From Bacteroidia bacterium (GTDB lineage Bacteria > Bacteroidota > Bacteroidia > SpSt-205), in NCBI GenBank assembly GCA_026003215.1, contig BPGV01000001.1:1428466-1492465 (forward strand): a stretch of 64,000 nucleotides of DNA. The letters run 5' to 3'. Positions 1 to 64,000 of the stretch are shown one piece after another. The position numbers were made by a program, and so were the translations under genes. The notes beneath the pieces were generated by a model. The model was not told the DNA's origin and ran no database searches. It worked only from the letters and a program-made list of their open reading frames with translations. Position 1 is the first letter of the stretch; the number at the start of each line of letters is the position of its first letter.

Positions 1-685
1 TCAAGGTGGCCCCTATTTCCAGGAGATGGAGTTCTATATCATTTTCTTTGAAGGCCGCCTGAGCCTTTTGGGCCTCTATTTGGATAGGTGGGAAGGTATT
101 GTAATGCATCCCCACCACATGCGCTACATCTAAGAGCAGCGCCGCTTCCACCGCATCCTCCACATCCATCGTAAAGGTCCCCCCAATCGGCAAAAACGCT
201 AAATCCAGCACATAGCGCTCAGCCAGCAGCTCCATTTCCAGCGTGAGTGCCGTATCCCCCGCATAATACACCGTGTACTTGCCATCTGAGATTAAAAAGC
301 CCACCGGTACTCCTCCATAGCTCCCATCCGGAAAGCTACTGGTATGCATAGCCGGCACGAGTTTCACCCAGAGTTCGGAGCCTTTCTTGGGAGACCACGT
401 ACCCCCCACATTCATGGGATAAGTCGGGCAGCCCCGCTTCTCAAAATAGCTGTGGATCTCCCACACCCCGATGATAGGGGCATTATGGGCTTTGGAGAGC
501 GTCTCCGCATCCGCTATGTGGTCAAAGTGCGCATGGGAAAGAAAGATATAGTCTGGCCGAAGGTCCTCTAAGCGCACTTTATCCTTAGCCAGGGGATTGG
601 GCGTAATGAAGGGGTCAAAGAGAAGCCTTTCTCCGGTGGAGGCAGTTATCAAAAAGGCAGAGTGGCCGAGGTACTGTATCTGCAT
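1..685 (-). CDS. Metallo-beta-lactamase-fold hydrolase, UPF0173 family (3' end cut off)
   Basis: The reading frame runs off the left edge after 228 codons; the family is usually about 225-235 residues, so only the last few are missing. The metal-binding motif HAHFDH is at residues 51-56, preceded by the LGHSAF start typical of UPF0173/YtkL proteins, and a later GMHYNT segment supplies another conserved His. These are predicted cytoplasmic metal-dependent hydrolases of unknown substrate. The ATG at 685 follows a TACCTTCG element (697-690) by 4 nt, and the gene is divergent from gdhA with 53 bp between the start codons. Family assignment is firm; the reaction is not known. Confidence 0.88.
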   Translation of the reverse strand, partial: MQIQYLGHSAFLITASTGERLLFDPFITPNPLAKDKVRLEDLRPDYIFLSHAHFDHIADAETLSKAHNAPIIGVWEIHSYFEKRGCPTYPMNVGGTWSPKKGSELWVKLVPAMHTSSFPDGSYGGVPVGFLISDGKYTVYYAGDTALTLEMELLAERYVLDLAFLPIGGTFTMDVEDAVEAALLLDVAHVVGMHYNTFPPIQIEAQKAQAAFKENDIELHLLEIGATL

Positions 686-689
686 GAGG

Positions 690-697
690 CGAAGGTA
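690..697 (-). promoter_or_regulatory. -7 promoter element TACCTTCG for the UPF0173 gene
   Basis: Minus-strand TACCTTCG matches the Bacteroidota TAnnTTTG element at 7 of 8 positions and ends 4 nt before the ATG at 685. I see no clear -33 TTG. Confidence 0.5.
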
Positions 698-725
698 AGC
701 AAATCCCCAAAAAGTCGCTTTCCTT

Positions 726-733
726 TACCTTTG
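726..733 (+). promoter_or_regulatory. -7 promoter element TACCTTTG for gdhA
   Basis: A perfect TAnnTTTG ends 5 nt before the ATG at 739. With a start site 4-7 nt past the element, the transcript would begin at or next to the start codon. Confidence 0.65.
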
Positions 734-738
734 CTGGC

Positions 739-2061
739 ATGAGTCGCAAGAAAGAAGAGGTCACGCCTGTCGTAGAAAATGCCGCTTCTGCCCCCCCTAT
801 GCCGCCGACAAAGCCTGCGTCCGACCCTTACACTTCTATGCTAAGCCGCTTTCATGCAGCTGCCGATCGCTTAGGCCTTTCTCCCGATGAGCGCGAGATC
901 CTCAGCAAACCCTCCGAAATCCACATCGCTTACCTCCCCGTAGCCATGGACGATGGAAGTGTAAAGGTCTTCGAGGCGTACCGCATCATTCATTCCAAGG
1001 CGCTGGGGCCCGGCAAAGGAGGCATCCGCTATGCCCCAGAAGTCAACATGCGCGAGGTAATGGCGCTGGCCGCCTGGATGACCTGGAAATGCGCCGTAGT
1101 CAATATCCCTTACGGCGGCGCCAAAGGCGGCATCACCTGCGAACCCAAAAAAATGTCCTTAGGCGAGCTGGAACGGCTCACCCGCGCCTATACCCGCGCC
1201 ATGTCTTCGGTCTTTGGCCCAGATAAAGACATTCCTGCGCCAGACATGGGCACCAGCGCCCGAGAAATGGCCTGGATCGTGGATGAATACTCCCGCCTCC
1301 ATGGCGGCAACTTTATCCCCGCCGTGGTCACCGGCAAACCCTTGGAGCTGGGCGGCTCCAAAGGCCGGGTGGAAGCCACCGGCCGCGGCGTGACAACCGT
1401 TATCTTACAAGCGCTCCAACGTATGGGGCGCCGGCCCGAAGGCCTCACCGCCGCCGTCCAAGGCTTCGGAAATGTCGGCTCTATCACCGCGAAATACCTC
1501 TCCCAAAATGGCATCCGTGTGGTAGCCATCTCGGATAAAACCGGCGGCTTCTACAACGAACACGGCATCCTCATCCACCAAGCTATCCAATACCGCGACA
1601 ATCACGGAGGGGTCTTAGATGGTTTCAAGGGCGGGAGCCGCATCACGAACGAAGAGCTCCTCACCTTAGACGTAGATATTTTGGTTCCAGCGGCATTAGA
1701 AGACCAAATCACCCCGCAAAATGCCCCGCACATCAAAGCTTGGCTGATTGCCGAGGGCGCGAACGGGCCCACCATGGCCGAAGCCGACCCCATCCTCAAC
1801 GAAAAAGGCATCACCGTCATCCCAGATATCTTAGCTAACGCCGGTGGCGTGATTGTGTCCTACTATGAGTGGGTACAAAACCGGCGAGGGCACTACTATA
1901 CCGAGGCCGAAGTGCAAGACCGCGCCGACAATACTATCAAGCAGGCCTTTGACGAAGTCTTTAGCCGAGCTGCCACCCAAAAGATCTCCCTGCGCGAAGC
2001 CGCCTACCTCATAGCGGTAGAGCGTGTGGCGCGCGCCCTCCGCATGCACGGGAAGTATTAG
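739..2061 (+). CDS. gdhA: Glutamate dehydrogenase (Glu/Leu/Phe/Val dehydrogenase family)
   Basis: Catalyses reversible oxidative deamination of glutamate to 2-oxoglutarate and ammonia in the cytoplasm, linking nitrogen and carbon metabolism. The 440-residue protein has the substrate-binding KGGIRY segment near residue 93, the GGAKGG motif with catalytic Lys129, and a Rossmann GFGNVGS motif near residue 235 for NAD(P). The first 30 residues are a Pro- and Ala-rich extension lacking in many homologues. The length fits hexameric GDHs of about 420-450 residues. The ATG is fixed by the TACCTTTG element 5 nt upstream. Cofactor preference cannot be read reliably. It is a single-gene unit followed by a gene with its own promoter. 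Confidence 0.95.
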   Translation: MSRKKEEVTPVVENAASAPPMPPTKPASDPYTSMLSRFHAAADRLGLSPDEREILSKPSEIHIAYLPVAMDDGSVKVFEAYRIIHSKALGPGKGGIRYAPEVNMREVMALAAWMTWKCAVVNIPYGGAKGGITCEPKKMSLGELERLTRAYTRAMSSVFGPDKDIPAPDMGTSAREMAWIVDEYSRLHGGNFIPAVVTGKPLELGGSKGRVEATGRGVTTVILQALQRMGRRPEGLTAAVQGFGNVGSITAKYLSQNGIRVVAISDKTGGFYNEHGILIHQAIQYRDNHGGVLDGFKGGSRITNEELLTLDVDILVPAALEDQITPQNAPHIKAWLIAEGANGPTMAEADPILNEKGITVIPDILANAGGVIVSYYEWVQNRRGHYYTEAEVQDRADNTIKQAFDEVFSRAATQKISLREAAYLIAVERVARALRMHGKY

Positions 2062-2081
2062 GAACTGCCAGGAGTCCGGCA

Positions 2082-2089
2082 TAGCTTTG
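2082..2089 (+). promoter_or_regulatory. -7 promoter element TAGCTTTG for the 2094 gene
   Basis: A TAnnTTTG match lies in the 32-bp gap after gdhA and ends 4 nt before the ATG at 2094. Confidence 0.5.
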
Positions 2090-2093
2090 GGCT

Positions 2094-3674
2094 ATGTCGG
2101 CGCCTTCCCTACCATCCTCGGCGCTGTGGGAGGTAATCCATTCCCTCACACATAAAGAAGTACGCGCCCTCTACGCTGAGATAAAAGGCACGCGTTTAGG
2201 GTGGCTCTTCAAGACCCTACGCCAGATGGCGATCTACTCCGATGAAGCGCTACAGCAAGCTTTCCAGGCGACATTCCCGAATACCGACAGCGGCACGCTC
2301 CGCACCTATAAGAAGCAGCTCTGGTTCCTCTTAGAAAAGCATCTCCCCCCTACCGAGGAAGCGCTCAAAGAGGAAATCCACGTGTGGCAACGCTTATGGC
2401 TAAGCGTCGTACTCTGGCGGCGAGGCCTCACCCACCTTTCCCGCATCCTCTGGCACCAAGCCATAGAAAAAGCCACACGGATGGGCTGGTATGAGGTCGC
2501 ACTATGGGGCCTCTCCCTCTTGGAGCTCTACGACCGAGAACTGCATACTTTCCCACAATACCAAAAGGTAGAAGCCTGGGCTAACCAGCTCCTCGCCCTC
2601 CTTGCTGAACGCTACCACGCCCTTACCGCTAAAATCGCCGCCTTAGAGGCTGTATTCGTTTCTCGCCCAAAAACTGGGCCTGCTCTACCCCCACTACCTG
2701 ACCACGATAGCTGGGGAGCATATATGAACTTTTATACCCAAGCTATCCATCATCGTGCTTCCTCTCCAACCAACTTAGCCGAAAGCCTTTCCTTCTACAT
2801 CCGCATGGCCCATCTGCTCACCTATAACACCCCTTTGCCCACGCCTTATGTAGAACTTCATAGAGCGTTTTCTTTTCTAAACATAGGCGTAATGTGTCTG
2901 AACTGCCGTCTTTTCTGGGCTTATGAGCACTGGCACGCTATATGGGAGCGCATTCACTCGCGCTGGAGCATCTCCACCGCACAGCAATCCAAACTCTCGG
3001 CATTTCCGCCCTATCTATACTTGGCATACCTTCTTGGCACCACACAGTGGCATTTCGCACGCCTGTATGCTCAAAAGCATTTTTCTATGTTTCAGGCATT
3101 CATCTTCTCCCCCAATGAATACGAAGAAAGGCAAGCTCACTTGGCTTGCCTCCTATACCTTGTTTTCCTTCTGGATCCGCAAGATTCCTACCAAGCCATA
3201 GTGTGGCATACTAAGGTTCATCCCTGGATAGAAGAGCGCTTTCCTAAATCTATTTTCTTTACGTGGTGGCTCTTTTTGCGATGGTATCAGGCTTTTCGCA
3301 CTTCTAACCGCAAAACTATGCGTTACTGGTATCGTAAGCTTCGCGGTTGCATCCCCACGGCTCCACCGGCTCATACCGCTTGGAAAGCTTTTTTACGCAT
3401 ATTGTGGGGAATTACTGAACTGGCGCCGTATTTCTGGCCCCCACGCATTCGTACCTTTCTAAAACGCTGGGAGAAGTTCCCTGAGGAAAAAGTCTATTGG
3501 TATCGGAATATCTACACCTTCCCCGTAGAAGCCTTTTTACATAGCTTACTCAAAAAGGTACCCTTAGAGACCATTTCTGTCCCACCTCCAGAGCCCATAG
3601 AAGTACCCCCAGAGACCCTCACCTTCCTCCATGAGACACTTCACGCGATAGCCCAGAAATATGGCATAGAATAA
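2094..3674 (+). CDS. Unknown helical protein, 526 aa
   Basis: I do not recognise a family. The protein has no signal peptide or membrane segment; it looks all-helical and is rich in Trp, Tyr, His and Leu, with many short amphipathic stretches that could be TPR-like or HEAT-like helical repeats. The N-terminal 110 residues carry most of the charge (for example KEVRALYAEIKGTRLGW), and the C-terminus has a Pro-rich run (PPPEPIEVPPETL) before a final helix. The second half is more AT-rich than gdhA. It has its own TAGCTTTG promoter, and the next gene starts 93 bp downstream behind a promoter-like element, so it is probably monocistronic. The uninterrupted 526-codon frame and the promoter support a real gene. 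Confidence 0.75.
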   Translation: MSAPSLPSSALWEVIHSLTHKEVRALYAEIKGTRLGWLFKTLRQMAIYSDEALQQAFQATFPNTDSGTLRTYKKQLWFLLEKHLPPTEEALKEEIHVWQRLWLSVVLWRRGLTHLSRILWHQAIEKATRMGWYEVALWGLSLLELYDRELHTFPQYQKVEAWANQLLALLAERYHALTAKIAALEAVFVSRPKTGPALPPLPDHDSWGAYMNFYTQAIHHRASSPTNLAESLSFYIRMAHLLTYNTPLPTPYVELHRAFSFLNIGVMCLNCRLFWAYEHWHAIWERIHSRWSISTAQQSKLSAFPPYLYLAYLLGTTQWHFARLYAQKHFSMFQAFIFSPNEYEERQAHLACLLYLVFLLDPQDSYQAIVWHTKVHPWIEERFPKSIFFTWWLFLRWYQAFRTSNRKTMRYWYRKLRGCIPTAPPAHTAWKAFLRILWGITELAPYFWPPRIRTFLKRWEKFPEEKVYWYRNIYTFPVEAFLHSLLKKVPLETISVPPPEPIEVPPETLTFLHETLHAIAQKYGIE

Positions 3675-3752
3675 GCGATTGCGGCCAAAAGGCGTTTTTT
3701 CTCTTTTCACACCCCCTCCTTTTTCTTGCGCGCGCCCGCCTTGTCCCCTTTC

Positions 3753-3760
3753 TACCTTAG
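3753..3760 (+). promoter_or_regulatory. -7-like element TACCTTAG for the SBBP operon
   Basis: Seven of eight positions match TAnnTTTG; the element ends 7 nt before the ATG at 3768, and a GGAG run lies in the spacer. Confidence 0.4.
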
Positions 3761-3767
3761 GAGTGGT

Positions 3768-6221
3768 ATGAAAACGCATGGTATTCTCCTGAGAGTCGTT
3801 GGGCTTGCTTTCGGGATACTATATGCCCAACCTATGGAGATAGCAAGGGGGGTTCTTCCCTTGGAAAAAGACCTCCTACGACCTGCCCGTGTATTTTTTA
3901 GAGAAAATAAAGGCCAAGTACGAGACCCCTATGATCGTCCACGACCCGATATCCTCTACGCAGGCACCTCAGGACAGCTGCATTACTTCTTCTATACCTC
4001 GGGCTTTTCCCTCCAGCTCCATCAGCCTCTTTGTTATGATACCCTCTACGACAGGCCCCACCACCCTACCATCCTGCCTGCAGAAATAGGCACTTACCGC
4101 ATAGACATCTCTTTCCTCAACGCAAACCCCGCCGCTATCCTCCCAGAAAGCCCTTTCCCCTGGTATGAAAACTTCTACACCTCGGAAACGCCCGCTCTTT
4201 TCGTCAAAAGCTATGCGCGTCTGCGCTACAAAGAGGTTTGGCCCGGCATAGATATCGTCTTTTACGAGGGGCAGGAGGGCTTAGAGTACGACTTTTTCCT
4301 TGCGCCCGGCGCCTCTGCTGAGCTCATCCGCCTGCGCTTCGAGGGCGCCACTCCCCATATAGAGAACGGAGACCTCGTCTTGCAAACCCCCTATGGAGAA
4401 ATCCGTCAGCCGGCCCCCAGAGCCTGGACTGATGAGGGCGAAGTGCAAGCCACTTGGTGGGTAAAGGGGCAAGAGGCAGGGTTCTCTATCCAGGGCCGCA
4501 CCCTCGCCCAAGCCCTCCGCATAGACCCGGGAATCCGTATATGGGGGACTTATTATGGCTATACCCCTCCCAACGCTGTGCAGTATATTACCGAAGCCCG
4601 AGCCGTAGCTCTCAGTAACAGCGGCGTTTTTATAGCCGGCTCCACGAATTCTCCTTGGGAAATAGCCACCGCAGGCGCTCACCAAACCAGTCTTATAAAT
4701 GTTCAAAATGCTTTTCTGGCGAAGTTTAACCCCCTAAATGGTCAGCTCGTATGGGCTACCTACTATGGCAGCGGCACTACTTACGGATATGGTTGCACCG
4801 TAGATCTCTCTGGCTCAGTGTACTTATGTGGCTCGACAAACGGTAGCACAGCCATAGCAACCCCAGGGGCTTACCAGACATCTCCTGGAGGGACGTTCCT
4901 GGCTAAGTTTGATAACGCCGGTGTACGGCAGTGGGGCACTTATTATGGTGGTAGCGGGGCTTTCGCTTGTGCCGCATCCCAAAGTGGGGTTATCTTTATA
5001 GCCGGATCCACTAACTCTACCAGTGGTATCGCTTCTCCCGGCGCTCACCAATCTACCTATGGCGGTGGCTCGCAAGATGCCTTTTTGGCCGCATTCAATA
5101 GCTCAGGAAGCCGGCTATGGGCTACTTATTACGGGGGCGGAGACCTTGATTACGGTTACAGCTGCGCTACCGATGGCGATGGCAATGTTTTTCTGGCAGG
5201 CTCTACCCGCTCCACCAATAACATCGCCTCCAGCGGCCACCAATCTACCTTCGGAGGAGCCGATGATGCATTCCTGGTCAAGTTTAGCAGCACTGGTGCG
5301 AGGCTGTGGGGAACCTATTATGGAGGAGGAAGTGGTGATATCGGCTATGCCTGTGCCACCGACAATAGCGGAAATGTATTTTTAGTAGGTTCTACTGCAT
5401 CCAGCAACAATATTGCTTTCAGTGGATACCTAAATAGTTACCAAGGGGGTACAGATGCTTTTGCCGTCAAGTTTAGCCCCACGGGGTCTCGAGTATGGGG
5501 CACCTACTATGGTGGACCCTATGCAGACCAGGTCTATGCGTGTGCTGTAGGCACACTGGGGGCACTCTATATCGCAGGCACTACCAGTAGCTCTTCAGGT
5601 ATCGCTACCGGTGGCACCCAACAAACCAGCTGTACAGCAGGATGTGCCTTCTTGGCCAAGCTTGACGCGAATGGGTCCCGACTGTGGGGCACTTACTATG
5701 GCCAAACCAATTTTAGTTATCCGATATCCACCGAGGGCTATGGCTGCACTGCCACTTCCGACGGGTATGTATACCTCGCCGGCTCCACAGGGTATGAAAG
5801 CAGCTCAGCTCCTAACCTCATAGGTACACCTGGCACTCATAAGCCTTATGCACCTATCTATTGCACTAAAAATCCTGTAACAGATTTATTTCACTGCAAC
5901 AAGGCCGCTTTCTTGGCTAAGTTCTGTGGGGATCAGCTGTCAGGCGGTGCCTGTGCACCGCTGGCGTATTATGAGGCGGCTCAACCTGCCCTATCCACCG
6001 ACATCCGTAAAGACCGTTGGGAGGCTTCGACGGCGTCGGGGATGCTCTCTCTTTCTGCCCATGAGCCGCTCTCTCTGGAGATTTGGGACCTCTCCGGTCG
6101 CCTCCTCACCATAGTCGCCCTTACCCCCGACCAACCTATCACGCTATCCCTTCAGCCAGGCATTTACTTCCTCCGAGAGAAAGACGGCATAGAGACCTCC
6201 CGCATCTTCATCCTCCCATGA
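3768..6221 (+). CDS. Secreted SBBP beta-propeller protein with T9SS-like C-terminal domain (first copy)
   Basis: An 817-residue exported protein. The start at 3768 gives a good signal peptide (about 21 residues ending LYAQ); a longer frame from 3726 would put a basic, Pro-rich segment in front of it. After it comes an N-terminal domain with an FRENKGQ segment, found in front of SBBP repeats in Bacteroidota, and then seven repeats of about 50 residues, each opening W(G/A)TYYGG and containing VYLAGST-like strands, enough for one seven-bladed propeller. The last 75 residues (SLEIWDLSGRLL ... GIYFLRE) resemble type IX secretion sorting domains. Its TGA overlaps the next start as ATGA. The ligand or surface role is unknown. 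Confidence 0.88.
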   Translation: MKTHGILLRVVGLAFGILYAQPMEIARGVLPLEKDLLRPARVFFRENKGQVRDPYDRPRPDILYAGTSGQLHYFFYTSGFSLQLHQPLCYDTLYDRPHHPTILPAEIGTYRIDISFLNANPAAILPESPFPWYENFYTSETPALFVKSYARLRYKEVWPGIDIVFYEGQEGLEYDFFLAPGASAELIRLRFEGATPHIENGDLVLQTPYGEIRQPAPRAWTDEGEVQATWWVKGQEAGFSIQGRTLAQALRIDPGIRIWGTYYGYTPPNAVQYITEARAVALSNSGVFIAGSTNSPWEIATAGAHQTSLINVQNAFLAKFNPLNGQLVWATYYGSGTTYGYGCTVDLSGSVYLCGSTNGSTAIATPGAYQTSPGGTFLAKFDNAGVRQWGTYYGGSGAFACAASQSGVIFIAGSTNSTSGIASPGAHQSTYGGGSQDAFLAAFNSSGSRLWATYYGGGDLDYGYSCATDGDGNVFLAGSTRSTNNIASSGHQSTFGGADDAFLVKFSSTGARLWGTYYGGGSGDIGYACATDNSGNVFLVGSTASSNNIAFSGYLNSYQGGTDAFAVKFSPTGSRVWGTYYGGPYADQVYACAVGTLGALYIAGTTSSSSGIATGGTQQTSCTAGCAFLAKLDANGSRLWGTYYGQTNFSYPISTEGYGCTATSDGYVYLAGSTGYESSSAPNLIGTPGTHKPYAPIYCTKNPVTDLFHCNKAAFLAKFCGDQLSGGACAPLAYYEAAQPALSTDIRKDRWEASTASGMLSLSAHEPLSLEIWDLSGRLLTIVALTPDQPITLSLQPGIYFLREKDGIETSRIFILP

Positions 6222-8482
6222 GACAGGTTCTGCTGGGATGTATCCTCTTTGGTAAAGGACTCTCCGGCTTCGTGGACCTGCGCGCGCTCTCGTTGGGCCG
6301 GCCCCTTCTCTTCGGCACAGAAGGGGCCGGCTTGCGGTATTTTCTCACCCCCACTGGATTTCTCCTCCAGCTATACCAGATGCCTTCTCTTGCTGATGCC
6401 CAGGAGGTTGAGTCTTCTCTCGCAGTCTCTGTCCCCACTTATACCATAGAGGTGCGCTTTGTAAGTAGCTCTGCGCCGACCATCCGCCCGGAGAGCCCTC
6501 TCCCTGCTCCTACGACCTTTTATCTTGCCGGCCAAAAGGCTACCCATTGCGCCTCTTATGCTTTCGTCCGCTACCAGGGAGTCTGGCCGGGGGTAGATGT
6601 GCTTTTCCGTCATCAAGGAAACCGATTGGAGTATGACTTCCTCCTCGCTCCTGGGACTCCTGACTCGCTTATCCGCCTCCAAGTGATTGGCGCCTCCGTG
6701 CAGGTGGAAGCAGGCGAGCTGGTTTTTCGTACGCCTTTGGGGGAGATCCGCCAAAAAGCCCCCAAAGCATGGGCGGGCCCTCGCCTCGTAGCCGCTTCGT
6801 GGAAGGTCTCAGGCGATACCTATGGCATAGCTGTGGAGGGCCGACCACGCTCAGAGGCACTCTTTATTGACCCCATCATACTCTCGTGGAGCACTTACCT
6901 GGGTGGAGAAGGGGACGATATCGGCTGGAGCGTAACCACAGACCCTCAGGGGAATATATACATCGCCGGCTGGACTACTTCTTTTATCTTTTTTCCCATC
7001 ACTACCGGCAGCCATCAGGTTACGTATGGAGGCGGCACTGACGCCTTCCTTGCAAAGTTTTCGCCTTCAGGACAGCTCCTGTGGAGTACTTATTTTGGGA
7101 GCGACTCGTTGGAGATCTTCTATGCTATCCACTACAGCCCCACAGGACAGCTTTACTGCGTAGGCACCACCCGTTCGCCTACCGGCATCGCCACGCCAAA
7201 CGCCTACCAAACCTCCTACGGCGGAGATGGGGATGGTCTCATCGCTGTATTTGATACTCTGGGCACCCTTTTGTGGAGCACCTATGTAGGAGGGCCCTTT
7301 ACCGATCGCCTGCGTAGCGTCTCTGCCGACAGCTTAGGGCATCTTTACGCTATCGGGGCTACCTCCTCTACCGGCTTAGGCAGCCCTTCTACCAGTCAAC
7401 CCTCTTATGGGGGAGGCGCTTCGGATGCCTTTCTGGTCAAGTTTAGTTCAACGGGGGGGCTCTTGTGGGCCACTTATCTCGGCGGCACAGGAGAAGAAGA
7501 AGGCTACTTCTGCTTTTATCAGCAAGGCGGTATCTTCGTTAGTGGCGCTACGGGTTCCTTAGACTTTCCGGTTTCGGCGGGGGCTTACCAGACCCAATAC
7601 GGCGGCGGGTTATGGGATGGCTTCCTGGGCCAGTATGATACCGCTGGCCAGCGCTTGTGGCTCACCTACTACGGCGGAGAAGACCGAGATTGGCTCTATG
7701 GCGTAAGTGCTACCCCTACCAGCGAGGTATATGCCACCGGCTCCACAGGCTCCAGAAGTGGCATCGCCTCCCCAGGCAGCTTTCAATCCCAATACAGTGG
7801 GGGCAGCTGTGATGGCTTCTTAGTCAAGTTTTCTGCCCAAGGGACTCGGCTATGGGCCACTTACTTTGGCGGCGACACCAACGATTGGGGGTACCGCTGT
7901 ATAGCCTCTCCCCAAGGGCAGGTCTTCATAGCGGGATGGACCCGCTCCCGTACGGGGATTGCCACTTCTGACGCACCCCAGCCTACCCATGGGGGGAGTG
8001 TTTATGACGGCTTCCTCATGATATTCTCTCCTTCAGGCTACCGCATTTGGGGCACGTATATCGGCGGAACGGGTATAGACTGGGCCAGAGAATGTGCTCT
8101 TTCACCTGCCGGCATACTCTATGCCACTGGCTATACCAGCTCTCCTGGCCTTGCTACCCCTGGAAGCTTCCAAGAGGTAAATAAGGGTGGGTTTGAGGCT
8201 TTTCTGGCCTGTTATGCGGACAGTTCTGCCGTTTCCTTTCTCCCTCATGCAGGTTCGAAAGCTTCTACCTGGACTTTCTCCCCGAATCCTTCTGCGGGTA
8301 CCATCAGTCTATACACGCCCGTTCCAGCAACATTCGTCGTATGGGCGCTTTCCGGCGAGGAGCTTCGCCGTATCTCTCTACCGTCGGGCACTCATACCGT
8401 TTCCCTCGCTCTCCCTCAAGGCGTGTACCTTCTCCAGCGCGAGGGCGAGCGCAATAGCCACTTGCTGTGGATAGTGCCATGA
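6218..8482 (+). CDS. Secreted SBBP beta-propeller protein with T9SS-like C-terminal domain (second copy)
   Basis: A tandem paralogue of the preceding gene, 754 residues, starting in an ATGA overlap (6218-6221). It has a short hydrophobic N-terminus and an N-terminal domain that keeps the GVWPGVDVLF and LEYDFLLAPG features shared with the first copy but has lost the FRENKGQ segment. Seven W(S/A)TY(L/F)GG repeats follow, then a T9SS-like C-terminal domain with VVWALSGEEL and GVYLLQREG. Divergence is large outside the repeat cores, so the duplication is not recent. The longer frame from 6083 overlaps the first copy out of frame and is rejected. Confidence 0.88.
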   Translation: MRQVLLGCILFGKGLSGFVDLRALSLGRPLLFGTEGAGLRYFLTPTGFLLQLYQMPSLADAQEVESSLAVSVPTYTIEVRFVSSSAPTIRPESPLPAPTTFYLAGQKATHCASYAFVRYQGVWPGVDVLFRHQGNRLEYDFLLAPGTPDSLIRLQVIGASVQVEAGELVFRTPLGEIRQKAPKAWAGPRLVAASWKVSGDTYGIAVEGRPRSEALFIDPIILSWSTYLGGEGDDIGWSVTTDPQGNIYIAGWTTSFIFFPITTGSHQVTYGGGTDAFLAKFSPSGQLLWSTYFGSDSLEIFYAIHYSPTGQLYCVGTTRSPTGIATPNAYQTSYGGDGDGLIAVFDTLGTLLWSTYVGGPFTDRLRSVSADSLGHLYAIGATSSTGLGSPSTSQPSYGGGASDAFLVKFSSTGGLLWATYLGGTGEEEGYFCFYQQGGIFVSGATGSLDFPVSAGAYQTQYGGGLWDGFLGQYDTAGQRLWLTYYGGEDRDWLYGVSATPTSEVYATGSTGSRSGIASPGSFQSQYSGGSCDGFLVKFSAQGTRLWATYFGGDTNDWGYRCIASPQGQVFIAGWTRSRTGIATSDAPQPTHGGSVYDGFLMIFSPSGYRIWGTYIGGTGIDWARECALSPAGILYATGYTSSPGLATPGSFQEVNKGGFEAFLACYADSSAVSFLPHAGSKASTWTFSPNPSAGTISLYTPVPATFVVWALSGEELRRISLPSGTHTVSLALPQGVYLLQREGERNSHLLWIVP

Positions 8483-9237
8483 CCCGATGGGCTAAGAGGG
8501 TCTTTATAGGCAGTACCCTTCTCGTCGCTGGCCTCATCTCAGCGGACGGGCCCATTCCTCCCCCGGGCGCCTTCTCTGGAGCGCCAGGAGAAGGCTCTTG
8601 CTACAACTGTCACGCTGGCCCCACCAGCGTCCCTACTTTTACCCTATCGGCCGAAGGGAAACCTTGGTCCTCGTATGTGCCTGGAGGGCCTCCCGTCTCT
8701 CTTTCTCTGGAGGTGCATCACCCCTCCCTCCCTGTATATGGCTTTCAGCTTACCCTCGTGGCGGATAGTAGCCCTTCTGACCCGCGCCCCAGTGCGGGTC
8801 TTTCAGGCAGCCCAAACTACGTTGCTGAGCAGACAGACCCTTTCAATCGTAAGCTGGTTAGCCACTGGCGGCCCACGCCCATAGGACGATGGTCCTTCTC
8901 CTGGCAACCTCCCACTGAAAACTTAGGCCCTCTCTCGGTGTATATGGGCATAGTCGCTGCAAATGGCGATGCCACCACCGATGGCGATGCCATCTCCATG
9001 GTCCGCTTCACCTTACTTCCCACAGCTCCGACCGCCCTCCAAGCAGGCAACATTGCTCAGCTGGGCGGCAGTTTCTTCTTGCCTGAGGGCAGCTCTGTCG
9101 CACACCTCTATACCTTGGAGGGACGGTACCTCCGGTCTTATACAGGCAAAGGCCCCCACGCTCTCCCCCACAAAGGGATTTTCCTCCTCCAGCTGGATGG
9201 GGGGGCTTTTCTACGCATCGCAAACCTCAGCGAATAA
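8479..9237 (+). CDS. Exported reeler / choice-of-anchor V-like protein with a CxxCH motif
   Basis: A 252-residue protein starting in an ATGA overlap with the second SBBP gene, so the three genes form one translationally coupled unit. After a signal peptide (about 22 residues) comes GEGSCYNCHAG, with CxxCH at residues 41-45, the arrangement found at the start of Bacteroidota choice-of-anchor V / reeler-like domains. CxxCH could bind one c-type heme, though in this family that is unproven. The region to about residue 180 looks like a beta-sandwich; the last 60 residues (HLYTLEGRYLRSY ... GIFLLQLDG) look like a T9SS sorting domain. Likely secreted or surface-attached with the SBBP proteins. Confidence 0.75.
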   Translation: MTRWAKRVFIGSTLLVAGLISADGPIPPPGAFSGAPGEGSCYNCHAGPTSVPTFTLSAEGKPWSSYVPGGPPVSLSLEVHHPSLPVYGFQLTLVADSSPSDPRPSAGLSGSPNYVAEQTDPFNRKLVSHWRPTPIGRWSFSWQPPTENLGPLSVYMGIVAANGDATTDGDAISMVRFTLLPTAPTALQAGNIAQLGGSFFLPEGSSVAHLYTLEGRYLRSYTGKGPHALPHKGIFLLQLDGGAFLRIANLSE

Positions 9238-9242
9238 CTCCT

Positions 9243-10304
9243 TCAGCCTAAAAGGACTTCTTGCAAGGCCTTATACGCCTCCTCGGGTAAAGCCGGAAAG
9301 TTCGCTATGCGAAAAAACCGCTCTTTTTCCGGGCCGTAACCCCAGCCAAGGTATAGCCCTTCGGCTTCCGCTTTTGCCCGAAGGTATTCGGCCTTCTGAG
9401 CGTCAGGCCAAAAGAAACTCAGCACCGAGTCAGCCCGGTAGCCCTCCGGCACATATGCCGAATAGCCTTTCTCTATCAAAGAAGCATACAGGCTCGTAGC
9501 CCGCTGCCGCAAGGTAGCCTCTATCTCCGCAAGGGGAGGACGCGCAGGGAGCGACTTAGCCAAAAGGTATATCCCCAAAAGGTTAGGGGTATGCGGGGGC
9601 TGGTGCTGAAGAGCTTGTTGTATAAGGTAGCTTAGGCTATTGAAACGCGTCCTCGGGAAGTCTCGGAAACGTTCCACCACTTCTGGGGAAAGGAGAAGTA
9701 CCCCCAGCCCTGGCGGTAGCCCCAAGCATTTCTGTACCGAGGCAAACGCTATATCCACCGCTTCCCAGGGTAACGTTAGCCCACCTAAGGCGCTCGTAGC
9801 ATCCACAGCGATAAGCGCCTGCGGAAAATACTTTCTAAGCGCGTGCGGCGGAGGCAAAGCCGCCCCAATAGAGGTTTCCACCTGCACCCACGCCACAAGT
9901 CCCACTGAGCCGTATTTCTGGCTGAGGGCCTCCAGCTGCGGCTCCCAGGGCTGGGCCATATCTACTTTGTACGCGTACGCAAACGGGGAAGCCGCCGCCT
10001 GCAGACTATGCCAACGCTCCCCAAATGCCCCTTGCACAATATGTAAGCTGGTGAGCTCAGCCGTAGCATCCGTAAGAACTTGCCAAGCCTCGGTAGCCGA
10101 GCTGACAAAAACCACTAACCATCCCTTCGGAAGGCCTAAAAAAGCGGCCACTGCTTCCTGGGCTTCTTGGAAAAGCGCTTGCCATACTGGGTCTCTATGA
10201 TAGCGACTAAGTAGTCCCTCTTGTAGGGCTTGCTGGATGAGGGCAGGTACATCTGGCCAAAGCTGGGCAGGCCCCGGCTGGAAAGAGTACCGTACAGCCC
10301 CCAT
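9243..10304 (-). CDS. Class V aminotransferase, phosphoserine aminotransferase-like
   Basis: A 353-residue PLP enzyme of fold type I. The N-terminal YSFQPGPAQL resembles the NFSAGPA start of SerC; VSSATEAW fits the phosphate-binding region, VDATSAL carries the Asp that contacts the PLP ring nitrogen, and SVQKCLGLP holds the Schiff-base Lys. SerC makes phosphoserine from 3-phosphohydroxypyruvate; this protein is somewhat divergent and may use another amino donor or acceptor, so I give no symbol. It starts 11 nt after the enoyl-CoA hydratase stop on the same strand and is probably co-transcribed with it. It faces the SBBP operon with only 5 bp between stop codons. Confidence 0.8.
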   Translation of the reverse strand: MGAVRYSFQPGPAQLWPDVPALIQQALQEGLLSRYHRDPVWQALFQEAQEAVAAFLGLPKGWLVVFVSSATEAWQVLTDATAELTSLHIVQGAFGERWHSLQAAASPFAYAYKVDMAQPWEPQLEALSQKYGSVGLVAWVQVETSIGAALPPPHALRKYFPQALIAVDATSALGGLTLPWEAVDIAFASVQKCLGLPPGLGVLLLSPEVVERFRDFPRTRFNSLSYLIQQALQHQPPHTPNLLGIYLLAKSLPARPPLAEIEATLRQRATSLYASLIEKGYSAYVPEGYRADSVLSFFWPDAQKAEYLRAKAEAEGLYLGWGYGPEKERFFRIANFPALPEEAYKALQEVLLG

Positions 10305-10315
10305 AACCTTTTAGG

Positions 10316-11089
10316 TCACTTGCCTTTCCACTGGGGAGGGCGCTTTTCCATAAAGGCGCGCATGCCTTCTTTTTGGTCTTCCGTCGCAAAGAGGAGATAA
10401 AAGTTACGCCGCTCAAAGTGGAGTCCTTCTTCCAGCGATAGCTCATAGGCTTTATTTACGGCCTGCTTGGCCAGTTGTACGGCTATGGGGGGCATGGCAG
10501 CGATTTCTGCGGCGAGGTTGAGGGCCTCTTCCAGATAGAGCTCTACGGGAACGACTCGGCTTACCAGTCCCCACGCCTCGGCTTGTTTGGCGGAGAAAAA
10601 GCGCCCGGTCAGGATATATTCCATCGCTCGGGATTTGCCGATGGCTCGCGTGAGCCGCTGGGTGCCCCCCGCGCCAGGGATGACCCCAATCTTTATCTCC
10701 GGCTGGCCAAACTGGGCCGTTTCGCTGGCGATAATGATATCGCACAGCATGGCCAGTTCGCATCCCCCACCCAGCGCATACCCGCTCACTGCTGCGATTA
10801 GGGGCTTTTTCAGGCGCTTGATTTGGTCCCACCGTTGGAACTGGTCCAAGAGAAGCATATCCACCACGCCATCGTTGGCCATTTCCTTGATGTCGGCCCC
10901 TGCAGCAAAGGCTCGTTCATTTCCGGTGATGACTATGGCCCGTACAGAGTCCTCTTTGTCCAAGGAAAGGAGCGTCTCTGTCAGCTCTCCCACCAACGCG
11001 CGATTGAGCGCATTCAAGCTCTCAGGACGATTGAGCCGAATAAGGGCCACCCCCGGACGGACTTCCTTTTCTACAATAAGGAAACTCAT
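10316..11089 (-). CDS. Enoyl-CoA hydratase/isomerase (crotonase family)
   Basis: A 257-residue crotonase-fold enzyme, probably hydrating trans-2-enoyl-CoA in fatty-acid or amino-acid degradation. AFAAGADIKEM and GYALGGGCELA form the two oxyanion-hole loops; the catalytic Glu pair lies in the CELA and GQPEI regions, and the PGAGGTQRL segment is typical of short-chain enoyl-CoA hydratases. A longer frame begins at 11107, but that ATG lies upstream of and overlaps the TATTTTTG element; the ATG at 11089 is 4 nt after the element and fits the usual N-terminus. No thiolase or dehydrogenase lies nearby. Confidence 0.92.
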   Translation of the reverse strand: MSFLIVEKEVRPGVALIRLNRPESLNALNRALVGELTETLLSLDKEDSVRAIVITGNERAFAAGADIKEMANDGVVDMLLLDQFQRWDQIKRLKKPLIAAVSGYALGGGCELAMLCDIIIASETAQFGQPEIKIGVIPGAGGTQRLTRAIGKSRAMEYILTGRFFSAKQAEAWGLVSRVVPVELYLEEALNLAAEIAAMPPIAVQLAKQAVNKAYELSLEEGLHFERRNFYLLFATEDQKEGMRAFMEKRPPQWKGK

Positions 11090-11093
11090 GGCA

Positions 11094-11101
11094 CAAAAAT
11101 A
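11094..11101 (-). promoter_or_regulatory. -7 promoter element TATTTTTG for the enoyl-CoA hydratase
   Basis: A perfect TAnnTTTG on the minus strand, 4 nt before the ATG at 11089; it sits inside the longer open frame and decides the start. Confidence 0.6.
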
Positions 11102-11184
11102 CCCCATCTTTTGCGCTTATCAGCGAGGCAGAGTCCCCTTCCCTGTAAGGCGACCTTTCTCCACCGCTTTTCCCCATTCTGTTG

Positions 11185-11192
11185 TATCTTTG
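11185..11192 (+). promoter_or_regulatory. -7 promoter element TATCTTTG for the DUF4175-prmC operon
   Basis: A perfect TAnnTTTG ending 12 nt before the ATG at 11205, so the leader would be a few bases rather than none. Confidence 0.6.
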
Positions 11193-11204
11193 TAAGCAAA
11201 GCGT

Positions 11205-14200
11205 ATGGCGGACCTCCTTCGTGAGCGGCTTGTGGCCTTCCGAGCGGCTTATTACCGCATCCAAATCCTCCGAGGGCTTATACTGACGGCTCTCTGGAGC
11301 ATAGGGGTTTTTGGACTTTTTTCTTTCTCCGAGGGGCTTTTTTGGTGGGAAGTTCCCGTAAAAAAGCTCCTATGGGGCATCTGGATAGGAGGAACGCTCT
11401 TTTTTCTGGGGCGATGGTGTGTTTATCCCCTCCTCCAGTATGGATTTCGGCTGCGAGGCTACCTCTCCGACGAAGAAGCTGCACGCTGGATTGGTCGTCG
11501 CCTGCCTGAGGTGCGCGATAAGCTCCTCAATGCCCTACAACTGGCGCGGCAGGACCCGGCCCAAAATGCCGCTATTGCCCTCGCCCTAGAAGAGCGAACG
11601 CGGCAGCTTTCCGTCCTCCCCTGGGAAGTTACCCTGCCTCGGGCAGAGGTCCGTCGCTATGCGCTTTTCTTACTTATCGCACTTATAGGTGGGGGGCTCC
11701 TCTGGCTGGGCTTCCCCGCCATTTTTCGGGAAGGATCTTTCCGCTTCTTGCGACCTACCCAAGCTTTTGCTAAGCCTTTGCCTTTCTCCCTGTGGATAGA
11801 GGGCCTCAAGCCCTTTTATCGCCAAAGCGAGCCTCTCTCTCTCTCCATAACCCTTGCCGGGGAAAAACTCCCTCAAACCTTATACGCCAGTAGCGAAGAC
11901 GGTCCCCTTCCCCTCCATCGGGAGAATCCCACGCACTATACCCTCTCGCTTCCCGCTATCCAAAAGGACTTCATCCTCCGCATAGAAGTGGAGGGTAAAG
12001 TACTGCGCACATTTCCCATTCGGGTAGTGCGCCCGCCTGCCCTCCAAGGTTTTACCGTATATGCCATGCCCCCCGCTTATACCCGTAAGCCGGCCGATAC
12101 GCTATCTCAGCCCATCGTGCGGGTACTACGGGGAACAACCCTTCGCATCCGCTTTTCCGTGGCCAGCGAAAGGCCCTATACACTACTTACTCAAGGGCTA
12201 CCTTGTACCCGCACCTGGGCCCATGAATGGGAGGCTACCTTCACCGCTTCCACCTCAGGAACCTATAAGCTCTCGCTCCAAGACTCGCTTTTCTCCGACT
12301 CCCTCCTCCTCCAAATAGAGACCTTTCCGGACTATCATCCGAGCGTACAGCTCTTTTCGGAATGGTTCAATCCCCAATCGTTAGAGCAAACCCTGCGCGT
12401 GCGCCTGATGGATGATTTTGGCTTCACTAAGGCTATTTTATGGTACCGCATCGCAGAGAGCGCCACCCCCGGCCGAAGCCAAGAGTCCTTCCGCGCCTAC
12501 CCCTTCGCTATCGCCTCAGACCCCCTCCAAGAAAAGACCCTCTCCGTCCCCTGGAAAGCTCTCGGGATAGCGCCCAGCGACAAAGTAGAGTACTACGTAG
12601 AAGTGTGGGACAACGATGCCCTCACCGGACCCAAATCCAGCCGCAGCATCCTCTATACCATAGAACCCCTCAGTGACACTTACAAGCAAGAGGTCTTCAC
12701 TCAGCTGCAAGATTCCCTGTGGCAGGAGCTGAGCAAGCTTCATAAAGAGCTTGAATCTTTACTCTCCCAAGGGGACCGCACCCAGCAAAGTCGCCAAGCC
12801 ACCGCGTTGTCAGAACGGTTTCGGGCCCTGCGGAGTGAGCTACGGGCCCTTCAGCGCTTAGCCGCTGAACAAGAACTCTATACCCCTGAGATTCTCGAGC
12901 GCATGCAACAACTCCAAAAGCTCTTGGAGTCTATCGACCCGCAGAAGCCCGAGCAGCTCCTCTCCCAGCTCCAGCAGCCCCCCAAAGACTCTCTTACCCT
13001 CCAGCAGCTCAAAGAAGAGTTAGACCGGGCGTGGCAGGAATGGGAAGAAAAAATGGCCCGCCTGGAAGCCCTCCTCCCAGAATATCAGCAAGAGCGCCGC
13101 TTGGAAGAGCTCCTCACTAAGCTCTTAGAGATGGCAGAACAGCAAAACCAGCTAAGTACGTTACCGGACTCGCTTCAGCGGGCCCCTTCCAGCCAAGCCC
13201 TCCAAGAAAACCTCAAAAACCAAACGCAGGCCCTTCAGCGGCAGATAGATTCCTTGCAGCAGAAAGCTTCATCTGGAGCGCTCAAGGACAGTTTAGGAAA
13301 AGCCAGCCAGTACCTCAAAGAAGCCAGCCAGTCCATGCAAAAGGCCTTGGAGGAGATGCAGCAGGGTGGGTCCCCGCAAAAGGAGCAAAAAGAAGCCGCC
13401 GACGCCTTAGAACAAGCCCTTTCTGCGGCTGACCAAGGCCTGCAACAAGAAAATGCTGAAGAAGAAGCCGAAGAATACGAGGCCTTACGCCGCCTCCTCA
13501 AAAGCATTCTGAACCTTTCTTTCCGTCAAGAAGCCGCCCGCAAAAAAGCCCAAGAAGGTCTGTCGTTCTTGCCTTTCAGCCAACCCCTGTTAGCCGAGCA
13601 GCAGGCTATCCGCCAAGACTACCAGCAAGTGCATGATAGTCTTAATGCGTTGGCACACCGTTCTCCAGCCATAGAAGAGCCCATTTTAGACCTCTTGCGG
13701 GAGATTAACCGCTATTTTCAGGCGCTTACACCGCAGCAGCCGGAGCTATTCGTGCGTAGGCAGCAGTATATTTTGCAAGGGCTGAACCGTCTGGCCAACC
13801 TGATGACAGAGCTTTTAGCCCAGTTAGAGGCAAACCAGCGCGACCGTCAGCAAGCCGGCGGCGCCTGCCAACGTCCTTTCAAGGTTCGGCGGAAAGGAGC
13901 TACGGGTCGGCCTTCGTCTTCGCAAAATAAAGCGGCGGGCCAATCGCCCAGCCCTCGCCCCGCCCAAAAGAACGGCCCGACCCCTTCTTTGCCTCAGCTT
14001 CAGCAACAGCTCAACGAAACCCTTCAAAAGGCACTTTCTCCTAACCCCGCTTCCGAAAACCCGGGCGGCCTCTCCCCAGACGAACGCGCCCGACTCTCTG
14101 CACAACAAGAGCTTATTCGCCTACGGCTTCAGGAGCTTATGCGGCAAAATCCCAGCGACGCTGGACAACTCCAAAGCCTCATAGAAGAAATGCAAAAGGC

Positions 14201-14474
14201 CGAACGGGAAATACTCAGTGGCGCCGTAACCCGCGAAAGGCTTCTGCGCCAGCAGCAGATACTTACACGTCTTTTGGATTATGAGCGTTCGCAGCATGAG
14301 CGGGAGCTGGACCCCGAACGCGAATCGCGCACCGCTCAGCAGTTTTTCCAACGCACCACAGGCGTTTATCCACGCCCGCAGCTTTCTCCCGCCCCCGCCA
14401 GAGGACCTCTACCCCTCTGGTTCTATCATCCTGCCTATCAACGCCTGATAGAATCTTACCAACAGCAGCCATGA
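11205..14474 (+). CDS. DUF4175 family membrane protein with long coiled coil
   Basis: A 1089-residue inner-membrane protein. Hydrophobic segments near residues 20-40, 45-62 and 148-170 anchor it; residues 180-500 look like beta-rich extracytoplasmic domains, and about 510-1000 is a Gln-, Glu- and Leu-rich coiled coil broken by linkers, including a basic, Ser-rich linker near 880-920. This layout matches the Bacteroidota DUF4175 family, whose function is unknown. The ATGA overlap with the next gene ties it to the RsbW-like ATPase and the ybeY-mnmG group. A scaffolding or envelope role is only inference. Confidence 0.85.
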   Translation: MADLLRERLVAFRAAYYRIQILRGLILTALWSIGVFGLFSFSEGLFWWEVPVKKLLWGIWIGGTLFFLGRWCVYPLLQYGFRLRGYLSDEEAARWIGRRLPEVRDKLLNALQLARQDPAQNAAIALALEERTRQLSVLPWEVTLPRAEVRRYALFLLIALIGGGLLWLGFPAIFREGSFRFLRPTQAFAKPLPFSLWIEGLKPFYRQSEPLSLSITLAGEKLPQTLYASSEDGPLPLHRENPTHYTLSLPAIQKDFILRIEVEGKVLRTFPIRVVRPPALQGFTVYAMPPAYTRKPADTLSQPIVRVLRGTTLRIRFSVASERPYTLLTQGLPCTRTWAHEWEATFTASTSGTYKLSLQDSLFSDSLLLQIETFPDYHPSVQLFSEWFNPQSLEQTLRVRLMDDFGFTKAILWYRIAESATPGRSQESFRAYPFAIASDPLQEKTLSVPWKALGIAPSDKVEYYVEVWDNDALTGPKSSRSILYTIEPLSDTYKQEVFTQLQDSLWQELSKLHKELESLLSQGDRTQQSRQATALSERFRALRSELRALQRLAAEQELYTPEILERMQQLQKLLESIDPQKPEQLLSQLQQPPKDSLTLQQLKEELDRAWQEWEEKMARLEALLPEYQQERRLEELLTKLLEMAEQQNQLSTLPDSLQRAPSSQALQENLKNQTQALQRQIDSLQQKASSGALKDSLGKASQYLKEASQSMQKALEEMQQGGSPQKEQKEAADALEQALSAADQGLQQENAEEEAEEYEALRRLLKSILNLSFRQEAARKKAQEGLSFLPFSQPLLAEQQAIRQDYQQVHDSLNALAHRSPAIEEPILDLLREINRYFQALTPQQPELFVRRQQYILQGLNRLANLMTELLAQLEANQRDRQQAGGACQRPFKVRRKGATGRPSSSQNKAAGQSPSPRPAQKNGPTPSLPQLQQQLNETLQKALSPNPASENPGGLSPDERARLSAQQELIRLRLQELMRQNPSDAGQLQSLIEEMQKAEREILSGAVTRERLLRQQQILTRLLDYERSQHERELDPERESRTAQQFFQRTTGVYPRPQLSPAPARGPLPLWFYHPAYQRLIESYQQQP

Positions 14475-14917
14475 GACCCTCCCTGGTGAATGCCCCGGGC
14501 CGCTATTATGAAGAAAGTATGCCCAGCCGCCTGGAGGAAATCCTGCGTATGGAGGACGTCCTTTCCCAGATAGCCCAAGAAGTAGGCCTTCCCGAAGAAC
14601 GGACCTCTCTTTTCGTCGTAGCCGTCACAGAAGCCCTAAGCAACGCAATCCTCCATGGCAATCGCCAGGACCCCTCCCGCTCTGTGCATGTTCGGTTTCG
14701 TTACTTGCCTGCGCAAGACAGCTCCACCCCTGCCAAACTACGGGTAGAAGTGGAAGATGAAGGCCCTGGCTTTGACCCTTCTTCCCTACCCGACCCCACA
14801 GAAGAAAAAAACCTCCTTCGGGAGTCCGGGCGGGGGATTTTCCTCATGCGTCACTTGGCCGACTTGGTGGAATTTCACAAGGGTGGACGATGCGTAGTAT
14901 TGGAGTTTCTCCTGTAA
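14471..14917 (+). CDS. RsbW-like anti-sigma factor / GHKL ATP-binding protein
   Basis: A 148-residue stand-alone HATPase_c domain. The N box is EALSNAILHGN (Asn binds Mg-ATP), the G1 box is EDEGPGFDP and the G2 box GRGIFLM. Such proteins bind sigma factors or phosphorylate anti-anti-sigma (STAS) proteins in partner-switching pathways. No STAS protein or sigma factor is beside it, but a TPR-SpoIIE phosphatase at 35579-37825 is the kind of partner that could counteract it. It starts in an ATGA overlap with the DUF4175 gene and overlaps ybeY by 28 nt. Confidence 0.87.
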   Translation: MRPSLVNAPGRYYEESMPSRLEEILRMEDVLSQIAQEVGLPEERTSLFVVAVTEALSNAILHGNRQDPSRSVHVRFRYLPAQDSSTPAKLRVEVEDEGPGFDPSSLPDPTEEKNLLRESGRGIFLMRHLADLVEFHKGGRCVVLEFLL

Positions 14918-15384
14918 TACGGTTTTTTTACCACCCAGACTTACGACCCTGGCGCATACCTGGTGCCAATCAGCATAAAAAATGGCTCTCCCACTGCATT
15001 AGTGCTCTGCAGCGGGGCCAGGAGCTTTCTCGGATTTACTATTCCTTTATACCGCTTCCTGAAATGTGCCACTTGCATGAAAAGTTTCTTCAAGACCCCT
15101 CGCCGACAGACATCATGACCTTTGAATATCCCACAGGTGAGGGCATACGTGTGGAAGCCGAGATTTTCGTCGCGCCCGAGCAAGTACGCCTTCAAGCTGC
15201 GGAACTACGCTTACCTTTTGAGGAAGAGCTTCGGCGGGTATTGGTTCATGGCATCTTACACATCCTCGGATGGAGAGACCATACCCCTGAGGAACAAGCA
15301 GCTATGCGTAAGACCGAGGATTTTTGTTTGAGCCTGTGGCCCCAAACCTGTGTTTCACATGAAACGCCCAGACACAGACTTTGA
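14890..15384 (+). CDS. ybeY: Endoribonuclease YbeY (16S rRNA maturation)
   Basis: A 164-residue zinc metalloprotein for 16S rRNA 3'-end maturation and ribosome quality control. The signature [12 protein letters not shown] lies near residues 117-128; the family form is HGxLHLxGYDH, so one extra residue separates the second and third His, as happens in Bacteroidota relatives. TDIMTFEYP matches the conserved TDVLSFP strand. Its start lies inside the RsbW-like gene and its end overlaps mnmG by 26 nt. A parS-like palindrome (15351-15366) lies in its last codons. Confidence 0.9.
15351..15366. promoter_or_regulatory. parS-like ParB-binding site 1
   Basis: The 16-mer TGTTTCACATGAAACG differs from the palindromic 14-bp core GTTTCACGTGAAAC at one position (central G to A). 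It lies in the ybeY/mnmG overlap, encodes VSHETP in the ybeY frame and covers the ATG of mnmG. A sister site lies 3.1 kb away. Confidence 0.6.
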
Positions 15385-17236
15385 TGTACTCGTAGTCGGC
15401 GCTGGCCATGCGGGGAACGAAGCGGCGGCAGCCGCAGCACACATGGGCTGCCAGACCCTCCTCATCACCTTAGACATGACCAAGATAGGCCAGATGTCCT
15501 GCAACCCCGCTATGGGTGGGATTGCTAAAGGCCAGCTGGTACGAGAAATAGACGCCCTGGGCGGCCTCTCCGGCATCATCACCGATGAGACAATGATCCA
15601 GTTCCGCATGCTCAATCGCTCCAAAGGGCCGGCCCTCTGGAGCCCCCGAGCCCAAAATGACCGGGCGGCCTTCGCTGCCCGCTGGCGCTGGCACTTAGAA
15701 CAAATCCCCAACCTCTTTTTCTGGCAAGATGCCGTGGTGGGCCTCCTCCTCTCCCCCGATAAAAAACGCGTCCAGGGGGTACGCACCCGCTCGGGAAAGA
15801 CTTTTACCGCCCAAACGGTGGTGCTCACCACCGGCACTTTCTTAGGAGGCACCATCCATATAGGCCTCAACCAGCAAGCAGGTGGGCGCATAGGCGAAAG
15901 CGCCAGCTACGGACTGACCGACCAGCTGCGGGACCTCGGCTTTGAAGCCGGCCGCATGAAAACCGGCACCCCACCCCGCATAGACGGCCGTACCATAGAC
16001 TACTCGCGCTTAGAGCTTCAGCCGGGGGATGACCCGCCCGGACGCTTCTCCTTTGAAGATACGCCCCCTCTCAAAGACCAACTCCCCTGCTGGATTACTT
16101 ACACCAACCCCAAAGTCCATGAAATCCTAAAGCGCGGCTTTCAGGAGTCGCCTCTCTTCACCGGTGTCATCCAAGGTATAGGCCCGCGCTACTGCCCCTC
16201 CATTGAAGATAAAATCGTGCGCTTCTCTGAAAAAGAACGGCACCAGCTCTTCATAGAACCCGAAGGCCGCCATACCGTTGAAGTCTACCTAAATGGCTTC
16301 TCTTCCTCCCTCCCCGAGCACATCCAGGCAGAAGCTCTAAGGCATATTCCCGGCTTAGAAAATGCCCGCATGTTCCGCCCAGGCTATGCGATTGAGTACG
16401 ATTATTTCCCCCCCTACCAACTCAAACCCACCTTAGAAACCCACCTCATAGAAAACCTCTTCTTCGCCGGTCAAATCAACGGCACCACCGGCTACGAAGA
16501 AGCCGCCGCCCAAGGTATCATCGCCGGCATCAACGCCGCCGCCAAAGTAAAAGGCCTTCCGCCCTTTACCCTCCACCGCGACGAAGCCTACATCGGCGTC
16601 CTCATAGATGACCTCATCACCAAAGGCGTGGACGAACCCTACCGCATGTTCACCTCCCGGGCCGAGTTTCGCCTTATGCTGCGGCAGGATAACGCCGACC
16701 TGCGCCTGACAGAAAAAAGCTATTACATAGGACTGGCCTCTGAGCAACGCTACCAGCGGATGCTCCACCGAAAAGCCCAAGTAGAGTCCCTTCTCCAGTA
16801 CCTCCACACCACCAAAGTCACCCCAGAAGAAGTGAATGGCTGGTTGGAAAGTCACGGAGAGAGCCCGATTACCCAAAAGACACCCCTTGCCACGCTGCTC
16901 CTGCGCCCACGCTTGTCCTTAGAACGCCTGATGGAAGTCCAACCGGCTCTGCGTGCGCAGGTAGCCCAACTGGACCCCACCGCCGTACAAACCGCCGAAA
17001 TAGAGCTTCGCTACAGCGGCTACATAGAAAAAGAACGCCAAATGGCCGAAAAGCTCCGCCGACTCGAAGAAGTACCCCTACCCGAGAACTTTGATTACAC
17101 CAAACTCCCTGCGCTTTCTTTCGAAGCACGCGAAAAACTGATGAAGTACCGCCCCCGTACCATCCGCCAAGCCAGCCAAATCAGCGGCGTAAGTCCCGCC
17201 GATATTGCGGCTTTGCTCACCTTCTTGGGCCGATGA
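15359..17236 (+). CDS. mnmG: tRNA uridine-5-carboxymethylaminomethyl(34) synthesis enzyme MnmG (GidA)
   Basis: A 625-residue FAD enzyme that, with MnmE, makes the cmnm5U34 modification in tRNAs reading two-fold degenerate codons. The FAD-binding [12 protein letters not shown] is at the N-terminus, followed by [13 protein letters not shown] and the [11 protein letters not shown] segment; the C-terminal helical domain ends with [14 protein letters not shown] at 15350 would add three residues (FHM), but the ATG at 15359 gives the usual [16 protein letters not shown] start. It overlaps ybeY upstream and is coupled by ATGA to the EnvC-like gene. mnmG is often found near the replication origin, which fits the parS-like sites. 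Confidence 0.96.
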
Positions 17237-18444
17237 AACCGAGCACGCTCCTAAAAATAGGGAGCTTTCTCTGGCTTTGCCTCCTCGGCCTACATAGTGG
17301 GTATGCCCAGACCCGAGATCTCTCCGCAGAACGCAAAAAGTTAGAACGGCGCCGCCAGCAAATAGAACAAGAACTCAAACAGACCCAGACACTCCTCCAG
17401 CACACCCGCAGCGAAAAAAAACGGTCCCTGGCTGAACTCTCCCTGCTTCACCGCCAAATAGCCTTACGAGAAAAGCTCCTATACAGCATTCAGCAAGAAC
17501 TGACTCTATTAGACCAGGACATCTATCAGCTGGCAACCCTCCACCAGGCCTTGGAAAAAGACCTTCGGCGGTTATACCGCAACTACATATGGACCCTATA
17601 TCTGCTGGATAAGACCCAACGGCAAATGAACCCGTGGATATGGCTTTTGAGTGCGGAGTCGTTTCAGCAGGCCTATGAACGCCTTTTCTATTTCAGGGCT
17701 GTTTCGCGCTTCCGAGAAGAGCAGCTCCACCTCATTGAGCGAACCCAGCGATTTTTAGCCGTACGCACCCAAAGCCTTCAGAAGAGTCGCGCAGAAAAAG
17801 CCCAACTTTTACTGCTTTATGCAGAACAAGCGCAGGCCCTTCAACGGACACGCGCAGAGAAGAAAGCCTTATATCAGCAGCTACGCCAGAAAGAGTCTTC
17901 TTACAGGCAGCGGCTCTCCCAAAGTCGGCAGGAGCTTTTACGCATTCAGCAGCGGATAGACGCGCTTATCCGGGCAGAGGTAGAGCAAGCCCAAAAAACG
18001 GCGGCCTCAGCCGGAGAAAAGCGTTTAGCCAACGCCTTTGAACAAAACAAGGGACAGCTTCCGTGGCCGATAGCCTCAGATAAAGTCGTGGTGGCCAGTC
18101 CCTTTGGCACCGTAGAAGATGCCAGCGGCGGCCTTATCACCAACCACGGCGTGTATTTGGCTGGCCCTCCAGAAGCCGAAGTGCGGGCCGTTTTCAGTGG
18201 CAAGGTAACCGCTGTCACCTCCATCCCCGGCCAAGGAAAAGTGGTCATCATTCAACATGGGCCTTATCGCACCGTCTATGCCCGCCTTAAGGAAGTTTGG
18301 GTTCAACCCGGCCAGCAGGTGTCTCTCCTCACGCCCATCGGCAAATTAGGCCAGAGCACAGAAAATGAACCCCCACAACTGTACTTCCTCATTTATAAAG
18401 GCAAGACCCCCATCAACCCCTTAGAATGGATAGCCAGCCGGTAG
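17233..18444 (+). CDS. EnvC-like murein hydrolase activator (coiled coil plus degenerate LytM/M23 domain)
   Basis: A 403-residue exported protein: signal peptide to about residue 25 (GYAQ), a long coiled coil (about 30-255) interrupted near 115-160, and a C-terminal LytM domain (about 285-400). The zinc ligands of active M23 enzymes look lost: the usual GVD Asp is Tyr in HGVYLAG and the HF of the last motif is YF in LYFLIYKG. Loss of these residues is typical of EnvC/NlpD, which activate amidases rather than cutting peptidoglycan. Likely periplasmic, acting in cell separation. It starts in an ATGA overlap with mnmG and overlaps prmC by 19 nt. Confidence 0.87.
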
Positions 18445-19307
18445 TTTCCCGTGAAACCCCTTCTTTGGCAGCTCTACGCATCCAAAGCCTTCGTCGGCTG
18501 GAAGCTATCTACCCTCCTACCGAAGCACAAGCCATTGTCCGCCGCCTTTTTGCGTACTTCTTACCTGAATGGGAGCAGGTATGGCTCGCCACTCGGGGCG
18601 AATCCCCATTCCCCCCAGACAAAGTAACCCGCTGGGAAGAAGCCCTGCAGCGCTTACTAAATCAAGAGCCCTTAGCATACATCTTAGGAGAAACCTCTTT
18701 TTTAGGCCTCCCCCTCACTATTCAACCGGGGGTATTTATCCCCCGACCTGAAACAGAAGAATGGGCCAGCTGGCTCATCCGCACGCTCTCCCCGCACCCT
18801 CCAAAAACTATCTTAGACATAGGTACAGGGTCAGGGTGTTTAGCCATAGCACTGGCCAAACATTTCCCCAAAAGTCAAATATATGCCATAGATAAAAACC
18901 CTTTAGCCCTCCAGGTAGCCCAAAAAAATGCCGAGAAAAACAAAATCTCTCTGACACTGGCTCAGATAAGCTTCGGCCAAAGGCCCTTTCCACCGGACTG
19001 GCCGAGTACATGGGATCTTATCGTCTCTAACCCACCCTATATTCCTTGGGAGGCTTTCTCAGAAACTGAAGCTCGGGTGCGCTGCTACGAGCCCCCTGAG
19101 GCCCTTTTTTGTAAAGGTCTCGGCCTAATCCCCAACCTTATCCAGTTTGCAAAAAATCATCTTTCAAAGGACGGCCTACTTGTGGTAGAGATATTCCCAG
19201 AAAATGCCGAAAAAATAGCACTTTTAGCAAAAAGAGAAGGGCTTACCGGGACTATATACACCGATAGCTTTAGGCGACCTCGGTGGATAGGTATAAGCGA
19301 GGTATAA
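18426..19307 (+). CDS. prmC: Peptide chain release factor N5-glutamine methyltransferase PrmC
   Basis: A 293-residue SAM-dependent enzyme that methylates the Gln of the GGQ motif in release factors RF1 and RF2. PRPETEEW is at 107-114, the SAM-binding DIGTGSG at 131-137 and the catalytic NPPY at 202-205. The start overlaps the EnvC-like gene by 19 nt; the second parS-like palindrome lies in its first codons, where it encodes VSRETP. It is the last gene of the operon; the downstream tRNA has its own promoter element. Confidence 0.93.
   Translation: MDSQPVVSRETPSLAALRIQSLRRLEAIYPPTEAQAIVRRLFAYFLPEWEQVWLATRGESPFPPDKVTRWEEALQRLLNQEPLAYILGETSFLGLPLTIQPGVFIPRPETEEWASWLIRTLSPHPPKTILDIGTGSGCLAIALAKHFPKSQIYAIDKNPLALQVAQKNAEKNKISLTLAQISFGQRPFPPDWPSTWDLIVSNPPYIPWEAFSETEARVRCYEPPEALFCKGLGLIPNLIQFAKNHLSKDGLLVVEIFPENAEKIALLAKREGLTGTIYTDSFRRPRWIGISEV
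18443..18458. promoter_or_regulatory. parS-like ParB-binding site 2
   Basis: AGTTTCCCGTGAAACC matches the 14-bp core GTTTCACGTGAAAC except for one A-to-C change. It begins at the stop codon of the EnvC-like gene and lies within the start of prmC. Confidence 0.6.
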
Positions 19308-19322
19308 ATGCGGCCTTCTTTT

Positions 19323-19330
19323 TACCTTTG
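19323..19330 (+). promoter_or_regulatory. -7 promoter element TACCTTTG for tRNA-Pro
   Basis: A perfect TAnnTTTG ends 9 nt before the first tRNA base, giving a short 5' leader for RNase P. Confidence 0.6.
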
Positions 19331-19339
19331 TGCCCGCCT

Positions 19340-19413
19340 CGGGGAGTAGCTCAGCCCGGTAGAGCACTAGTTTAGGGGACTAGGGGTCGTGGGTTCAAAT
19401 CCCGCCTCCCCGA
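19340..19413 (+). tRNA. tRNA-Pro(AGG)
   Basis: A 74-nt cloverleaf. The acceptor stem CGGGGAG/CTCCCCG pairs fully, the D stem is GCTC/GAGC, the anticodon stem CTAGT/ACTAG pairs fully around loop TTAGGGG, and the T arm is GTGGG-TTCAAAT-CCCGC. The loop sets the anticodon to AGG at 19374-19376, for CCU, with G37 as usual for proline tRNAs. The CGGGGxG acceptor and short GGGTC variable loop are proline-like and argue against leucine. CCA is not encoded. A34 in a bacterial proline tRNA is unusual. Confidence 0.9.
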
Positions 19414-19474
19414 CGAGGTAAAAGGGAAAAAATTATACAAAAGCATCTATTCGGAAAAAAGTGTCATTCCCCTG

Positions 19475-19482
19475 TACCTTTG
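19475..19482 (+). promoter_or_regulatory. -7 promoter element TACCTTTG for aceB-aceA
   Basis: A perfect TAnnTTTG ending 6 nt before the ATG at 19489. The TTG at 19480, which would lengthen the protein by three residues, is part of this element. Confidence 0.65.
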
Positions 19483-19488
19483 CGCCGC

Positions 19489-21015
19489 ATGGCTTCCGCG
19501 TGGGTGTCCGAAAGTTTTCTCTTCCCTCCTTCATTGCGCGCCCTTCTGGGACAGCTCCATAAGGCCTTGGAAACAAAGCGCCGGCACCTCCTACGCCAGC
19601 GCAAGCAGCGGTTAGGCCTATCCCCTTCTTTTTCCTCGGCTATCCGAAAAAGCACATGGCAAGTCCGCCCGCTTCCTCCACAGCTCCAAAAGCGCCATGT
19701 AGAAATCACCGGCCCCGCTGAGCCCAAGATCACCATCAACGCCCTTCATTCTGGCGCAGATGCGTTCATGGCCGACTTAGAGGATGCCCTTACCCCCCAC
19801 TGGGAAAACCAGCTCAAAGCGCAAGAGACGCTCTACCACGCCGCCCGAGGCACCCTCCGATACCTTTCCCCCGAAGGAAAAACCTACCAGTTGGATCCTC
19901 ACTACTCTACCCTCCTCCTCATGCGCCCCCGCGGCCTTCACCTCTTAGAAAAGCACTACCTCATACAAGACAAACCCATAGCCGCCAGCTTCTTTGATAC
20001 CGCTACCTACCTATACCATAATGCTGAAGCGCTCCTCAAACGCGGCGCAGGTCCTTACCTCTACCTCCCCAAAATAGAATCCCGCGAAGAAGCCGCCTTA
20101 TGGGAAGCCCTCCTCTGCTACTGCGAGGAGTACCTGGGCCTCCCCATAGGCACCGTACGGGTAACGGTGCTCATAGAAACTTTCCCCGCAGCTTTCCAAG
20201 CAGAGGAAATTCTCTACGAACTCCGGGAACACATCGCTGGGCTGAACGCAGGCCGATGGGATTATCTTTTCAGCCTGATAAAGTTTTATCACAAAAACCG
20301 GGGGTTTATCTTGCCTCCCCGAGAGTCTCTCACTATGGATCAGCCCTTTTTGCAAGCATACGCTGAAGAAGTGGTACGCGCAGCCCATCGGCGAGGTGCC
20401 CTGGCTATTGGGGGCATGTCCGCCTTCATTCCAGACCGAAAAAATCCAGACCTCAACGCCCGCGCCATAGAACAAGTCAAGAAAGACAAAACCAGAGAAC
20501 TTTCTCAAGGATTTGACGGAGCATGGGTTGCTCACCCTGATTTAGTACCCATAGTCAAAAAAATATTTGAAGAAGGTCTAAATGGCAAAGCTAACCAAGT
20601 AGAAAAACTCCCTAAAGGATCATTTGACCCAGAGTCTCTACAAGCTTTCCCGCTCCTCAGAGGGCCCATCCCCTTAGAAAGCGTGCGAAGAAACATAGAA
20701 GTCTGCCTCCTTTACCTTAACGCGTGGCTAAACGGACAGGGGGCCGTAGCGCTTTTTCACCTCATGGAAGACACCGCTACCGCAGAAATAGCCCGCGCCC
20801 AGCTTTGGCAGTGGCTCTTTGCTCAGCCTACGCCACTCCAAAAAGAGACCCAAGAACCTATTTCCATACGGCTTTACGAAAAGCTCATTCACGAAGTACA
20901 AACCCAATACCCCACCCTCTCAAGCCAAGCCGCACAACTCTTACGAGAACTGCTATACACCCCCACTTTCATACCTTTCCTGACGACTTATGCGTACCAA
21001 CGGTACATACCCTAA
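19489..21015 (+). CDS. aceB: Malate synthase A
   Basis: A 508-residue type-A malate synthase, condensing glyoxylate with acetyl-CoA to malate, the second step of the glyoxylate bypass. [16 protein letters not shown] corresponds to the family ADFED segment; [11 protein letters not shown] carries the catalytic-site Arg, and a [10 protein letters not shown] segment lies in the C-terminal half. The start at 19489 follows a TACCTTTG element by 6 nt. Its 3' end overlaps aceA by 26 nt, so both bypass enzymes are made from one mRNA, allowing growth on acetate or fatty acids; the enoyl-CoA hydratase nearby is consistent with that. Confidence 0.95.
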
Positions 21016-22306
21016 AAAGACGTGGGGCGAGCGCGTGGATGCGCTGACCCAAGATTGGCAAACCAACCCCCGCTGGAAGGGGATCCTCCGACCTTATTCT
21101 CCGGAAGAAGTTATTCGGCTGCGGGGATCTTACGACTTTCCATACCCCATTGCAGAGCGGGGGGCAAATCGTCTCTGGGAAGCCCTTCACACCCAGCCTT
21201 GGGTAGCGGGCTTAGGCGCCCTCACCGGCTTACAAGCTGTACAAGAAGTCCAAGCAGGCTTACCCTCCATCTATGTGAGTGGCTGGCAAGTAGCGGCAGA
21301 CGCTAACCTCGCCGGGCATACTTACCCCGACCAAAGCTTGTACCCCGTGGAAAGCGTACCTGCACTCGTGCGCCGCATCAATAACGCGCTCCTCCGAGCC
21401 GACCAGATCGCCTTCGCCAAAGACCCAGAAAGAGGCTCTGACCGCGATTGGCTCGTCCCCATCGTAGCCGATGCCGAAGCCGGCTTCGGCGGAAACCTCA
21501 ACGCCTTCGAACTCATGAAAATGATGATTGAAGCCGGTGCCGCAGGCGTCCACTTTGAAGACCAACTCTCCTCCGCCAAAAAATGCGGTCACCTCGGCGG
21601 CAAAGTACTTGTTCCCACCCAAGAAGCTATCCAAAAACTCATCGCAGCCCGGTTAGCCGCAGATGTATTAGGCGTACCTACCCTACTAATCGCCCGTACA
21701 GACGCCCACAGCGCCACCCTCATCACCTCGGACATAGACCCTACCGATGAGCCCTTCATCCTACGAGAAAAAGGCCGCTCCAGCGAAGGCTTCTACTACA
21801 TCCGCTCAGGCTTAGAGATGGCTATCACCCGAGCACGGGCTTATGCGCCTTACGCAGACATCCTTTGGTGCGAAACTTCTACCCCCGACTTAGGCGAAGC
21901 CCGAGAGTTTGCCCAAGGCGTGCATGAAGCCTTCCCCGGGAAACTCCTCGCTTACAACTGCTCTCCTTCCTTCAACTGGAAAAAGCACCTCTCCCACAGC
22001 GAAATGCTCTCTTTCCGCGAAAAGCTGGCCGAAATGGGCTATAAATACCAGTTCATCACCTTAGCGGGCTTCCATGCCCTGAACGCCAGCATGTTTGAAC
22101 TGGCATTAGCCTACAAAGAAAAAGGCATGGCGGGGTATTCCGAGCTACAAGAAAAGGAGTTTGCCTTATGGGAAAAAGGCTTCCGAGCTGTGAAGCACCA
22201 AGCCTTTGTAGGAACAGAATATTTTGATTTAGTACAAACGACCGTCACCCGCGGGCAAAGTGCCATCACAGCGATGGACGGCTCTACGGAAAAAGCCCAG
22301 TTCTAA
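20990..22306 (+). CDS. aceA: Isocitrate lyase
   Basis: A 438-residue enzyme cleaving isocitrate to glyoxylate and succinate, the first step of the glyoxylate bypass. The catalytic KKCGH is at residues 197-201 (Cys199), and [11 protein letters not shown] binds Mg and substrate; YNCSPSFNW near residue 320 is the conserved C-terminal active-site segment. Length fits bacterial isocitrate lyases. The start lies inside aceB. Its TAA shares bases with the TAG of thiL on the other strand (CTAA at 22303-22306). Confidence 0.96.
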
Positions 22307-23328
22307 GGAGAAGCCTCCGAAGGTCGGCTGGCTTGATAGCTATCCCACGACAGGAGCTGTATCTCCTGAGTCTGGCCTAAGGGATCTTCTAAGAGGAGCT
22401 GTTCATCTTCCCGAACATAGCCGATAATGTGGATTTGGGGCTCCTCTCGGAGCGCCTCATAGGCTTGTAAAGGAGCCGTAAAGAGAAGCTCATACTCTTC
22501 TCCCCCATACAGGAGGAACGTCGTAAGAGGCATATTGAAAAGGTGTGCTACTTTCTCCGTCTGTTCATGAAAAGGAAGCCTATCCAGATACACATGAAAA
22601 CCCACTCCCGAACCTTCTGCCAACGCATAAAGGCCCGCAGCCAGCCCATCGGATAGATCTACCATACTGGTAGGCTGCACCCCCAACTGTCGGAGACGCC
22701 TCACCATATCGCAGCGAGCCTCAGGCTTAAGCTGGCGACTGATAATGTAAGTATATTCGGATACATCGGGCTGCACCGAAGGATTTTGGAGGAAAACCGC
22801 CTTTTCGCGCTGGAGTACCTTAAGCCCTGCATAGGCCCCTCCTAAGTCTCCTGTCACGCACAATAGCTCCCTCGGCGAAGCCCCCCCACGATAAGTAACC
22901 CTCGTGCGTTCCACCTTTCCAAAAACGGCTACATTTATCCATAGATCCCGAGCTGCCGATATATCGCCGCCTACTACTACCGCGCCATATTTATCCTCCA
23001 CCCTTCGGAAGCCCTCATAGAGCTCGCCCACTTCAGCAGCAGAAAAACCCTGCGGCAACCCCAAAGACACCGCTAAGAAAAGCGGCTCCCCATTCATAGC
23101 GCAGATATCACTGATAGCGCTGGTAGCCGCCTTATAGGCTACATACCGGAGCGCATGATACGTCCGGTCAAAATCCCAGTGCTCATGAAGGGTATCTACG
23201 GAAAAGAGGGCATACTCGCTCTCGTTCCATTCCCAGACGGCGGCATCATCGCCTATCCCCTGCCGAAGGAGCACATGAGACCCCTTGAGCTTCTCTGTAA
23301 GGCGGGCTATAAGCTCTCTCTCCGTCAC
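22303..23328 (-). CDS. thiL: Thiamine-monophosphate kinase
   Basis: A 341-residue ATP-dependent kinase making thiamine diphosphate from thiamine monophosphate, the last step of cofactor synthesis. [11 protein letters not shown] near residue 20 and [10 protein letters not shown] near residue 120 are the Mg-ATP motifs of the PurM/ThiL fold, and MVDLSDGLA is the substrate-side motif. The start is GTG at 23328, 2 nt after the nadA stop, so the gene depends on nadA translation or transcription. No thiamine riboswitch is visible upstream of nadA. It converges on aceA with shared stop-codon bases. Confidence 0.93.
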
Positions 23329-23330
23329 GC

Positions 23331-24368
23331 TCAGCTTTTTGATATAACCCCCAGGGCTCGGCTCATCTCTAACATCCGCTCAATAGGCCGACGAGCCGCC
23401 TCAATCAAATCAAGCGGAAGAATAAGCTCCGGCGCCTCATACAAAAGAGCATTGTAGATCTTCTCAAGAGTATTTAGCTTCATGTGCGGGCAGGTATTAC
23501 AGCTGCACGAATATTCTGTGGGGGCCTGGATGAGTTCCTTATCAGGAGCAGCCTTGCGCATCTGATGGAGGATACCAGGCTCAGTCGCTACAATAAACTG
23601 CTTATCAAGTGAGTTGATTACATAGTTGAGGAGGGCGGTAGTAGAGCCAATAAAATCTGCCTCTTCCAAAAGCGCTGGCTCACATTCCGGGTGAGCAATG
23701 AGCTTCGCGTCGGGATACTGCTGCCGCAGAGCCCGAACTTTTTGATGAGAAAACACCGTATGTACCATGCATACACCCTCCCATAAAACCATTTGCCGCC
23801 CCGTCTTTCGCATTACATACAGGCCTAAGTTTTTATCTGGCGCAAATATGAGCTTCCAATCCGGCGGGAGGGCCTGCACAATAGGTACAGCATTAGAAGA
23901 TGTTACGATAATATCACTCATTGCCTTGATTGCGGCAGAGGTATTGATATAACTCACTACCTTATACTCCGGGTACTTTTCCTTGAAGGCTCGGAAAGCT
24001 TCAGGCGGACAACTATCCGACAAAGAACAACCGGCATTCATATCGGGTATGAGGACTTTTTTTGTAGGGTTTAGGATTTTCGCAGTCTCAGCCATAAAAT
24101 GCACCCCAGCAAATACAATAATATCTGCATTTGTTTCTGCAGCTTTTTGAGAAAGGCCCAAGCTATCTCCTACATAGTCGGCAATGTCTTGGATATCTGC
24201 GTCTTGGTAATAGTGAGCCAGTAGAATGGCGTTCTTCTCCTTCTTGAGTCTTTGTATCTCGGCAAAGAGGTCCGTATGGGGTGGAGGTTCCACGGGCACA
24301 TACCCGTAGGTACTCACCCAAGTAGGTATCTCTTGTGGTGATGGTAGGGCTGTGGATTGTGGGAACAT
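23331..24368 (-). CDS. nadA: Quinolinate synthase
   Basis: A 345-residue [4Fe-4S] enzyme condensing iminoaspartate with dihydroxyacetone phosphate to quinolinate for NAD synthesis. LAHYYQ near residue 51, the MNAGCSLSD cysteine, and a C-terminal [10 protein letters not shown] cluster region mark the family. Length fits the usual 300-350. No nadB or nadC is adjacent; thiL follows in the same unit. The ATG lies 7 nt after TTTCTTTG, a weak -7 element. Confidence 0.94.
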
Positions 24369-24492
24369 GGTATCTCAAAGAAACAAAATATCTTGCACTC
24401 CATGGATTTGGAAGGGTAGGCGGATGTGGAAAGTAAGCGGGATAGCTCCTTGGAGGGAAGGGGGAGAAAGCTTCCTCAACTCCCTTATCCCC

Positions 24493-24500
24493 TACTTTTG
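24493..24500 (+). promoter_or_regulatory. -7 promoter element TACTTTTG for the glycosyltransferase
   Basis: A perfect TAnnTTTG 31 nt before the ATG at 24532; one of the few cases here that would leave a real leader of about 25 nt. Confidence 0.5.
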
Positions 24501-24531
24501 CCCTGCTTTTTACTCCAGTTTATCCTACGCC

Positions 24532-25713
24532 ATGGCCCGAGTTATCCACTGTATTCTCAACAACCTGGTGTATGAGCAGCGGCTCCATAAGCTCGCCCTA
24601 ACGCTAAGTCAAGCTCACGAGGTAGAGGTAGTGGGAGTTGTGACGTCACGTGCGTGTGAGCCTCTTTCGCAACGTCCTTACAAGGTTACTCGGTTGCTAA
24701 TCCCAGTTCCTCGGGGTCCATTATTTTTTCTCTTAGCTAACATCCGTTTTCTGTTTTATCTCCTCTTTAGGGCTGAGTGGGATGCAGTCGTAGCATGTGA
24801 TTTAGATATTTTGCCTGCGTGCTGGGCGGCAGCTCGCCTGCGCCGCAGGAAAGTACTCTTAGACAGTAGAGAGCTTTATACTCATTCTTCCTTCATGGTA
24901 GGGCGCCCCTCCAAGAGAAGAATATGGATGCTGCTGGAAAAAATGCTCTATCCTCGTGTGGGGTATATCTTGGCCGTTAGTCCTCCTATTGCTCGCTATT
25001 TTGAGAGGAGGTATAAGCGGCCTGTGTGGGTGATATACAACTTGCCGCTAAGGAGGAGGGGTTTTGCACGCCCTTACTTGGAAAATCGCCTGCTTCTATA
25101 TCAGGGTATGCTTCACCCGCACCGTGGATTGGAAGAGCTCATACTGGGTCTGTCCCATGTGCGAGATTGGAAGCTGTGGATAGTGGGAGACGGCCCGCTG
25201 CGAGGCTACTTAGAAGGGCTGGTAAAGCAGCAGCGACTGGAAGAGCGAGTGACTTTTTTTGGAGCAGTGCCTTTTGAAGCTTTGGAAGGATACGCTCAGC
25301 AAGCTACGTTTGGGGTGTCTGGGGAGCTCCCCCGGGCCTTGAATCACAAGTATGCCCTGCCTAATAAGGCTTTTGACTACCTTCAGCAGGGGATTCCCCT
25401 TTTAGTGGGGGAAGCGCCACTTCTTCAGGCTTTGGTGAGATACTACGGGTGCGGCAAGGTGGTAGAGTCATGGCGGCCCCATGAGATAGCGCGTACTCTT
25501 GAGGAGATCGGCCGGGAGTATGTGACCTATGTGGAGTGGGTAGAAAATGCCCGGAGGGCTGCCAAAGAACTTCACTGGGAGCGCCAGGCACCATGTTTGT
25601 TAGAGTGGGTCAGAAGGGGATTGGCTCAAGAGTCTTTGCCGCCTCAACAAGAGGTTCCCGCTTGCGAGGGGGTATCCGCCCTCCATAAGATATACCAACA
25701 AGTGGGTGACTAA
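24532..25713 (+). CDS. GT-B glycosyltransferase (family 4-like)
   Basis: A 393-residue cytoplasmic or membrane-peripheral glycosyltransferase. The start at 24532 (MARVIHCILNN) gives a normal N-terminal Rossmann strand; the longer frame from 24352 would read through the promoter. DSRELY near residue 115 and VSPPIARYF near 150 fit GT4 enzymes; LLYQGMLHPHRGLEELI and IVGDGPLRGYLE form the nucleotide-sugar-binding half. The C-terminal 40 residues are polar and lack features. It stands alone between divergent nadA and convergent GT39-like genes. Sugar and acceptor are unknown; cell-surface glycan or protein glycosylation is plausible. Confidence 0.82.
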   Translation: MARVIHCILNNLVYEQRLHKLALTLSQAHEVEVVGVVTSRACEPLSQRPYKVTRLLIPVPRGPLFFLLANIRFLFYLLFRAEWDAVVACDLDILPACWAAARLRRRKVLLDSRELYTHSSFMVGRPSKRRIWMLLEKMLYPRVGYILAVSPPIARYFERRYKRPVWVIYNLPLRRRGFARPYLENRLLLYQGMLHPHRGLEELILGLSHVRDWKLWIVGDGPLRGYLEGLVKQQRLEERVTFFGAVPFEALEGYAQQATFGVSGELPRALNHKYALPNKAFDYLQQGIPLLVGEAPLLQALVRYYGCGKVVESWRPHEIARTLEEIGREYVTYVEWVENARRAAKELHWERQAPCLLEWVRRGLAQESLPPQQEVPACEGVSALHKIYQQVGD

Positions 25714-27092
25714 GGCTTGTAGAGCTTGAATACCCTGAAGGTTCCCCACCTCCCTATTTCATGGGAGATGTAGGGGGCGAGGAGGCTATCCAACTGCCTA
25801 TTATCACTATAGGCAAACTGGGCTTTTTGATAGATCGAGTCCGGCGGGAGCTTAGAAGGGTCAGGAATGCACCACCCCTTTTTATGGAGATGGTATAGGT
25901 AAATGAAGGAGGACTCGTCTACTCCTGCTAGTGTCAGGGCCGAGTCTGGTACAGCTTGTTGTAGGGCTTTTTTGTAGGTAAGAAGGTCTGGATTGAATCC
26001 GGGTTTCTGAGGATTCCAGCGGTGGTGCATTCGTGCCCAGGCACCCACTGGTGCTATCAAAAGAAATACCCACGGGAGCCAGGAAGCCTTTTGGCTGAGA
26101 GAAGAGAGCCCTCTTCCTATCAACACAGCACTCCAGACCAACCATGGCAGGAGGTAGTAGTCATGTACCAGCTTCAAGGTAGGCATTTCATAGAGCGTAT
26201 AAAGAAGCAGGACTATTCCTACTGTGAGTAAGGGCCAGTCTTTTTGTCGGAAGGATACCGCCAGCCCTATGACAAGGGGAAGGGTTAGTGCATAACCGAA
26301 AAGGGTCTCTGGGAGTAGGGAGACAAAGTAGCCTATAAGGAGAGAGGCGTACTCGGAAAGGAGGGGCTTTTGATGCAAGAGGCCTAAGGTGAGGCCTTTG
26401 TCTTTCCATAGGCTTTCTGCGTGAGCATACCACCCGGCAGGGAGAAGTAAGCCGAGAAAGACAGCAGGGAGGAGGGTGAGGAGGGTTTTTTTGTCAAGGC
26501 AGGTTTTGCGTAGGGCGTGTGATAGAGGAAAGCTCCAGAGCAAGACATAGGGGAGTTTCACGGCGGCGGCCATGCCCAGACAGATTGCTCCTAAGTAAAA
26601 GGAGCTTCTATTCCACAAGGCTAATCCCCATAGGCCAAGCGCTAATGCCAGTATATCGGGAAGGGGTGTAGTGCAGTAGTAAAAAAGCGCAGGGGACCAT
26701 AAAAATCCCCCGGTACCTGCCAGGGCCGCTGATAACGGAAGTAGAGTTCGTAGGAAGGCGTAGCAGCCGGCTATGGCTATCAGAAAAGCTACGTAAGCGG
26801 CGGCCCTTCCTACTGAGGAAGGGTGGAGATTCGTCAGTTTGCCAAAGAGAGCCATACTCCACTGAAAAAGCGGAAACTCCATACGAAATATACCGGCTCC
26901 GTCTCCTCGGCAATCTCGGCGAGGATTCCAGATGCGCATGTCTTCTTCATAGAAGCTGACGGCCGTAGCCATTGTCTGACACTGGCGCCAAGCATGATAC
27001 CCGAAGATGTCTAACCTAAGGTGGCTATAGTGGTAAAGGAAGTGTCCGACTACGGACCCTCCCAAGAAAAGCCGGAGTACACGTGCCGACAC
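25710..27092 (-). CDS. Multi-span membrane glycosyltransferase, GT39/ArnT-like
   Basis: A 460-residue protein with about 10-12 hydrophobic segments and an early loop [19 protein letters not shown], resembling the first periplasmic loop of lipid-linked sugar transferases of the PMT/ArnT/GT39 clan. The GTG at 27092 is chosen because it lies 6 nt after TACTTTTG; the TTG at 27101 is part of that element. A C-terminal soluble tail of about 120 residues follows. It shares a CTAA with the stop of the convergent GT4-like gene and is divergent from lipA. Likely transfers a sugar from a polyprenyl carrier on the outer face of the inner membrane. Confidence 0.7.
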
Positions 27093-27098
27093 AGCACT

Positions 27099-27106
27099 CA
27101 AAAGTA
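27099..27106 (-). promoter_or_regulatory. -7 promoter element TACTTTTG for the GT39-like gene
   Basis: A perfect TAnnTTTG on the minus strand 6 nt before the GTG at 27092. Confidence 0.55.
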
Positions 27107-27123
27107 ACCTCGCTCCTGCGTTG

Positions 27124-27131
27124 TATATTTG
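27124..27131 (+). promoter_or_regulatory. -7 promoter element TATATTTG for lipA
   Basis: A perfect TAnnTTTG 8 nt before the ATG at 27140, divergent from the GT39-like promoter; 47 bp separate the two start codons. Confidence 0.6.
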
Positions 27132-27139
27132 GGGAAGGT

Positions 27140-28021
27140 ATGGCTAATCAGACCCTACCCCGCCCTGCATGGCTACGGGTAAAGCTCCCTTCCGGCGAGA
27201 ACTACCGCTTTGTTCGCAAGGTCATAGATGAGCATAAGTTGCACACCGTATGCGAGAGCGCGCACTGCCCCAACATGGGAGAATGCTGGGGGGCGGGTAC
27301 CGCTACGTTTATGATTTTGGGGAACATCTGTACGCGTTCCTGCGGTTTTTGTGCGGTGCTCACCGGTAGGCCTACAGAACTGGACTGGGAAGAGCCCGAG
27401 CGAGTAGCCCAAGCGGTGGAACTCATGCAGCTCAAGCACTGTGTGATTACTTCTGTCAATCGGGATGAGCTTAAGGATGGTGGAGCAGAAATATGGGCCC
27501 GCACCGTAGAAGCTATCAAAAGCCGCATGCCCGAAACCACTATAGAGGTGCTACTTCCAGACTTCAAGGGGAACTGGGAGGCACTCTATCGGGTCTTGGA
27601 GGCTAAGCCCGACGTAGTTTCCCACAACATGGAGACAGTGAAGCGCTTATACCGTCGGGTGCGTCCGCAGGCCAAATACGAGCGAAGCTTAGAACAAATC
27701 CGCCGCACAAAGGAGGCTGGCTTCCGCACTAAGTCTGGCGCCATGTTGGGCTTAGGAGAGACCCAGCAGGAGGTCCTGGAACTTATGGAGGATCTCTTAG
27801 CGCATGGGTGCGATGTCCTTACTCTCGGCCAATATCTCCAGCCTACACCCGCACATTTGCCCGTAGAGCGGTTTGTATCGCCGGAGGAGTTTGCTGCTTA
27901 TGAACGGATAGGTTTAGAGATGGGCTTTGATTATGTAGAAAGCGGACCTCTGGTGCGCTCTTCTTATCACTCGGAGAGGCATGTATTCCCCCGGCGAGGA
28001 GAGAATGCTGCTCAAAGCTGA
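27140..28021 (+). CDS. lipA: Lipoyl synthase
   Basis: A 293-residue radical-SAM enzyme inserting two sulfurs into octanoyl-carrier proteins. The auxiliary cluster motif [12 protein letters not shown] and the radical-SAM CTRSCGFC are both intact, and the C-terminal [11 protein letters not shown] holds the conserved Ser ligand region. A GTG at 27083 would extend the protein across the promoter; the ATG at 27140 is used instead. No lipB is adjacent. The VWA gene starts 27 nt after its stop and may be co-transcribed. Confidence 0.96.
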
Positions 28022-28048
28022 GAGCTCCCAAGAGAAGCTCGCCTAAAA

Positions 28049-29983
28049 ATGCACTTCTTGCATCCGACTTTTTTGTGGGGGCTTGTAGCTCTTTTGGTTC
28101 CCATCCTCGTGCATTTCTTTTATTTGAGGCGGGCGCGGCGGTATGAGTTCTCCCAAGGATGGTTGATAGAAGCTTTGCAGCGCTCCAGTCGGCCGTACCT
28201 CCGGTTGCACCATCTTATTTTGCTTTTTATACGGCTTTTACTGGTTTTGGTGGTAGTACTTCTTTTTGCGCGGCCGTATTGGGGGCAAGCTTCTTCTACA
28301 GGGGATAAAGCTTCTGTGCTGGTAGTAGTGGATGTTTCGCCGTCTATGGAGCCGGGCTTTACCCAAGCGCTTTTGCTCTTGAAGGAGGCCATAGGGCGAG
28401 ACCCGGCCGGCTATGAGTATCGGCTACTTACGACCCAGAGTCTTGTACCCGAGGGAGGCTTTGTAAGCCGTCGGGTGCTGCTGGAAAGACTCCAAGCCGT
28501 GAAGCCCGCAGACATGGGCCTTTCGTTGGCTACCCTTTTGGAGCGGCCCGAGAAGCTTTTCTTGGGGGCTTCTTACCAAAACCGCAAAGTGTACATCCTC
28601 TCTGATTTTCAGGCTTCTTCTGTGGGGGAGATAGGAAAGCTAAATCCTCGGGCGCTGGGCGAGATAGTGCTTTTTCCTGCGCCTACGTTTCCGCTACCTA
28701 ATGCCTATATAGACTCTCTCAGTGCTGAGCAGCGGGGGGGGCGGTGGGTGCTTCGGTATAAGCTCTCTGGTACGCAAAATCAGCTCTATAAAGTCTCCCT
28801 ACAGGGTCGGACATTCCGCCTCACACCCGGGTGGTATGAAGAAGTGCTAAATATCTCGAATATCCCGGCGTATGTATGCTTGTCCATAGAGGGGGATGCC
28901 GTAGATTTTGATAATCAAGTCTGTATCGGCATAGGTGAAGCCGAAACGATAGACCAGCAAGCCGTGTGGCAGGGGCTACCGCAGGCTAAACCATATTTTG
29001 ACAAGCTCCACCGGGTGCTGGGGAGAAGTCCCTTTCAGACTCGGGGTTCGGCTGGAGTTTCTTCTGCGGCTGTGGAGATAGTTATGGGGGCTCTTCCTTC
29101 CTCGGAAAGCCTTTCTTGGGTGATTGAGGGCGGTACCCTTGTAGTTTTTCCCCAGGAAAATCTCTCCCCTGCTACATGGGAAGCTTCGCCTCTCGCTGCC
29201 GCGATAAAGTACAGGGGTCAAGAGCGCCTGTCTGAGCAGGTGTCGCTTAGGCCCGAGTCTCCCTCTTTCTGGGAAAAAGTGTTTGTTTCCACAGGCCAGA
29301 CCCCCGCTTTCTTGGCAGAGCCACTTAGTGTTTCCGTGGTGTATGATTTTCTCCCGTACCAAGGTCGTCCTCTGCTCAAAGAGGTACAAGGCCGTGTCCT
29401 TCTGTGGGAGATTTCTTGGGGCAAAGGGCGTATATACCTCTTTGCTTTTCCCTGGCATGAGAGTTTAGCAAACCATAGCCTTTTTGTGCCTTTGTTTGAA
29501 AGGATTTATGTAGGATCCTTGCCTTCCAGACAGGAATGGATAGTATGGTTAGGCAAGCGTAAGAGCTTTTATGTGCGAGGAAGTCTGGATACGAAGGTGC
29601 GCCTACGCGCTCTAAATAAAAACGAGCTGCTCCTCCCTGCTTTTGAACGCAAAGGAGAGAAAATGCGGTTTTTTTTGGGGGATGTGCCTATAACGGCGGA
29701 TATTTACCGGGTGGAGGTAGGCGAAAGGGCATATGCGTACTTGGGGGTAAATATTTCGCCCTCGGAGTCGGTGCCTGCGTATATGCCTGTGGAGGCTTGG
29801 CAAGAGGCGGGTTTTTCGGTAGAGGTGCGGCAGTGGGAGGCGGGGCGTATTCAGAAGAGGGGTCTTTCGTGGGGATGGCGGGATTGGTGGGGAGGGGTAC
29901 TCTTTGCGCTCTTACTGATAGCCGCAGAGGTATATTGGTCTCGCCGACTGCTAAGGCCAGTGGCTACCGTACCTGCACCTTAA
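28049..29983 (+). CDS. BatA-type VWA membrane protein
   Basis: A 644-residue inner-membrane protein. It opens with the BatA N-terminal motif (FLHPTFLWGLVALLVPILVH), a second membrane segment near residues 55-75, and then a von Willebrand A domain whose metal site is DVSPSM near residue 102. The middle is beta-rich; a last membrane helix (WWGGVLFALLLIAAEVY) is near the C-terminus. Relatives occur in aerotolerance (Bat) operons or alone in Bacteroidota; the function is unclear. There is no MoxR ATPase nearby. The 3' end overlaps the convergent gene by 20 nt. Confidence 0.85.
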   Translation: MHFLHPTFLWGLVALLVPILVHFFYLRRARRYEFSQGWLIEALQRSSRPYLRLHHLILLFIRLLLVLVVVLLFARPYWGQASSTGDKASVLVVVDVSPSMEPGFTQALLLLKEAIGRDPAGYEYRLLTTQSLVPEGGFVSRRVLLERLQAVKPADMGLSLATLLERPEKLFLGASYQNRKVYILSDFQASSVGEIGKLNPRALGEIVLFPAPTFPLPNAYIDSLSAEQRGGRWVLRYKLSGTQNQLYKVSLQGRTFRLTPGWYEEVLNISNIPAYVCLSIEGDAVDFDNQVCIGIGEAETIDQQAVWQGLPQAKPYFDKLHRVLGRSPFQTRGSAGVSSAAVEIVMGALPSSESLSWVIEGGTLVVFPQENLSPATWEASPLAAAIKYRGQERLSEQVSLRPESPSFWEKVFVSTGQTPAFLAEPLSVSVVYDFLPYQGRPLLKEVQGRVLLWEISWGKGRIYLFAFPWHESLANHSLFVPLFERIYVGSLPSRQEWIVWLGKRKSFYVRGSLDTKVRLRALNKNELLLPAFERKGEKMRFFLGDVPITADIYRVEVGERAYAYLGVNISPSESVPAYMPVEAWQEAGFSVEVRQWEAGRIQKRGLSWGWRDWWGGVLFALLLIAAEVYWSRRLLRPVATVPAP

Positions 29984-30395
29984 AGCGCCGCCGGATCTCT
30001 TTCCCGTTAGAAGGATAGTAAATAACCTCGGCGACTCCTTGGAAGCGCCTTTTGTCTAAGGAGACTTCCAGTTCAATCTCTCCGCTCTCGTTTGCGTCAA
30101 AGTGAGTAGCTCCGGCTTTCTGCCCCGCTTTGAAAAGGCGAATGATTAGCTTGGATTGGGGTTTGAGTCCCGTGATATGGATGTTATAGGTTTTGCCTGC
30201 GGGTACTATGAGGGGGTCCTGCCATTGAAAAACCTCTCCATTAATGCGTATAAGGGCTTCTTCTCGGGGAATCACCTGGACTGGTGCTGAGGAGGGTTCT
30301 TCGTCCTCTCCAATGATTTCGTTGGGATTGTACCCACCTGTTTGGGCCCAAAGACCCCCTGTAATCAGTAGGAAAGTTAGCGGCCACTTAAGCAT
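29964..30395 (-). CDS. Unknown exported protein, 143 aa
   Basis: The ATG at 30395 gives a clear signal peptide (MLKWPLTFLLITGGLWAQ) and follows TACTTTTG by 6 nt; the TTG at 30404 is part of that element. The mature protein has an acidic stretch (IIGEDEEP), then a beta-rich region of about 100 residues with alternating hydrophobics, possibly one Ig-like or beta-sandwich domain. I do not recognise a family. It converges with, and overlaps by 20 nt, the VWA gene. Confidence 0.72.
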   Translation of the reverse strand: MLKWPLTFLLITGGLWAQTGGYNPNEIIGEDEEPSSAPVQVIPREEALIRINGEVFQWQDPLIVPAGKTYNIHITGLKPQSKLIIRLFKAGQKAGATHFDANESGEIELEVSLDKRRFQGVAEVIYYPSNGKEIRRRFKVQVR

Positions 30396-30401
30396 ACAAG
30401 C

Positions 30402-30409
30402 CAAAAGTA
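30402..30409 (-). promoter_or_regulatory. -7 promoter element TACTTTTG for the 143-aa exported protein
   Basis: A perfect TAnnTTTG on the minus strand, separated by one base from the plus-strand element at 30411-30418. Confidence 0.6.
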
Positions 30410-30410
30410 C

Positions 30411-30418
30411 TATTTTTG
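30411..30418 (+). promoter_or_regulatory. -7 promoter element TATTTTTG for the 30425 gene
   Basis: A perfect TAnnTTTG 6 nt before the ATG at 30425, back to back with the divergent promoter inside a 29-bp intergenic gap. Confidence 0.6.
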
Positions 30419-30424
30419 ACAGAG

Positions 30425-30799
30425 ATGGCTACCCCAGAGGAAAATGTGCCCACATTTACTTTTCCGCCCGCGTATTACCGTTGGCTGGAAGTAGTGCGCC
30501 GATATCCTATGTTTGATGTATGGCGAGCGGGTGTATTGTGTACGGTGCGGATTACCTACCTCTTGGAGCCTAATGGCCGAGAAAGGGATGTATTTTTACA
30601 TCGGTATCGGTGGCGCGATCAGTTTCCAGCCACGTACTTACCCTTAGGGTATGATGTATTTGGAAATCTGCTTCTTTGGGATATGCGGGAGGGGCAGGTA
30701 TACCTTCACTGGAGGGGAAAAAGCCAGAGCGAACCTGTGAAGGTGGCAGATACGCTTGAAGATCTATGCGAAAAACTTTACTATTGTCCGATATATTGA
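30425..30799 (+). CDS. Small unknown protein, possibly SUKH (SMI1/KNR4)-like, 124 aa
   Basis: No signal peptide or membrane segment. FPPAYYRWLEVV, then GYDVFGNLLLWDM, GQVYLHWRGK and VADTLEDLCEKL resemble the order of strands and helices at the start and end of SUKH domains (PxxYxxFL ... GGNxxxLD ... GxVxxWDH ... ADSFEEFLxxL), but this is weak, by-eye similarity. SUKH proteins include toxin immunity proteins and housekeeping binders; no toxin is nearby. The start is set by the promoter; a TTG at 30416 lies inside it. It ends 1 nt before pabB, so the two are probably coupled. Confidence 0.6.
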   Translation: MATPEENVPTFTFPPAYYRWLEVVRRYPMFDVWRAGVLCTVRITYLLEPNGRERDVFLHRYRWRDQFPATYLPLGYDVFGNLLLWDMREGQVYLHWRGKSQSEPVKVADTLEDLCEKLYYCPIY

Positions 30800-30800
30800 T

Positions 30801-31958
30801 ATGAAACTCCTATCGTTACTACGCTGGGCAGATAAGTATCCGTATTTTTACTTCCATTTACAGAATAACCCGCAGGATGAAATTGGTATCTATCGGTGGG
30901 TATTGGGGATTGGCCGTAAGCCAGCAAAGCCGCCCTTCCATCCAAAGCGATGGTATATAGGCGGCTGGACCTACGAATGGAAAGCCTATTACAAGCGCCC
31001 GTATATAGAGTTTCCGCGGGAAGCCTTTTTTGTGCCCCAATATGTATTTGCTACGGAGGAAGCGCCGGAATGGGAAAGTGAGCCATCCCCCCATGAGCCC
31101 GTGCGCAAAATCCAGCTTTTGCAAAGTTCTTTTCAGCGAGAAGGCTTCATACAGATCGTAGATAAACTCCGTGAGCATATCCACCAAGGGGAGGTGTACC
31201 AGGTAAATCTCTCTCTGGCCCTTCTATGGGAAGCTACGATAGACCCGATGAGTACATTTTACTATCTCCTCAAGGCTTCGCCCGCGACGTTTAACTTTAT
31301 TTTCAAGTTTCAACAAAAGTATGTGATAGGGGCTTCGCCGGAGCGGTTTTTCTGGCAGTGGCAGAAATATATCGCCCAGCAACCGATAAAGGGAACTATT
31401 CGGCGGGGCAGCACCTGGCAAGAGGATGTAGAGGCAGTAACGGCCCTTTTAGCTAATCCCAAAGAGCTGGCAGAGAACACTATGATAGTGGATCTGGTAC
31501 GGAATGACCTTAATACGGTGTGCGTGCCAGGAAGTGTTTATGTGCCCCGGTGGGCTGAGGTACAGACTTTTCCAGGCTTACATCATTTGGTTTCTACGGT
31601 CTGTGGAGAAAAGCGACCCGAAGTACCGTGGTGGGAGGCGGCCGAGAATCTGTTTCCGCCTGGCTCTATGACAGGAGCGCCAAAACGGGCGGCGATGCAA
31701 TATATCCGGCGGTACGAGCCGGTGGGACGAGGATTTTATGCAGGGGCCATAGGGTATATCTCCGCTGACGGTGAAGCCGATTTTGCCGTGGTGATTCGCA
31801 GCTATGTGTATGATAAGCTTTCTCGCCAGCTGGTCCTGCAAGTGGGGAGTGGGATAACATACGACTCCGACCCCGTAGCGGAATGGGAAGAAAGCTGGCT
31901 TAAGGCCGAGAAGCTTTTGGAAGCGCTTCAGCTGCCTGCGCGGGTTCTAAAATCTTGA
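30801..31958 (+). CDS. pabB: Chorismate-utilising enzyme, aminodeoxychorismate synthase component I-like (PabB)
   Basis: A 385-residue member of the anthranilate synthase I / PabB / isochorismate synthase family. [10 protein letters not shown] and the C-terminal [12 protein letters not shown] are the family's signature segments; the PIKGT form (Lys in place of the TrpE Thr) points to PabB, which with PabA makes aminodeoxychorismate for folate. The short N-terminal domain also fits PabB better than TrpE. The ATG at 30801 follows the previous stop by 1 nt; a longer frame from 30756 overlaps that gene. No pabA or pabC is adjacent. The 3' end overlaps nuoB by 31 nt on the opposite strand. Confidence 0.85.
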
Positions 31959-32437
31959 AGGAGAGAGTGCTCTTGCTGGATTTTTTCTTGGAGAGACATG
32001 AGGGCGTGTAAGAGTACCTCTGGGCGAGGGGGACAGCCGGGTACATACACATCTACGGGGAGAAACTGGTCTATGCCCTGCACAACCCCATACACCCGAT
32101 GCATGCCTCCCGTTGAGGCACAGGCGCCCATGGCGATACACCATTTGGGTTCGGCCATTTGGTCCCAGATGCGCTTGATAGCATGGGCCATCTTGTAGGT
32201 GCACCACCCCGCCACAATCATCACATCGGCTTGACGGGGAGAGAAAGAAAACCGTTCCATGCCAAAACGAGCAATATCGTACTTCGGCCCGGCGGCGGCC
32301 ATCATTTCAATGGCGCAGCAGGCTAAGCCCATAGGCATAGGCCAAAGGGACCCTGCCCGTGCCCACGCTATCAGATCATCCAGCCGACTGAGCAGGAAGC
32401 CCTGCTGCGAGAGGGCTTTTTCCAGTTCCATACCCAT
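31928..32437 (-). CDS. nuoB: NADH-quinone oxidoreductase subunit B-like protein, isolated gene
   Basis: A 169-residue [4Fe-4S] protein. The cluster N2 ligands are all present: tandem Cys40-Cys41 (GLACCAIEM), Cys106 (GACAST) and Cys135 (PGCPPRPE). In complex I this subunit passes electrons from the peripheral arm to quinone. No other nuo gene lies in the window, so it is separated from its usual nuoA/nuoC neighbours; it could still serve complex I or belong to a related NiFe-hydrogenase-like complex. It has its own TACTTTTG element 5 nt before the ATG at 32437. Confidence 0.88.
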
Positions 32438-32442
32438 GCAAA

Positions 32443-32450
32443 CAAAAGTA
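32443..32450 (-). promoter_or_regulatory. -7 promoter element TACTTTTG for nuoB
   Basis: A perfect TAnnTTTG on the minus strand 5 nt before the start codon, showing the lone nuoB is its own unit. Confidence 0.6.
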
Positions 32451-32463
32451 CTACACCTGCGGG

Positions 32464-34776
32464 CTAAAAACGGAAGTTATAGGTGAGGGAAGGCACCCAG
32501 CGGAAAAGGTACAGGTTATAGGCCCGCTGGATGTTGGGGTTATTTTCGTCTGTCTCTAACCGGAGGGCCCACATATTACGCCGGCCGTAGAGGTTGTATA
32601 GGGAAAAGTTCCAGCTGGATTGCCAACGACGGCCTTCTTTGGGACGGGGCTTCCAAGTGATAGAAATGTCCATGCGGTGATAATCTGGCATGCGGCGGTT
32701 GTTGCGTTCGTTATACACGCCTATGACTTGGCCGTCGTAAATATATTTAGCTACGGGTAGCGTGATAGGCCGGCCTGTGGCGTAGATGGCCGTAAAGCCA
32801 AGGTCCCACTGGCTGCTCAACGCATATTGCAGAACAAGGTTGGCTTGGTGAGGGCGATCCACATAGTTCGGAAAAGGGTCAGGGGTAATCGCAGGAATGT
32901 ACCTGAAGCTGCGGCTATAGGTGTAAGAAACCCAACCGGTGAGTTTGCCGGTGAGTTTTTGGAGCATCCATTCGCTGCCATAGGCCCATGCTCGGCCTTG
33001 GGCAAGGTCCCGTTCTAACTGGGGATTGAGGAAGACATCGGCGCCGGACCGGAAGTCCAGCACATTAAACATCCAGCGGTGGTAGATTTCCCAGGAGAAG
33101 TCCCAGGAATGGTTTTTCCACCGGGGAGTCCCCTGGAGGGCGAGGGCGACTTGGTAGCCGTCTTGTCGGCGTACGTTGAGGGTAGTAGGCCACCATATAT
33201 CGGTAGGTAGGCCCACTGGTGAGAGGGTGGCTACATGCAGAAACTGCTGGACACGGCCGGTGGAGGTCTTTAGGGCCCAGCGGTCAGAGAGGGCATACCG
33301 TACGCTTACACGAGGCTCTATCCCACCCCACCCTCCAATAAGGCGGCCCTTTCCGTAATAGAGGGTGTCCTGCGGGGTTCGCTCGGGCGAGAAGGTATAA
33401 AGCGTAGCCGGCCCAATAAGGCCGAAGCCGGCCCAACGCAGGCCACCCTCTAAGAGCCAGCGGGCCCCTAACTTATAGCCTGTCTGAACAAAAGCAGCTA
33501 CTTCGGCCCCGCGCAGAGAAGGCACCCGATAGGGGCGTAGATTAGAGGTATCACTGGTGGGCTCCAGGCTCCCTGGAAGGAAGGTATGGTGTATGAGAGA
33601 AGCGCCGAAACGAAGCTTCAGCCTTTCGGAGAAGAAATAATCTCCCTCTGTACGCCAGCCAAGGTCTTCAATCCCTGCCGAGTAGCGGGCTTGGTTTCGC
33701 CCTTGTTCTAAGAGGAAGGCGTAGTCGTAGTTGCTGTAATACAGGAGGGTATTCAGGAATAGCCGCGGGGAAGGGATAAAGTTCCAGCGGAGGGTGGTCG
33801 TAGCGTTTCCCCAGTTGAAGTCCAGAAAGGAAGTTCGGAATACATCTCGGCCGAAATAGCCTGAGAGATAGAAGCGGTGTTTTTCACCGGCGCGGTAGTT
33901 GAGCTTAGCGGTGAGGTCATAGAAGTAGAGGGCTGAACGGCGCAGCTCGGGATTTTGGGCAAAGAGGAGAAAAAGGTCAGCATAACTTCGGCGGGCGGTG
34001 AGGAGGAGGCCAGCCCGGTCTTTTAGGAGGGGACCTTCTACATTTAGGCGGGAAGAGATAAGGCCGATCCCCCCAGCCGCAGTCCAACGCGGGCTATTTC
34101 CTTCCCGCAGCCGTACATCTAAGACGGAGGAGAGCCGCCCGCCATACTCGGGGGGCATGTAGCCTTTATAGAGCTGCGCTTCTTGCAAGGCATCTGCGTT
34201 AAAGGCGGAAAAGATACCCCCAATATGCCCAGGGTTATACACCACGGCTTCATCCAGTAAAATGAGATTTTGGTCGAAAGACCCCCCCCGGACAAAAAAA
34301 CTGGAGCTCCCATCTCCTGCCGTGGCTACACCCGGTAAAAAAGAGAGCGAACGCAGCACATCCACCTCGCCAAAAAGCGCAGGGAGTTTTTTCAGCTGCT
34401 GGACTTCTATACGGTTTTGGCTCATGGCGGCACTCTCAAAGCGCCGCTGCTCGTACGTTTCTACAATCTCCACGCTACGCAGCTCTACCCCTTCTTCTTT
34501 GAGGAGGAAGTCGTGGCGAAGGGTGGTTTTTATCTCTACCGCCAGGGTTTCGCTTCGGTAGCCAATGAACTGGGCCACTATCAGGTGCTTACCAGCGGAG
34601 AGCCGTAGGGCATAATACCCATACGCATTGGTGAAAGCGCCGGCGATAGAAGAAAGAGCTTGAACTTTAGCGCCGGCGAGGGGTTCGCGATTCTGAGCAT
34701 CCAATACATAGCCACTAAGCGTAAAGGAGGACTGGGCAAATAGGCCTGCCAGACCAAAAAAAAGGCCCCCACGCAT
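32464..34776 (-). CDS. TonB-dependent outer-membrane receptor with carboxypeptidase-regulatory-like domain
   Basis: A 770-residue outer-membrane protein when started at ATG 34776, which gives a compact signal peptide ending GLFAQS; the longer frame from 34866 adds 30 Cys- and Arg-rich residues. Residues about 20-105 are the CarboxypepD_reg-like beta-sandwich ([17 protein letters not shown]), followed by a TonB plug ([23 protein letters not shown] split over the plug core) and a beta-barrel ending in YNFRF, a typical C-terminal aromatic signature. The ligand is unknown; no SusD partner is adjacent, which argues against a SusCD glycan system. A siderophore, peptide or vitamin is possible. Confidence 0.92.
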
Positions 34777-34839
34777 ACACCGCAAGTAACAAAAACGCAC
34801 GCACCTTTGGGCGTTTCCGCCGAATCCAAACCAAAAGCT

Positions 34840-34847
34840 TACTTTTG
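34840..34847 (+). promoter_or_regulatory. -7 promoter element TACTTTTG for the DUF6438 operon
   Basis: A perfect TAnnTTTG 5 nt before the ATG at 34853. Confidence 0.6.
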
Positions 34848-34852
34848 TATAG

Positions 34853-35380
34853 ATGTGGAAAGTCATCGGCGTCAGTCTCTTTTGGGGTATAGTAGGCGGC
34901 CAGGAATGCGGGTCTAAGCGCCAGGCTACGGCTTCCTCTACTTCTTCCTCAGGACAGGACCTCTATATCCAGATTGTTCGGACAGGATGCTATGGCCGGT
35001 GCCCCATAGATAGGGTAGAACTGCTGCCAGAGGGGGTGGTACGATACCACGGGGAGCGATTTGTGCCGCGATTGGGAACCTATACACGTCGTCTCTCCCC
35101 CCAAGAGCTCAAACGGGCCAAAGAGCTTTTACGGGCTGGAAAGTTCGAGGCCTACGCAGAAGTGTATGACAATCCAGGCATCTCGGATTTGCCGTCCATC
35201 ATTTTGGTGTATCGGTTAGATGGCCGAGAGAAAAAGATTACTTGCCGGACGGGCTGCCCACCAGAGCTTCCAGAGAAAATAGAGCAGCTGCGGACTTTCC
35301 TCGCCGAAGAGGGAAACTTCCAAATGGAAAAAGGCCCCGATACTGAAGAGGAAACCCTAAAAGATCCAGGCCATGACTAA
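34853..35380 (+). CDS. DUF6438-like exported protein
   Basis: A 175-residue protein with an N-terminal hydrophobic segment (VIGVSLFWGIVGG) and a Cys close behind it, possibly a signal peptide or lipoprotein signal. The core RTGCYGRCPIDRVELLPEGVV matches the RTxCxGxCPxY ... GxVxYxG layout of DUF6438, a small Bacteroidota domain of unknown function; a second CRTGCPP pair could form disulfides. It overlaps the next small gene by 8 nt. Confidence 0.78.
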   Translation: MWKVIGVSLFWGIVGGQECGSKRQATASSTSSSGQDLYIQIVRTGCYGRCPIDRVELLPEGVVRYHGERFVPRLGTYTRRLSPQELKRAKELLRAGKFEAYAEVYDNPGISDLPSIILVYRLDGREKKITCRTGCPPELPEKIEQLRTFLAEEGNFQMEKGPDTEEETLKDPGHD

Positions 35381-35582
35381 ACGTGTAATACTCCTACTGG
35401 GACTGTGGGGGCTATGGGGTGGGTGTGCCCTCTTTCGCGATCCTCGTGCGAACTGTAACCACCCTAAGCACGAAGAATACCTACGTGAACAGCAGGCTTC
35501 CCGCTTAGCGAAACAAACCCGTAGTTACGCTAAGCCCGGCAAAGGTTCTCGCAAAGTCCAAAAAGCTTGCCCGAACCCTTGA
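35373..35582 (+). CDS. Small lipoprotein, 69 aa
   Basis: A signal peptide with a lipobox-like end (LWGLWGGC, Cys18) followed by a short, very basic mature part with two further Cys residues. No family recognised. It overlaps the DUF6438 gene by 8 nt and its TGA overlaps the TTG start of the SpoIIE gene, placing it inside a signalling operon. Confidence 0.65.
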   Translation: MTKRVILLLGLWGLWGGCALFRDPRANCNHPKHEEYLREQQASRLAKQTRSYAKPGKGSRKVQKACPNP

Positions 35583-37825
35583 AGGGTTTTTGGCTCTTTT
35601 GGATAACTTTAGGCATTTTATCGGCCCAGAAAACGGCCCTGGCTGAGATAGAGACGCTGCTGGAGGAAGGGGAAAATGTGCCTGAGGCTGAGGTAGAACC
35701 CCTTGCTCGGCGGGCGCTGGACCTTTTCCAGCGGTATTACGCTGGTAGGAATGATACGCAAGCCGCTCGCCTGCAAGGGAAAATATTGAGCTTACTGGCC
35801 TATGGCCTGGCTTACCGAGGGGCCGTGGACTCGGCGTTCCTTCTCTCTGACTCCGCTTATCGCTTACTGGCTCAAGCTGGCTACCTCAGGGAAGCCATGG
35901 GAGAAAAAGGAAACCTGGCGTATTACTATCATCAGCAAGGGAAGGTTGTCCCGGCTATACATGCTTATCGTGAGGGGGAACGCATGGCCCGCTCGTTGGG
36001 GGAGCGGGAGCTGTTGTTTTATACCCTTAATAACTTGGCGGGGCTTTTTTCGGAGATAGGCCTTCAGGACTCGGCGGCTTCGTTGTATAAACAAGCGCTT
36101 ATACTAAGTGATAGCTTAGGCAAGCCAAAGTTCAGAGCTCTTGCCTTACATAATCTTTCTGCTTTATATGAGACACAGGCTCTCTATGATTACGCGCTAC
36201 GGTATGCACAAGAAGCCTTAGCCCTCCGCCGAGCCAGCGGAGACTCGGCATATATAGCTTCTACCCTGTCGGCTATTGGACGCTTATACCGCTACCAGCG
36301 GATGCCCGACTCGTCCGTATTTTACTACAAGCAGGCATACGCTGTGGCCAAAGCCACGCACAATCTACCTGTCCTGGGCGTAGTAACCGCGAATATCGCC
36401 AGAGCTTACATGGACGAAGCCCAATGGGATAGCGCATATAAGTACCTACAAGAAGCTTTTCAGGTGCGCTCGCAAATGGCTCCTAATGAGCAGCTAAAGG
36501 CGTATTGGGCATGGGCAGAATATTACCTCAAACGCGCAGAAGCTGAGAATCCCTCAGCTCAGGGCAGCTTCTTGGGGGAGGCGCTTCGTTGGGTAAGGAA
36601 GGGCGAAGCCCTCCTCCAAAAGGGGGGCGTGTATGACATAGATGCTATTTCACAGTTTCATCAGACGGCTCGTTTGGTGTATGAGGCATTAGGCCTGCCC
36701 GCAGAGGCCTACAACCATTACCAAAAATATGTAGCTGCGCGAGACAGCCTCGTGAATACCCGAGCACAGCGGAAGGCCATAGAGTCTCGGTATCAATACG
36801 AATGGCTCCAGCAAGAGCAGCGTTTGCGGGAAGAAATGCTGCGCCAGCAGATTCAGGCCGAAGAGCGGCAAAAACGCCAAAAGTTATGGATAAGCTTTTT
36901 GGCGGCCTTAGCGCTAATACTTGCGGTCGGAGGTGGTCTTCTGTTTCGGCTCTATCGCGAGACTCGCCGACAACGAGACCTTATTAGCCACCAAAAAGCT
37001 GCGCTGGAGCGCTCCCATGCCATTATTGCCCAGCAACATGAAGAACTCCTCCAAAGTCTCCGGTATGCAAAGCGTATCCAGCGCGCGCTTCTACCGCCTG
37101 CGGAGTGGCTGGAAACGCTGCCCTTTGCCCATGCGCTCTGGTATCAACCCCAAGGCGAGGTAGGCGGAGATTTTTACTGGGCGCGGCGTTTTGCCGGAGA
37201 AAAATACCTGCTCGTCTTGGGAGATTGTACAGGACATGGCGTGCCTGGTGGCTTTATGACGGTTTTAGCTATTACCCTCCTGGAAAAAGCGACGGAGGAG
37301 GAAAGCGCATTATCCTTGCCTGCGCTGGCAGAGTTTCTCCACAACGAGATGACTCGACTGCTTCATGCAGAACAGATTCATGGCGTGCGTGATGGGATGG
37401 AAGGTTCCTTTGTGCTTATAGATTACCTGCAAAACCAGGTGGAAATCCTTAATGCGGGGAGTTACTGTTGGTGGATCCCTCAAGGAGGAGACCTTCAGGA
37501 GATAGGCCCCTCAGGCCCAGGTATAGCTGTGGTCTTTTTCGCTAATCAGGGACCTATTACTTGGCAAGTGCATACGAGGCCCTTTGAGCGGGGAGGGCGA
37601 CTTATCTTGGCGAGCGATGGGCTGAGAGACCAGCTTAACGCCGAGCGTAAGAAATGGAACCGCAAAGCTTTACGCCAGATGCTCCAAGAAGTAGCCCCAC
37701 TCCCACCGGCAGAAGCGTGTAATAAGACTCAAGCAGCGTGGGAAGCCCACCGAGGGGTTATACCGCAGATAGATGATGTTTCCTTATGGATTATTGACCT
37801 GCCGGCGGGCAATCAGATAGCCTAA
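35579..37825 (+). CDS. Membrane-bound TPR protein with SpoIIE-type PP2C phosphatase domain
   Basis: A 748-residue sensor phosphatase. Domain order: signal sequence (to about 17), about seven TPR-like repeats (40-340), a coiled coil, a membrane helix (LWISFLAALALILAVGGGLL, near 445), a second coiled coil, and a SpoIIE/PP2C domain (about 520-745) with GGDFYWA, GDCTGHGVPGGFM and ASDGLRDQ holding the metal Asps. Such phosphatases dephosphorylate STAS anti-anti-sigma factors. I choose the TTG at 35579 because it makes a TTGA overlap with the lipoprotein gene and starts directly with the signal peptide (KGFWLFWITLG); the TTG at 35567 adds four residues. The end overlaps the FkbM gene by 42 nt. Confidence 0.88.
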   Translation: MKGFWLFWITLGILSAQKTALAEIETLLEEGENVPEAEVEPLARRALDLFQRYYAGRNDTQAARLQGKILSLLAYGLAYRGAVDSAFLLSDSAYRLLAQAGYLREAMGEKGNLAYYYHQQGKVVPAIHAYREGERMARSLGERELLFYTLNNLAGLFSEIGLQDSAASLYKQALILSDSLGKPKFRALALHNLSALYETQALYDYALRYAQEALALRRASGDSAYIASTLSAIGRLYRYQRMPDSSVFYYKQAYAVAKATHNLPVLGVVTANIARAYMDEAQWDSAYKYLQEAFQVRSQMAPNEQLKAYWAWAEYYLKRAEAENPSAQGSFLGEALRWVRKGEALLQKGGVYDIDAISQFHQTARLVYEALGLPAEAYNHYQKYVAARDSLVNTRAQRKAIESRYQYEWLQQEQRLREEMLRQQIQAEERQKRQKLWISFLAALALILAVGGGLLFRLYRETRRQRDLISHQKAALERSHAIIAQQHEELLQSLRYAKRIQRALLPPAEWLETLPFAHALWYQPQGEVGGDFYWARRFAGEKYLLVLGDCTGHGVPGGFMTVLAITLLEKATEEESALSLPALAEFLHNEMTRLLHAEQIHGVRDGMEGSFVLIDYLQNQVEILNAGSYCWWIPQGGDLQEIGPSGPGIAVVFFANQGPITWQVHTRPFERGGRLILASDGLRDQLNAERKKWNRKALRQMLQEVAPLPPAEACNKTQAAWEAHRGVIPQIDDVSLWIIDLPAGNQIA

Positions 37826-38698
37826 CACCCCTCGGTCTAACTTCTTTTCTACGATAAAGCCCGCCTTTTGGAGCCTTTGTATCAAAGGTTCTGGACGTGC
37901 GTGGTATTCAATATGCCAGGTCTTGGCTCGCCTTAGCTCGTCTTCTGGTAAGGAAGAAATGAGGGCAAACTCACATCCCTCGCAGTCCAGTTTTATAAAA
38001 TCTACCTCTTCTAAGCCGTATTGCGCACAAAGGGTAGAGAAAGATATGGTTTGAACAGGCGTTTTTTCGGTATAAGAAATCAGCTTTTGGAGAGGCGAGT
38101 CGGGGGGCGTGAGGGAGTTCGCGTCCGGTTCGGTAGGGGCTACTTGGAGGAAGGCTTGGCCGTCTGTGGTGCTAAGCGCTGCGGGGAAGAGGGTTATCCG
38201 GTCTTCCAGGCCCATCTGCCGGATATTTTCTTGGGCCAGGGCAAAGTTGGGCGGATGCGGTTCTAAGGCGATGACTTGCTTGGCCCCCTGCAGGGCAAAA
38301 TACACCGCTGAGTCGCCATTATAAGCCCCTACATCTATGACGACTTGGGTAGTAAAGTCCGTGCCGTAATCTTTTCGGCCAAAAAGCTCATATAGCGTCA
38401 TAAGGTCCATGCCTGTGGTGAGCCGAGTGAGAAAAAATCGGCCAGGGGCCAGTTCCCAGCGCAGCATGTCCGGGGCGGAGGGCTGCTCAGGTGCAAGGGG
38501 CACATGGGCTTGTAGGAGGAGGTATCCATAGAGGTTGGGGGGCGTAATCTGGCGTGGGAGGAGCTGCCCATCAGGTAGGCGCAAGGTATGGGTATCCCGA
38601 CCTAAAAAGGCATTTAGAAGCATTTTTGCCGGCGTGGGCGAAATGCGCCGCAAAGTGCCGAGTTTCCCTAAGAGTTTGAGCAGGTATAGCCAACGCAT
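37784..38698 (-). CDS. FkbM family methyltransferase
   Basis: A 304-residue SAM-dependent methyltransferase. VVIDVGAYNGDSAVYFA near residue 118 is the SAM-binding motif I, VIALEPHPPN motif II, and DFIKLDCEGCEF the FkbM signature. Relatives O-methylate sugars, polyketides or other small molecules; the substrate here is unknown. The ATG at 38698 shares TAATG with the xerC stop; the longer frame from 39037 overlaps xerC out of frame. The 3' end overlaps the convergent SpoIIE gene. Confidence 0.85.
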   Translation of the reverse strand: MRWLYLLKLLGKLGTLRRISPTPAKMLLNAFLGRDTHTLRLPDGQLLPRQITPPNLYGYLLLQAHVPLAPEQPSAPDMLRWELAPGRFFLTRLTTGMDLMTLYELFGRKDYGTDFTTQVVIDVGAYNGDSAVYFALQGAKQVIALEPHPPNFALAQENIRQMGLEDRITLFPAALSTTDGQAFLQVAPTEPDANSLTPPDSPLQKLISYTEKTPVQTISFSTLCAQYGLEEVDFIKLDCEGCEFALISSLPEDELRRAKTWHIEYHARPEPLIQRLQKAGFIVEKKLDRGVLGYLIARRQVNNP

Positions 38699-39555
38699 TA
38701 GGCTCGGGGATGGAATTTTTGGTAAGCAGCTCGTAGCTCTGGGGGAGTGACGGCTAAGTACTTTTGGGTGGAGGCGAGGCTGGAGTGGCCCAAGAGGTCG
38801 CGCACTGCCTGCACATTGGCTCCGTGTCGCAGAAGGTGCGTGGCGAAGCTGTGCCGGAGTGCATGAGGGTGTGTGCCCAACTGAGAGCGTATGATGCGGT
38901 ATAATGCTTTGGGGTAAAGCGGAGCCCCCTTTTCTGTGCAGAGGAGATAGGCATGAGAGGGGTTCAGTTCGGCGCGCAAGGCGAGGTACTTTTCCAATAG
39001 ACCGTGGAGATAAGGGTATAAGGGAAGGACGCGCCATTTATTACCCTTGCCCAGAATATGGAGTTCTCTTGCCGGGAGATGGACTTGGGATAGTTGAAGG
39101 GCGCAAGCTTCGCTGCGGCGTAGGCCAGACCCGTAGAGGAGTTCTATACCCAGCGCATCGCGGAGGGTGATAAAGTCATTTTCTGAGTTTCCTGAGGGTA
39201 GGAGCGGGAGGAGATGAGACTCGGGTAATGCCCGGGGTAGGCTCTTGGGGAGGCGGGGGGAGGTAGGCAAGGAAGAGAGGCCCTTCTCCCGAAGGATACG
39301 TCGGATATAGCGGTCCATGCGACGCAAAGCCGCTACTTTGCGCGCGCGGGTAGAAGGCCGAGGAAAAAAACTAAGCCAAGCCCGAATGTGCAGGGGAGAG
39401 GCGCGGCGCCATTCGGTGGGGCTCACCAGCGGGTCAAAGCCGTGATACACTTGGCAAAATCTACTCCACTGCAAAAGGTCTCGCCTATATGCCGCTATGG
39501 TGTGTGGGCTGGCTTTTTGTGCACCCGCTAAGTAGCTCAGGAAATCCTCCAGCAC
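38698..39555 (-). CDS. xerC: Tyrosine recombinase, XerC/XerD-like
   Basis: A 285-residue recombinase with an N-terminal SAM-like core-binding domain (about 1-95) and a C-terminal catalytic domain. Catalytic residues visible: Arg146 (GLRRSE), His231 and Arg234 (HALRH), His257 (LLGHSS) and Tyr266 (QKYLAV). Length fits the housekeeping XerC/XerD proteins that resolve chromosome dimers at dif, rather than a larger phage integrase. No att sites, cargo or repeats are visible next to it. The start is GTG, 4 nt after a TACCTTTG. It is co-transcribed with the FkbM gene (TAATG overlap). Confidence 0.9.
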   Translation of the reverse strand: MLEDFLSYLAGAQKASPHTIAAYRRDLLQWSRFCQVYHGFDPLVSPTEWRRASPLHIRAWLSFFPRPSTRARKVAALRRMDRYIRRILREKGLSSLPTSPRLPKSLPRALPESHLLPLLPSGNSENDFITLRDALGIELLYGSGLRRSEACALQLSQVHLPARELHILGKGNKWRVLPLYPYLHGLLEKYLALRAELNPSHAYLLCTEKGAPLYPKALYRIIRSQLGTHPHALRHSFATHLLRHGANVQAVRDLLGHSSLASTQKYLAVTPPELRAAYQKFHPRA

Positions 39556-39559
39556 TTTC

Positions 39560-39567
39560 CAAAGGTA
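39560..39567 (-). promoter_or_regulatory. -7 promoter element TACCTTTG for xerC
   Basis: A perfect TAnnTTTG on the minus strand 4 nt before the GTG at 39555. Confidence 0.6.
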
Positions 39568-39631
39568 CGATGGGGGACTATTCCGAAGCGAGTACCCGCC
39601 GGGCTTAGGTAAGCAAAAACCGCGGACGGCC

Positions 39632-40840
39632 TCACCCGTGGGGTCGCTTGAAGACCAGGGGTGCTGCGCAGATGTAAAGCTGCAGCCATTCTACTTCGAG
39701 CTTGTAACGGATGTTCAGCACCTGGTTGAGAGCATAAATGAAGGTAGTCCACAGTAAGGTGCCCAGTATAGCCAAGAGAAAGTATCGGTCCTTTTGCCAA
39801 AGGTAGAAGCTTCCCCACAAGAAAAGCACAAGCAGGAGGGAGACAGGTAAGAGACGCACGATGAAGAAAGACAGGGATAGGTTGCCCCAATACCGAGGTG
39901 GGATACTCCAATAAATGAGGGCGTGAAATAAGGTCCGCTCAGGAATCTGGTGCCAGCGTTCTTGTAAAATGTGTCGGGCAAGGGCCCGAAAGCCGGGGTA
40001 AGCTTGGGCCTCCGGAAGGGCAAAGAGGGAGTCGTATATAGCCTCTAAGGAGTCAGAAACTGCATAGCGAGGATGGGCTGCCATAAAAGGCAACCACGAA
40101 GAGGGGAAAGTAGTAACCCCTGCGTAAGACTTGGTGGGAAGGAAGGTACCGAAGACCCAGTAGTTGCGCACGCTCCAGGGCAGGATCACTACCAGTGATG
40201 TCAGTCCAACTATGCCCACAGCCTTGAGCCGCCGATAAAATCGCAAGATTAGGCTCGCAACCATAGGAGGGACTAAGATGGGCTTCTCTAATAAAAATAG
40301 CCCCAGAAGCACCCCTAAGAGCGAGAGGTAGCGAAAAGGGTACTTTTCGGGGGGGTACTGAAAGAGCCAGATACCCCACAAAGCGCCTAAGAATACTACC
40401 CAAGTAGTATTCTCTGCCACGGTGGGGTGGTAGAAGTAGGAGGGATGTAAGAGGAAAAGTAAGGCAGCCCCTTTTCCTAAGGCTTCGCGGCGCAGCGTAC
40501 GGCCGAGAAGGTAGAGCAACCACGGTATCGCAGCTGCAAGGAAATGCTGAAGCAAGATTGCTCCAAATAGTCCCCACTTTTCGCCCAATACCCAAAGCCA
40601 GAATGCCAAATACAACGGGTAAAAAGGCCCCTTAGCCGTAGTGGGACCTCTATCATAAATGGAAAATCCCTGGCCTGCGACGATATGCTGAGCAATATTA
40701 AAATCTTCGGCAACTTTGATTTCCGGCTGCACAAGGACCATAAAGGCGAGGCGAAGAGCTGCGTTGATGCCACACAACAGTAGGAGATGGTGAGGAGAGA
40801 CTTTTTCTATTAGAGAAGAAAGGCTCTTTACGGAGCGCAT
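39632..40840 (-). CDS. Multi-span membrane glycosyltransferase-like protein
   Basis: A 402-residue protein with about 9-11 hydrophobic segments, an early loop with QHIVAGQGFSIYDRGPTTAKGPFYPLY and a C-terminal soluble part. The Asp/Glu-containing first loop and the layout resemble GT39/GT83-like lipid-linked mannosyltransferases, as in the 25710-27092 protein, but the two are not close copies. The ATG at 40840 is chosen; the TTG at 40864 is part of the TACCTTTG element. Divergent from the DMT-type gene with 54 bp between start codons. The substrate is unknown. Confidence 0.68.
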   Translation of the reverse strand: MRSVKSLSSLIEKVSPHHLLLLCGINAALRLAFMVLVQPEIKVAEDFNIAQHIVAGQGFSIYDRGPTTAKGPFYPLYLAFWLWVLGEKWGLFGAILLQHFLAAAIPWLLYLLGRTLRREALGKGAALLFLLHPSYFYHPTVAENTTWVVFLGALWGIWLFQYPPEKYPFRYLSLLGVLLGLFLLEKPILVPPMVASLILRFYRRLKAVGIVGLTSLVVILPWSVRNYWVFGTFLPTKSYAGVTTFPSSWLPFMAAHPRYAVSDSLEAIYDSLFALPEAQAYPGFRALARHILQERWHQIPERTLFHALIYWSIPPRYWGNLSLSFFIVRLLPVSLLLVLFLWGSFYLWQKDRYFLLAILGTLLWTTFIYALNQVLNIRYKLEVEWLQLYICAAPLVFKRPHG

Positions 40841-40861
40841 ATATGAGCGTGTAGGTGCTTT

Positions 40862-40869
40862 CAAAGGTA
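40862..40869 (-). promoter_or_regulatory. -7 promoter element TACCTTTG for the 39632-40840 gene
   Basis: A perfect TAnnTTTG on the minus strand, 21 nt before the ATG at 40840. Confidence 0.5.
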
Positions 40870-40881
40870 ACGGTAAGCATG

Positions 40882-40889
40882 CATTTTTG
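40882..40889 (+). promoter_or_regulatory. -7-like element CATTTTTG for the DMT transporter
   Basis: Seven of eight positions match TAnnTTTG; the element ends 5 nt before the GTG at 40895. Confidence 0.45.
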
Positions 40890-40894
40890 CGGGC

Positions 40895-41740
40895 GTGTGG
40901 TATGTAGGCGGGAGTATCCTCACGAATGTCCTCCTTCTGGTGTGGCTGCGGGTTTTGCGGCTGCCAGTGACTTCTTTGATTACAGCAAACTATTTTGTGT
41001 GTGTGGTTTTGGCTACTTTTTTGGCCCCCCCAGACCTTGCGGCGCTTACGAGCTTACCTGTATTGGGTCAGGTAGCATTGGGAGTATTAGGAATGCTTTT
41101 TATTAGCGTTTTTGTCCTAACGGGACTTGCTGCTCGGCAAATGGGTGTGGGCTTAGCGGGGATGTTGGCTAAGCTCTCGGTAGTGTGGCCTGTGGCTTTT
41201 GCAGCGATAATCCTGAGGGAGCCGGTCTCTTGGACTCAGGTTATAGGCATAGTGGTCGGCGTGGCTGCGATTGGTGTGGTGCATGCACCGTATCTGCGCA
41301 GTGAAGGGTGGAAAAAGCTCTGGCAAGCAAGCAGTATAGGCCTCCTCCTGTGGCTCGGGAATGGCCTCATAGATATTATTTTCAAAGCAGCTCATCCTTA
41401 TTGGAAAGAGCTTTCTACCCTCCACGTGCCGCTGTATATCATGGCGGTGGCAGGCCTTATAGGGCTCCTTCTACATGTAGCTCAGGCTAAGGGGAAAAAA
41501 CTTTTTTCCCTTTCCCTTTGGAAAGGGGCTTTTGTCTTGGGAGCAACCAATCTCCTTTCTATTTTTTTCTATCTGCGGGGTTTAGAAGCTTTACCGGCGG
41601 TGCAGTTTTTCCTCTGGAATAATCTGGGCATAGTGCTCCTGTCAGGGATGGTGGGCCTACTTTTTTTCCGAGAGCGCTTCTCTTGGGAAGTGGGGGTTGG
41701 TTATGCTTTGGGATTGGCAGCGCTCCTGTTGGTGAGTTAA
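40895..41740 (+). CDS. DMT-superfamily (EamA-like) membrane transporter
   Basis: A 281-residue protein with about ten hydrophobic helices in two similar halves, the layout of drug/metabolite transporters. The repeated pattern VVWPVAFAAIILREPVSWTQ and the C-terminal VGLLFFRERFSWEV are typical of the two EamA halves (a Glu in a helix-end (L/F)RE motif). It has a GTG start 5 nt after CATTTTTG. The substrate cannot be told. An intrinsic terminator facing the opposite direction begins right after its stop. Confidence 0.75.
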   Translation: MWYVGGSILTNVLLLVWLRVLRLPVTSLITANYFVCVVLATFLAPPDLAALTSLPVLGQVALGVLGMLFISVFVLTGLAARQMGVGLAGMLAKLSVVWPVAFAAIILREPVSWTQVIGIVVGVAAIGVVHAPYLRSEGWKKLWQASSIGLLLWLGNGLIDIIFKAAHPYWKELSTLHVPLYIMAVAGLIGLLLHVAQAKGKKLFSLSLWKGAFVLGATNLLSIFFYLRGLEALPAVQFFLWNNLGIVLLSGMVGLLFFRERFSWEVGVGYALGLAALLLVS

Positions 41741-41768
41741 AATAAAAAAAGGCCCCGCATGGGGGCCT
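41741..41768 (-). terminator. Intrinsic terminator on the minus strand, with no annotated gene feeding it
   Basis: Read on the minus strand: AGGCCCC - CATGC - GGGGCCT, a 7-bp GC-rich stem, followed by TTTTTTTATTTT. On the plus strand the A-run precedes the stem, so it would not act as a terminator for the DMT gene. No minus-strand gene lies to its right before the subtilase gene. Confidence 0.65.
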
Positions 41769-41896
41769 CTGGCTGGGCTTGCCAAAGAGCAGGAGCAAAA
41801 GAGCGATACTAAACACCTCTCTCTCAAGAGCAGGACAGGAAGGACTAACCTCAAAGAGCCGTATTTACCCTATATACGCCAAGGAGGGAGGTAAGG
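41769..41896 (-). other. Possible small or antisense RNA region upstream of the orphan terminator
   Basis: This 128-bp gap holds no coding sequence. On the minus strand it leads directly into the terminator at 41768-41741, and pieces such as GGCTCTTTG and CGCTCTTTTG are weakly promoter-like. A transcript of about 60-150 nt is possible but only inferred. Confidence 0.25.
41881..41887 (+). promoter_or_regulatory. Strong Shine-Dalgarno AAGGAGG for the subtilase
   Basis: AAGGAGG lies 9 nt before the TTG at 41897. A full Shine-Dalgarno is exceptional in this window and supports the non-ATG start. Confidence 0.55.
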
Positions 41897-44800
41897 TTGC
41901 AGGGGGTTTTCTTACCTTGGGGGGTGTGGCGTTATGGAGGAATACTCGGTCTCTTATGGGCCCAGACATTTTATATTCAGGTGAAGCCTTCTGCCCAAGC
42001 GCTGAAGGCAGCCCTTGAGCAGGCCAGTAGAGATACTAAACCTTCTTTGCGCCTTGGAGGGCCAGTATGGCAAGGTCTCCAAAAAGTAGAAGAACCTTTT
42101 CTGGACGGAACAGCCTTTCCCGAGCTGGAGGGGTGGTTTGTGGTACATTTCGCGGGGCAGGACCCAACAGCGAGATACCAAGCCCTCCTTTCCCTCCCAG
42201 AAGTATCCTGTGTGGAACCTGCAGGGGGAAGGCATCTGTGCCATGGCGAGGCCATAGAAGGGAACCTTTTAGGCTGGCATCATGTAGCCCTCCAGACAGC
42301 AGAGGCCTGGACACGCACCCAGGGTACGCCAAATGTGGTTATTGCGCTGATAGACTCGGGCACAGAGTGGGACCTGCCGGCCTTTTATCATCAGTTATGG
42401 ATAAACGCCGCAGAAGACCTAAATGGCAACCGGCAACTGGACTCTTTAGACCTTAATGGCATAGATGACGACGGGAACGGCCTCATAGACGATGTAATAG
42501 GGTACGACTTTACGGACCAGCCGTATAGGGTAGGTATGGGCGACTACATAGGCCCTGACCCGTGGCCAGCCGACCAGAACGGCCATGGAACCGCTATGGC
42601 CAGCCTCATGGTGGGGAGACCTGACCGCTCGCCCGTAGCTGGCATAGCGCCGGGTTGCCGAGTGATGGTGCTTCGGTGCTTTGAGGCTGGGGGGTACGGC
42701 GAGGATGACGATATCGCTCGGGCGATTGTATATGCTGCCCGGCAAGGGGCCCGGGTGATTAACTGCAGTTTTGGGGATGAGCGGCCTTCTCGGCTTATGC
42801 AAGCAGCTATTGCGTATGCGTATCGGTTAGGCGCTGTGGTGGTAGCCGCTTCAGGGAATGGTACGGGAGCCCGGTCGCATTATCCCTCCGGTTTCCCGGA
42901 AACCATAGCTGCGGGCGGCCTGGCTTATGACGAAGGAAGCGGAAGTTTTTACCTGTGGCCGCTCTCGGGGTACTTTCGGGTAGATTGGATCGCGCCGGCA
43001 AGCTCGGTACCTGCCCTCCTTCCAGATGGCTCTGTACAGCTCCTAAGTGGGACAAGTGTGGCGTGTGCTCTTTCTTCTGCCGCAGCGGCGCTGCTTTTGA
43101 GTGCGTATCCTTCGCTCTCGCCGGAAGATGTGCGCGCTACTTTGGCGGCACGGGCCCTTCCACTGGGAGCGCAGCGGTGGAGCCCGTACAGTGGCAGTGG
43201 GCGTCTGGTTCTTCTCCCGGCTTTGGACCATCCGCAGGCTGCCCACGCGGGATGGCTTTATCCTCCTGCCGATGCAGTGGTGACAGGTCCTGTGCCGCTG
43301 GTTTTTTCTACCTATCATAGTCTGTTGGCAGGGTGGGAGGTGGCCTGGGCGAGCTCTCTTGAGGCGCCTTGGCAGGTTCTTCGTACGGGCACACAACCCA
43401 GCATACGAGATACGTTTTTGGGGTGGGTGCCCCCTTTAGGAAAGTCATTCTTACGCCTGCGCCTCACCTTACGGAACGGCCAAGAGGTAGCTTATACCCT
43501 CTCCCTACAAGGGGTGCCTCTGGGCCTCTCCTTCCACCACTTGGATGTCAGCCCGGCCTGGCAAAATGGCTTCTCAGGAAATATCCTACGATGGCATCTA
43601 AATGCGGCGACGCCGACTTGTGTCTCTGCGGGGCCCTTTCGCGCCTGTGCCGATAAGCTGGACACTGTCGGAAGCGTGTGGCTCCCTGCTTATGCTGACC
43701 CTTCCACGCAGGTGGAGGCTTATGGCCTTACCGATACCCTGCGACAATCCCTTACCCTCGCCGATAGGATACCTCGGGCCTTACCCTATGCGCCCTGGAT
43801 GGCCACGGCTCTCATAGCGCCAGGGGGATTTTATTTCCCTGAGACCGGGGAGGATTGGAACGGGGATGGCCTACCTGACCTCGTGGTCAGTGGAATAGAC
43901 CCTACTACGGGACGCCTGGGACGGTTATACTTCCTCCGGCAAGCGGGAAGTGCATTTGTGCCTTATGATAGCATACCTGGCCGTAGGCTTTTGCCGCGAG
44001 ATATAAGGGATTGGGATGGGAATGGTGAGCCGGAGCTTTTGTGTGTATGGATAGATAGTTTTTTTGTCTTTGGGGGGAGTCCGCCTAAAAATCTCCTATA
44101 TGCCGGGCAGGGGCGGGCAGCCCGGCTTGACGCCGGTCAGACCGTATGGCTACGCACCGAGGGGGGCAGTTACCTCCTGCGTACGACCAGTGGCCAAGAG
44201 CTACGGCTTCTTTCGGACACGGTGCCTTGGGCGGGGAATACCACTGTGCCTCGGTTGATTCGCCTGCACACCGCAGTGGAAACCCTCTGGGCCTTCGGCA
44301 ACTATCCGGGCTGGATATTTCTGTATACGCCTACGGGGCAGCTTCAAAAAGTACTTCCCACCGACTTATGGGAGGTAGGTTCGCATCTTTTGAGCTACGA
44401 CGTAACGGGCGATGGCAGTGAAGAGCTCATTTACTTGGGGCAAGGCAAGGACGGGCAATGGTGGGAGTTAGGCGTGTATCAAGGTCCGTCGTGGGTGCTG
44501 AGAGATAGGGTGCGTTTTTGGGGCGGGGTTAGCGGCCAGGCGCGTCTCATAGCCGGCGAAGGCATCTTCGGCGTATGGCTGCCCCCTTATCTGTATGTGG
44601 CACGCTTTCAAGGAGGGGCGTGGTCGGTCCGGGCTTTTGATGCTGAAATCTGGGGCGCTTTTGGCCTTTGGACCATCGCCGGCGATACGTTATTCCTCTT
44701 AGGACGCGATAGCGTGCCCCGATTTTATCGGCTGGTCCCTCCTTTTTTGCCTGCACCCGCATGGGCTAAACCTGGTGCCCTCTCCCCTACCCAAGTGCGC

Positions 44801-45799
44801 TTGCGGTGGTACGCTGTACCGGGGGCCACGGGATATGAGCTTTTTCGGGTAGAACCCACAGGAAATCTCGCTCTCCGCTATACAGGAGGTGATACCATTT
44901 ACGTAGATAGCACTGCGGCGGGAGGGGCGTATTATTACCTCGTTCGGGCGCTGGGAGGGGCTTTCTCCGAGCCGTTTTTTGTACAGCCCGGCGAACGCCC
45001 TTGCTTAGATACCGCTTGGATAGACAGTACAGGGCTCTGTTATGTAGAGGGAAACGGAACCTGGGCCGGGGAAAGTACCGAAAGCTTCTGGATAGAACCG
45101 GGCCCCTACAGGCCTGCATTGGCTACGGCAGTGGGGAAATCGTGGCTATTACAGTTTGGGGCCGAAGCTTCTGGGGCGGTGACCTTACTTGTAGATACGC
45201 TACTTACGGATGTACAAGGGCGGTATTTGCGGGGGGATTGTGGAATCCTTTTCCTTGGGCGGCAAGTACTTCCGTCCTGCGTGACCCCAGTAAGTTGGCG
45301 TATAGTGGGTGAAAAGGAAGTTGAAGTACTCTTTTCTGGGGGGCTTCCTGCTCAAGCGCTGGATAAAGCGCAGTATCGGCTCACCCCGGTAGGGGAGGTA
45401 GAGGCTATTTCGCCTGTGCCTGGGGGCCTTCGCTTTCGTCTTTCGGTGGGGCCTTCTGTGTGGCCTATAGAGCTTCACTGGGGCTGGCAGGCCGCCCGCT
45501 GTCCCAGTTCAGTAGCTTTTTCTCCCCGAGAAACTTCCCAGCAGACATGGGGAGTCTTTCCTAATCCCTGTACTTCTCGCCATCGGTTTGTGCAGTTTTG
45601 GGGGCTACCCGCCGGTACAGACGTGCGGGTGCTCACCGCAGAAGGTACGCTTTGTGCCCAGTTCCAGATCTCAGGAGAAGAGACCCCTATTCCCTGGGAG
45701 CCTCGTTCTCTTAATGGAGAACGGCTCGCCCCCGGCCTATACCTAATTTATGTCCGGCGCGGGGAATGGCAGGCCACAGAAAAACTCTTCCTCCACTAA
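41897..45799 (+). CDS. Large secreted subtilisin-like protease with FG-GAP-like repeats and T9SS-like C-terminal domain
   Basis: A 1300-residue secreted S8 peptidase. A signal peptide (to about 23, LLWAQ) is followed by a prodomain-like segment (about 25-120) and the S8 domain with Asp153 (LIDSGTEW), His230 (NGHGTAMAS) and Ser387 (SGTSVA). An Asp-rich insert (about 174-200) looks like a Ca site. Further on are FG-GAP-like segments DWNGDGLPDL, DWDGNGEPEL and DVTGDGSEEL, a fibronectin-III-like stretch near 960-1040, and a C-terminal T9SS-like domain (NPCTSRHRF ... GLYLIYVRRG). The TTG start is supported by AAGGAGG. Probably exported by the type IX system and acting outside the cell. Confidence 0.9.
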   Translation: MQGVFLPWGVWRYGGILGLLWAQTFYIQVKPSAQALKAALEQASRDTKPSLRLGGPVWQGLQKVEEPFLDGTAFPELEGWFVVHFAGQDPTARYQALLSLPEVSCVEPAGGRHLCHGEAIEGNLLGWHHVALQTAEAWTRTQGTPNVVIALIDSGTEWDLPAFYHQLWINAAEDLNGNRQLDSLDLNGIDDDGNGLIDDVIGYDFTDQPYRVGMGDYIGPDPWPADQNGHGTAMASLMVGRPDRSPVAGIAPGCRVMVLRCFEAGGYGEDDDIARAIVYAARQGARVINCSFGDERPSRLMQAAIAYAYRLGAVVVAASGNGTGARSHYPSGFPETIAAGGLAYDEGSGSFYLWPLSGYFRVDWIAPASSVPALLPDGSVQLLSGTSVACALSSAAAALLLSAYPSLSPEDVRATLAARALPLGAQRWSPYSGSGRLVLLPALDHPQAAHAGWLYPPADAVVTGPVPLVFSTYHSLLAGWEVAWASSLEAPWQVLRTGTQPSIRDTFLGWVPPLGKSFLRLRLTLRNGQEVAYTLSLQGVPLGLSFHHLDVSPAWQNGFSGNILRWHLNAATPTCVSAGPFRACADKLDTVGSVWLPAYADPSTQVEAYGLTDTLRQSLTLADRIPRALPYAPWMATALIAPGGFYFPETGEDWNGDGLPDLVVSGIDPTTGRLGRLYFLRQAGSAFVPYDSIPGRRLLPRDIRDWDGNGEPELLCVWIDSFFVFGGSPPKNLLYAGQGRAARLDAGQTVWLRTEGGSYLLRTTSGQELRLLSDTVPWAGNTTVPRLIRLHTAVETLWAFGNYPGWIFLYTPTGQLQKVLPTDLWEVGSHLLSYDVTGDGSEELIYLGQGKDGQWWELGVYQGPSWVLRDRVRFWGGVSGQARLIAGEGIFGVWLPPYLYVARFQGGAWSVRAFDAEIWGAFGLWTIAGDTLFLLGRDSVPRFYRLVPPFLPAPAWAKPGALSPTQVRLRWYAVPGATGYELFRVEPTGNLALRYTGGDTIYVDSTAAGGAYYYLVRALGGAFSEPFFVQPGERPCLDTAWIDSTGLCYVEGNGTWAGESTESFWIEPGPYRPALATAVGKSWLLQFGAEASGAVTLLVDTLLTDVQGRYLRGDCGILFLGRQVLPSCVTPVSWRIVGEKEVEVLFSGGLPAQALDKAQYRLTPVGEVEAISPVPGGLRFRLSVGPSVWPIELHWGWQAARCPSSVAFSPRETSQQTWGVFPNPCTSRHRFVQFWGLPAGTDVRVLTAEGTLCAQFQISGEETPIPWEPRSLNGERLAPGLYLIYVRRGEWQATEKLFLH

Positions 45800-45801
45800 G
45801 C

Positions 45802-45818
45802 TTGGCATGAAGTTTGCC
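45802..45818 (+). promoter_or_regulatory. Sigma-54-like promoter (-24/-12) for the DEAD-box helicase
   Basis: TTGGCATGAAGTTTGCC has the GG-N10-GC spacing of sigma-54 promoters (TGGCAT-N5-TTGC; consensus TGGCAC-N5-TTGC). The predicted start, about 12 nt past the GC, leaves a leader of about 23 nt containing AAGGA before ATG 45852. Confidence 0.55.
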
Positions 45819-45851
45819 CCCTGACGAAGCCGGTTTATTAAGGAAAATCCA

Positions 45852-46949
45852 ATGAACACCCCCTTCATGCAACTGAGCCCTCTCTTACAGAGGGCCTTAA
45901 GCGACATGGGCTTTGAGAAGCCTACACCCATCCAGCAAGCAGTCATACCCGTAGCGCTAAAAGGCTATGACATATTGGCACAAGCCGCTACTGGCACAGG
46001 AAAGACCGCAGCTTTTGGTATCCCCATTATCGAAAAAATGGACAGAGACCAGGGTTTGGGTTCGCTTATTCTCACGCCTACGAGAGAACTTGCCTTACAA
46101 GTAAAAGAGCACCTGTATCAGCTCTCTAAATACAAGAAGCTCAGAATATGGAGTTTTTATGGGGGGAGACCTGTGTATAAGGATATAGAACTCCTGACAA
46201 AAAATACGCCTCACATCATAGTAGGAACGCCGGGACGGATTAAGGACCTTACCCAAAGAGGCGTTTTGGCATACGAATGTGTCAGGCATTTTGTCCTTGA
46301 TGAGGCCGATTGTATGCTGGATATGGGTTTCATTGAGGATATAGAATGGATTATCAGGCGCCTTCCCCAAGAAAGACAGAGTTTCTTCCTTTCGGCTACG
46401 ATACCCACCCCGATTAGAATATTGGCTGAAAAGTATCTGAGGAGAGGGTATCAGTTTATACGGGTTTCAGGGGAAGATCTGAGGCCTAATATAGAAGAAA
46501 AGTTGATAAAACTCGGCTCTTCTGCGATGAAAATCACTGAACTTGAAAAGATTATAAGAAATCATGAACATGAAAAGGCAATAGTTTTTGTCAAGACAAG
46601 AAGTGATGCTCGGAATGTGGCGGAAAGTCTCAAGCGCAAGGGTCTTAAGGTGGTTCCGCTCCACGGAGATATGAACCAAAAACAAAGAGAAGAATCGCTC
46701 AGGTCTTTTAAGGAAGGTAGAGCTATGGTAGTGGTAGCGACAGATGTCGCCTCCAGAGGGCTTGATATTAGGGGAGTGGGCCTCGTGGTAAACTATCAAA
46801 TACCCGAAGACCCCGAGGTATATATACATCGGATAGGACGCACAGGGCGAATAGGCTCCCATGGGAAAGCGTATAGCCTGATAACGCCTGAGGACAATAG
46901 GGCTTTGGGCAAAATAAAGAAACTTAAGAGAGATTACTTGCAGTTGTAA
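45852..46949 (+). CDS. DEAD-box RNA helicase
   Basis: A 365-residue ATP-dependent RNA helicase core without the long C-terminal tail of CsdA/DeaD or RhlE. Motifs: Q motif GFEKPTPIQ, Walker A AATGTGKT (45-52), PTREL, TPGR, DEAD (in VLDEADCML), SAT, and C-terminal ARGLD-type and HRIGRTGR motifs. Likely RNA unwinding in ribosome assembly or cold adaptation. Base use differs sharply from its neighbours: lines I counted run 38-52% GC against about 60% in the subtilase, with many AGA, AAA and ATA codons. AAGGA at 45840-45844 is a proper Shine-Dalgarno, and a hairpin terminator follows. Together this suggests acquisition from a lower-GC genome. Confidence 0.92.
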   Translation: MNTPFMQLSPLLQRALSDMGFEKPTPIQQAVIPVALKGYDILAQAATGTGKTAAFGIPIIEKMDRDQGLGSLILTPTRELALQVKEHLYQLSKYKKLRIWSFYGGRPVYKDIELLTKNTPHIIVGTPGRIKDLTQRGVLAYECVRHFVLDEADCMLDMGFIEDIEWIIRRLPQERQSFFLSATIPTPIRILAEKYLRRGYQFIRVSGEDLRPNIEEKLIKLGSSAMKITELEKIIRNHEHEKAIVFVKTRSDARNVAESLKRKGLKVVPLHGDMNQKQREESLRSFKEGRAMVVVATDVASRGLDIRGVGLVVNYQIPEDPEVYIHRIGRTGRIGSHGKAYSLITPEDNRALGKIKKLKRDYLQL

Positions 46950-46987
46950 GGCACTCCTGCTTGATATCGGTGGGAAGCAGGCTAAGG

Positions 46988-47026
46988 ATGCAGAGCCTTT
47001 TGTAGAAGATAAAGACTCTGCATTTT
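46988..47026 (+). terminator. Hairpin terminator after the helicase
   Basis: ATGCAGAG pairs with CTCTGCAT; after a C-A mismatch CTTT pairs with AAAG, then a loop. A TTTT run follows the stem. It lies 38 nt after the helicase stop. The U-run is short, so efficiency is uncertain. Confidence 0.55.
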
Positions 47027-47114
47027 AGGGAAACTTTCTGGGTAGCGAATCCGGGTCTGCGGGGATAGAGGAGAGGCGGTTGTAGTAGGAGAGAAAACGG
47101 ACAAGAGCAGAGAT

Positions 47115-47131
47115 TTGGCACAAAGTTTGCC
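47115..47131 (+). promoter_or_regulatory. Sigma-54-like promoter (-24/-12) for the LPP20-caspase operon
   Basis: TTGGCACAAAGTTTGCC is an exact TGGCAC-N5-TTGC match to the sigma-54 consensus and is identical at 15 of 17 positions to the site before the helicase. The predicted start (about 47141-47143) is only a few bases before ATG 47147. Confidence 0.6.
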
Positions 47132-47146
47132 ACTATTCACTTTGCT

Positions 47147-47785
47147 ATGCGAACCGTAGTCGTAGCCTGTGTTGTCGGGCTTTTGAGCCTTATGCTCGCC
47201 CAGACGACCGAAAAGGAAGCCAAGAAAGAGATTCAACGCAAGGCCATCAAAGAAGCCCGGAAGGAGGCCAAACGTTTCAAGAAAGCCGGCTATGAGGTTA
47301 CCCCAGGCTCCCTGCCCATGGAAAAGCAGCTGGAGTACACGTGGATACGGCTTTACCAACGAGACGACAAGGGCCAGGCCCTATACTTGAGTGCAGACGG
47401 AAACGCCGTGGCTGAGACCCGTACCGCTGCCGAAATGCAAGCCTTAGAGGCCGCTAAACTGAACTTAGCGGGGCAGTTGGAGACCTTCATCCGAGCTATT
47501 ATTGAGGCCAACATCGCGAATGCCCAGCTGAATAATGAAGAAGCCACTTCCGTCACGGAGTTCTTAGCTGGTGCCAAAAATGTCATAGTCACCACCCTGA
47601 GCCAAGTAGAGCCGGCTTTCAAGATTTATCGCAATCTCCCTAATAAAAATGTGGAAGTGAATATAAAACTCCTCGTTAATCGGGACCAAGTCCTCTTGGA
47701 GGCCAAGAAACAGATTCGCCAAGAGCTAAAAGAACGCTTGAAAGGTCTCCAAGAGAAGGTAGATAAGCTATTGCCCCTGCAATGA
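47147..47785 (+). CDS. Exported LPP20-like protein, 212 aa
   Basis: Signal peptide MRTVVVACVVGLLSLMLAQ, a highly charged helical stretch (about 20-45, Lys/Glu-rich), then a domain with AEMQALEAAKLNLAGQLE and a TLSQVEPAFKIYRNL strand region that resembles LPP20/LPP20-like lipoprotein domains, ending in a Lys/Glu coiled coil. There is no lipobox Cys. It starts 16 nt after the sigma-54-like site, near-leaderless; TCACTTTG 2 nt upstream could be an alternative -7. It is coupled by ATGA to the DUF4384-like gene. Function unknown. Confidence 0.72.
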   Translation: MRTVVVACVVGLLSLMLAQTTEKEAKKEIQRKAIKEARKEAKRFKKAGYEVTPGSLPMEKQLEYTWIRLYQRDDKGQALYLSADGNAVAETRTAAEMQALEAAKLNLAGQLETFIRAIIEANIANAQLNNEEATSVTEFLAGAKNVIVTTLSQVEPAFKIYRNLPNKNVEVNIKLLVNRDQVLLEAKKQIRQELKERLKGLQEKVDKLLPLQ

Positions 47786-48645
47786 GAGGCCTTTTTGGGG
47801 TGGCTTGGGGGGTGGTCGGCTGGCTGTGGGCCCAGGAAAAGGTGGTCAGTGGTTTTGCGGAAGTGGAGCTACTGCCGGGCTGGTCCTTAGAACGGGCCCA
47901 GCGCCAAGCGTACCAGCTGGCTATCTTCCAAGCCCTCCAAAATGGCTTTCCAACCCAAGTGGCACGCGCCAGTAAATATCTCTTGGAGAATCGCACGCAG
48001 GGCCAAAATGCACAAACACGCACCTACTTTTACCTCACGGCGGACCAATATATCGGGGCCGAGTGGCTCGAGACCTTAGAGGCCCGTTATCAGACGGAGG
48101 TACGCAAGGGCCAAGTATGGGTTTCGTGCAAGGTAAAGGGGCGCGCCCGGGCGCGTCCAGAGCCTCCCCTGCCGCTGGAAGTGCGTACCCTCCGCTGCAG
48201 AGATACCCAGTGCACCACCACAGATTTTTGGGCAGGGGATCCCTTTTTCCTGTATTTTCGTTCGCCGGTGGAGGGGTATCTTCAAGTCTTTTGGGAAGAC
48301 TCCGGCGAAGTCTATCGCCTCCTCCCCTATCAAAATCAACGCATCCAAGCTTGGCCTGCGCGAGCAGATACGACCTATATCTTTTTTGCACCGGATCCCA
48401 AGCGCCGTTCGGAGGCCTTTTGGACGGATGAGCTTATCCTCACCGCAGAAAAGCCTGAAATGCTCCATAAGGTGTATGTCCTCTTCTCTCGGAATCCCTT
48501 GGCTGCCCCGCCCGAACGATTCAACCCTCGGACCGGCTTCCACACAGTAAGTCTGCCTGACTTTCAAGACTGGCTCCTCTCAGAGCGACTAAGGCTGCCC
48601 GATTTAAACGTGCGTTTTATAGACATAAGCGTGAGACAACGATGA
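47782..48645 (+). CDS. Exported DUF4384-like protein, 287 aa
   Basis: Signal peptide ending GWLWAQ, an N-terminal region (about 20-125) resembling the LPP20-like domain of the preceding gene (SLERAQRQAYQLAIFQALQ), then a DUF4384-type domain (about 140-245) whose GDPFFLYFRSPVEGYL and GEVYRLLP strands are typical. In other bacteria DUF4384 is often found with caspase-like or Ser/Thr kinase domains. It starts in an ATGA overlap (47782-47785) and ends in another with the caspase gene. Confidence 0.72.
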   Translation: MRGLFGVAWGVVGWLWAQEKVVSGFAEVELLPGWSLERAQRQAYQLAIFQALQNGFPTQVARASKYLLENRTQGQNAQTRTYFYLTADQYIGAEWLETLEARYQTEVRKGQVWVSCKVKGRARARPEPPLPLEVRTLRCRDTQCTTTDFWAGDPFFLYFRSPVEGYLQVFWEDSGEVYRLLPYQNQRIQAWPARADTTYIFFAPDPKRRSEAFWTDELILTAEKPEMLHKVYVLFSRNPLAAPPERFNPRTGFHTVSLPDFQDWLLSERLRLPDLNVRFIDISVRQR

Positions 48646-50486
48646 GAAGCGTACTCTTCTTGGGTTTCGGGCTGAGCGTTCTGGCCCAGCCGTATAAGGA
48701 CTTGGAAGGGCACGGAGGAAGTGTAAATGCCCTTCTTTTTAGCGCCGATAGTCGGTATCTGCTCACGGCCAGTAGCGATAGGGCCGTACGCTTATGGCAT
48801 ATTCCGTATGGGACGCTTTTAGGGCGCTATACGGGGGCATCAGCCAGCGTAAATGTCCTTGCAGGCGTAAGTGATAGTGCTGGTACTTTTTGGGGGGCCT
48901 CAAGTGATGGGAAGCTCTACCAGTGGAGTCTCCATCAGTATCGCCAGGGTGCGGCCGGGGCAAATCCTTCTGCGCAAACCTTCCGGCCGCTGCGCACCGA
49001 GGCGCTCAGTCGGCGAGTGGATAAGACCCGCCCGGTGGAGGCATGGGAAGCTATCGTTTTGCACCCCACTAAGCCGGTGGTGTTTGCCCTCGGCCGAAGT
49101 GGTCGTCTCATAGCGTGGGAAACCGAAGAGGGGTGGCTTCAAACCTTCCGGGATACGGCTGGGGTCGCATATGCTTTATTACTACCCACACATGCCAAGA
49201 CCCTCTATGTAGGCAGCGGTAGTGGTGTAATCTACGCCTTAGACCCTGCAACGCTTTCTGTACAGCGGGTACTACGGGGGCATACGCGGGGGGTGCGGGG
49301 CTTGGCTATCAGCCCGGACCAGCGTACCCTCGCCAGCGCCGGCTTAGATGGGAAGGTCATGCTCTGGACTATCCCCGAAGGCCTGCGTATCCGCACCTTA
49401 GAGAAGCATACCGATGGTGTGCGCGCCGTGGCTTTCAGCCCGGATGGGCGGTATTTAGCCAGTGCCGGTCGCGATGGCCTCCTCTGCCTCTGGAATGTGG
49501 CTTCAGGACGGCTGGAAAAGACCCTCTCCTTGGAAAACGCGCTATGGACGGTGGCCTTTAGCCCTAACGGCCAGTACCTTGTGGCTGGCGGAGAAGGCGG
49601 TCTCCTGCGCATGTGGCGCATAGACCAACTGGGGATCCGGCCTGTTCAGCTTATCGCAGAAACAGACTCCCTGTATGCGCCCCCCGTAGACATAGACGAC
49701 AACATCCCGCAGTGCCGTACCGTGCACGCTCATCGCTATGCGTTTATTGTAGGAAATGAAGACTATCGCAGTTATCAGCCTTCCTTTACCCCAGCGATGA
49801 ATGTACCCTATGCGGTGCAGGATGCGTATGCTTTCCGGATGTATGCTGAGCAAATGCTGGGGATACCCGCTCGGAATATCGTCTTTCTCCAAAATGCCAC
49901 GAGTGCCCAGCTTAAGCGGGAGTTAGAAAAGCTGGTCATTCTTTTGCAAAATACTGGCGGGAAAGCAGAAGTGTTTTTCTACTATGCGGGGCATGGCGTA
50001 CCACATCCAGAGACCCAGGAGAGCTATCTCCTCCCCGTGGATGTCTCGCCCACCACACCAGCAGAAGGGGGCATGCGCCTCACAGAAGCGGTAGAAAAAC
50101 TGGCGCAGAGTGGAGCGGGTCGCGTGTGGATGATTGTAGATGCTTGCTTTAGTGGGGGTGCTCGAGAGGAGAGCCCCTTGGCGGCCCGGGGCATCCGCAT
50201 TCGCCCCAAACCGGTTGTCCTTACGGGTCCGGTGGTACTCATTTCTGCCACCACCGCCGAAGAAGAAGCCTTACCCTATCACCAGGCCCGCCATGGCCTC
50301 TTTACGTATTTTCTTTTGAAGGAAATCCGTGAGGCTGGCTGCCAGCCGAAACCGCTCCAATCCCTACTACAAGAAGTCGCAGGGGAAACCACCCGCTATG
50401 CGCTCCTACTCCATAATAAGCTCCAACGACCTACGTGGTTGATCAGTCCAGCGCTGCCCGACAGTGTGCTGACTGAAAGTTGGTAG
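48642..50486 (+). CDS. Exported WD40-repeat caspase-like (C14) peptidase
   Basis: A 614-residue protein: signal peptide (to about 16, VLAQ), about seven WD40 repeats (20-330; e.g. LASAGLDGKVMLW) forming a propeller, and a C-terminal caspase/metacaspase-fold domain (about 363-600) with catalytic His451 (YYAGHG) and Cys502 (VDACFSG). The catalytic pair is intact, so an active Cys protease, probably Arg/Lys- or Asp-specific, is likely. The signal peptide places it outside the cytoplasm, unlike most bacterial caspase-like immunity proteases. It is the last gene of the ATGA-coupled three-gene operon behind a sigma-54-like site. Confidence 0.88.
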   Translation: MRSVLFLGFGLSVLAQPYKDLEGHGGSVNALLFSADSRYLLTASSDRAVRLWHIPYGTLLGRYTGASASVNVLAGVSDSAGTFWGASSDGKLYQWSLHQYRQGAAGANPSAQTFRPLRTEALSRRVDKTRPVEAWEAIVLHPTKPVVFALGRSGRLIAWETEEGWLQTFRDTAGVAYALLLPTHAKTLYVGSGSGVIYALDPATLSVQRVLRGHTRGVRGLAISPDQRTLASAGLDGKVMLWTIPEGLRIRTLEKHTDGVRAVAFSPDGRYLASAGRDGLLCLWNVASGRLEKTLSLENALWTVAFSPNGQYLVAGGEGGLLRMWRIDQLGIRPVQLIAETDSLYAPPVDIDDNIPQCRTVHAHRYAFIVGNEDYRSYQPSFTPAMNVPYAVQDAYAFRMYAEQMLGIPARNIVFLQNATSAQLKRELEKLVILLQNTGGKAEVFFYYAGHGVPHPETQESYLLPVDVSPTTPAEGGMRLTEAVEKLAQSGAGRVWMIVDACFSGGAREESPLAARGIRIRPKPVVLTGPVVLISATTAEEEALPYHQARHGLFTYFLLKEIREAGCQPKPLQSLLQEVAGETTRYALLLHNKLQRPTWLISPALPDSVLTESW

Positions 50487-50487
50487 T

Positions 50488-50495
50488 TACCTTCG
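50488..50495 (+). promoter_or_regulatory. -7-like element TACCTTCG for the DUF4293-like gene
   Basis: Seven of eight positions match TAnnTTTG; it ends 4 nt before the GTG at 50500 and begins right after the caspase stop codon. Confidence 0.45.
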
Positions 50496-50499
50496 CAGG

Positions 50500-50967
50500 G
50501 TGAAGAAAGCCAAGCTGTGGGCTTATAGCGTATTCCTGTGTGCCGCTTTGAGTGGAATAGCCTTTTTGCTGCCGCAGTTTCGGATAGTGCTATGGGATAC
50601 CGGCCAAGAAGGGTGGCTGTTCTTTTGGGGAGGGCATGCCCGTGTAGGGGCTACGGTGCCGGCAGTAGTGTATGGGATTGCAGCCGTATGGGGACTTTTG
50701 GGAGTGGGTGCGCTCTTCTGGGCTGGCCGCCAAGTGCTTCGCCTGGAGCGCAAAGCTATCGCCTGGCTGAACTGGGCCGCTTTTTTCTTGGTGATGGAAC
50801 TTATATTTCTCTTGGGAGCAGCTGAAGAGGTACTTACCGACCTGCGCGTCCAAAACCTGCATGCGGATAGCTTTGCCCAAGTAGGTAGCTGGCTCACCTT
50901 TATTGTGCTTTTTGTACTACTTTTCCTGCCAGGGCGAGTAAAGAAAGCCCTCTTTAAGCAGGGGTGA
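50500..50967 (+). CDS. Four-helix membrane protein, DUF4293-like
   Basis: A 155-residue protein with four hydrophobic segments (about 8-28, 55-75, 85-107, 125-146), the second after a loop with two Gly-Trp-rich strands (GQEGWLFFWGGHARVG). The layout is that of Bacteroidota DUF4293 proteins, function unknown. It starts with GTG, 4 nt after TACCTTCG. It converges with the 2OG oxygenase, 15 nt between stops. Confidence 0.68.
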   Translation: MKKAKLWAYSVFLCAALSGIAFLLPQFRIVLWDTGQEGWLFFWGGHARVGATVPAVVYGIAAVWGLLGVGALFWAGRQVLRLERKAIAWLNWAAFFLVMELIFLLGAAEEVLTDLRVQNLHADSFAQVGSWLTFIVLFVLLFLPGRVKKALFKQG

Positions 50968-50982
50968 AGGGAAGGAATAGGG

Positions 50983-51942
50983 TTACTTTTTCAGGCCGAG
51001 TTCGGTGAGTCTTTCGTTGAGGTATTCCTCGGCGGTAGCGTCGGGATAGGCTTTCGGGTGGGCTTCATCTATGCAGGAGGGGAGGCAAGCTAAGCTTACT
51101 TCGGGGCGAGGATGGAGGAAAAAAGGCACTGAAAAGCGGGGGAGGTGTCGCTTTTCTGGGGGAGGTAATACGACGCGGTGGGTCGTGCTGCGTAGCCGGT
51201 TATTGGTGAGCCGCTGGAGCATGTCGCCTACATTGATGACCATCTGATTAGGGGCCACGGTAGGAGCCAGCCATTTGCCTTCGCGGGTAAGCACTTCCAG
51301 CCCTTCGGCGCTGGCGCCAATCAAAAGGGTGATGAGATTGATATCCTCATGCTCGGCCGCTCGGGTGGCGCCTTCTGGAATAGGCATGCCTTCGGGCAAG
51401 GGATAGTAATGCAAAAGACGTAAGAGACTGGGCCCATTATGGATGCGAGGCTCAAAATAGCCTTCCTCTAAGTCTAAGTACAGCGCAATAGCCCGCAAAA
51501 GCTGGCGCCCCGTTTCTAAGAACTTTTTGTATGCGGATAGCAGGGTCTCTCGGAAGCCGGGCACCTCCGTGGGCCAGACATTCTTAGGGAGACGTTCGTA
51601 GAGAGGGTCAGTGGGGTCAGTAATCTCAGGGCCAATATGAAAAAACTCTTTGAGGTCGGGTACCGTGCGGCCTTTGGCGTGTTCTTGGTTGGGGGGGGTG
51701 TAGCCGCGCTGGCCATGGGTGCCGGGTACGATATATTTGGCTTTTACTTCGGGTGGTAAAGCGAAGAAGGCTTCTACTTGCTCATAAAGGGCTTGTTGCA
51801 GGTCGGCCGGCACTAAATGGTTTTCCACTATCACGAATCCGATATCGGAAAAGGCCTCTCCCAGGGCTTGGGCGAAGTGGTGACGGTCTTGGGCGTTCCC
51901 GTGGGTAAACTGCCGCAGGTCTATCACGGCGAGGTTTTCCAT
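50983..51942 (-). CDS. 2-oxoglutarate/Fe(II) oxygenase, isopenicillin N synthase-like family
   Basis: A 319-residue non-heme iron oxygenase. HEDINLITLL gives the HxD iron ligands, HRVV (THRVVLPP) the second His, and PRFSVPFF the RxS motif that binds 2-oxoglutarate. The N-terminal DIOX_N domain is present. Members hydroxylate or oxidise small molecules; naming after isopenicillin N synthase does not imply beta-lactam synthesis. The ATG at 51942 is chosen over 51960 because TACCTTCG (51957-51950) ends 7 nt before it; the longer frame reads through the promoter palindrome. Divergent from tRNA-Arg. Confidence 0.85.
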   Translation of the reverse strand: MENLAVIDLRQFTHGNAQDRHHFAQALGEAFSDIGFVIVENHLVPADLQQALYEQVEAFFALPPEVKAKYIVPGTHGQRGYTPPNQEHAKGRTVPDLKEFFHIGPEITDPTDPLYERLPKNVWPTEVPGFRETLLSAYKKFLETGRQLLRAIALYLDLEEGYFEPRIHNGPSLLRLLHYYPLPEGMPIPEGATRAAEHEDINLITLLIGASAEGLEVLTREGKWLAPTVAPNQMVINVGDMLQRLTNNRLRSTTHRVVLPPPEKRHLPRFSVPFFLHPRPEVSLACLPSCIDEAHPKAYPDATAEEYLNERLTELGLKK

Positions 51943-51957
51943 ACCTTTGCGAAGGTA
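51942..51957. promoter_or_regulatory. Palindromic divergent promoter TACCTTTGCGAAGGTA
   Basis: Plus strand reads TACCTTTG (51942-51949), 18 nt before tRNA-Arg; minus strand reads TACCTTCG (51957-51950), 7 nt before the oxygenase ATG. One palindrome supplies the -7 element on both strands. A further TATCTTTG at 51960-51967 abuts the tRNA and is too close to be its start-site element. Confidence 0.55.
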
Positions 51958-51967
51958 CATATCTTTG

Positions 51968-52040
51968 GGCGCCGTAGTTCAACTGGATAGAACGGGAGTT
52001 TCCTAAACTCCAAATGCGGGTTCGAGTCCCGCCGGGGCCA
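51968..52040 (+). tRNA. tRNA-Arg(CCT)
   Basis: A 73-nt cloverleaf reading AGG. The anticodon stem GGAGT/ACTCC flanks loop TTCCTAA, D stem GTTC/GAAC, T arm GCGGG-TTCGAGT-CCCGC. The acceptor GGCGCCG pairs with CGGGGCC except for a G4-G69 mismatch; GGCCCCG would be perfect. CCA is not encoded. First of a tRNA pair, 3 nt before tRNA-Leu. Confidence 0.9.
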
Positions 52041-52043
52041 CTT

Positions 52044-52126
52044 GCGGATGTGGCGGAATTGGCAGACGCGCCAGACTTAGGATCTGGTCCCGAAAGGGGT
52101 TGAGGGTTCGAGTCCCTCCATCCGCA
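52044..52126 (+). tRNA. tRNA-Leu(TAG)
   Basis: An 83-nt cloverleaf reading CUA (and probably other CUN). Acceptor GCGGATG/CATCCGC, anticodon stem CCAGA/TCTGG around CTTAGGA, a long variable arm with a CCC-GAAA-GGG hairpin typical of leucine tRNAs, and T arm GAGGG-TTCGAGT-CCCTC. Discriminator A at 52126; CCA is not encoded. The tig start codon begins two bases later. Confidence 0.95.
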
Positions 52127-52127
52127 C

Positions 52128-53462
52128 TTGAGCACACAGCTACGATATGCTCGCCCCTACTTGGCTGAAGGGGAGATAGCGGTCCCGGCCGCTGCGTACG
52201 AAAGCGCCTACCGAGAACAGTTGCGGAAACTCCGGCGTGAGCTCGTATTGCCGGGTTTCCGGCCAGGACAAGTGCCCGTAGAAGTGGTTATCGCTCGGCA
52301 TGGAGAAGCCGTATTGGCCGAAATAGTCACCCAGCAATTTATAGAGGCCTTGGATAAAGCGTTAGAGGGTCGCCGGTTGGTAGGATTCCCTTATTACCAT
52401 CGCCACCCGGAGAAGTATCAAGTTCAACCCCCTTATGTAGATTATCACTACCATGTGCAGGCCCTGGTGGTACCGGCAGAACCCCTTCCTTTACGGAGTG
52501 TAGCGCGGGTACGCTATACCTATCAAGCCCAGGCAGATGATGTGGCGCTCTACCAGCGGATTTTGCGGATGGCTTTTGGCGAGTTAGAACCGGTAGAGAT
52601 CCTTCCTGACGTGCTTCCCGCCGATAAAGAGCTTTTGGTTCGCCTGCGGTGGGAAGCCCCCGGCGCCAGAGAACCTATTCGCCTCTCTTGGAATACCCTC
52701 TTACAGCCGTTTCCTTGGTCCCTCCTTGCGGGGAAAAAGCCCGGAGACAAAGTACTCCTCCCCGCTGCGGCGCTCTCCACGTATGCCGAGTATCTCCGTA
52801 CCTATTTGCCCGAATATTCGCCGCTTACGGCGGGGGACGCCGAAGCTGTGATAGTTTCCGCCGCGTATGCCCGTCCTCTGGACATGGAAGCCCTCAAAAA
52901 GCAGCTGGACTTCTCGGGGTTTCAAGGTATGTCAGAGGAGGAGATATGGCAGGCTCTCCTTCAGCGGCATATAGAACGCATTTTGCGGGAGTGGAATACC
53001 CGCGCCCATCAAACAGCGCTCCTACACGCAGCGGATGTACATATTCCTGCGGAGATTGTCCAGTATAACTATCTGATTTACCTGCGCCAGCGCACAGACG
53101 CAAACGGCCACCTGCGTAGTTACGAAGAGTATCAAATGGATATAGCGTGGCAGGTGCTCTTTGCCAGTTACGCCTACAACGAACCGGAACTGCGCATCTC
53201 TGATGAGGAGCTGGAGGCCCAAGTGTGGGAAAAAATCAAAAGGGTAGAAAATCTCTCCCCTGAGACGCAGGCTCTCTTAGAGAAGTTAGAAACTTCCGAC
53301 GAGGAACGAAAAGCTTTCTTAGCCACTTTTGTAGAAAATCAGGGGGAAAGTCTGCGCCAGGCTATGCAAGTGGAGCGTTTTAATGTTTGGCTGGAAAATC
53401 GCTTAGGGCCCCCACAGGAACGGCCGGTTCCCGCAAATATGTTATTCCTTCGCGTGCTATGA
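52128..53462 (+). CDS. tig: Trigger factor (ribosome-associated chaperone)
   Basis: A 444-residue chaperone that binds nascent chains at the ribosome exit. The ribosome-binding motif PGFRPGQVP is at about 42-50. The middle lacks recognisable FKBP residues, so the PPIase domain is degenerate or replaced, as in other Bacteroidota. The C-terminal helical arms run from about 250. The start is TTG at 52128, one base after the tRNA-Leu discriminator; no ATG lies in frame nearby, and the distance to the GFR motif matches E. coli, so TTG is well supported. It ends in an ATGA overlap with clpP: a classical tig-clpP-clpX unit. Confidence 0.9.
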   Translation: MSTQLRYARPYLAEGEIAVPAAAYESAYREQLRKLRRELVLPGFRPGQVPVEVVIARHGEAVLAEIVTQQFIEALDKALEGRRLVGFPYYHRHPEKYQVQPPYVDYHYHVQALVVPAEPLPLRSVARVRYTYQAQADDVALYQRILRMAFGELEPVEILPDVLPADKELLVRLRWEAPGAREPIRLSWNTLLQPFPWSLLAGKKPGDKVLLPAAALSTYAEYLRTYLPEYSPLTAGDAEAVIVSAAYARPLDMEALKKQLDFSGFQGMSEEEIWQALLQRHIERILREWNTRAHQTALLHAADVHIPAEIVQYNYLIYLRQRTDANGHLRSYEEYQMDIAWQVLFASYAYNEPELRISDEELEAQVWEKIKRVENLSPETQALLEKLETSDEERKAFLATFVENQGESLRQAMQVERFNVWLENRLGPPQERPVPANMLFLRVL

Positions 53463-54169
53463 CGTTGGGAGCGGAGTTTCGGCGGTACGCTACAAAGCAT
53501 TTGGGGATAGAGAGTCTCCGATTGGACCAGTATGAGTCGCGTCTGCGGCAGGGGTTCTATGGCCTCACGCCTAATATCATTGAAGAGCGGCAGCTCAATA
53601 TTGCCGTCATGGATGTTTTCTCACGGCTCATGATGGATCGCATTATCTTTTTAGGCTATCCCATAGATGGCCAGATAGCGAATATCGTCAATGCGCAGTT
53701 GCTTTTTTTAGAGTCGGCTGACCCTAAGCGGGATATTTTTATCTACATAAACTCCCCGGGCGGCTCGGTGTATGATGGGCTAAGCATTTACGATGTGATG
53801 CAGTATGTGCGTCCGGATGTGAATACGATTTGCACGGGCATGGCGGCTTCTATGGCGGCGGTGCTCTTAGCAGCGGGGACGAAGGGGAAGCGGGCTGCCC
53901 TACCCCATGCGCGGGTGATGATACATCAGCCCTTAGGCGGGGTGCAAGGGCAGGCTTCGGATATTGAGATTGTGCATGCCGAAATACAAAAAATCAAGCG
54001 AGAGCTGTACGAAATCTTAGCTTATCACACAGGCCAGCCCTATGAGAAAATCTGGAAAGACTCAGATAGGGATTATTGGATGCGGGCGGATGAAGCCCAA
54101 GCGTATGGATTGGTAGACGAGGTGCTAAGACCCACCAAGCTGGAGGCCCCTACGGATGGCCGAAAGTAA
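53459..54169 (+). CDS. clpP: ATP-dependent Clp protease proteolytic subunit
   Basis: A 236-residue serine peptidase forming the tetradecameric ClpP barrel. Ser131 (GMAASMAAV) and His156 (VMIHQPLGG) of the triad are visible; Asp is near residue 205. About 35 residues precede the conserved IIEERQ segment, as in Bacteroidota ClpP. The ATG at 53459 overlaps the tig stop as ATGA; a longer frame from 53387 overlaps tig. It overlaps clpX by 14 nt. Confidence 0.95.
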
Positions 54170-55397
54170 AGGGGCGCGGTGTAGCTTTTGTGGGGCAGCG
54201 CCTCCCCAAGTGCCCTATTTGATCGAGTCGCGCTTGCAGCCGGCGTATATATGCTCGGCCTGCGTAGAACAGATACACCAGCTTGTGGAGGAAGAAAATC
54301 GGCGCAGCCGCCGCGCGAAGGGCTGGCAAATGCCCGATACTTCCCCTGCCCAGATAAAAGCCTACTTGGATGAATACATTATCGGCCAGGAAGCCGCCAA
54401 GCGCAAAATCGCCATCGCCGTATATAACCACTACAAACGCATAGCGGCCCTCCTTGCGGCCAAAGACAAAAAGGCCAAAGAGCTGCCCGTACGGGTAGAA
54501 AAAAGTAATGTGCTCTTAATAGGACCCACAGGCACGGGGAAGACCCTCATTGCCCGCACTATCGCCGAGTACCTCAAAGTGCCTTTTGCGATTGCAGATG
54601 CTACCACCCTTACCGAGGCGGGGTATGTGGGAGAAGATGTAGAAAATGTCTTGGTACGTCTCCTCCAAGCTGCAGACTATGAGGTAGAAGCGGCCCAAAT
54701 CGGGATTGTGTATATAGATGAAATAGACAAAATCGCCCGTAAGTCCGAAAACCCTTCGCTTACGCGGGATGTAGGCGGTGAAGGGGTGCAACAGGCCCTC
54801 CTCAAGATATTGGAGGGGACTGTAGCCAATGTGCCGCCTAAGGGAGGGCGCAAGCATCCCGAGCAAAGCTTTATTCCCGTCAATACGGAAAATATCCTTT
54901 TTATCTGCGGAGGGGCATTTGAAGGGCTCGATAAGATTATTGCGCGACGGCTTTCGCGGCAGACCATAGGTTTTCGGCGCGGAGAAGGGGATCGGGACCC
55001 TACGCGTCTGGAAAACCTTTATGCGTATACCCAGCCGGAGGACTTGCGGCGGTTTGGCCTAATCCCGGAGTTTATCGGGCGGCTGCCCGTGATAGCTGCC
55101 ATGGAACCCTTAGATGAAGTGGCGCTAATGCGTATCCTTACAGAGCCGCGCAATGCCTTGGTGAAGCAGTACCAGCAGCTTTTAGCGTGGGACGGGATTA
55201 CGCTGGAGTTTACAGAGGGGGCGTTACGGTGGATCGCGCAAGAGGCGGTGCGGTTAGGTACAGGGGCGCGTGCCTTGCGCAGTCTCATGGAGACAGTATT
55301 GGAAGAAGTGCTTTTTACGCGTCCCGCTGGGCAGACTTTCGTGATAGAGGAGGCATGGGTAGAATCGCGGCTTTCGCCTTTGCGGGCCGCCGGCTGA
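54156..55397 (+). CDS. clpX: ATP-dependent Clp protease ATP-binding subunit ClpX
   Basis: A 413-residue AAA+ unfoldase that feeds substrates to ClpP. The N-terminal zinc-binding domain has Cys9, Cys12, Cys33 and Cys36; Walker A is GPTGTGKT, Walker [10 protein letters not shown], and the sensor/ pore segments (GYVGED) and C-terminal GARALRS are conserved. It starts inside clpP (14-nt overlap). Its stop lies 1 nt from that of rsmE on the other strand. Confidence 0.97.
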
Positions 55398-55398
55398 G

Positions 55399-56100
55399 TT
55401 AGTAGCCCCAAGCTACCTTAAGGGCAGAAAGACCCACTATCGCTGCAGTTTCAGCCCGCAGGCGGAGGTTCCCTAAATGGACGCCGGTGCATTCTTTTTG
55501 TTTTAGATAAGAAAGCTCTTCTGGGGCAAAGTCTCCTTCTGGGCCTATCACCCATACGAAGGGCTGAGGGGTGGCGGAAAGGGCTTCTCGCAGGGAGCGG
55601 GTCGCGCCAATCTCCCCCATACACTTTACGGTGAAGCGTTCCCACGGGAAAGCCTCCCAGGTGGGGAGTGCAACGAGGTCGGGGAGAACGCTTCGGAGGT
55701 TTTGCTTGAGAGCGGCTATGGCTATCCGGCGGAGGCGTTCCAAGGGTACTGTGGGACGAACGGTGCGTTCCATACAGAGAAAATAAACTGCAGTAGCCCC
55801 CAGTTCTACGGCTTTTTCTACGAGCCACTCTATGCGGGGAAGCTGCTTGAGAGGGGACATAAGCACCGCTATGGGCACAGGGGGTTCTCCTGGCCGATGG
55901 AGGCACTGCCGAATCTCTACTTCGGCCTGGCTTTTTCCTACTTTTTGGATGACCCCCTCGGCTAAATGGCCTTTTCCGTCCGTAAGCCAAACCGAGTCAC
56001 CTACCCGGTGGCGTAAGGTTCGTATGGCATGGTGAAACTCCTCTCCTTCTAAGGCTACTGTGCCCTGCTCGGGTAGAAAAGGGACATAAAAGCCACTCAT
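55399..56100 (-). CDS. rsmE: 16S rRNA (uracil1498-N3)-methyltransferase RsmE
   Basis: A 233-residue SPOUT methyltransferase acting on helix 44 of 16S rRNA. N-terminal PUA-like domain with EFHHAIRTLRHRVGD; C-terminal knot with IGPEGDFAPEEL and LRAETAAI, the SAM-binding SPOUT segments. The ATG at 56100 (MSGFYVPFL) is preceded by GGGGGG and a TAACTTG remnant; the longer frame from 56181 runs into the divergent gene. Only 30 bp lie between this start and that of the lysine transaminase. Confidence 0.92.
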   Translation of the reverse strand: MSGFYVPFLPEQGTVALEGEEFHHAIRTLRHRVGDSVWLTDGKGHLAEGVIQKVGKSQAEVEIRQCLHRPGEPPVPIAVLMSPLKQLPRIEWLVEKAVELGATAVYFLCMERTVRPTVPLERLRRIAIAALKQNLRSVLPDLVALPTWEAFPWERFTVKCMGEIGATRSLREALSATPQPFVWVIGPEGDFAPEELSYLKQKECTGVHLGNLRLRAETAAIVGLSALKVAWGY

Positions 56101-56118
56101 CCCCCCGCAAGTTATTGT

Positions 56119-56126
56119 TACTTTTG
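56119..56126 (+). promoter_or_regulatory. -7 promoter element TACTTTTG for the lat-his operon
   Basis: A perfect TAnnTTTG 4 nt before the ATG at 56131, inside a 30-bp divergent gap. No leader peptide or attenuator is possible in the space. Confidence 0.6.
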
Positions 56127-56130
56127 CCGT

Positions 56131-57501
56131 ATGGCGTACCGCATGAACCTCTCTCCCCAGGAGGTGGATAAAATCCTCCAACGACGCGTCTTGCGCGATG
56201 GATTGGATTTGGTCATGGACTTAGAAAAAAGCCATGGGGTATGGATTTTTGACAGTAAGCATAACCGAGAACTCTTAGACTTTTTTGGCTGTTATGCCAC
56301 GATACCTTTAGGGTATAATCACCCGAAAATGACCCAGGACGAGGAGTTTTTGCATCATCTTATGCGGGCAGCCCTGGTGAATCCTACCAATGCGGATATT
56401 TACACCCAGCAGTATGCGCATTTTCTCCAGACTTTTGAACGGGTAGCCATCCCCCCCTATCTCAAGTATGCGTTTTTTATTGCAGGGGGCGCCTTAGCGG
56501 TGGAAAATGCGCTTAAGGTTGCCATGGATTGGAAGGTACAAAAGAACTTCGCCAAGGGTTACCGCCGGGAAGTAGGTACCAAGGTGATTCATTTCCAGGA
56601 AGCTTTTCATGGGCGCTCCGGCTATACGATGAGTCTGACCAATACCGACCCGCTCAAAGTGCAGTATTTCGCTAAGTTTCCTGATTGGCCGCGCATAATC
56701 AATCCTAAGCTGCACTTCCCCCTTACTGAAGAAAACTTAGCTAAGACCATTGCGCAGGAAGAGTTGGCTATTCGTCAAATCAAGCAGGCTTTTGTGGAGC
56801 ATCGTGACGATATATGCGCGATTATTATAGAACCTATCCAATCAGAGGGAGGCGATAACCACTTCCGGCCGGAGTTTATGCGGGCACTGCGGCAGCTGGC
56901 CGATGAAAACGATGTAATGCTGATTTACGATGAGGTGCAGACGGGGGTGGGGGCTACGGGGCGCTTCTGGGCGCATGAACACTTTGGACCCGAAGCCCTC
57001 CCAGACATTATCGCCTTTGGGAAAAAGATGCAAGTATGCGGTATCCTCGTCGGTCCTAAGGTAGATGAGGTCCCTACGAATGTCTTTCGGGTGCCCTCTC
57101 GGATAAACTCCACCTGGGGAGGGAACTTAGCGGACATGGTGCGTGCCGATAAGATATTGGAGATTATCGCGGGAGACCACCTGGTAGCCCATGCCGAGCA
57201 GGTCGGCCAGCACCTCCTCCACAAGGTAGAAGAGCTGGCTCAGCTCTATCCCGAGTTCATTCATAATGTACGGGGAAGGGGGCTTTTTGTGGCGTTTGAC
57301 TTGCCCTCTGGGGATATTCGTGATAAGCTGGTAAAAGACGCCTTGGATAAAGAAAATCTTTTGCTTTTGAAGGCCGGCCCTCGGTCTATTCGTTGCCGGT
57401 CGGCCCTCGTTATCACGCAGGAAGAGGTGGATGAAGGCATAGAACGGCTTTCCCGCCTCTTGGCCGGGTATAAGGTGGGCAAAAGCGTTACCTTTTCGTG
57501 A
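56131..57501 (+). CDS. lat: L-lysine 6-transaminase
   Basis: A 456-residue class III PLP aminotransferase transferring the epsilon-amino group of lysine to 2-oxoglutarate, giving aminoadipate semialdehyde. The N-terminal LDLEKSHGVWIFD and FFGCYATIPLGYNHP match the lysine 6-transaminase subgroup; IIIEPIQSEGGDNHF and IYDEVQTGVG hold PLP contacts, and AFGKKMQ the Schiff-base Lys. In actinomycetes this starts cephamycin synthesis; elsewhere it serves lysine catabolism. Its stop overlaps hisG as GTGA, so it heads the his operon, an unexpected pairing. I cannot exclude a different diamine or omega-amino substrate. Confidence 0.85.
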   Translation: MAYRMNLSPQEVDKILQRRVLRDGLDLVMDLEKSHGVWIFDSKHNRELLDFFGCYATIPLGYNHPKMTQDEEFLHHLMRAALVNPTNADIYTQQYAHFLQTFERVAIPPYLKYAFFIAGGALAVENALKVAMDWKVQKNFAKGYRREVGTKVIHFQEAFHGRSGYTMSLTNTDPLKVQYFAKFPDWPRIINPKLHFPLTEENLAKTIAQEELAIRQIKQAFVEHRDDICAIIIEPIQSEGGDNHFRPEFMRALRQLADENDVMLIYDEVQTGVGATGRFWAHEHFGPEALPDIIAFGKKMQVCGILVGPKVDEVPTNVFRVPSRINSTWGGNLADMVRADKILEIIAGDHLVAHAEQVGQHLLHKVEELAQLYPEFIHNVRGRGLFVAFDLPSGDIRDKLVKDALDKENLLLLKAGPRSIRCRSALVITQEEVDEGIERLSRLLAGYKVGKSVTFS

Positions 57502-58346
57502 GTCCGCTACGTATAGCCCTCCAGCGTAAGGGGCGTCTGGCGGAGGAGTCGCTTCGGCTCCTCCAAGAGGCGGGTATTCCTATCCCAGCGATAGGGGAGC
57601 GCCTGCGTGTGCCAGCCGCAGGCTATCCGTTGGAAGTGTATCTCTTACGAGATGACGATATTCCGTCGTATGTGGCGGAGGGGGTCGCGGATATAGGGAT
57701 TGTGGGCGAAAATGTGGTGGCAGAGCGGGGATTACCGCTGCAGATCCTTCGGCGGTTGGGCTTTGGACGGTGCCGGCTCTCCTTAGCGGTGCCCAAAGAA
57801 AGCCCCATACATTCCCTTTCAGACCTGCACGGCCGACAAGTGGCTACCGTATATCCCCGTCTCACGGCTCGCTTCCTGCAAGAAGCAGGCGTAGAAGCGC
57901 GCATACAACCCCTCCATGGCTCTACAGAGATAGCCCCCGGCTTAGGCCTGGCCGAAGCAATTGTAGATATTGTAGCCACAGGCAGTACCCTCCTTACCCA
58001 TGGCCTGCGTGAAGTGCATGTTTTTATGCACAGCGAAGCTGTGCTTGTGGCCCGAACAGAAAATGCTCACGAACTCTTAGAGGATTTTCTTTTTCGCATA
58101 GATGCGGTTTTAGCGGCTCGGCGCCAGAAGTATATTCTTTTCAACCTTCCGGCAGAAGCGTTGGCAGGGGCTGTGGCTCTCCTTCCCGGTCTCAAGAGCC
58201 CCACGGTAATGCCCTTGGCTGAAGCTGGCTGGATATCGGTGCATACCGTCGTAGAGGAAGGGCGCTTTTGGGAAATGGCGCGTCAACTCCAAGCCCTCGG
58301 TGCCCAAGGTATCCTCGTCATAGATATTGAAAAGCTCATCCGATGA
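57498..58346 (+). CDS. hisG: ATP phosphoribosyltransferase, long form
   Basis: A 282-residue first enzyme of histidine synthesis, joining ATP and PRPP. LRIALQRKGRLAEESL at the start and VGENVVAERG are typical; VDIVATGSTLLTHGL is the PRPP-binding loop. The length and C-terminal ACT-like domain (about 210-282) indicate the long, hexameric, histidine-inhibited form, which needs no HisZ. The start is GTG in a GTGA overlap with lat; it ends in ATGA with hisD. Confidence 0.95.
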   Translation: MSPLRIALQRKGRLAEESLRLLQEAGIPIPAIGERLRVPAAGYPLEVYLLRDDDIPSYVAEGVADIGIVGENVVAERGLPLQILRRLGFGRCRLSLAVPKESPIHSLSDLHGRQVATVYPRLTARFLQEAGVEARIQPLHGSTEIAPGLGLAEAIVDIVATGSTLLTHGLREVHVFMHSEAVLVARTENAHELLEDFLFRIDAVLAARRQKYILFNLPAEALAGAVALLPGLKSPTVMPLAEAGWISVHTVVEEGRFWEMARQLQALGAQGILVIDIEKLIR

Positions 58347-59617
58347 GGTGGCAAGTATATAAGTGGGCCCCGGGCTTTTCGCCAGCCCTTTTGCGGGGAG
58401 CGCAGCCTTCCTTGCCCGATGTGTCCGAGGTCTTTTCTTTGGTGGAGAGTCAAGGAGATGAGGCCTTGTATGCCTTGACCGAAAAGTGGGACGGCGTAAA
58501 GTTGGGCTCTCTCCAAGTGCCAGCGGAGGGAATACGTCATGCGCAGGTGGAAGCTTCGCTGGCGCGTGCTATGGAGCAGGCCTACGCAAACCTTTATGCC
58601 TTCCACCTTCGGCAAAAGCCCAAGGAAATAGTAGTGGAGACGCAGCCGGGGGTGTTATGTGGGCTGCGGTATGTGCCGCTGGAACGGGTGGGGTTGTACG
58701 TACCGGGGGGTACAGCGCCGCTTTTTTCTACGGTGCTTATGCTGGGGGTGCCCGCCCAAATCTCCGGGGTGCCCTCGGTGGTGCTGGTGACGCCCCCGGG
58801 GCCCCAAGGCAAAGTGCATCCGGCTGTACTGTATGCGGCGCGCTTGTGCGGGATTGAAACGGTTTATACCGTAGGTGGGGCGCAGGCTATCGCGGCTCTG
58901 GCAGTGGGAACCCCCTCTATTCCTCGGGTGGATAAGATTTTCGGGCCGGGTAATCGATATGTGCAAGCGGCTAAGCTGGAAGCGGCCCGCCGCGGCGTGG
59001 CCATTGATATGCCGGCCGGCCCCTCTGAAGTGGTGGTTATAGCGGATGAAACGGCCCCCCCGCGTTGGGTAGCCGCAGACCTCCTGGCCCAAGCCGAACA
59101 TGGCCCCGATAGCTTGGTTGGCCTTCTCTATACCTCTGCCTATCCCCGAGAAGCCGTGGAGAAAGAGATGGAGTCCCTCCTTCAAGGCCATCCACGCCGT
59201 TCCTTTGTAGAAGCTACCTTAGTGCATAGCTGGGCGGTAGAGGTGCCGGACCTTCCCACAGCCCTCGCTGTGGCCAACGAAGTCGCTCCAGAACACCTTA
59301 TTTTAGCTTGTGCAGAGCCAGAGCGGTGGCTAACATATGTGCGTCGGGCAGGGTCGGTGTTTTTAGGGATACATACGCCGGAAAGTGCAGGCGATTACGC
59401 TTCTGGCACTAACCACGTGCTACCTACGGGGGGCACAGCCCGCAGCTATGGAGGCTTGACGGTGCTTAGCTTTTTGCGCAGCTTTACCTACCAACAGCTT
59501 AGGCCGGAGGGAGTTCGCACGCTTGGCCCTCTGGTGGAAGCCTTAGCCGAAGCCGAAGGCCTCCCCTCCCACGCCGAAGCTATGCGCCTGCGCCGTACAG
59601 AAGCTTCCCCTTCTTAG
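58343..59617 (+). CDS. hisD: Histidinol dehydrogenase
   Basis: A 424-residue zinc enzyme catalysing the last two oxidations to histidine with NAD. VPGGTAPLFSTVLM, GGAQAIAALA, FGPGNRYVQAAK and AGPSEVVVIAD are conserved; QAEHGPDS and ASGTNHVLPTGG hold zinc and substrate residues. Length is normal. ATGA overlap with hisG; 9 nt to hisC. Confidence 0.96.
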   Translation: MRWQVYKWAPGFSPALLRGAQPSLPDVSEVFSLVESQGDEALYALTEKWDGVKLGSLQVPAEGIRHAQVEASLARAMEQAYANLYAFHLRQKPKEIVVETQPGVLCGLRYVPLERVGLYVPGGTAPLFSTVLMLGVPAQISGVPSVVLVTPPGPQGKVHPAVLYAARLCGIETVYTVGGAQAIAALAVGTPSIPRVDKIFGPGNRYVQAAKLEAARRGVAIDMPAGPSEVVVIADETAPPRWVAADLLAQAEHGPDSLVGLLYTSAYPREAVEKEMESLLQGHPRRSFVEATLVHSWAVEVPDLPTALAVANEVAPEHLILACAEPERWLTYVRRAGSVFLGIHTPESAGDYASGTNHVLPTGGTARSYGGLTVLSFLRSFTYQQLRPEGVRTLGPLVEALAEAEGLPSHAEAMRLRRTEASPS

Positions 59618-59626
59618 TATCTGGTT

Positions 59627-60661
59627 ATGCGGCGGTTTCGTGCGCACTTACTCCAAGTGACCCCTTACCGAAGCGCCCGAGATGAATACACCGGCAAGGC
59701 GGCCACTTTCTTGGATGCTAATGAAAATCCTTTTGCCCCTACTTGGCAGGAGTATTACTATCGGTATCCTGACCCCTATCACCAGGCTTTGCGTAGCGCA
59801 CTCAGTGCATATCTCGGTGTTCCCGCCGAAGAGATCCTGTGTGGGGCCGGCAGTGACGAGATTATAGATTGGGTTATTCGGAGTGTGTGTGAGCCCTACC
59901 GGGAGGCTCTCCTTACCCTAACGCCTACCTATGGGGTGTATGAAACTTATGCCCACATACATGCGGTGCGCGTAAAGGCTGTGCCGCTACGCAGAGACTT
60001 TTCTTTGCCGGTAGGAGACCTTTTGGCTGCGGCGGATGAACACACACCGTTGGCTGTCTTGTGCCGCCCCAATAATCCCACAGGTACGCTGTGGCCTGCG
60101 GAGGAGGTCGAAGCTTTTATTTCGGCTTTTCCCGGCTGGGTGGTGATAGATGAAGCGTATATTGATTTTTCCAGCGAGCCGGCGGGGTGGCTTCCGCGCC
60201 GGCGAGAGGGTACTATCATTTTGCGCACCTTTTCTAAGGCGTGGGGTATGGCTGGCTGGCGAGTAGGCTATGCCATAGCTGACCCCGAGGTCGTCTCCCT
60301 TTTTTATCGGACGAAGCTCCCTTATAACCTAAGCACCCCTGCCCAAGAGGAGGCCTTGAGGGCCCTTCAGCGGGCCGAACTTGTCCAGCAAAGCCTCGCT
60401 CGCCTCCGGGCTGAACGCGCCCGCCTGACCCAAGCGCTCACTGCCCTCCCTATCGTCCAAGAAGTTTTCCCTTCCGAAGCAAACTTCCTCTTGGTGCGTT
60501 TCCGGGAGGCACAGACCGTCTATCAACGCTTGTTAGAAAGAAGTATCGTTACCCGCTACCGGGGCCACTTGCCCCTTTGCGAGGATACCCTCCGTATCAC
60601 TATTGGCCTGCCCGAAGAAAATGAGAAACTCCTCCAAGCCTTATGCGCTATCTCTTCATAG
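59627..60661 (+). CDS. hisC: Histidinol-phosphate aminotransferase
   Basis: A 344-residue class I/II aminotransferase converting imidazole-acetol phosphate to histidinol phosphate. DANENPFAP is the substrate-binding start, GAGSDEIIDWV the PLP phosphate site, RPNNPTGT and DEAYIDFS the PLP contacts, and RTFSKAWGMAG the catalytic Lys. It overlaps hisB by 19 nt. Confidence 0.95.
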   Translation: MRRFRAHLLQVTPYRSARDEYTGKAATFLDANENPFAPTWQEYYYRYPDPYHQALRSALSAYLGVPAEEILCGAGSDEIIDWVIRSVCEPYREALLTLTPTYGVYETYAHIHAVRVKAVPLRRDFSLPVGDLLAAADEHTPLAVLCRPNNPTGTLWPAEEVEAFISAFPGWVVIDEAYIDFSSEPAGWLPRRREGTIILRTFSKAWGMAGWRVGYAIADPEVVSLFYRTKLPYNLSTPAQEEALRALQRAELVQQSLARLRAERARLTQALTALPIVQEVFPSEANFLLVRFREAQTVYQRLLERSIVTRYRGHLPLCEDTLRITIGLPEENEKLLQALCAISS

Positions 60662-61785
60662 ACCGCGACGGAACCCTCATAGAAGAGCCCCCCGATACCC
60701 AGCAAATAGACAGCTATGAAAAACTACGCCTGCTGCCGGGGGTTATCTCTACCCTCAAATGGGCCCAGCAAGTGGGCGGGTACCAGCTCGTAATGATTAC
60801 TAACCAAGATGGGTTGGGGACAGCGAGTTTCCCGGACGAAGCTTTTTGGGGACCCCAGCGGCTTTTATTAGATATTTTGGCGTCAGAGGGTATAACTTGG
60901 GCGGGTATTCACATAGACAGGAGCCCGGCTGCCAGTCCTTCCTTTTACCGCAAGCCTTCTCCGCTGCTGCTTTTGCCGTATGTGACCGGAGCCATAGATA
61001 AGGAACGCAGTTTTGTGATTGGGGATCGGGTAAGTGACATGGAGCTGGCTTGCCGCCTAAGGCTGCGGGGGTTGTGGCTGCCTAATCCCTTACATCCTCG
61101 GGGGCTACCTCCCGCCATAGCGCCTTTTGTAGAGGAAGTGCCTTCGTGGGCGGAAATCCGGCGGGTGTTGGAAAGTGTGCTTTTTACGACTCGGGTGCAT
61201 CGCCGCACCCGGGAAACCGACGTGTGTCTAAACCTTACTTTATATGGCCGAGGTGCAACGCAGATACACACAGGTATAGGGTTTTTAGACCACATGCTTA
61301 CGCTGCTGGGGTATCATGCTGGCTGGGACCTCACGCTGGAAGCTAAGGGGGACCTGCACGTAGATAGCCATCATACCGTAGAGGATGTAGCTATTGCCTT
61401 AGGCCAAGCCCTCCGAAATATACAAGCCGACAAGCGGGGCATCCATCGTTATGGCCAATCCGCCGAAGCTTCTACCCCTATATGGCGGGCTCTGCCCATG
61501 GATGAGTCTTTGGCGCTGGTGGCAGTAGACCTTAGCGGGCGAGGCTATGCGCACTGGGAAGTAGCGCTTTCAGAAGGGGTGGGCTCTATCGCGCCCGCCC
61601 TGTGGAAACACTTTTTTGAGACTTTAGCTCGGGAAGGGCACTTCACCCTACACCTTTGGGCCCGAGGCGCAGAAGGACACCATATGGTAGAGGCGCTCTT
61701 TAAGGGCTTAGGCCGGGCCTTGCGCGAAGCCTTCCGTCGCTCTTACGACCAACCTACAGTACCTTCTACCAAGGGGGTATTATGA
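60643..61785 (+). CDS. hisB: Bifunctional histidinol-phosphatase / imidazoleglycerol-phosphate dehydratase
   Basis: A 380-residue fusion of two histidine steps. Residues 1-165 form a HAD phosphatase (FIDRDGT with Asp7 and Asp9; VIGDRVSDME); residues 185-380 form IGP dehydratase with GFLDHML, DSHHTVED and EGHHMVEA holding the Mn-binding His/Glu residues. This is the E. coli-type fusion, common in Bacteroidota. The start lies inside hisC; ATGA overlap with hisH. Confidence 0.95.
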   Translation: MRYLFIDRDGTLIEEPPDTQQIDSYEKLRLLPGVISTLKWAQQVGGYQLVMITNQDGLGTASFPDEAFWGPQRLLLDILASEGITWAGIHIDRSPAASPSFYRKPSPLLLLPYVTGAIDKERSFVIGDRVSDMELACRLRLRGLWLPNPLHPRGLPPAIAPFVEEVPSWAEIRRVLESVLFTTRVHRRTRETDVCLNLTLYGRGATQIHTGIGFLDHMLTLLGYHAGWDLTLEAKGDLHVDSHHTVEDVAIALGQALRNIQADKRGIHRYGQSAEASTPIWRALPMDESLALVAVDLSGRGYAHWEVALSEGVGSIAPALWKHFFETLAREGHFTLHLWARGAEGHHMVEALFKGLGRALREAFRRSYDQPTVPSTKGVL

Positions 61786-62372
61786 AAATCGGCCTTATTC
61801 GGTACTCGGGGGGGAATGTCCGTTCTCTCCGGAGCGCTATTGAGTCCTTAGGGGCGCAGGTCCTCTACTCGGATAATCCGCAGGAGCTCTCGGCGTGTGA
61901 TGGGCTTATTTTTCCGGGTGTAGGTTTTGCCGGAGAGGCTGTACGTGACCTTCAAGCTGCTGGACTGTGGGCATGGCTTCCTACGTGGGATAGGCCCTTT
62001 TTGGGGATATGCCTGGGGATGCAGCTTTTAGGGGGGTATTGTGCGGAGGGGGAGGTACCGGGATTGGGCATTTTTGCGTATGAAGTGCTTCCTTTTGCAA
62101 AGTCCCCTCGGCGAATCCATATAGGCTGGAATATTGTCGCCTGGCGAGCTAACCATCCTCTGGCGCGAGGGCTACCTGAGCGCTTTTATGCTTACTTTGT
62201 GCATGGGTATCGGGCTTCGGTGGGGGCCGAGACCCTCGCAGAGAGCGTCTATGGGGAGCCGTTCAGTGCAGTGGTGGGAAAAGACAACTTTTTCGGCGTA
62301 CAGTTTCATCCGGAGAAGAGCAGCAAGCATGGCCTGATTCTTCTGAAAAACTTTCTGGATTTATGCAGGTGA
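61782..62372 (+). CDS. hisH: Imidazole glycerol phosphate synthase glutaminase subunit
   Basis: A 196-residue class I glutamine amidotransferase feeding ammonia to HisF. The nucleophile lies in FLGICLGMQLL, and the C-terminal FFGVQFHPEKSS holds His and Glu of the triad. Its partner hisF is not in this window. It overlaps hisA by 10 nt. Confidence 0.95.
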   Translation: MKIGLIRYSGGNVRSLRSAIESLGAQVLYSDNPQELSACDGLIFPGVGFAGEAVRDLQAAGLWAWLPTWDRPFLGICLGMQLLGGYCAEGEVPGLGIFAYEVLPFAKSPRRIHIGWNIVAWRANHPLARGLPERFYAYFVHGYRASVGAETLAESVYGEPFSAVVGKDNFFGVQFHPEKSSKHGLILLKNFLDLCR

Positions 62373-63097
62373 TACCGGCGATAGATATATGGGAGGGGCA
62401 GGTGGTTCGTTTGTGGCGGGGGGAGTTTACCCAGCGGCAAGTGATGGGGGAGGCGCCGGAAGAGGTGGGAAATCGTTTTTTAGCGTGGGGCCTCCATCGG
62501 TGGCATGTGGTGGATCTTAGCGGGGCAAAGGCGGGCCATCTCAAGCAGAAGGCCCTCTTGGCTCAGCTGCGGCAAGGCTTCTCGCAGGTGCAAATGAGTG
62601 TCGGCGGGGGCCTTCGGCGGCAGGAGGAAGTAGCGTGGGCCATAGAAAACGGCTTTGAGTGGATAGTAATAGGGAGTGTAGCTGTGGAAGCGCCTACCGA
62701 AGTGGAAAAGTGGATGGAAAAATGGGGGCCAGAACGGTTTATTCTGGCGGCAGATGCTCGGGGCGACCGGTTGGCTATCCGGGGCTGGCAGGAGGCTACA
62801 CAGTATTCTGTGGGAGCGTTTCTGCGCAGGTGGCGCGCCTATCCTATCGCCGGATTTTTATGCACGCAGATAGAACGGGATGGTACGCTTGCTGGCCCTG
62901 ACCTGGCCTGGTATCAAAAACTTCAAGCGGAGGCTGGGCCAGTGCCCCTCATCGCTTCAGGGGGCATACGCGGTCCCCAAGATATAGAAGCCCTCAAAGC
63001 CATAGGCATTCCTTATGCCGTGGTCGGCAAGGCTCTCTATGCTGACCGGGATCCTTCCCGGTGGGTGACGGCTTACCGAGGAACAAGTAAAACTTAG
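62363..63097 (+). CDS. hisA: ProFAR isomerase HisA
   Basis: A 244-residue (beta/alpha)8 barrel isomerase. IPAIDIWEGQVVRLW is the first strand with the catalytic Asp; GGGLRRQEE, DGTLAGPD and ASGGIRGPQD are the phosphate-binding loops with the second Asp. It is the last his gene here; hisF and hisI/hisIE, usually next, are missing, and an IscA-type gene follows behind its own promoter. Confidence 0.94.
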   Translation: MQVIPAIDIWEGQVVRLWRGEFTQRQVMGEAPEEVGNRFLAWGLHRWHVVDLSGAKAGHLKQKALLAQLRQGFSQVQMSVGGGLRRQEEVAWAIENGFEWIVIGSVAVEAPTEVEKWMEKWGPERFILAADARGDRLAIRGWQEATQYSVGAFLRRWRAYPIAGFLCTQIERDGTLAGPDLAWYQKLQAEAGPVPLIASGGIRGPQDIEALKAIGIPYAVVGKALYADRDPSRWVTAYRGTSKT

Positions 63098-63112
63098 TCA
63101 GCCAGTTTTTTG

Positions 63113-63120
63113 TATATTTG
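63113..63120 (+). promoter_or_regulatory. -7 promoter element TATATTTG for the IscA-like gene
   Basis: A perfect TAnnTTTG 3 nt before the ATG at 63124, the tightest spacing seen. A TTG at 63118 lies within it. Confidence 0.55.
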
Positions 63121-63123
63121 GGT

Positions 63124-63447
63124 ATGCTTACCGTGTCACCGCGAGCGGCTGAACGCATCCGGACTCTCCAGCAGGAAGAGGGGCATCCTTTCCTGCGCAT
63201 ACGTATAGAAGTCAAAGCGGGGGGATGCTCGGGCCTTTCGTATGACCTGAGCTTCGCCACCGAGATAAAGGAGGGAGAGCTGGTATTCACGTCCGAGGGG
63301 ATTGAGCTGGTGGTTCCTAAAAAGAGCCTCTTGTATTTGGTAGGTACCCAGCTGGACTTTTCGGAGGGGTTGGATGGGAAGGGCTTTCACTTTATCAACC
63401 CTAATGCTTCCCGCACCTGTGCTTGTGGGATGAGCTTCGCGGTGTAG
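63124..63447 (+). CDS. HesB/IscA family iron-sulfur cluster assembly protein
   Basis: A 107-residue A-type carrier. The three conserved cysteines are present: one in GGCSGLSY and two in the C-terminal CACGMSF. It could be SufA, IscA or ErpA; no suf or isc genes lie within the window. It may serve LipA, NadA or NuoB clusters elsewhere in the region, but that is inference. ATG 63124 is preferred to TTG 63118. Confidence 0.92.
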   Translation: MLTVSPRAAERIRTLQQEEGHPFLRIRIEVKAGGCSGLSYDLSFATEIKEGELVFTSEGIELVVPKKSLLYLVGTQLDFSEGLDGKGFHFINPNASRTCACGMSFAV

Positions 63448-63481
63448 GACGTTTGGGCAGGGAGAGAAAGGGTAAAAAATG

Positions 63482-63489
63482 TATTCTTG
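63482..63489 (+). promoter_or_regulatory. -7-like element TATTCTTG for the right-edge methyltransferase
   Basis: Seven of eight positions match TAnnTTTG; it ends 7 nt before the ATG at 63497. Confidence 0.35.
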
Positions 63490-63496
63490 CTTTCGT

Positions 63497-64000
63497 ATGG
63501 ATTTAGCGCAAGGGCAGGATATAGCCCAGGGTGGAGGAAAACCAAACCTTTTACGAATAGTACAGGAGAGTCCCGATATCCCCGAGTCGGTCAAATACTA
63601 CTGGGGCTATCAGTTTGGTGTAGGGGAAAAAGTGATAGTGCCCTACCTGCAAAAGTGTGGGTATTTTCAGGCGGGAATGGCTGTGGCTGAGGTAGGGTGT
63701 GGGGAGGCGGGGGGGCTTATGGCATTTGGCCTGGCCGGAGCCGGTCGCCTGCTCGGTACGGATATTGAGGGGCCCCGTTTAGCTATGGGGAGGCAAATTG
63801 CTCACAAAGGAGGAATCGCCGTAGAACTCCGTCTCCATAACATCCTTACGGACCCTATTCCTGCTGAGTGGCAGGGGCAGTTTGATATAGTGCTTCTCAG
63901 AGATGTGTTAGAGCACTTAGAAAATCCCCAGCTGGCCTTAGAAAACATAGGTCGGCTCCTTCGGCCTAAGGGGATGCTCTACATTAATTTTCCTGCCTAT
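63497..64000 (+). CDS. Class I SAM-dependent methyltransferase (3' end cut off)
   Basis: A frame of 168 codons open to the right edge. VAEVGCGEAGGLMAF is SAM motif I, LLGTDIEGPR motif II, and LLRDVLEHLENPQLALENIGRLLRPKGMLY (shown in parts: DVLEHLENP, RLLRPKG) the UbiE/Methyltransf_11 post-motifs. The N-terminal 60 residues before the Rossmann fold contain YYWGYQFGVGE. ATG 63497 is preferred by promoter spacing; ATG 63479 is an in-frame alternative. The substrate is unknown. Confidence 0.82.
   Translation, partial: MDLAQGQDIAQGGGKPNLLRIVQESPDIPESVKYYWGYQFGVGEKVIVPYLQKCGYFQAGMAVAEVGCGEAGGLMAFGLAGAGRLLGTDIEGPRLAMGRQIAHKGGIAVELRLHNILTDPIPAEWQGQFDIVLLRDVLEHLENPQLALENIGRLLRPKGMLYINFPAY

Follow-up and report, generated by a model that had tools for sequence, protein, structure and literature searches.

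Two near-identical sigma-54-type promoter elements at a helicase gene and an exported caspase operon in a small-genome Bacteroidia bacterium

In Flavobacterium psychrophilum, mapped transcription starts placed sigma-54 promoters before groES-groEL, lon, other chaperone genes, and genes for exported proteins, and one of these promoters was confirmed by mutagenesis (PMC9723704). The same work located the sigma-A box of the Bacteroidota, TAnnTTTG, at positions -12 to -5 and reported that 5.5% of F. psychrophilum mRNAs were leaderless (PMC9723704). A 2025 survey across phyla found that, in Bacteroidota, sigma-54 targets were enriched in GroES/GrpE-type chaperones and in ATP-dependent proteases, including COG0466 (PMC12316311). 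Predicted sigma-54 regulons have also been argued to control lipopolysaccharide, lipoproteins, and other exterior functions (PMC3162934).

Here, we describe two sigma-54-type elements, P1 and P2, in a 64-kb window (the whole stretch of DNA analyzed) of a small-genome Bacteroidia bacterium whose genome is a single contig of 2.27 Mb. In the reading that we consider quite likely, the ORFA-ORFB-caspase operon is transcribed from P2 as a sigma-54 promoter, one member of a small regulon for protein quality control and envelope functions that extends across the genus. P1 is then an element of the same kind at the ancestral site, behind which a helicase gene was inserted; the pair derives from one promoter, and P1 serves the helicase gene. 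The features of the locus are listed in Table 1.

Table 1. Features of the P1/P2 locus, with positions in the window
Feature	Position	Strand	Remarks
S8 (subtilase) peptidase	41897..45799	+	adjoins caspase operon directly in two closest relatives
P1, sigma-54-type -24/-12 element TTGGCATGAAGTTTGCC	45802..45818	+	2 bases past S8 peptidase stop
DEAD-box RNA helicase, 365 aa, core only	45852..46949	+	Pfam DEAD + Helicase_C
Two hairpins after helicase	46957..47022	+	fold; about 46957-46981 and 46990-47022
P2, sigma-54-type -24/-12 element TTGGCACAAAGTTTGCC	47115..47131	+	conserved in 10/11 genomes of order
ORFA, exported, no known family, first gene of caspase operon	47147..47785	+	signal-peptide-like start
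ORFB, exported, weak DUF4384 match	47782..48645	+	4-base overlap with ORFA
Exported WD40 + caspase-like (Peptidase_C14) protein	48642..50486	+	4-base overlap with ORFB
ORFD, small membrane protein	50500..50967	+	kept behind caspase gene in six relatives

The P1 and P2 elements and the sigma-54 machinery

An initial annotation of the window proposed that two near-identical sigma-54-type promoters drive the helicase gene and the caspase operon. The two 17-mers were found at the positions it had given; they have 15 of 17 bases in common and differ at 2. Both contain GG-N10-GC, and P2 is an exact TGGCAC-N5-TTGC, as the annotation had described. The GC is separated from the downstream ATG by 34 bases in the case of P1 (helicase) and by 16 bases in the case of P2 (ORFA). 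Taking the start as 12 bases after the C of the -12 element, the -12 geometry predicts start sites at 45829 and 47142, respectively.

The annotation had noticed no further element on the plus strand. Our scan of the window with the joint P1/P2 pattern, in which up to 3 mismatches were allowed, yielded one other match, on the minus strand (8111-8127) and within a coding region. When the window was shuffled 100 times, matches at the same threshold averaged 0.59, and 3 were never obtained. The stricter pattern TGGCAY-N5-TTGC was expected 0.25 times per 64 kb (both strands) and was observed 2 times, and both copies fell in its non-coding part (roughly 5% of the sequence), immediately upstream of a gene. 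We also scanned 504 kb of the genome with a sigma-54 matrix that was written by hand from the general consensus and was not fitted to P1 or P2. The two elements ranked first and second in this sample, with 18.8 bits; the next site scored 16.3 bits and was within a coding ORF, and the next intergenic site scored 13.9 bits.

The helicase gene and ORFA had been described as lacking a good TAnnTTTG box, and indeed no such box was found between 60 bases upstream and 75 bases downstream of either element. ORFA has only a version with one mismatch, TCACTTTG at 47137-47144, which is without the conserved A.

The genome contains rpoN, on whose presence the initial annotation had staked its proposal, as one complete gene with activator-interacting (AID), core-binding (CBD), and DNA-binding (DBD) domains. 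This gene is preceded by a housekeeping box, TATCTTTG. Our search for enhancer-binding proteins yielded two, each with Sigma54_activat and a Fis-type HTH. The first is of the response-regulator type, with a receiver domain, and its gene adjoins a ribosome-recycling-factor-like gene; the second is receiver-less, and its gene is located between a miaB-like gene and lptE. The contact loops of the two activators read GAFTHA and GAFTSA, not GAFTGA (L074:5778-7148; L075:7042-8226). No convincing common dyad that might be a shared enhancer site was found within 180 bases upstream of 23 sigma-54-type sites.

The caspase operon and the element across relatives

ORFA, whose start was set at 47147 by the signal-peptide start (a simple gene caller gave 47192), is directly downstream of P2. 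P2 therefore precedes the first gene of the operon, and the caspase gene itself is third. ORFA had no Pfam family match. The caspase-like protein carries the motifs YAGHG and DACFSG, and the operon probably ends with ORFD.

Full-length ORFA orthologs were found in nine other genomes of the genus and in one further genome of the order, with identities of 64-91% in the order and 76-91% within the genus. The P2 element was present, at a fixed spacing, in 10 of the 11 readable upstream regions of the order (this genome counted). These orthologous elements showed no variation in TGG, in the A two bases past it, or in TTTG, and the neighboring columns were mostly near random. The base after TTTG was C in 7 of 10 and T in 3 (that is, GC changed to GT). 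The exception was G010, which had no fitting element and had TATATTTG in its place. A perfect TAnnTTTG was located near the ATG in three of the orthologous regions (G007, G004, and G010). In some P2 orthologs, a TAnnTTTG-like box separates the element from the ATG, so housekeeping transcription may contribute.

The same element precedes several other genes of this genome. It is found before groES as TGGCACGCCCTTTGC (L045; G000:C1:2212643-2212657) and before lon as GGGCACAACATTTGC (L025; G000:C1 about 1047026), two genes that we take to be groES and lon from reading their translated sequences. It is also found before the lipopolysaccharide-sugar gene kdsB, a DUF4783 gene, a lipoprotein gene, and the genes for two exported proteins without a known family. 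This target list, which came from the 504-kb sample and pattern searches, is incomplete. In the case of kdsB, GGYATTARGTTTG[CT] was located 12 to 20 bases before the ATG in 7 of 8 same-genus genomes (this one counted; L231-L238). In several of the 8 genomes, an apparent TATCTTTG box, divergent and on the opposite strand, adjoined the kdsB element.

When 13 genomes of the order were searched for the element at a short distance from an ATG, 105 matches were obtained versus 15 for the reversed control; in 47 other genomes of the class, the corresponding numbers were 226 and 113. Motif abundance was also compared with the absence of rpoN across genomes, few of which were without rpoN.

Taken together, rpoN, the two activators, the cross-species footprint of P2, and the occurrence of the same element at groES, lon, and kdsB support the sigma-54 assignment made in the initial annotation. 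The agreement of the targets groES and lon with those of F. psychrophilum is the strongest indirect evidence for sigma-54 and for a proteostasis and envelope-stress theme. Stress-type control, which had been proposed for both units, is a reasonable inference from the groES, lon, and exported-protein targets shared with F. psychrophilum, and it is weaker for the helicase half, which is a recent insertion.

The helicase insertion and alternative readings of the elements

A helicase ortholog was found in none of ten other same-genus genomes, in which the matches were other helicases with about 24-36% identity. Relatives with 37-43% identity were found elsewhere in the class. In named genomes, matches reached only 30-42% and were distributed over many phyla, a pattern that points to no particular donor. 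Of 298 genes in the sample, only one had a lower GC content than the helicase gene (45.5%), whose codon score was 8th from the bottom. Judged from its composition and occurrence, the helicase gene is a compositionally foreign, recent horizontal gain. It has an AAGGA-like ribosome site before its ATG, and the second of the hairpins that follow it is succeeded by ATTTTAG; the two hairpins are a possible terminator.

In two relatives (G009 and G008), the S8 peptidase gene is followed by the element and then by ORFA, with no helicase gene between them. This order indicates that the helicase segment, of about 1.3 kb, is now inside a former single promoter region. P1 is near the ancestral promoter position, and the placement of P2 relative to the ORFA ATG is also as in the relatives. 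The pair is thus most likely one ancestral promoter that is now present on either side of the insert. The two are alike over no more than the 17 bases, which leaves a duplication unproven; the pair may have originated by duplication on insertion, by the arrival of a second copy along with the helicase gene, or by later convergence. The segment (45819-47114) is flanked by direct repeats that are identical at 15 of 17 positions and are also the promoter-like elements. No integrase was found for this segment, and a DNA similarity search found no second copy of the insert-flank DNA in this genome or in 13 relatives.

As the helicase is a recent insertion, P1 may be an inherited or a duplicated copy, and the proposal that P1 drives the helicase gene stands in part: an intact element is present upstream and no other promoter box is, but its use has no comparative support. 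The best-surviving alternative is that P1 is the stranded ancestral promoter of the caspase operon and that the helicase gene is silent or is read through from the S8 peptidase gene. The ancestral position of P1, 2 bases after the S8 stop, fits this idea, as does the foreign and recent nature of the helicase gene, which leaves no conservation behind a coupling of P1 to it. However, P1 is intact and shares the top matrix score, its distance to the ATG is that of the groES element (34 bases), and the helicase gene is preceded by no other promoter box. We therefore regard a stranded P1 as possible but doubtful. We infer transcription of the helicase gene from P1, as well as the duplication.

A second alternative is that P1 and P2 are sigma-A promoters, with the TTG as a -33 box and, for ORFA, the degenerate TAnnTTTG at 47137-47144 as the -7 box. 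Sigma-A promoters of the Bacteroidota do carry TAnnTTTG at -7 (PMC9723704), and the perfect boxes in G007, G004, and G010 noted above point in the same direction. Against this, the spacing between TGG and the TA box varies by species and that of GG-N10-GC is fixed, P1 is without any TAnnTTTG box, and kdsB, groES, and several other genes have the element with no TA box between it and the ATG. We consider the sigma-A explanation improbable.

The housekeeping promoters of this genome were characterized in the 504-kb sample (L209-L228), in which 146 genes had an upstream intergenic stretch of 40 bases or more. In 39 of these genes, TAnnTTTG, mostly as TA[CT]CTTTG, preceded the start by 9 to 20 bases. 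Neither TTGGCA nor any other second box that might be a -33 element was found upstream of these 39 promoters, and the -33/-7 reading was rejected on this basis. The distance from the TA[CT]CTTTG box to the start codon was exactly 4 bases in 22 of the 39 strict boxes. A 4-base gap, combined with the published box position of -12 to -5, makes the first base of the codon the transcription start, and thus the housekeeping promoters look leaderless. In the GG-N10-GC class, the GC mostly preceded the ATG by 12 to 18 bases, so that under the -12 rule transcription would start only a few bases from the ATG; longer distances were seen at P1 and groES (34 bases) and at a DUF3137 gene (43 bases). That these motifs, unrelated and differently spaced, lead to the same kind of start site is as the sigma-54 reading predicts. 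These distances imply that most sigma-54-type promoters here would yield almost leaderless mRNAs.

The idea that P1 and P2 are transcription-factor operators, with an imperfect TGGCA-N7-TGCCA palindrome, finds some appeal in P2, which extends to a perfect 5-base palindrome, TGGCACAAAGTTTGCCA. The kdsB sites are not palindromic, however, and what is kept is GG and TTTG[CT]. A palindromic operator was rejected when the right arm proved not to be conserved (TTTGCAc, TTTGCTa, and TTTGTAc in orthologs), and we view this explanation as very unlikely. Least credible of all is a chance resemblance to the sigma-54 consensus: although the genome has 12 occurrences of the unrestricted pattern versus 6 of its reversed control, with several matches inside genes, P1 and P2 are the best-scoring sites in 504 kb, each lies in an intergenic region ahead of a start, and conservation across the genus already disfavors chance in the case of P2.

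A model for the locus and comparison with known systems

Sigma-54 is probably used at these elements in the cell, together with an activator and its signal, most likely in the following way. At P1 and P2, RpoN polymerase would contact the GG and GC in a closed complex, which one of the two activators would open after a stress or envelope signal. The message from P2 would start about 5 nt before the ORFA ATG, and the first three genes of the operon, with their 4-base overlaps, would probably be translated in succession. P1 would give rise to a short-leader helicase message that perhaps ends at the hairpins. A more far-reaching version is that the foreign helicase gene landed with a copy of a -24/-12 element on either side and thereby joined a proteostasis and envelope stress regulon at once, with the caspase operon kept connected, in a regulon that combines sigma-54 initiation with almost leaderless messages. 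We offer this version tentatively, as it seems to us rather less likely than not to hold in full.

The reading that we prefer, with P2 as a sigma-54 promoter, would place a conserved operon for an exported caspase-like protease in a stress regulon beside GroES and Lon, in a little-studied group of Bacteroidia, and this placement would suggest, in a form open to testing, when bacteria make use of such caspase-like proteins. Our literature search found nothing relevant on sigma-54 control of a metacaspase. The locus may also serve as a compact example of a gene that was gained horizontally and lies behind an activator-dependent promoter, in a genus where sigma-A and sigma-54 promoters both appear to start at or very near the start codon.

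Compared with P1 and P2, the sigma-A TAnnTTTG promoters of this genome are likewise located directly before the start codon, but they have another motif, another distance to the ATG, and no GG-N10-GC. The likeness to the sigma-54 (SM4) regulon of F. psychrophilum extends to groES-groEL, lon, exported proteins of unknown function, a theme of protein quality control and envelope stress, and a sigma-54 activator gene next to lptE (PMC9723704). In contrast, the published selection of F. psychrophilum targets is without a caspase operon, a DEAD-box helicase, and kdsB, and only 5.5% of mRNAs are leaderless there, whereas very short leaders are implied at most sites here (PMC9723704). Caspase, helicase, and kdsB are likewise absent from the main text of the 2025 survey (PMC12316311), and kdsB is absent from the earlier predicted regulons (PMC3162934). 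Thus, P1 and P2 add members to a known kind of regulon, and what is unusual about them is the insertion between two copies of the element and the near-leaderless design.
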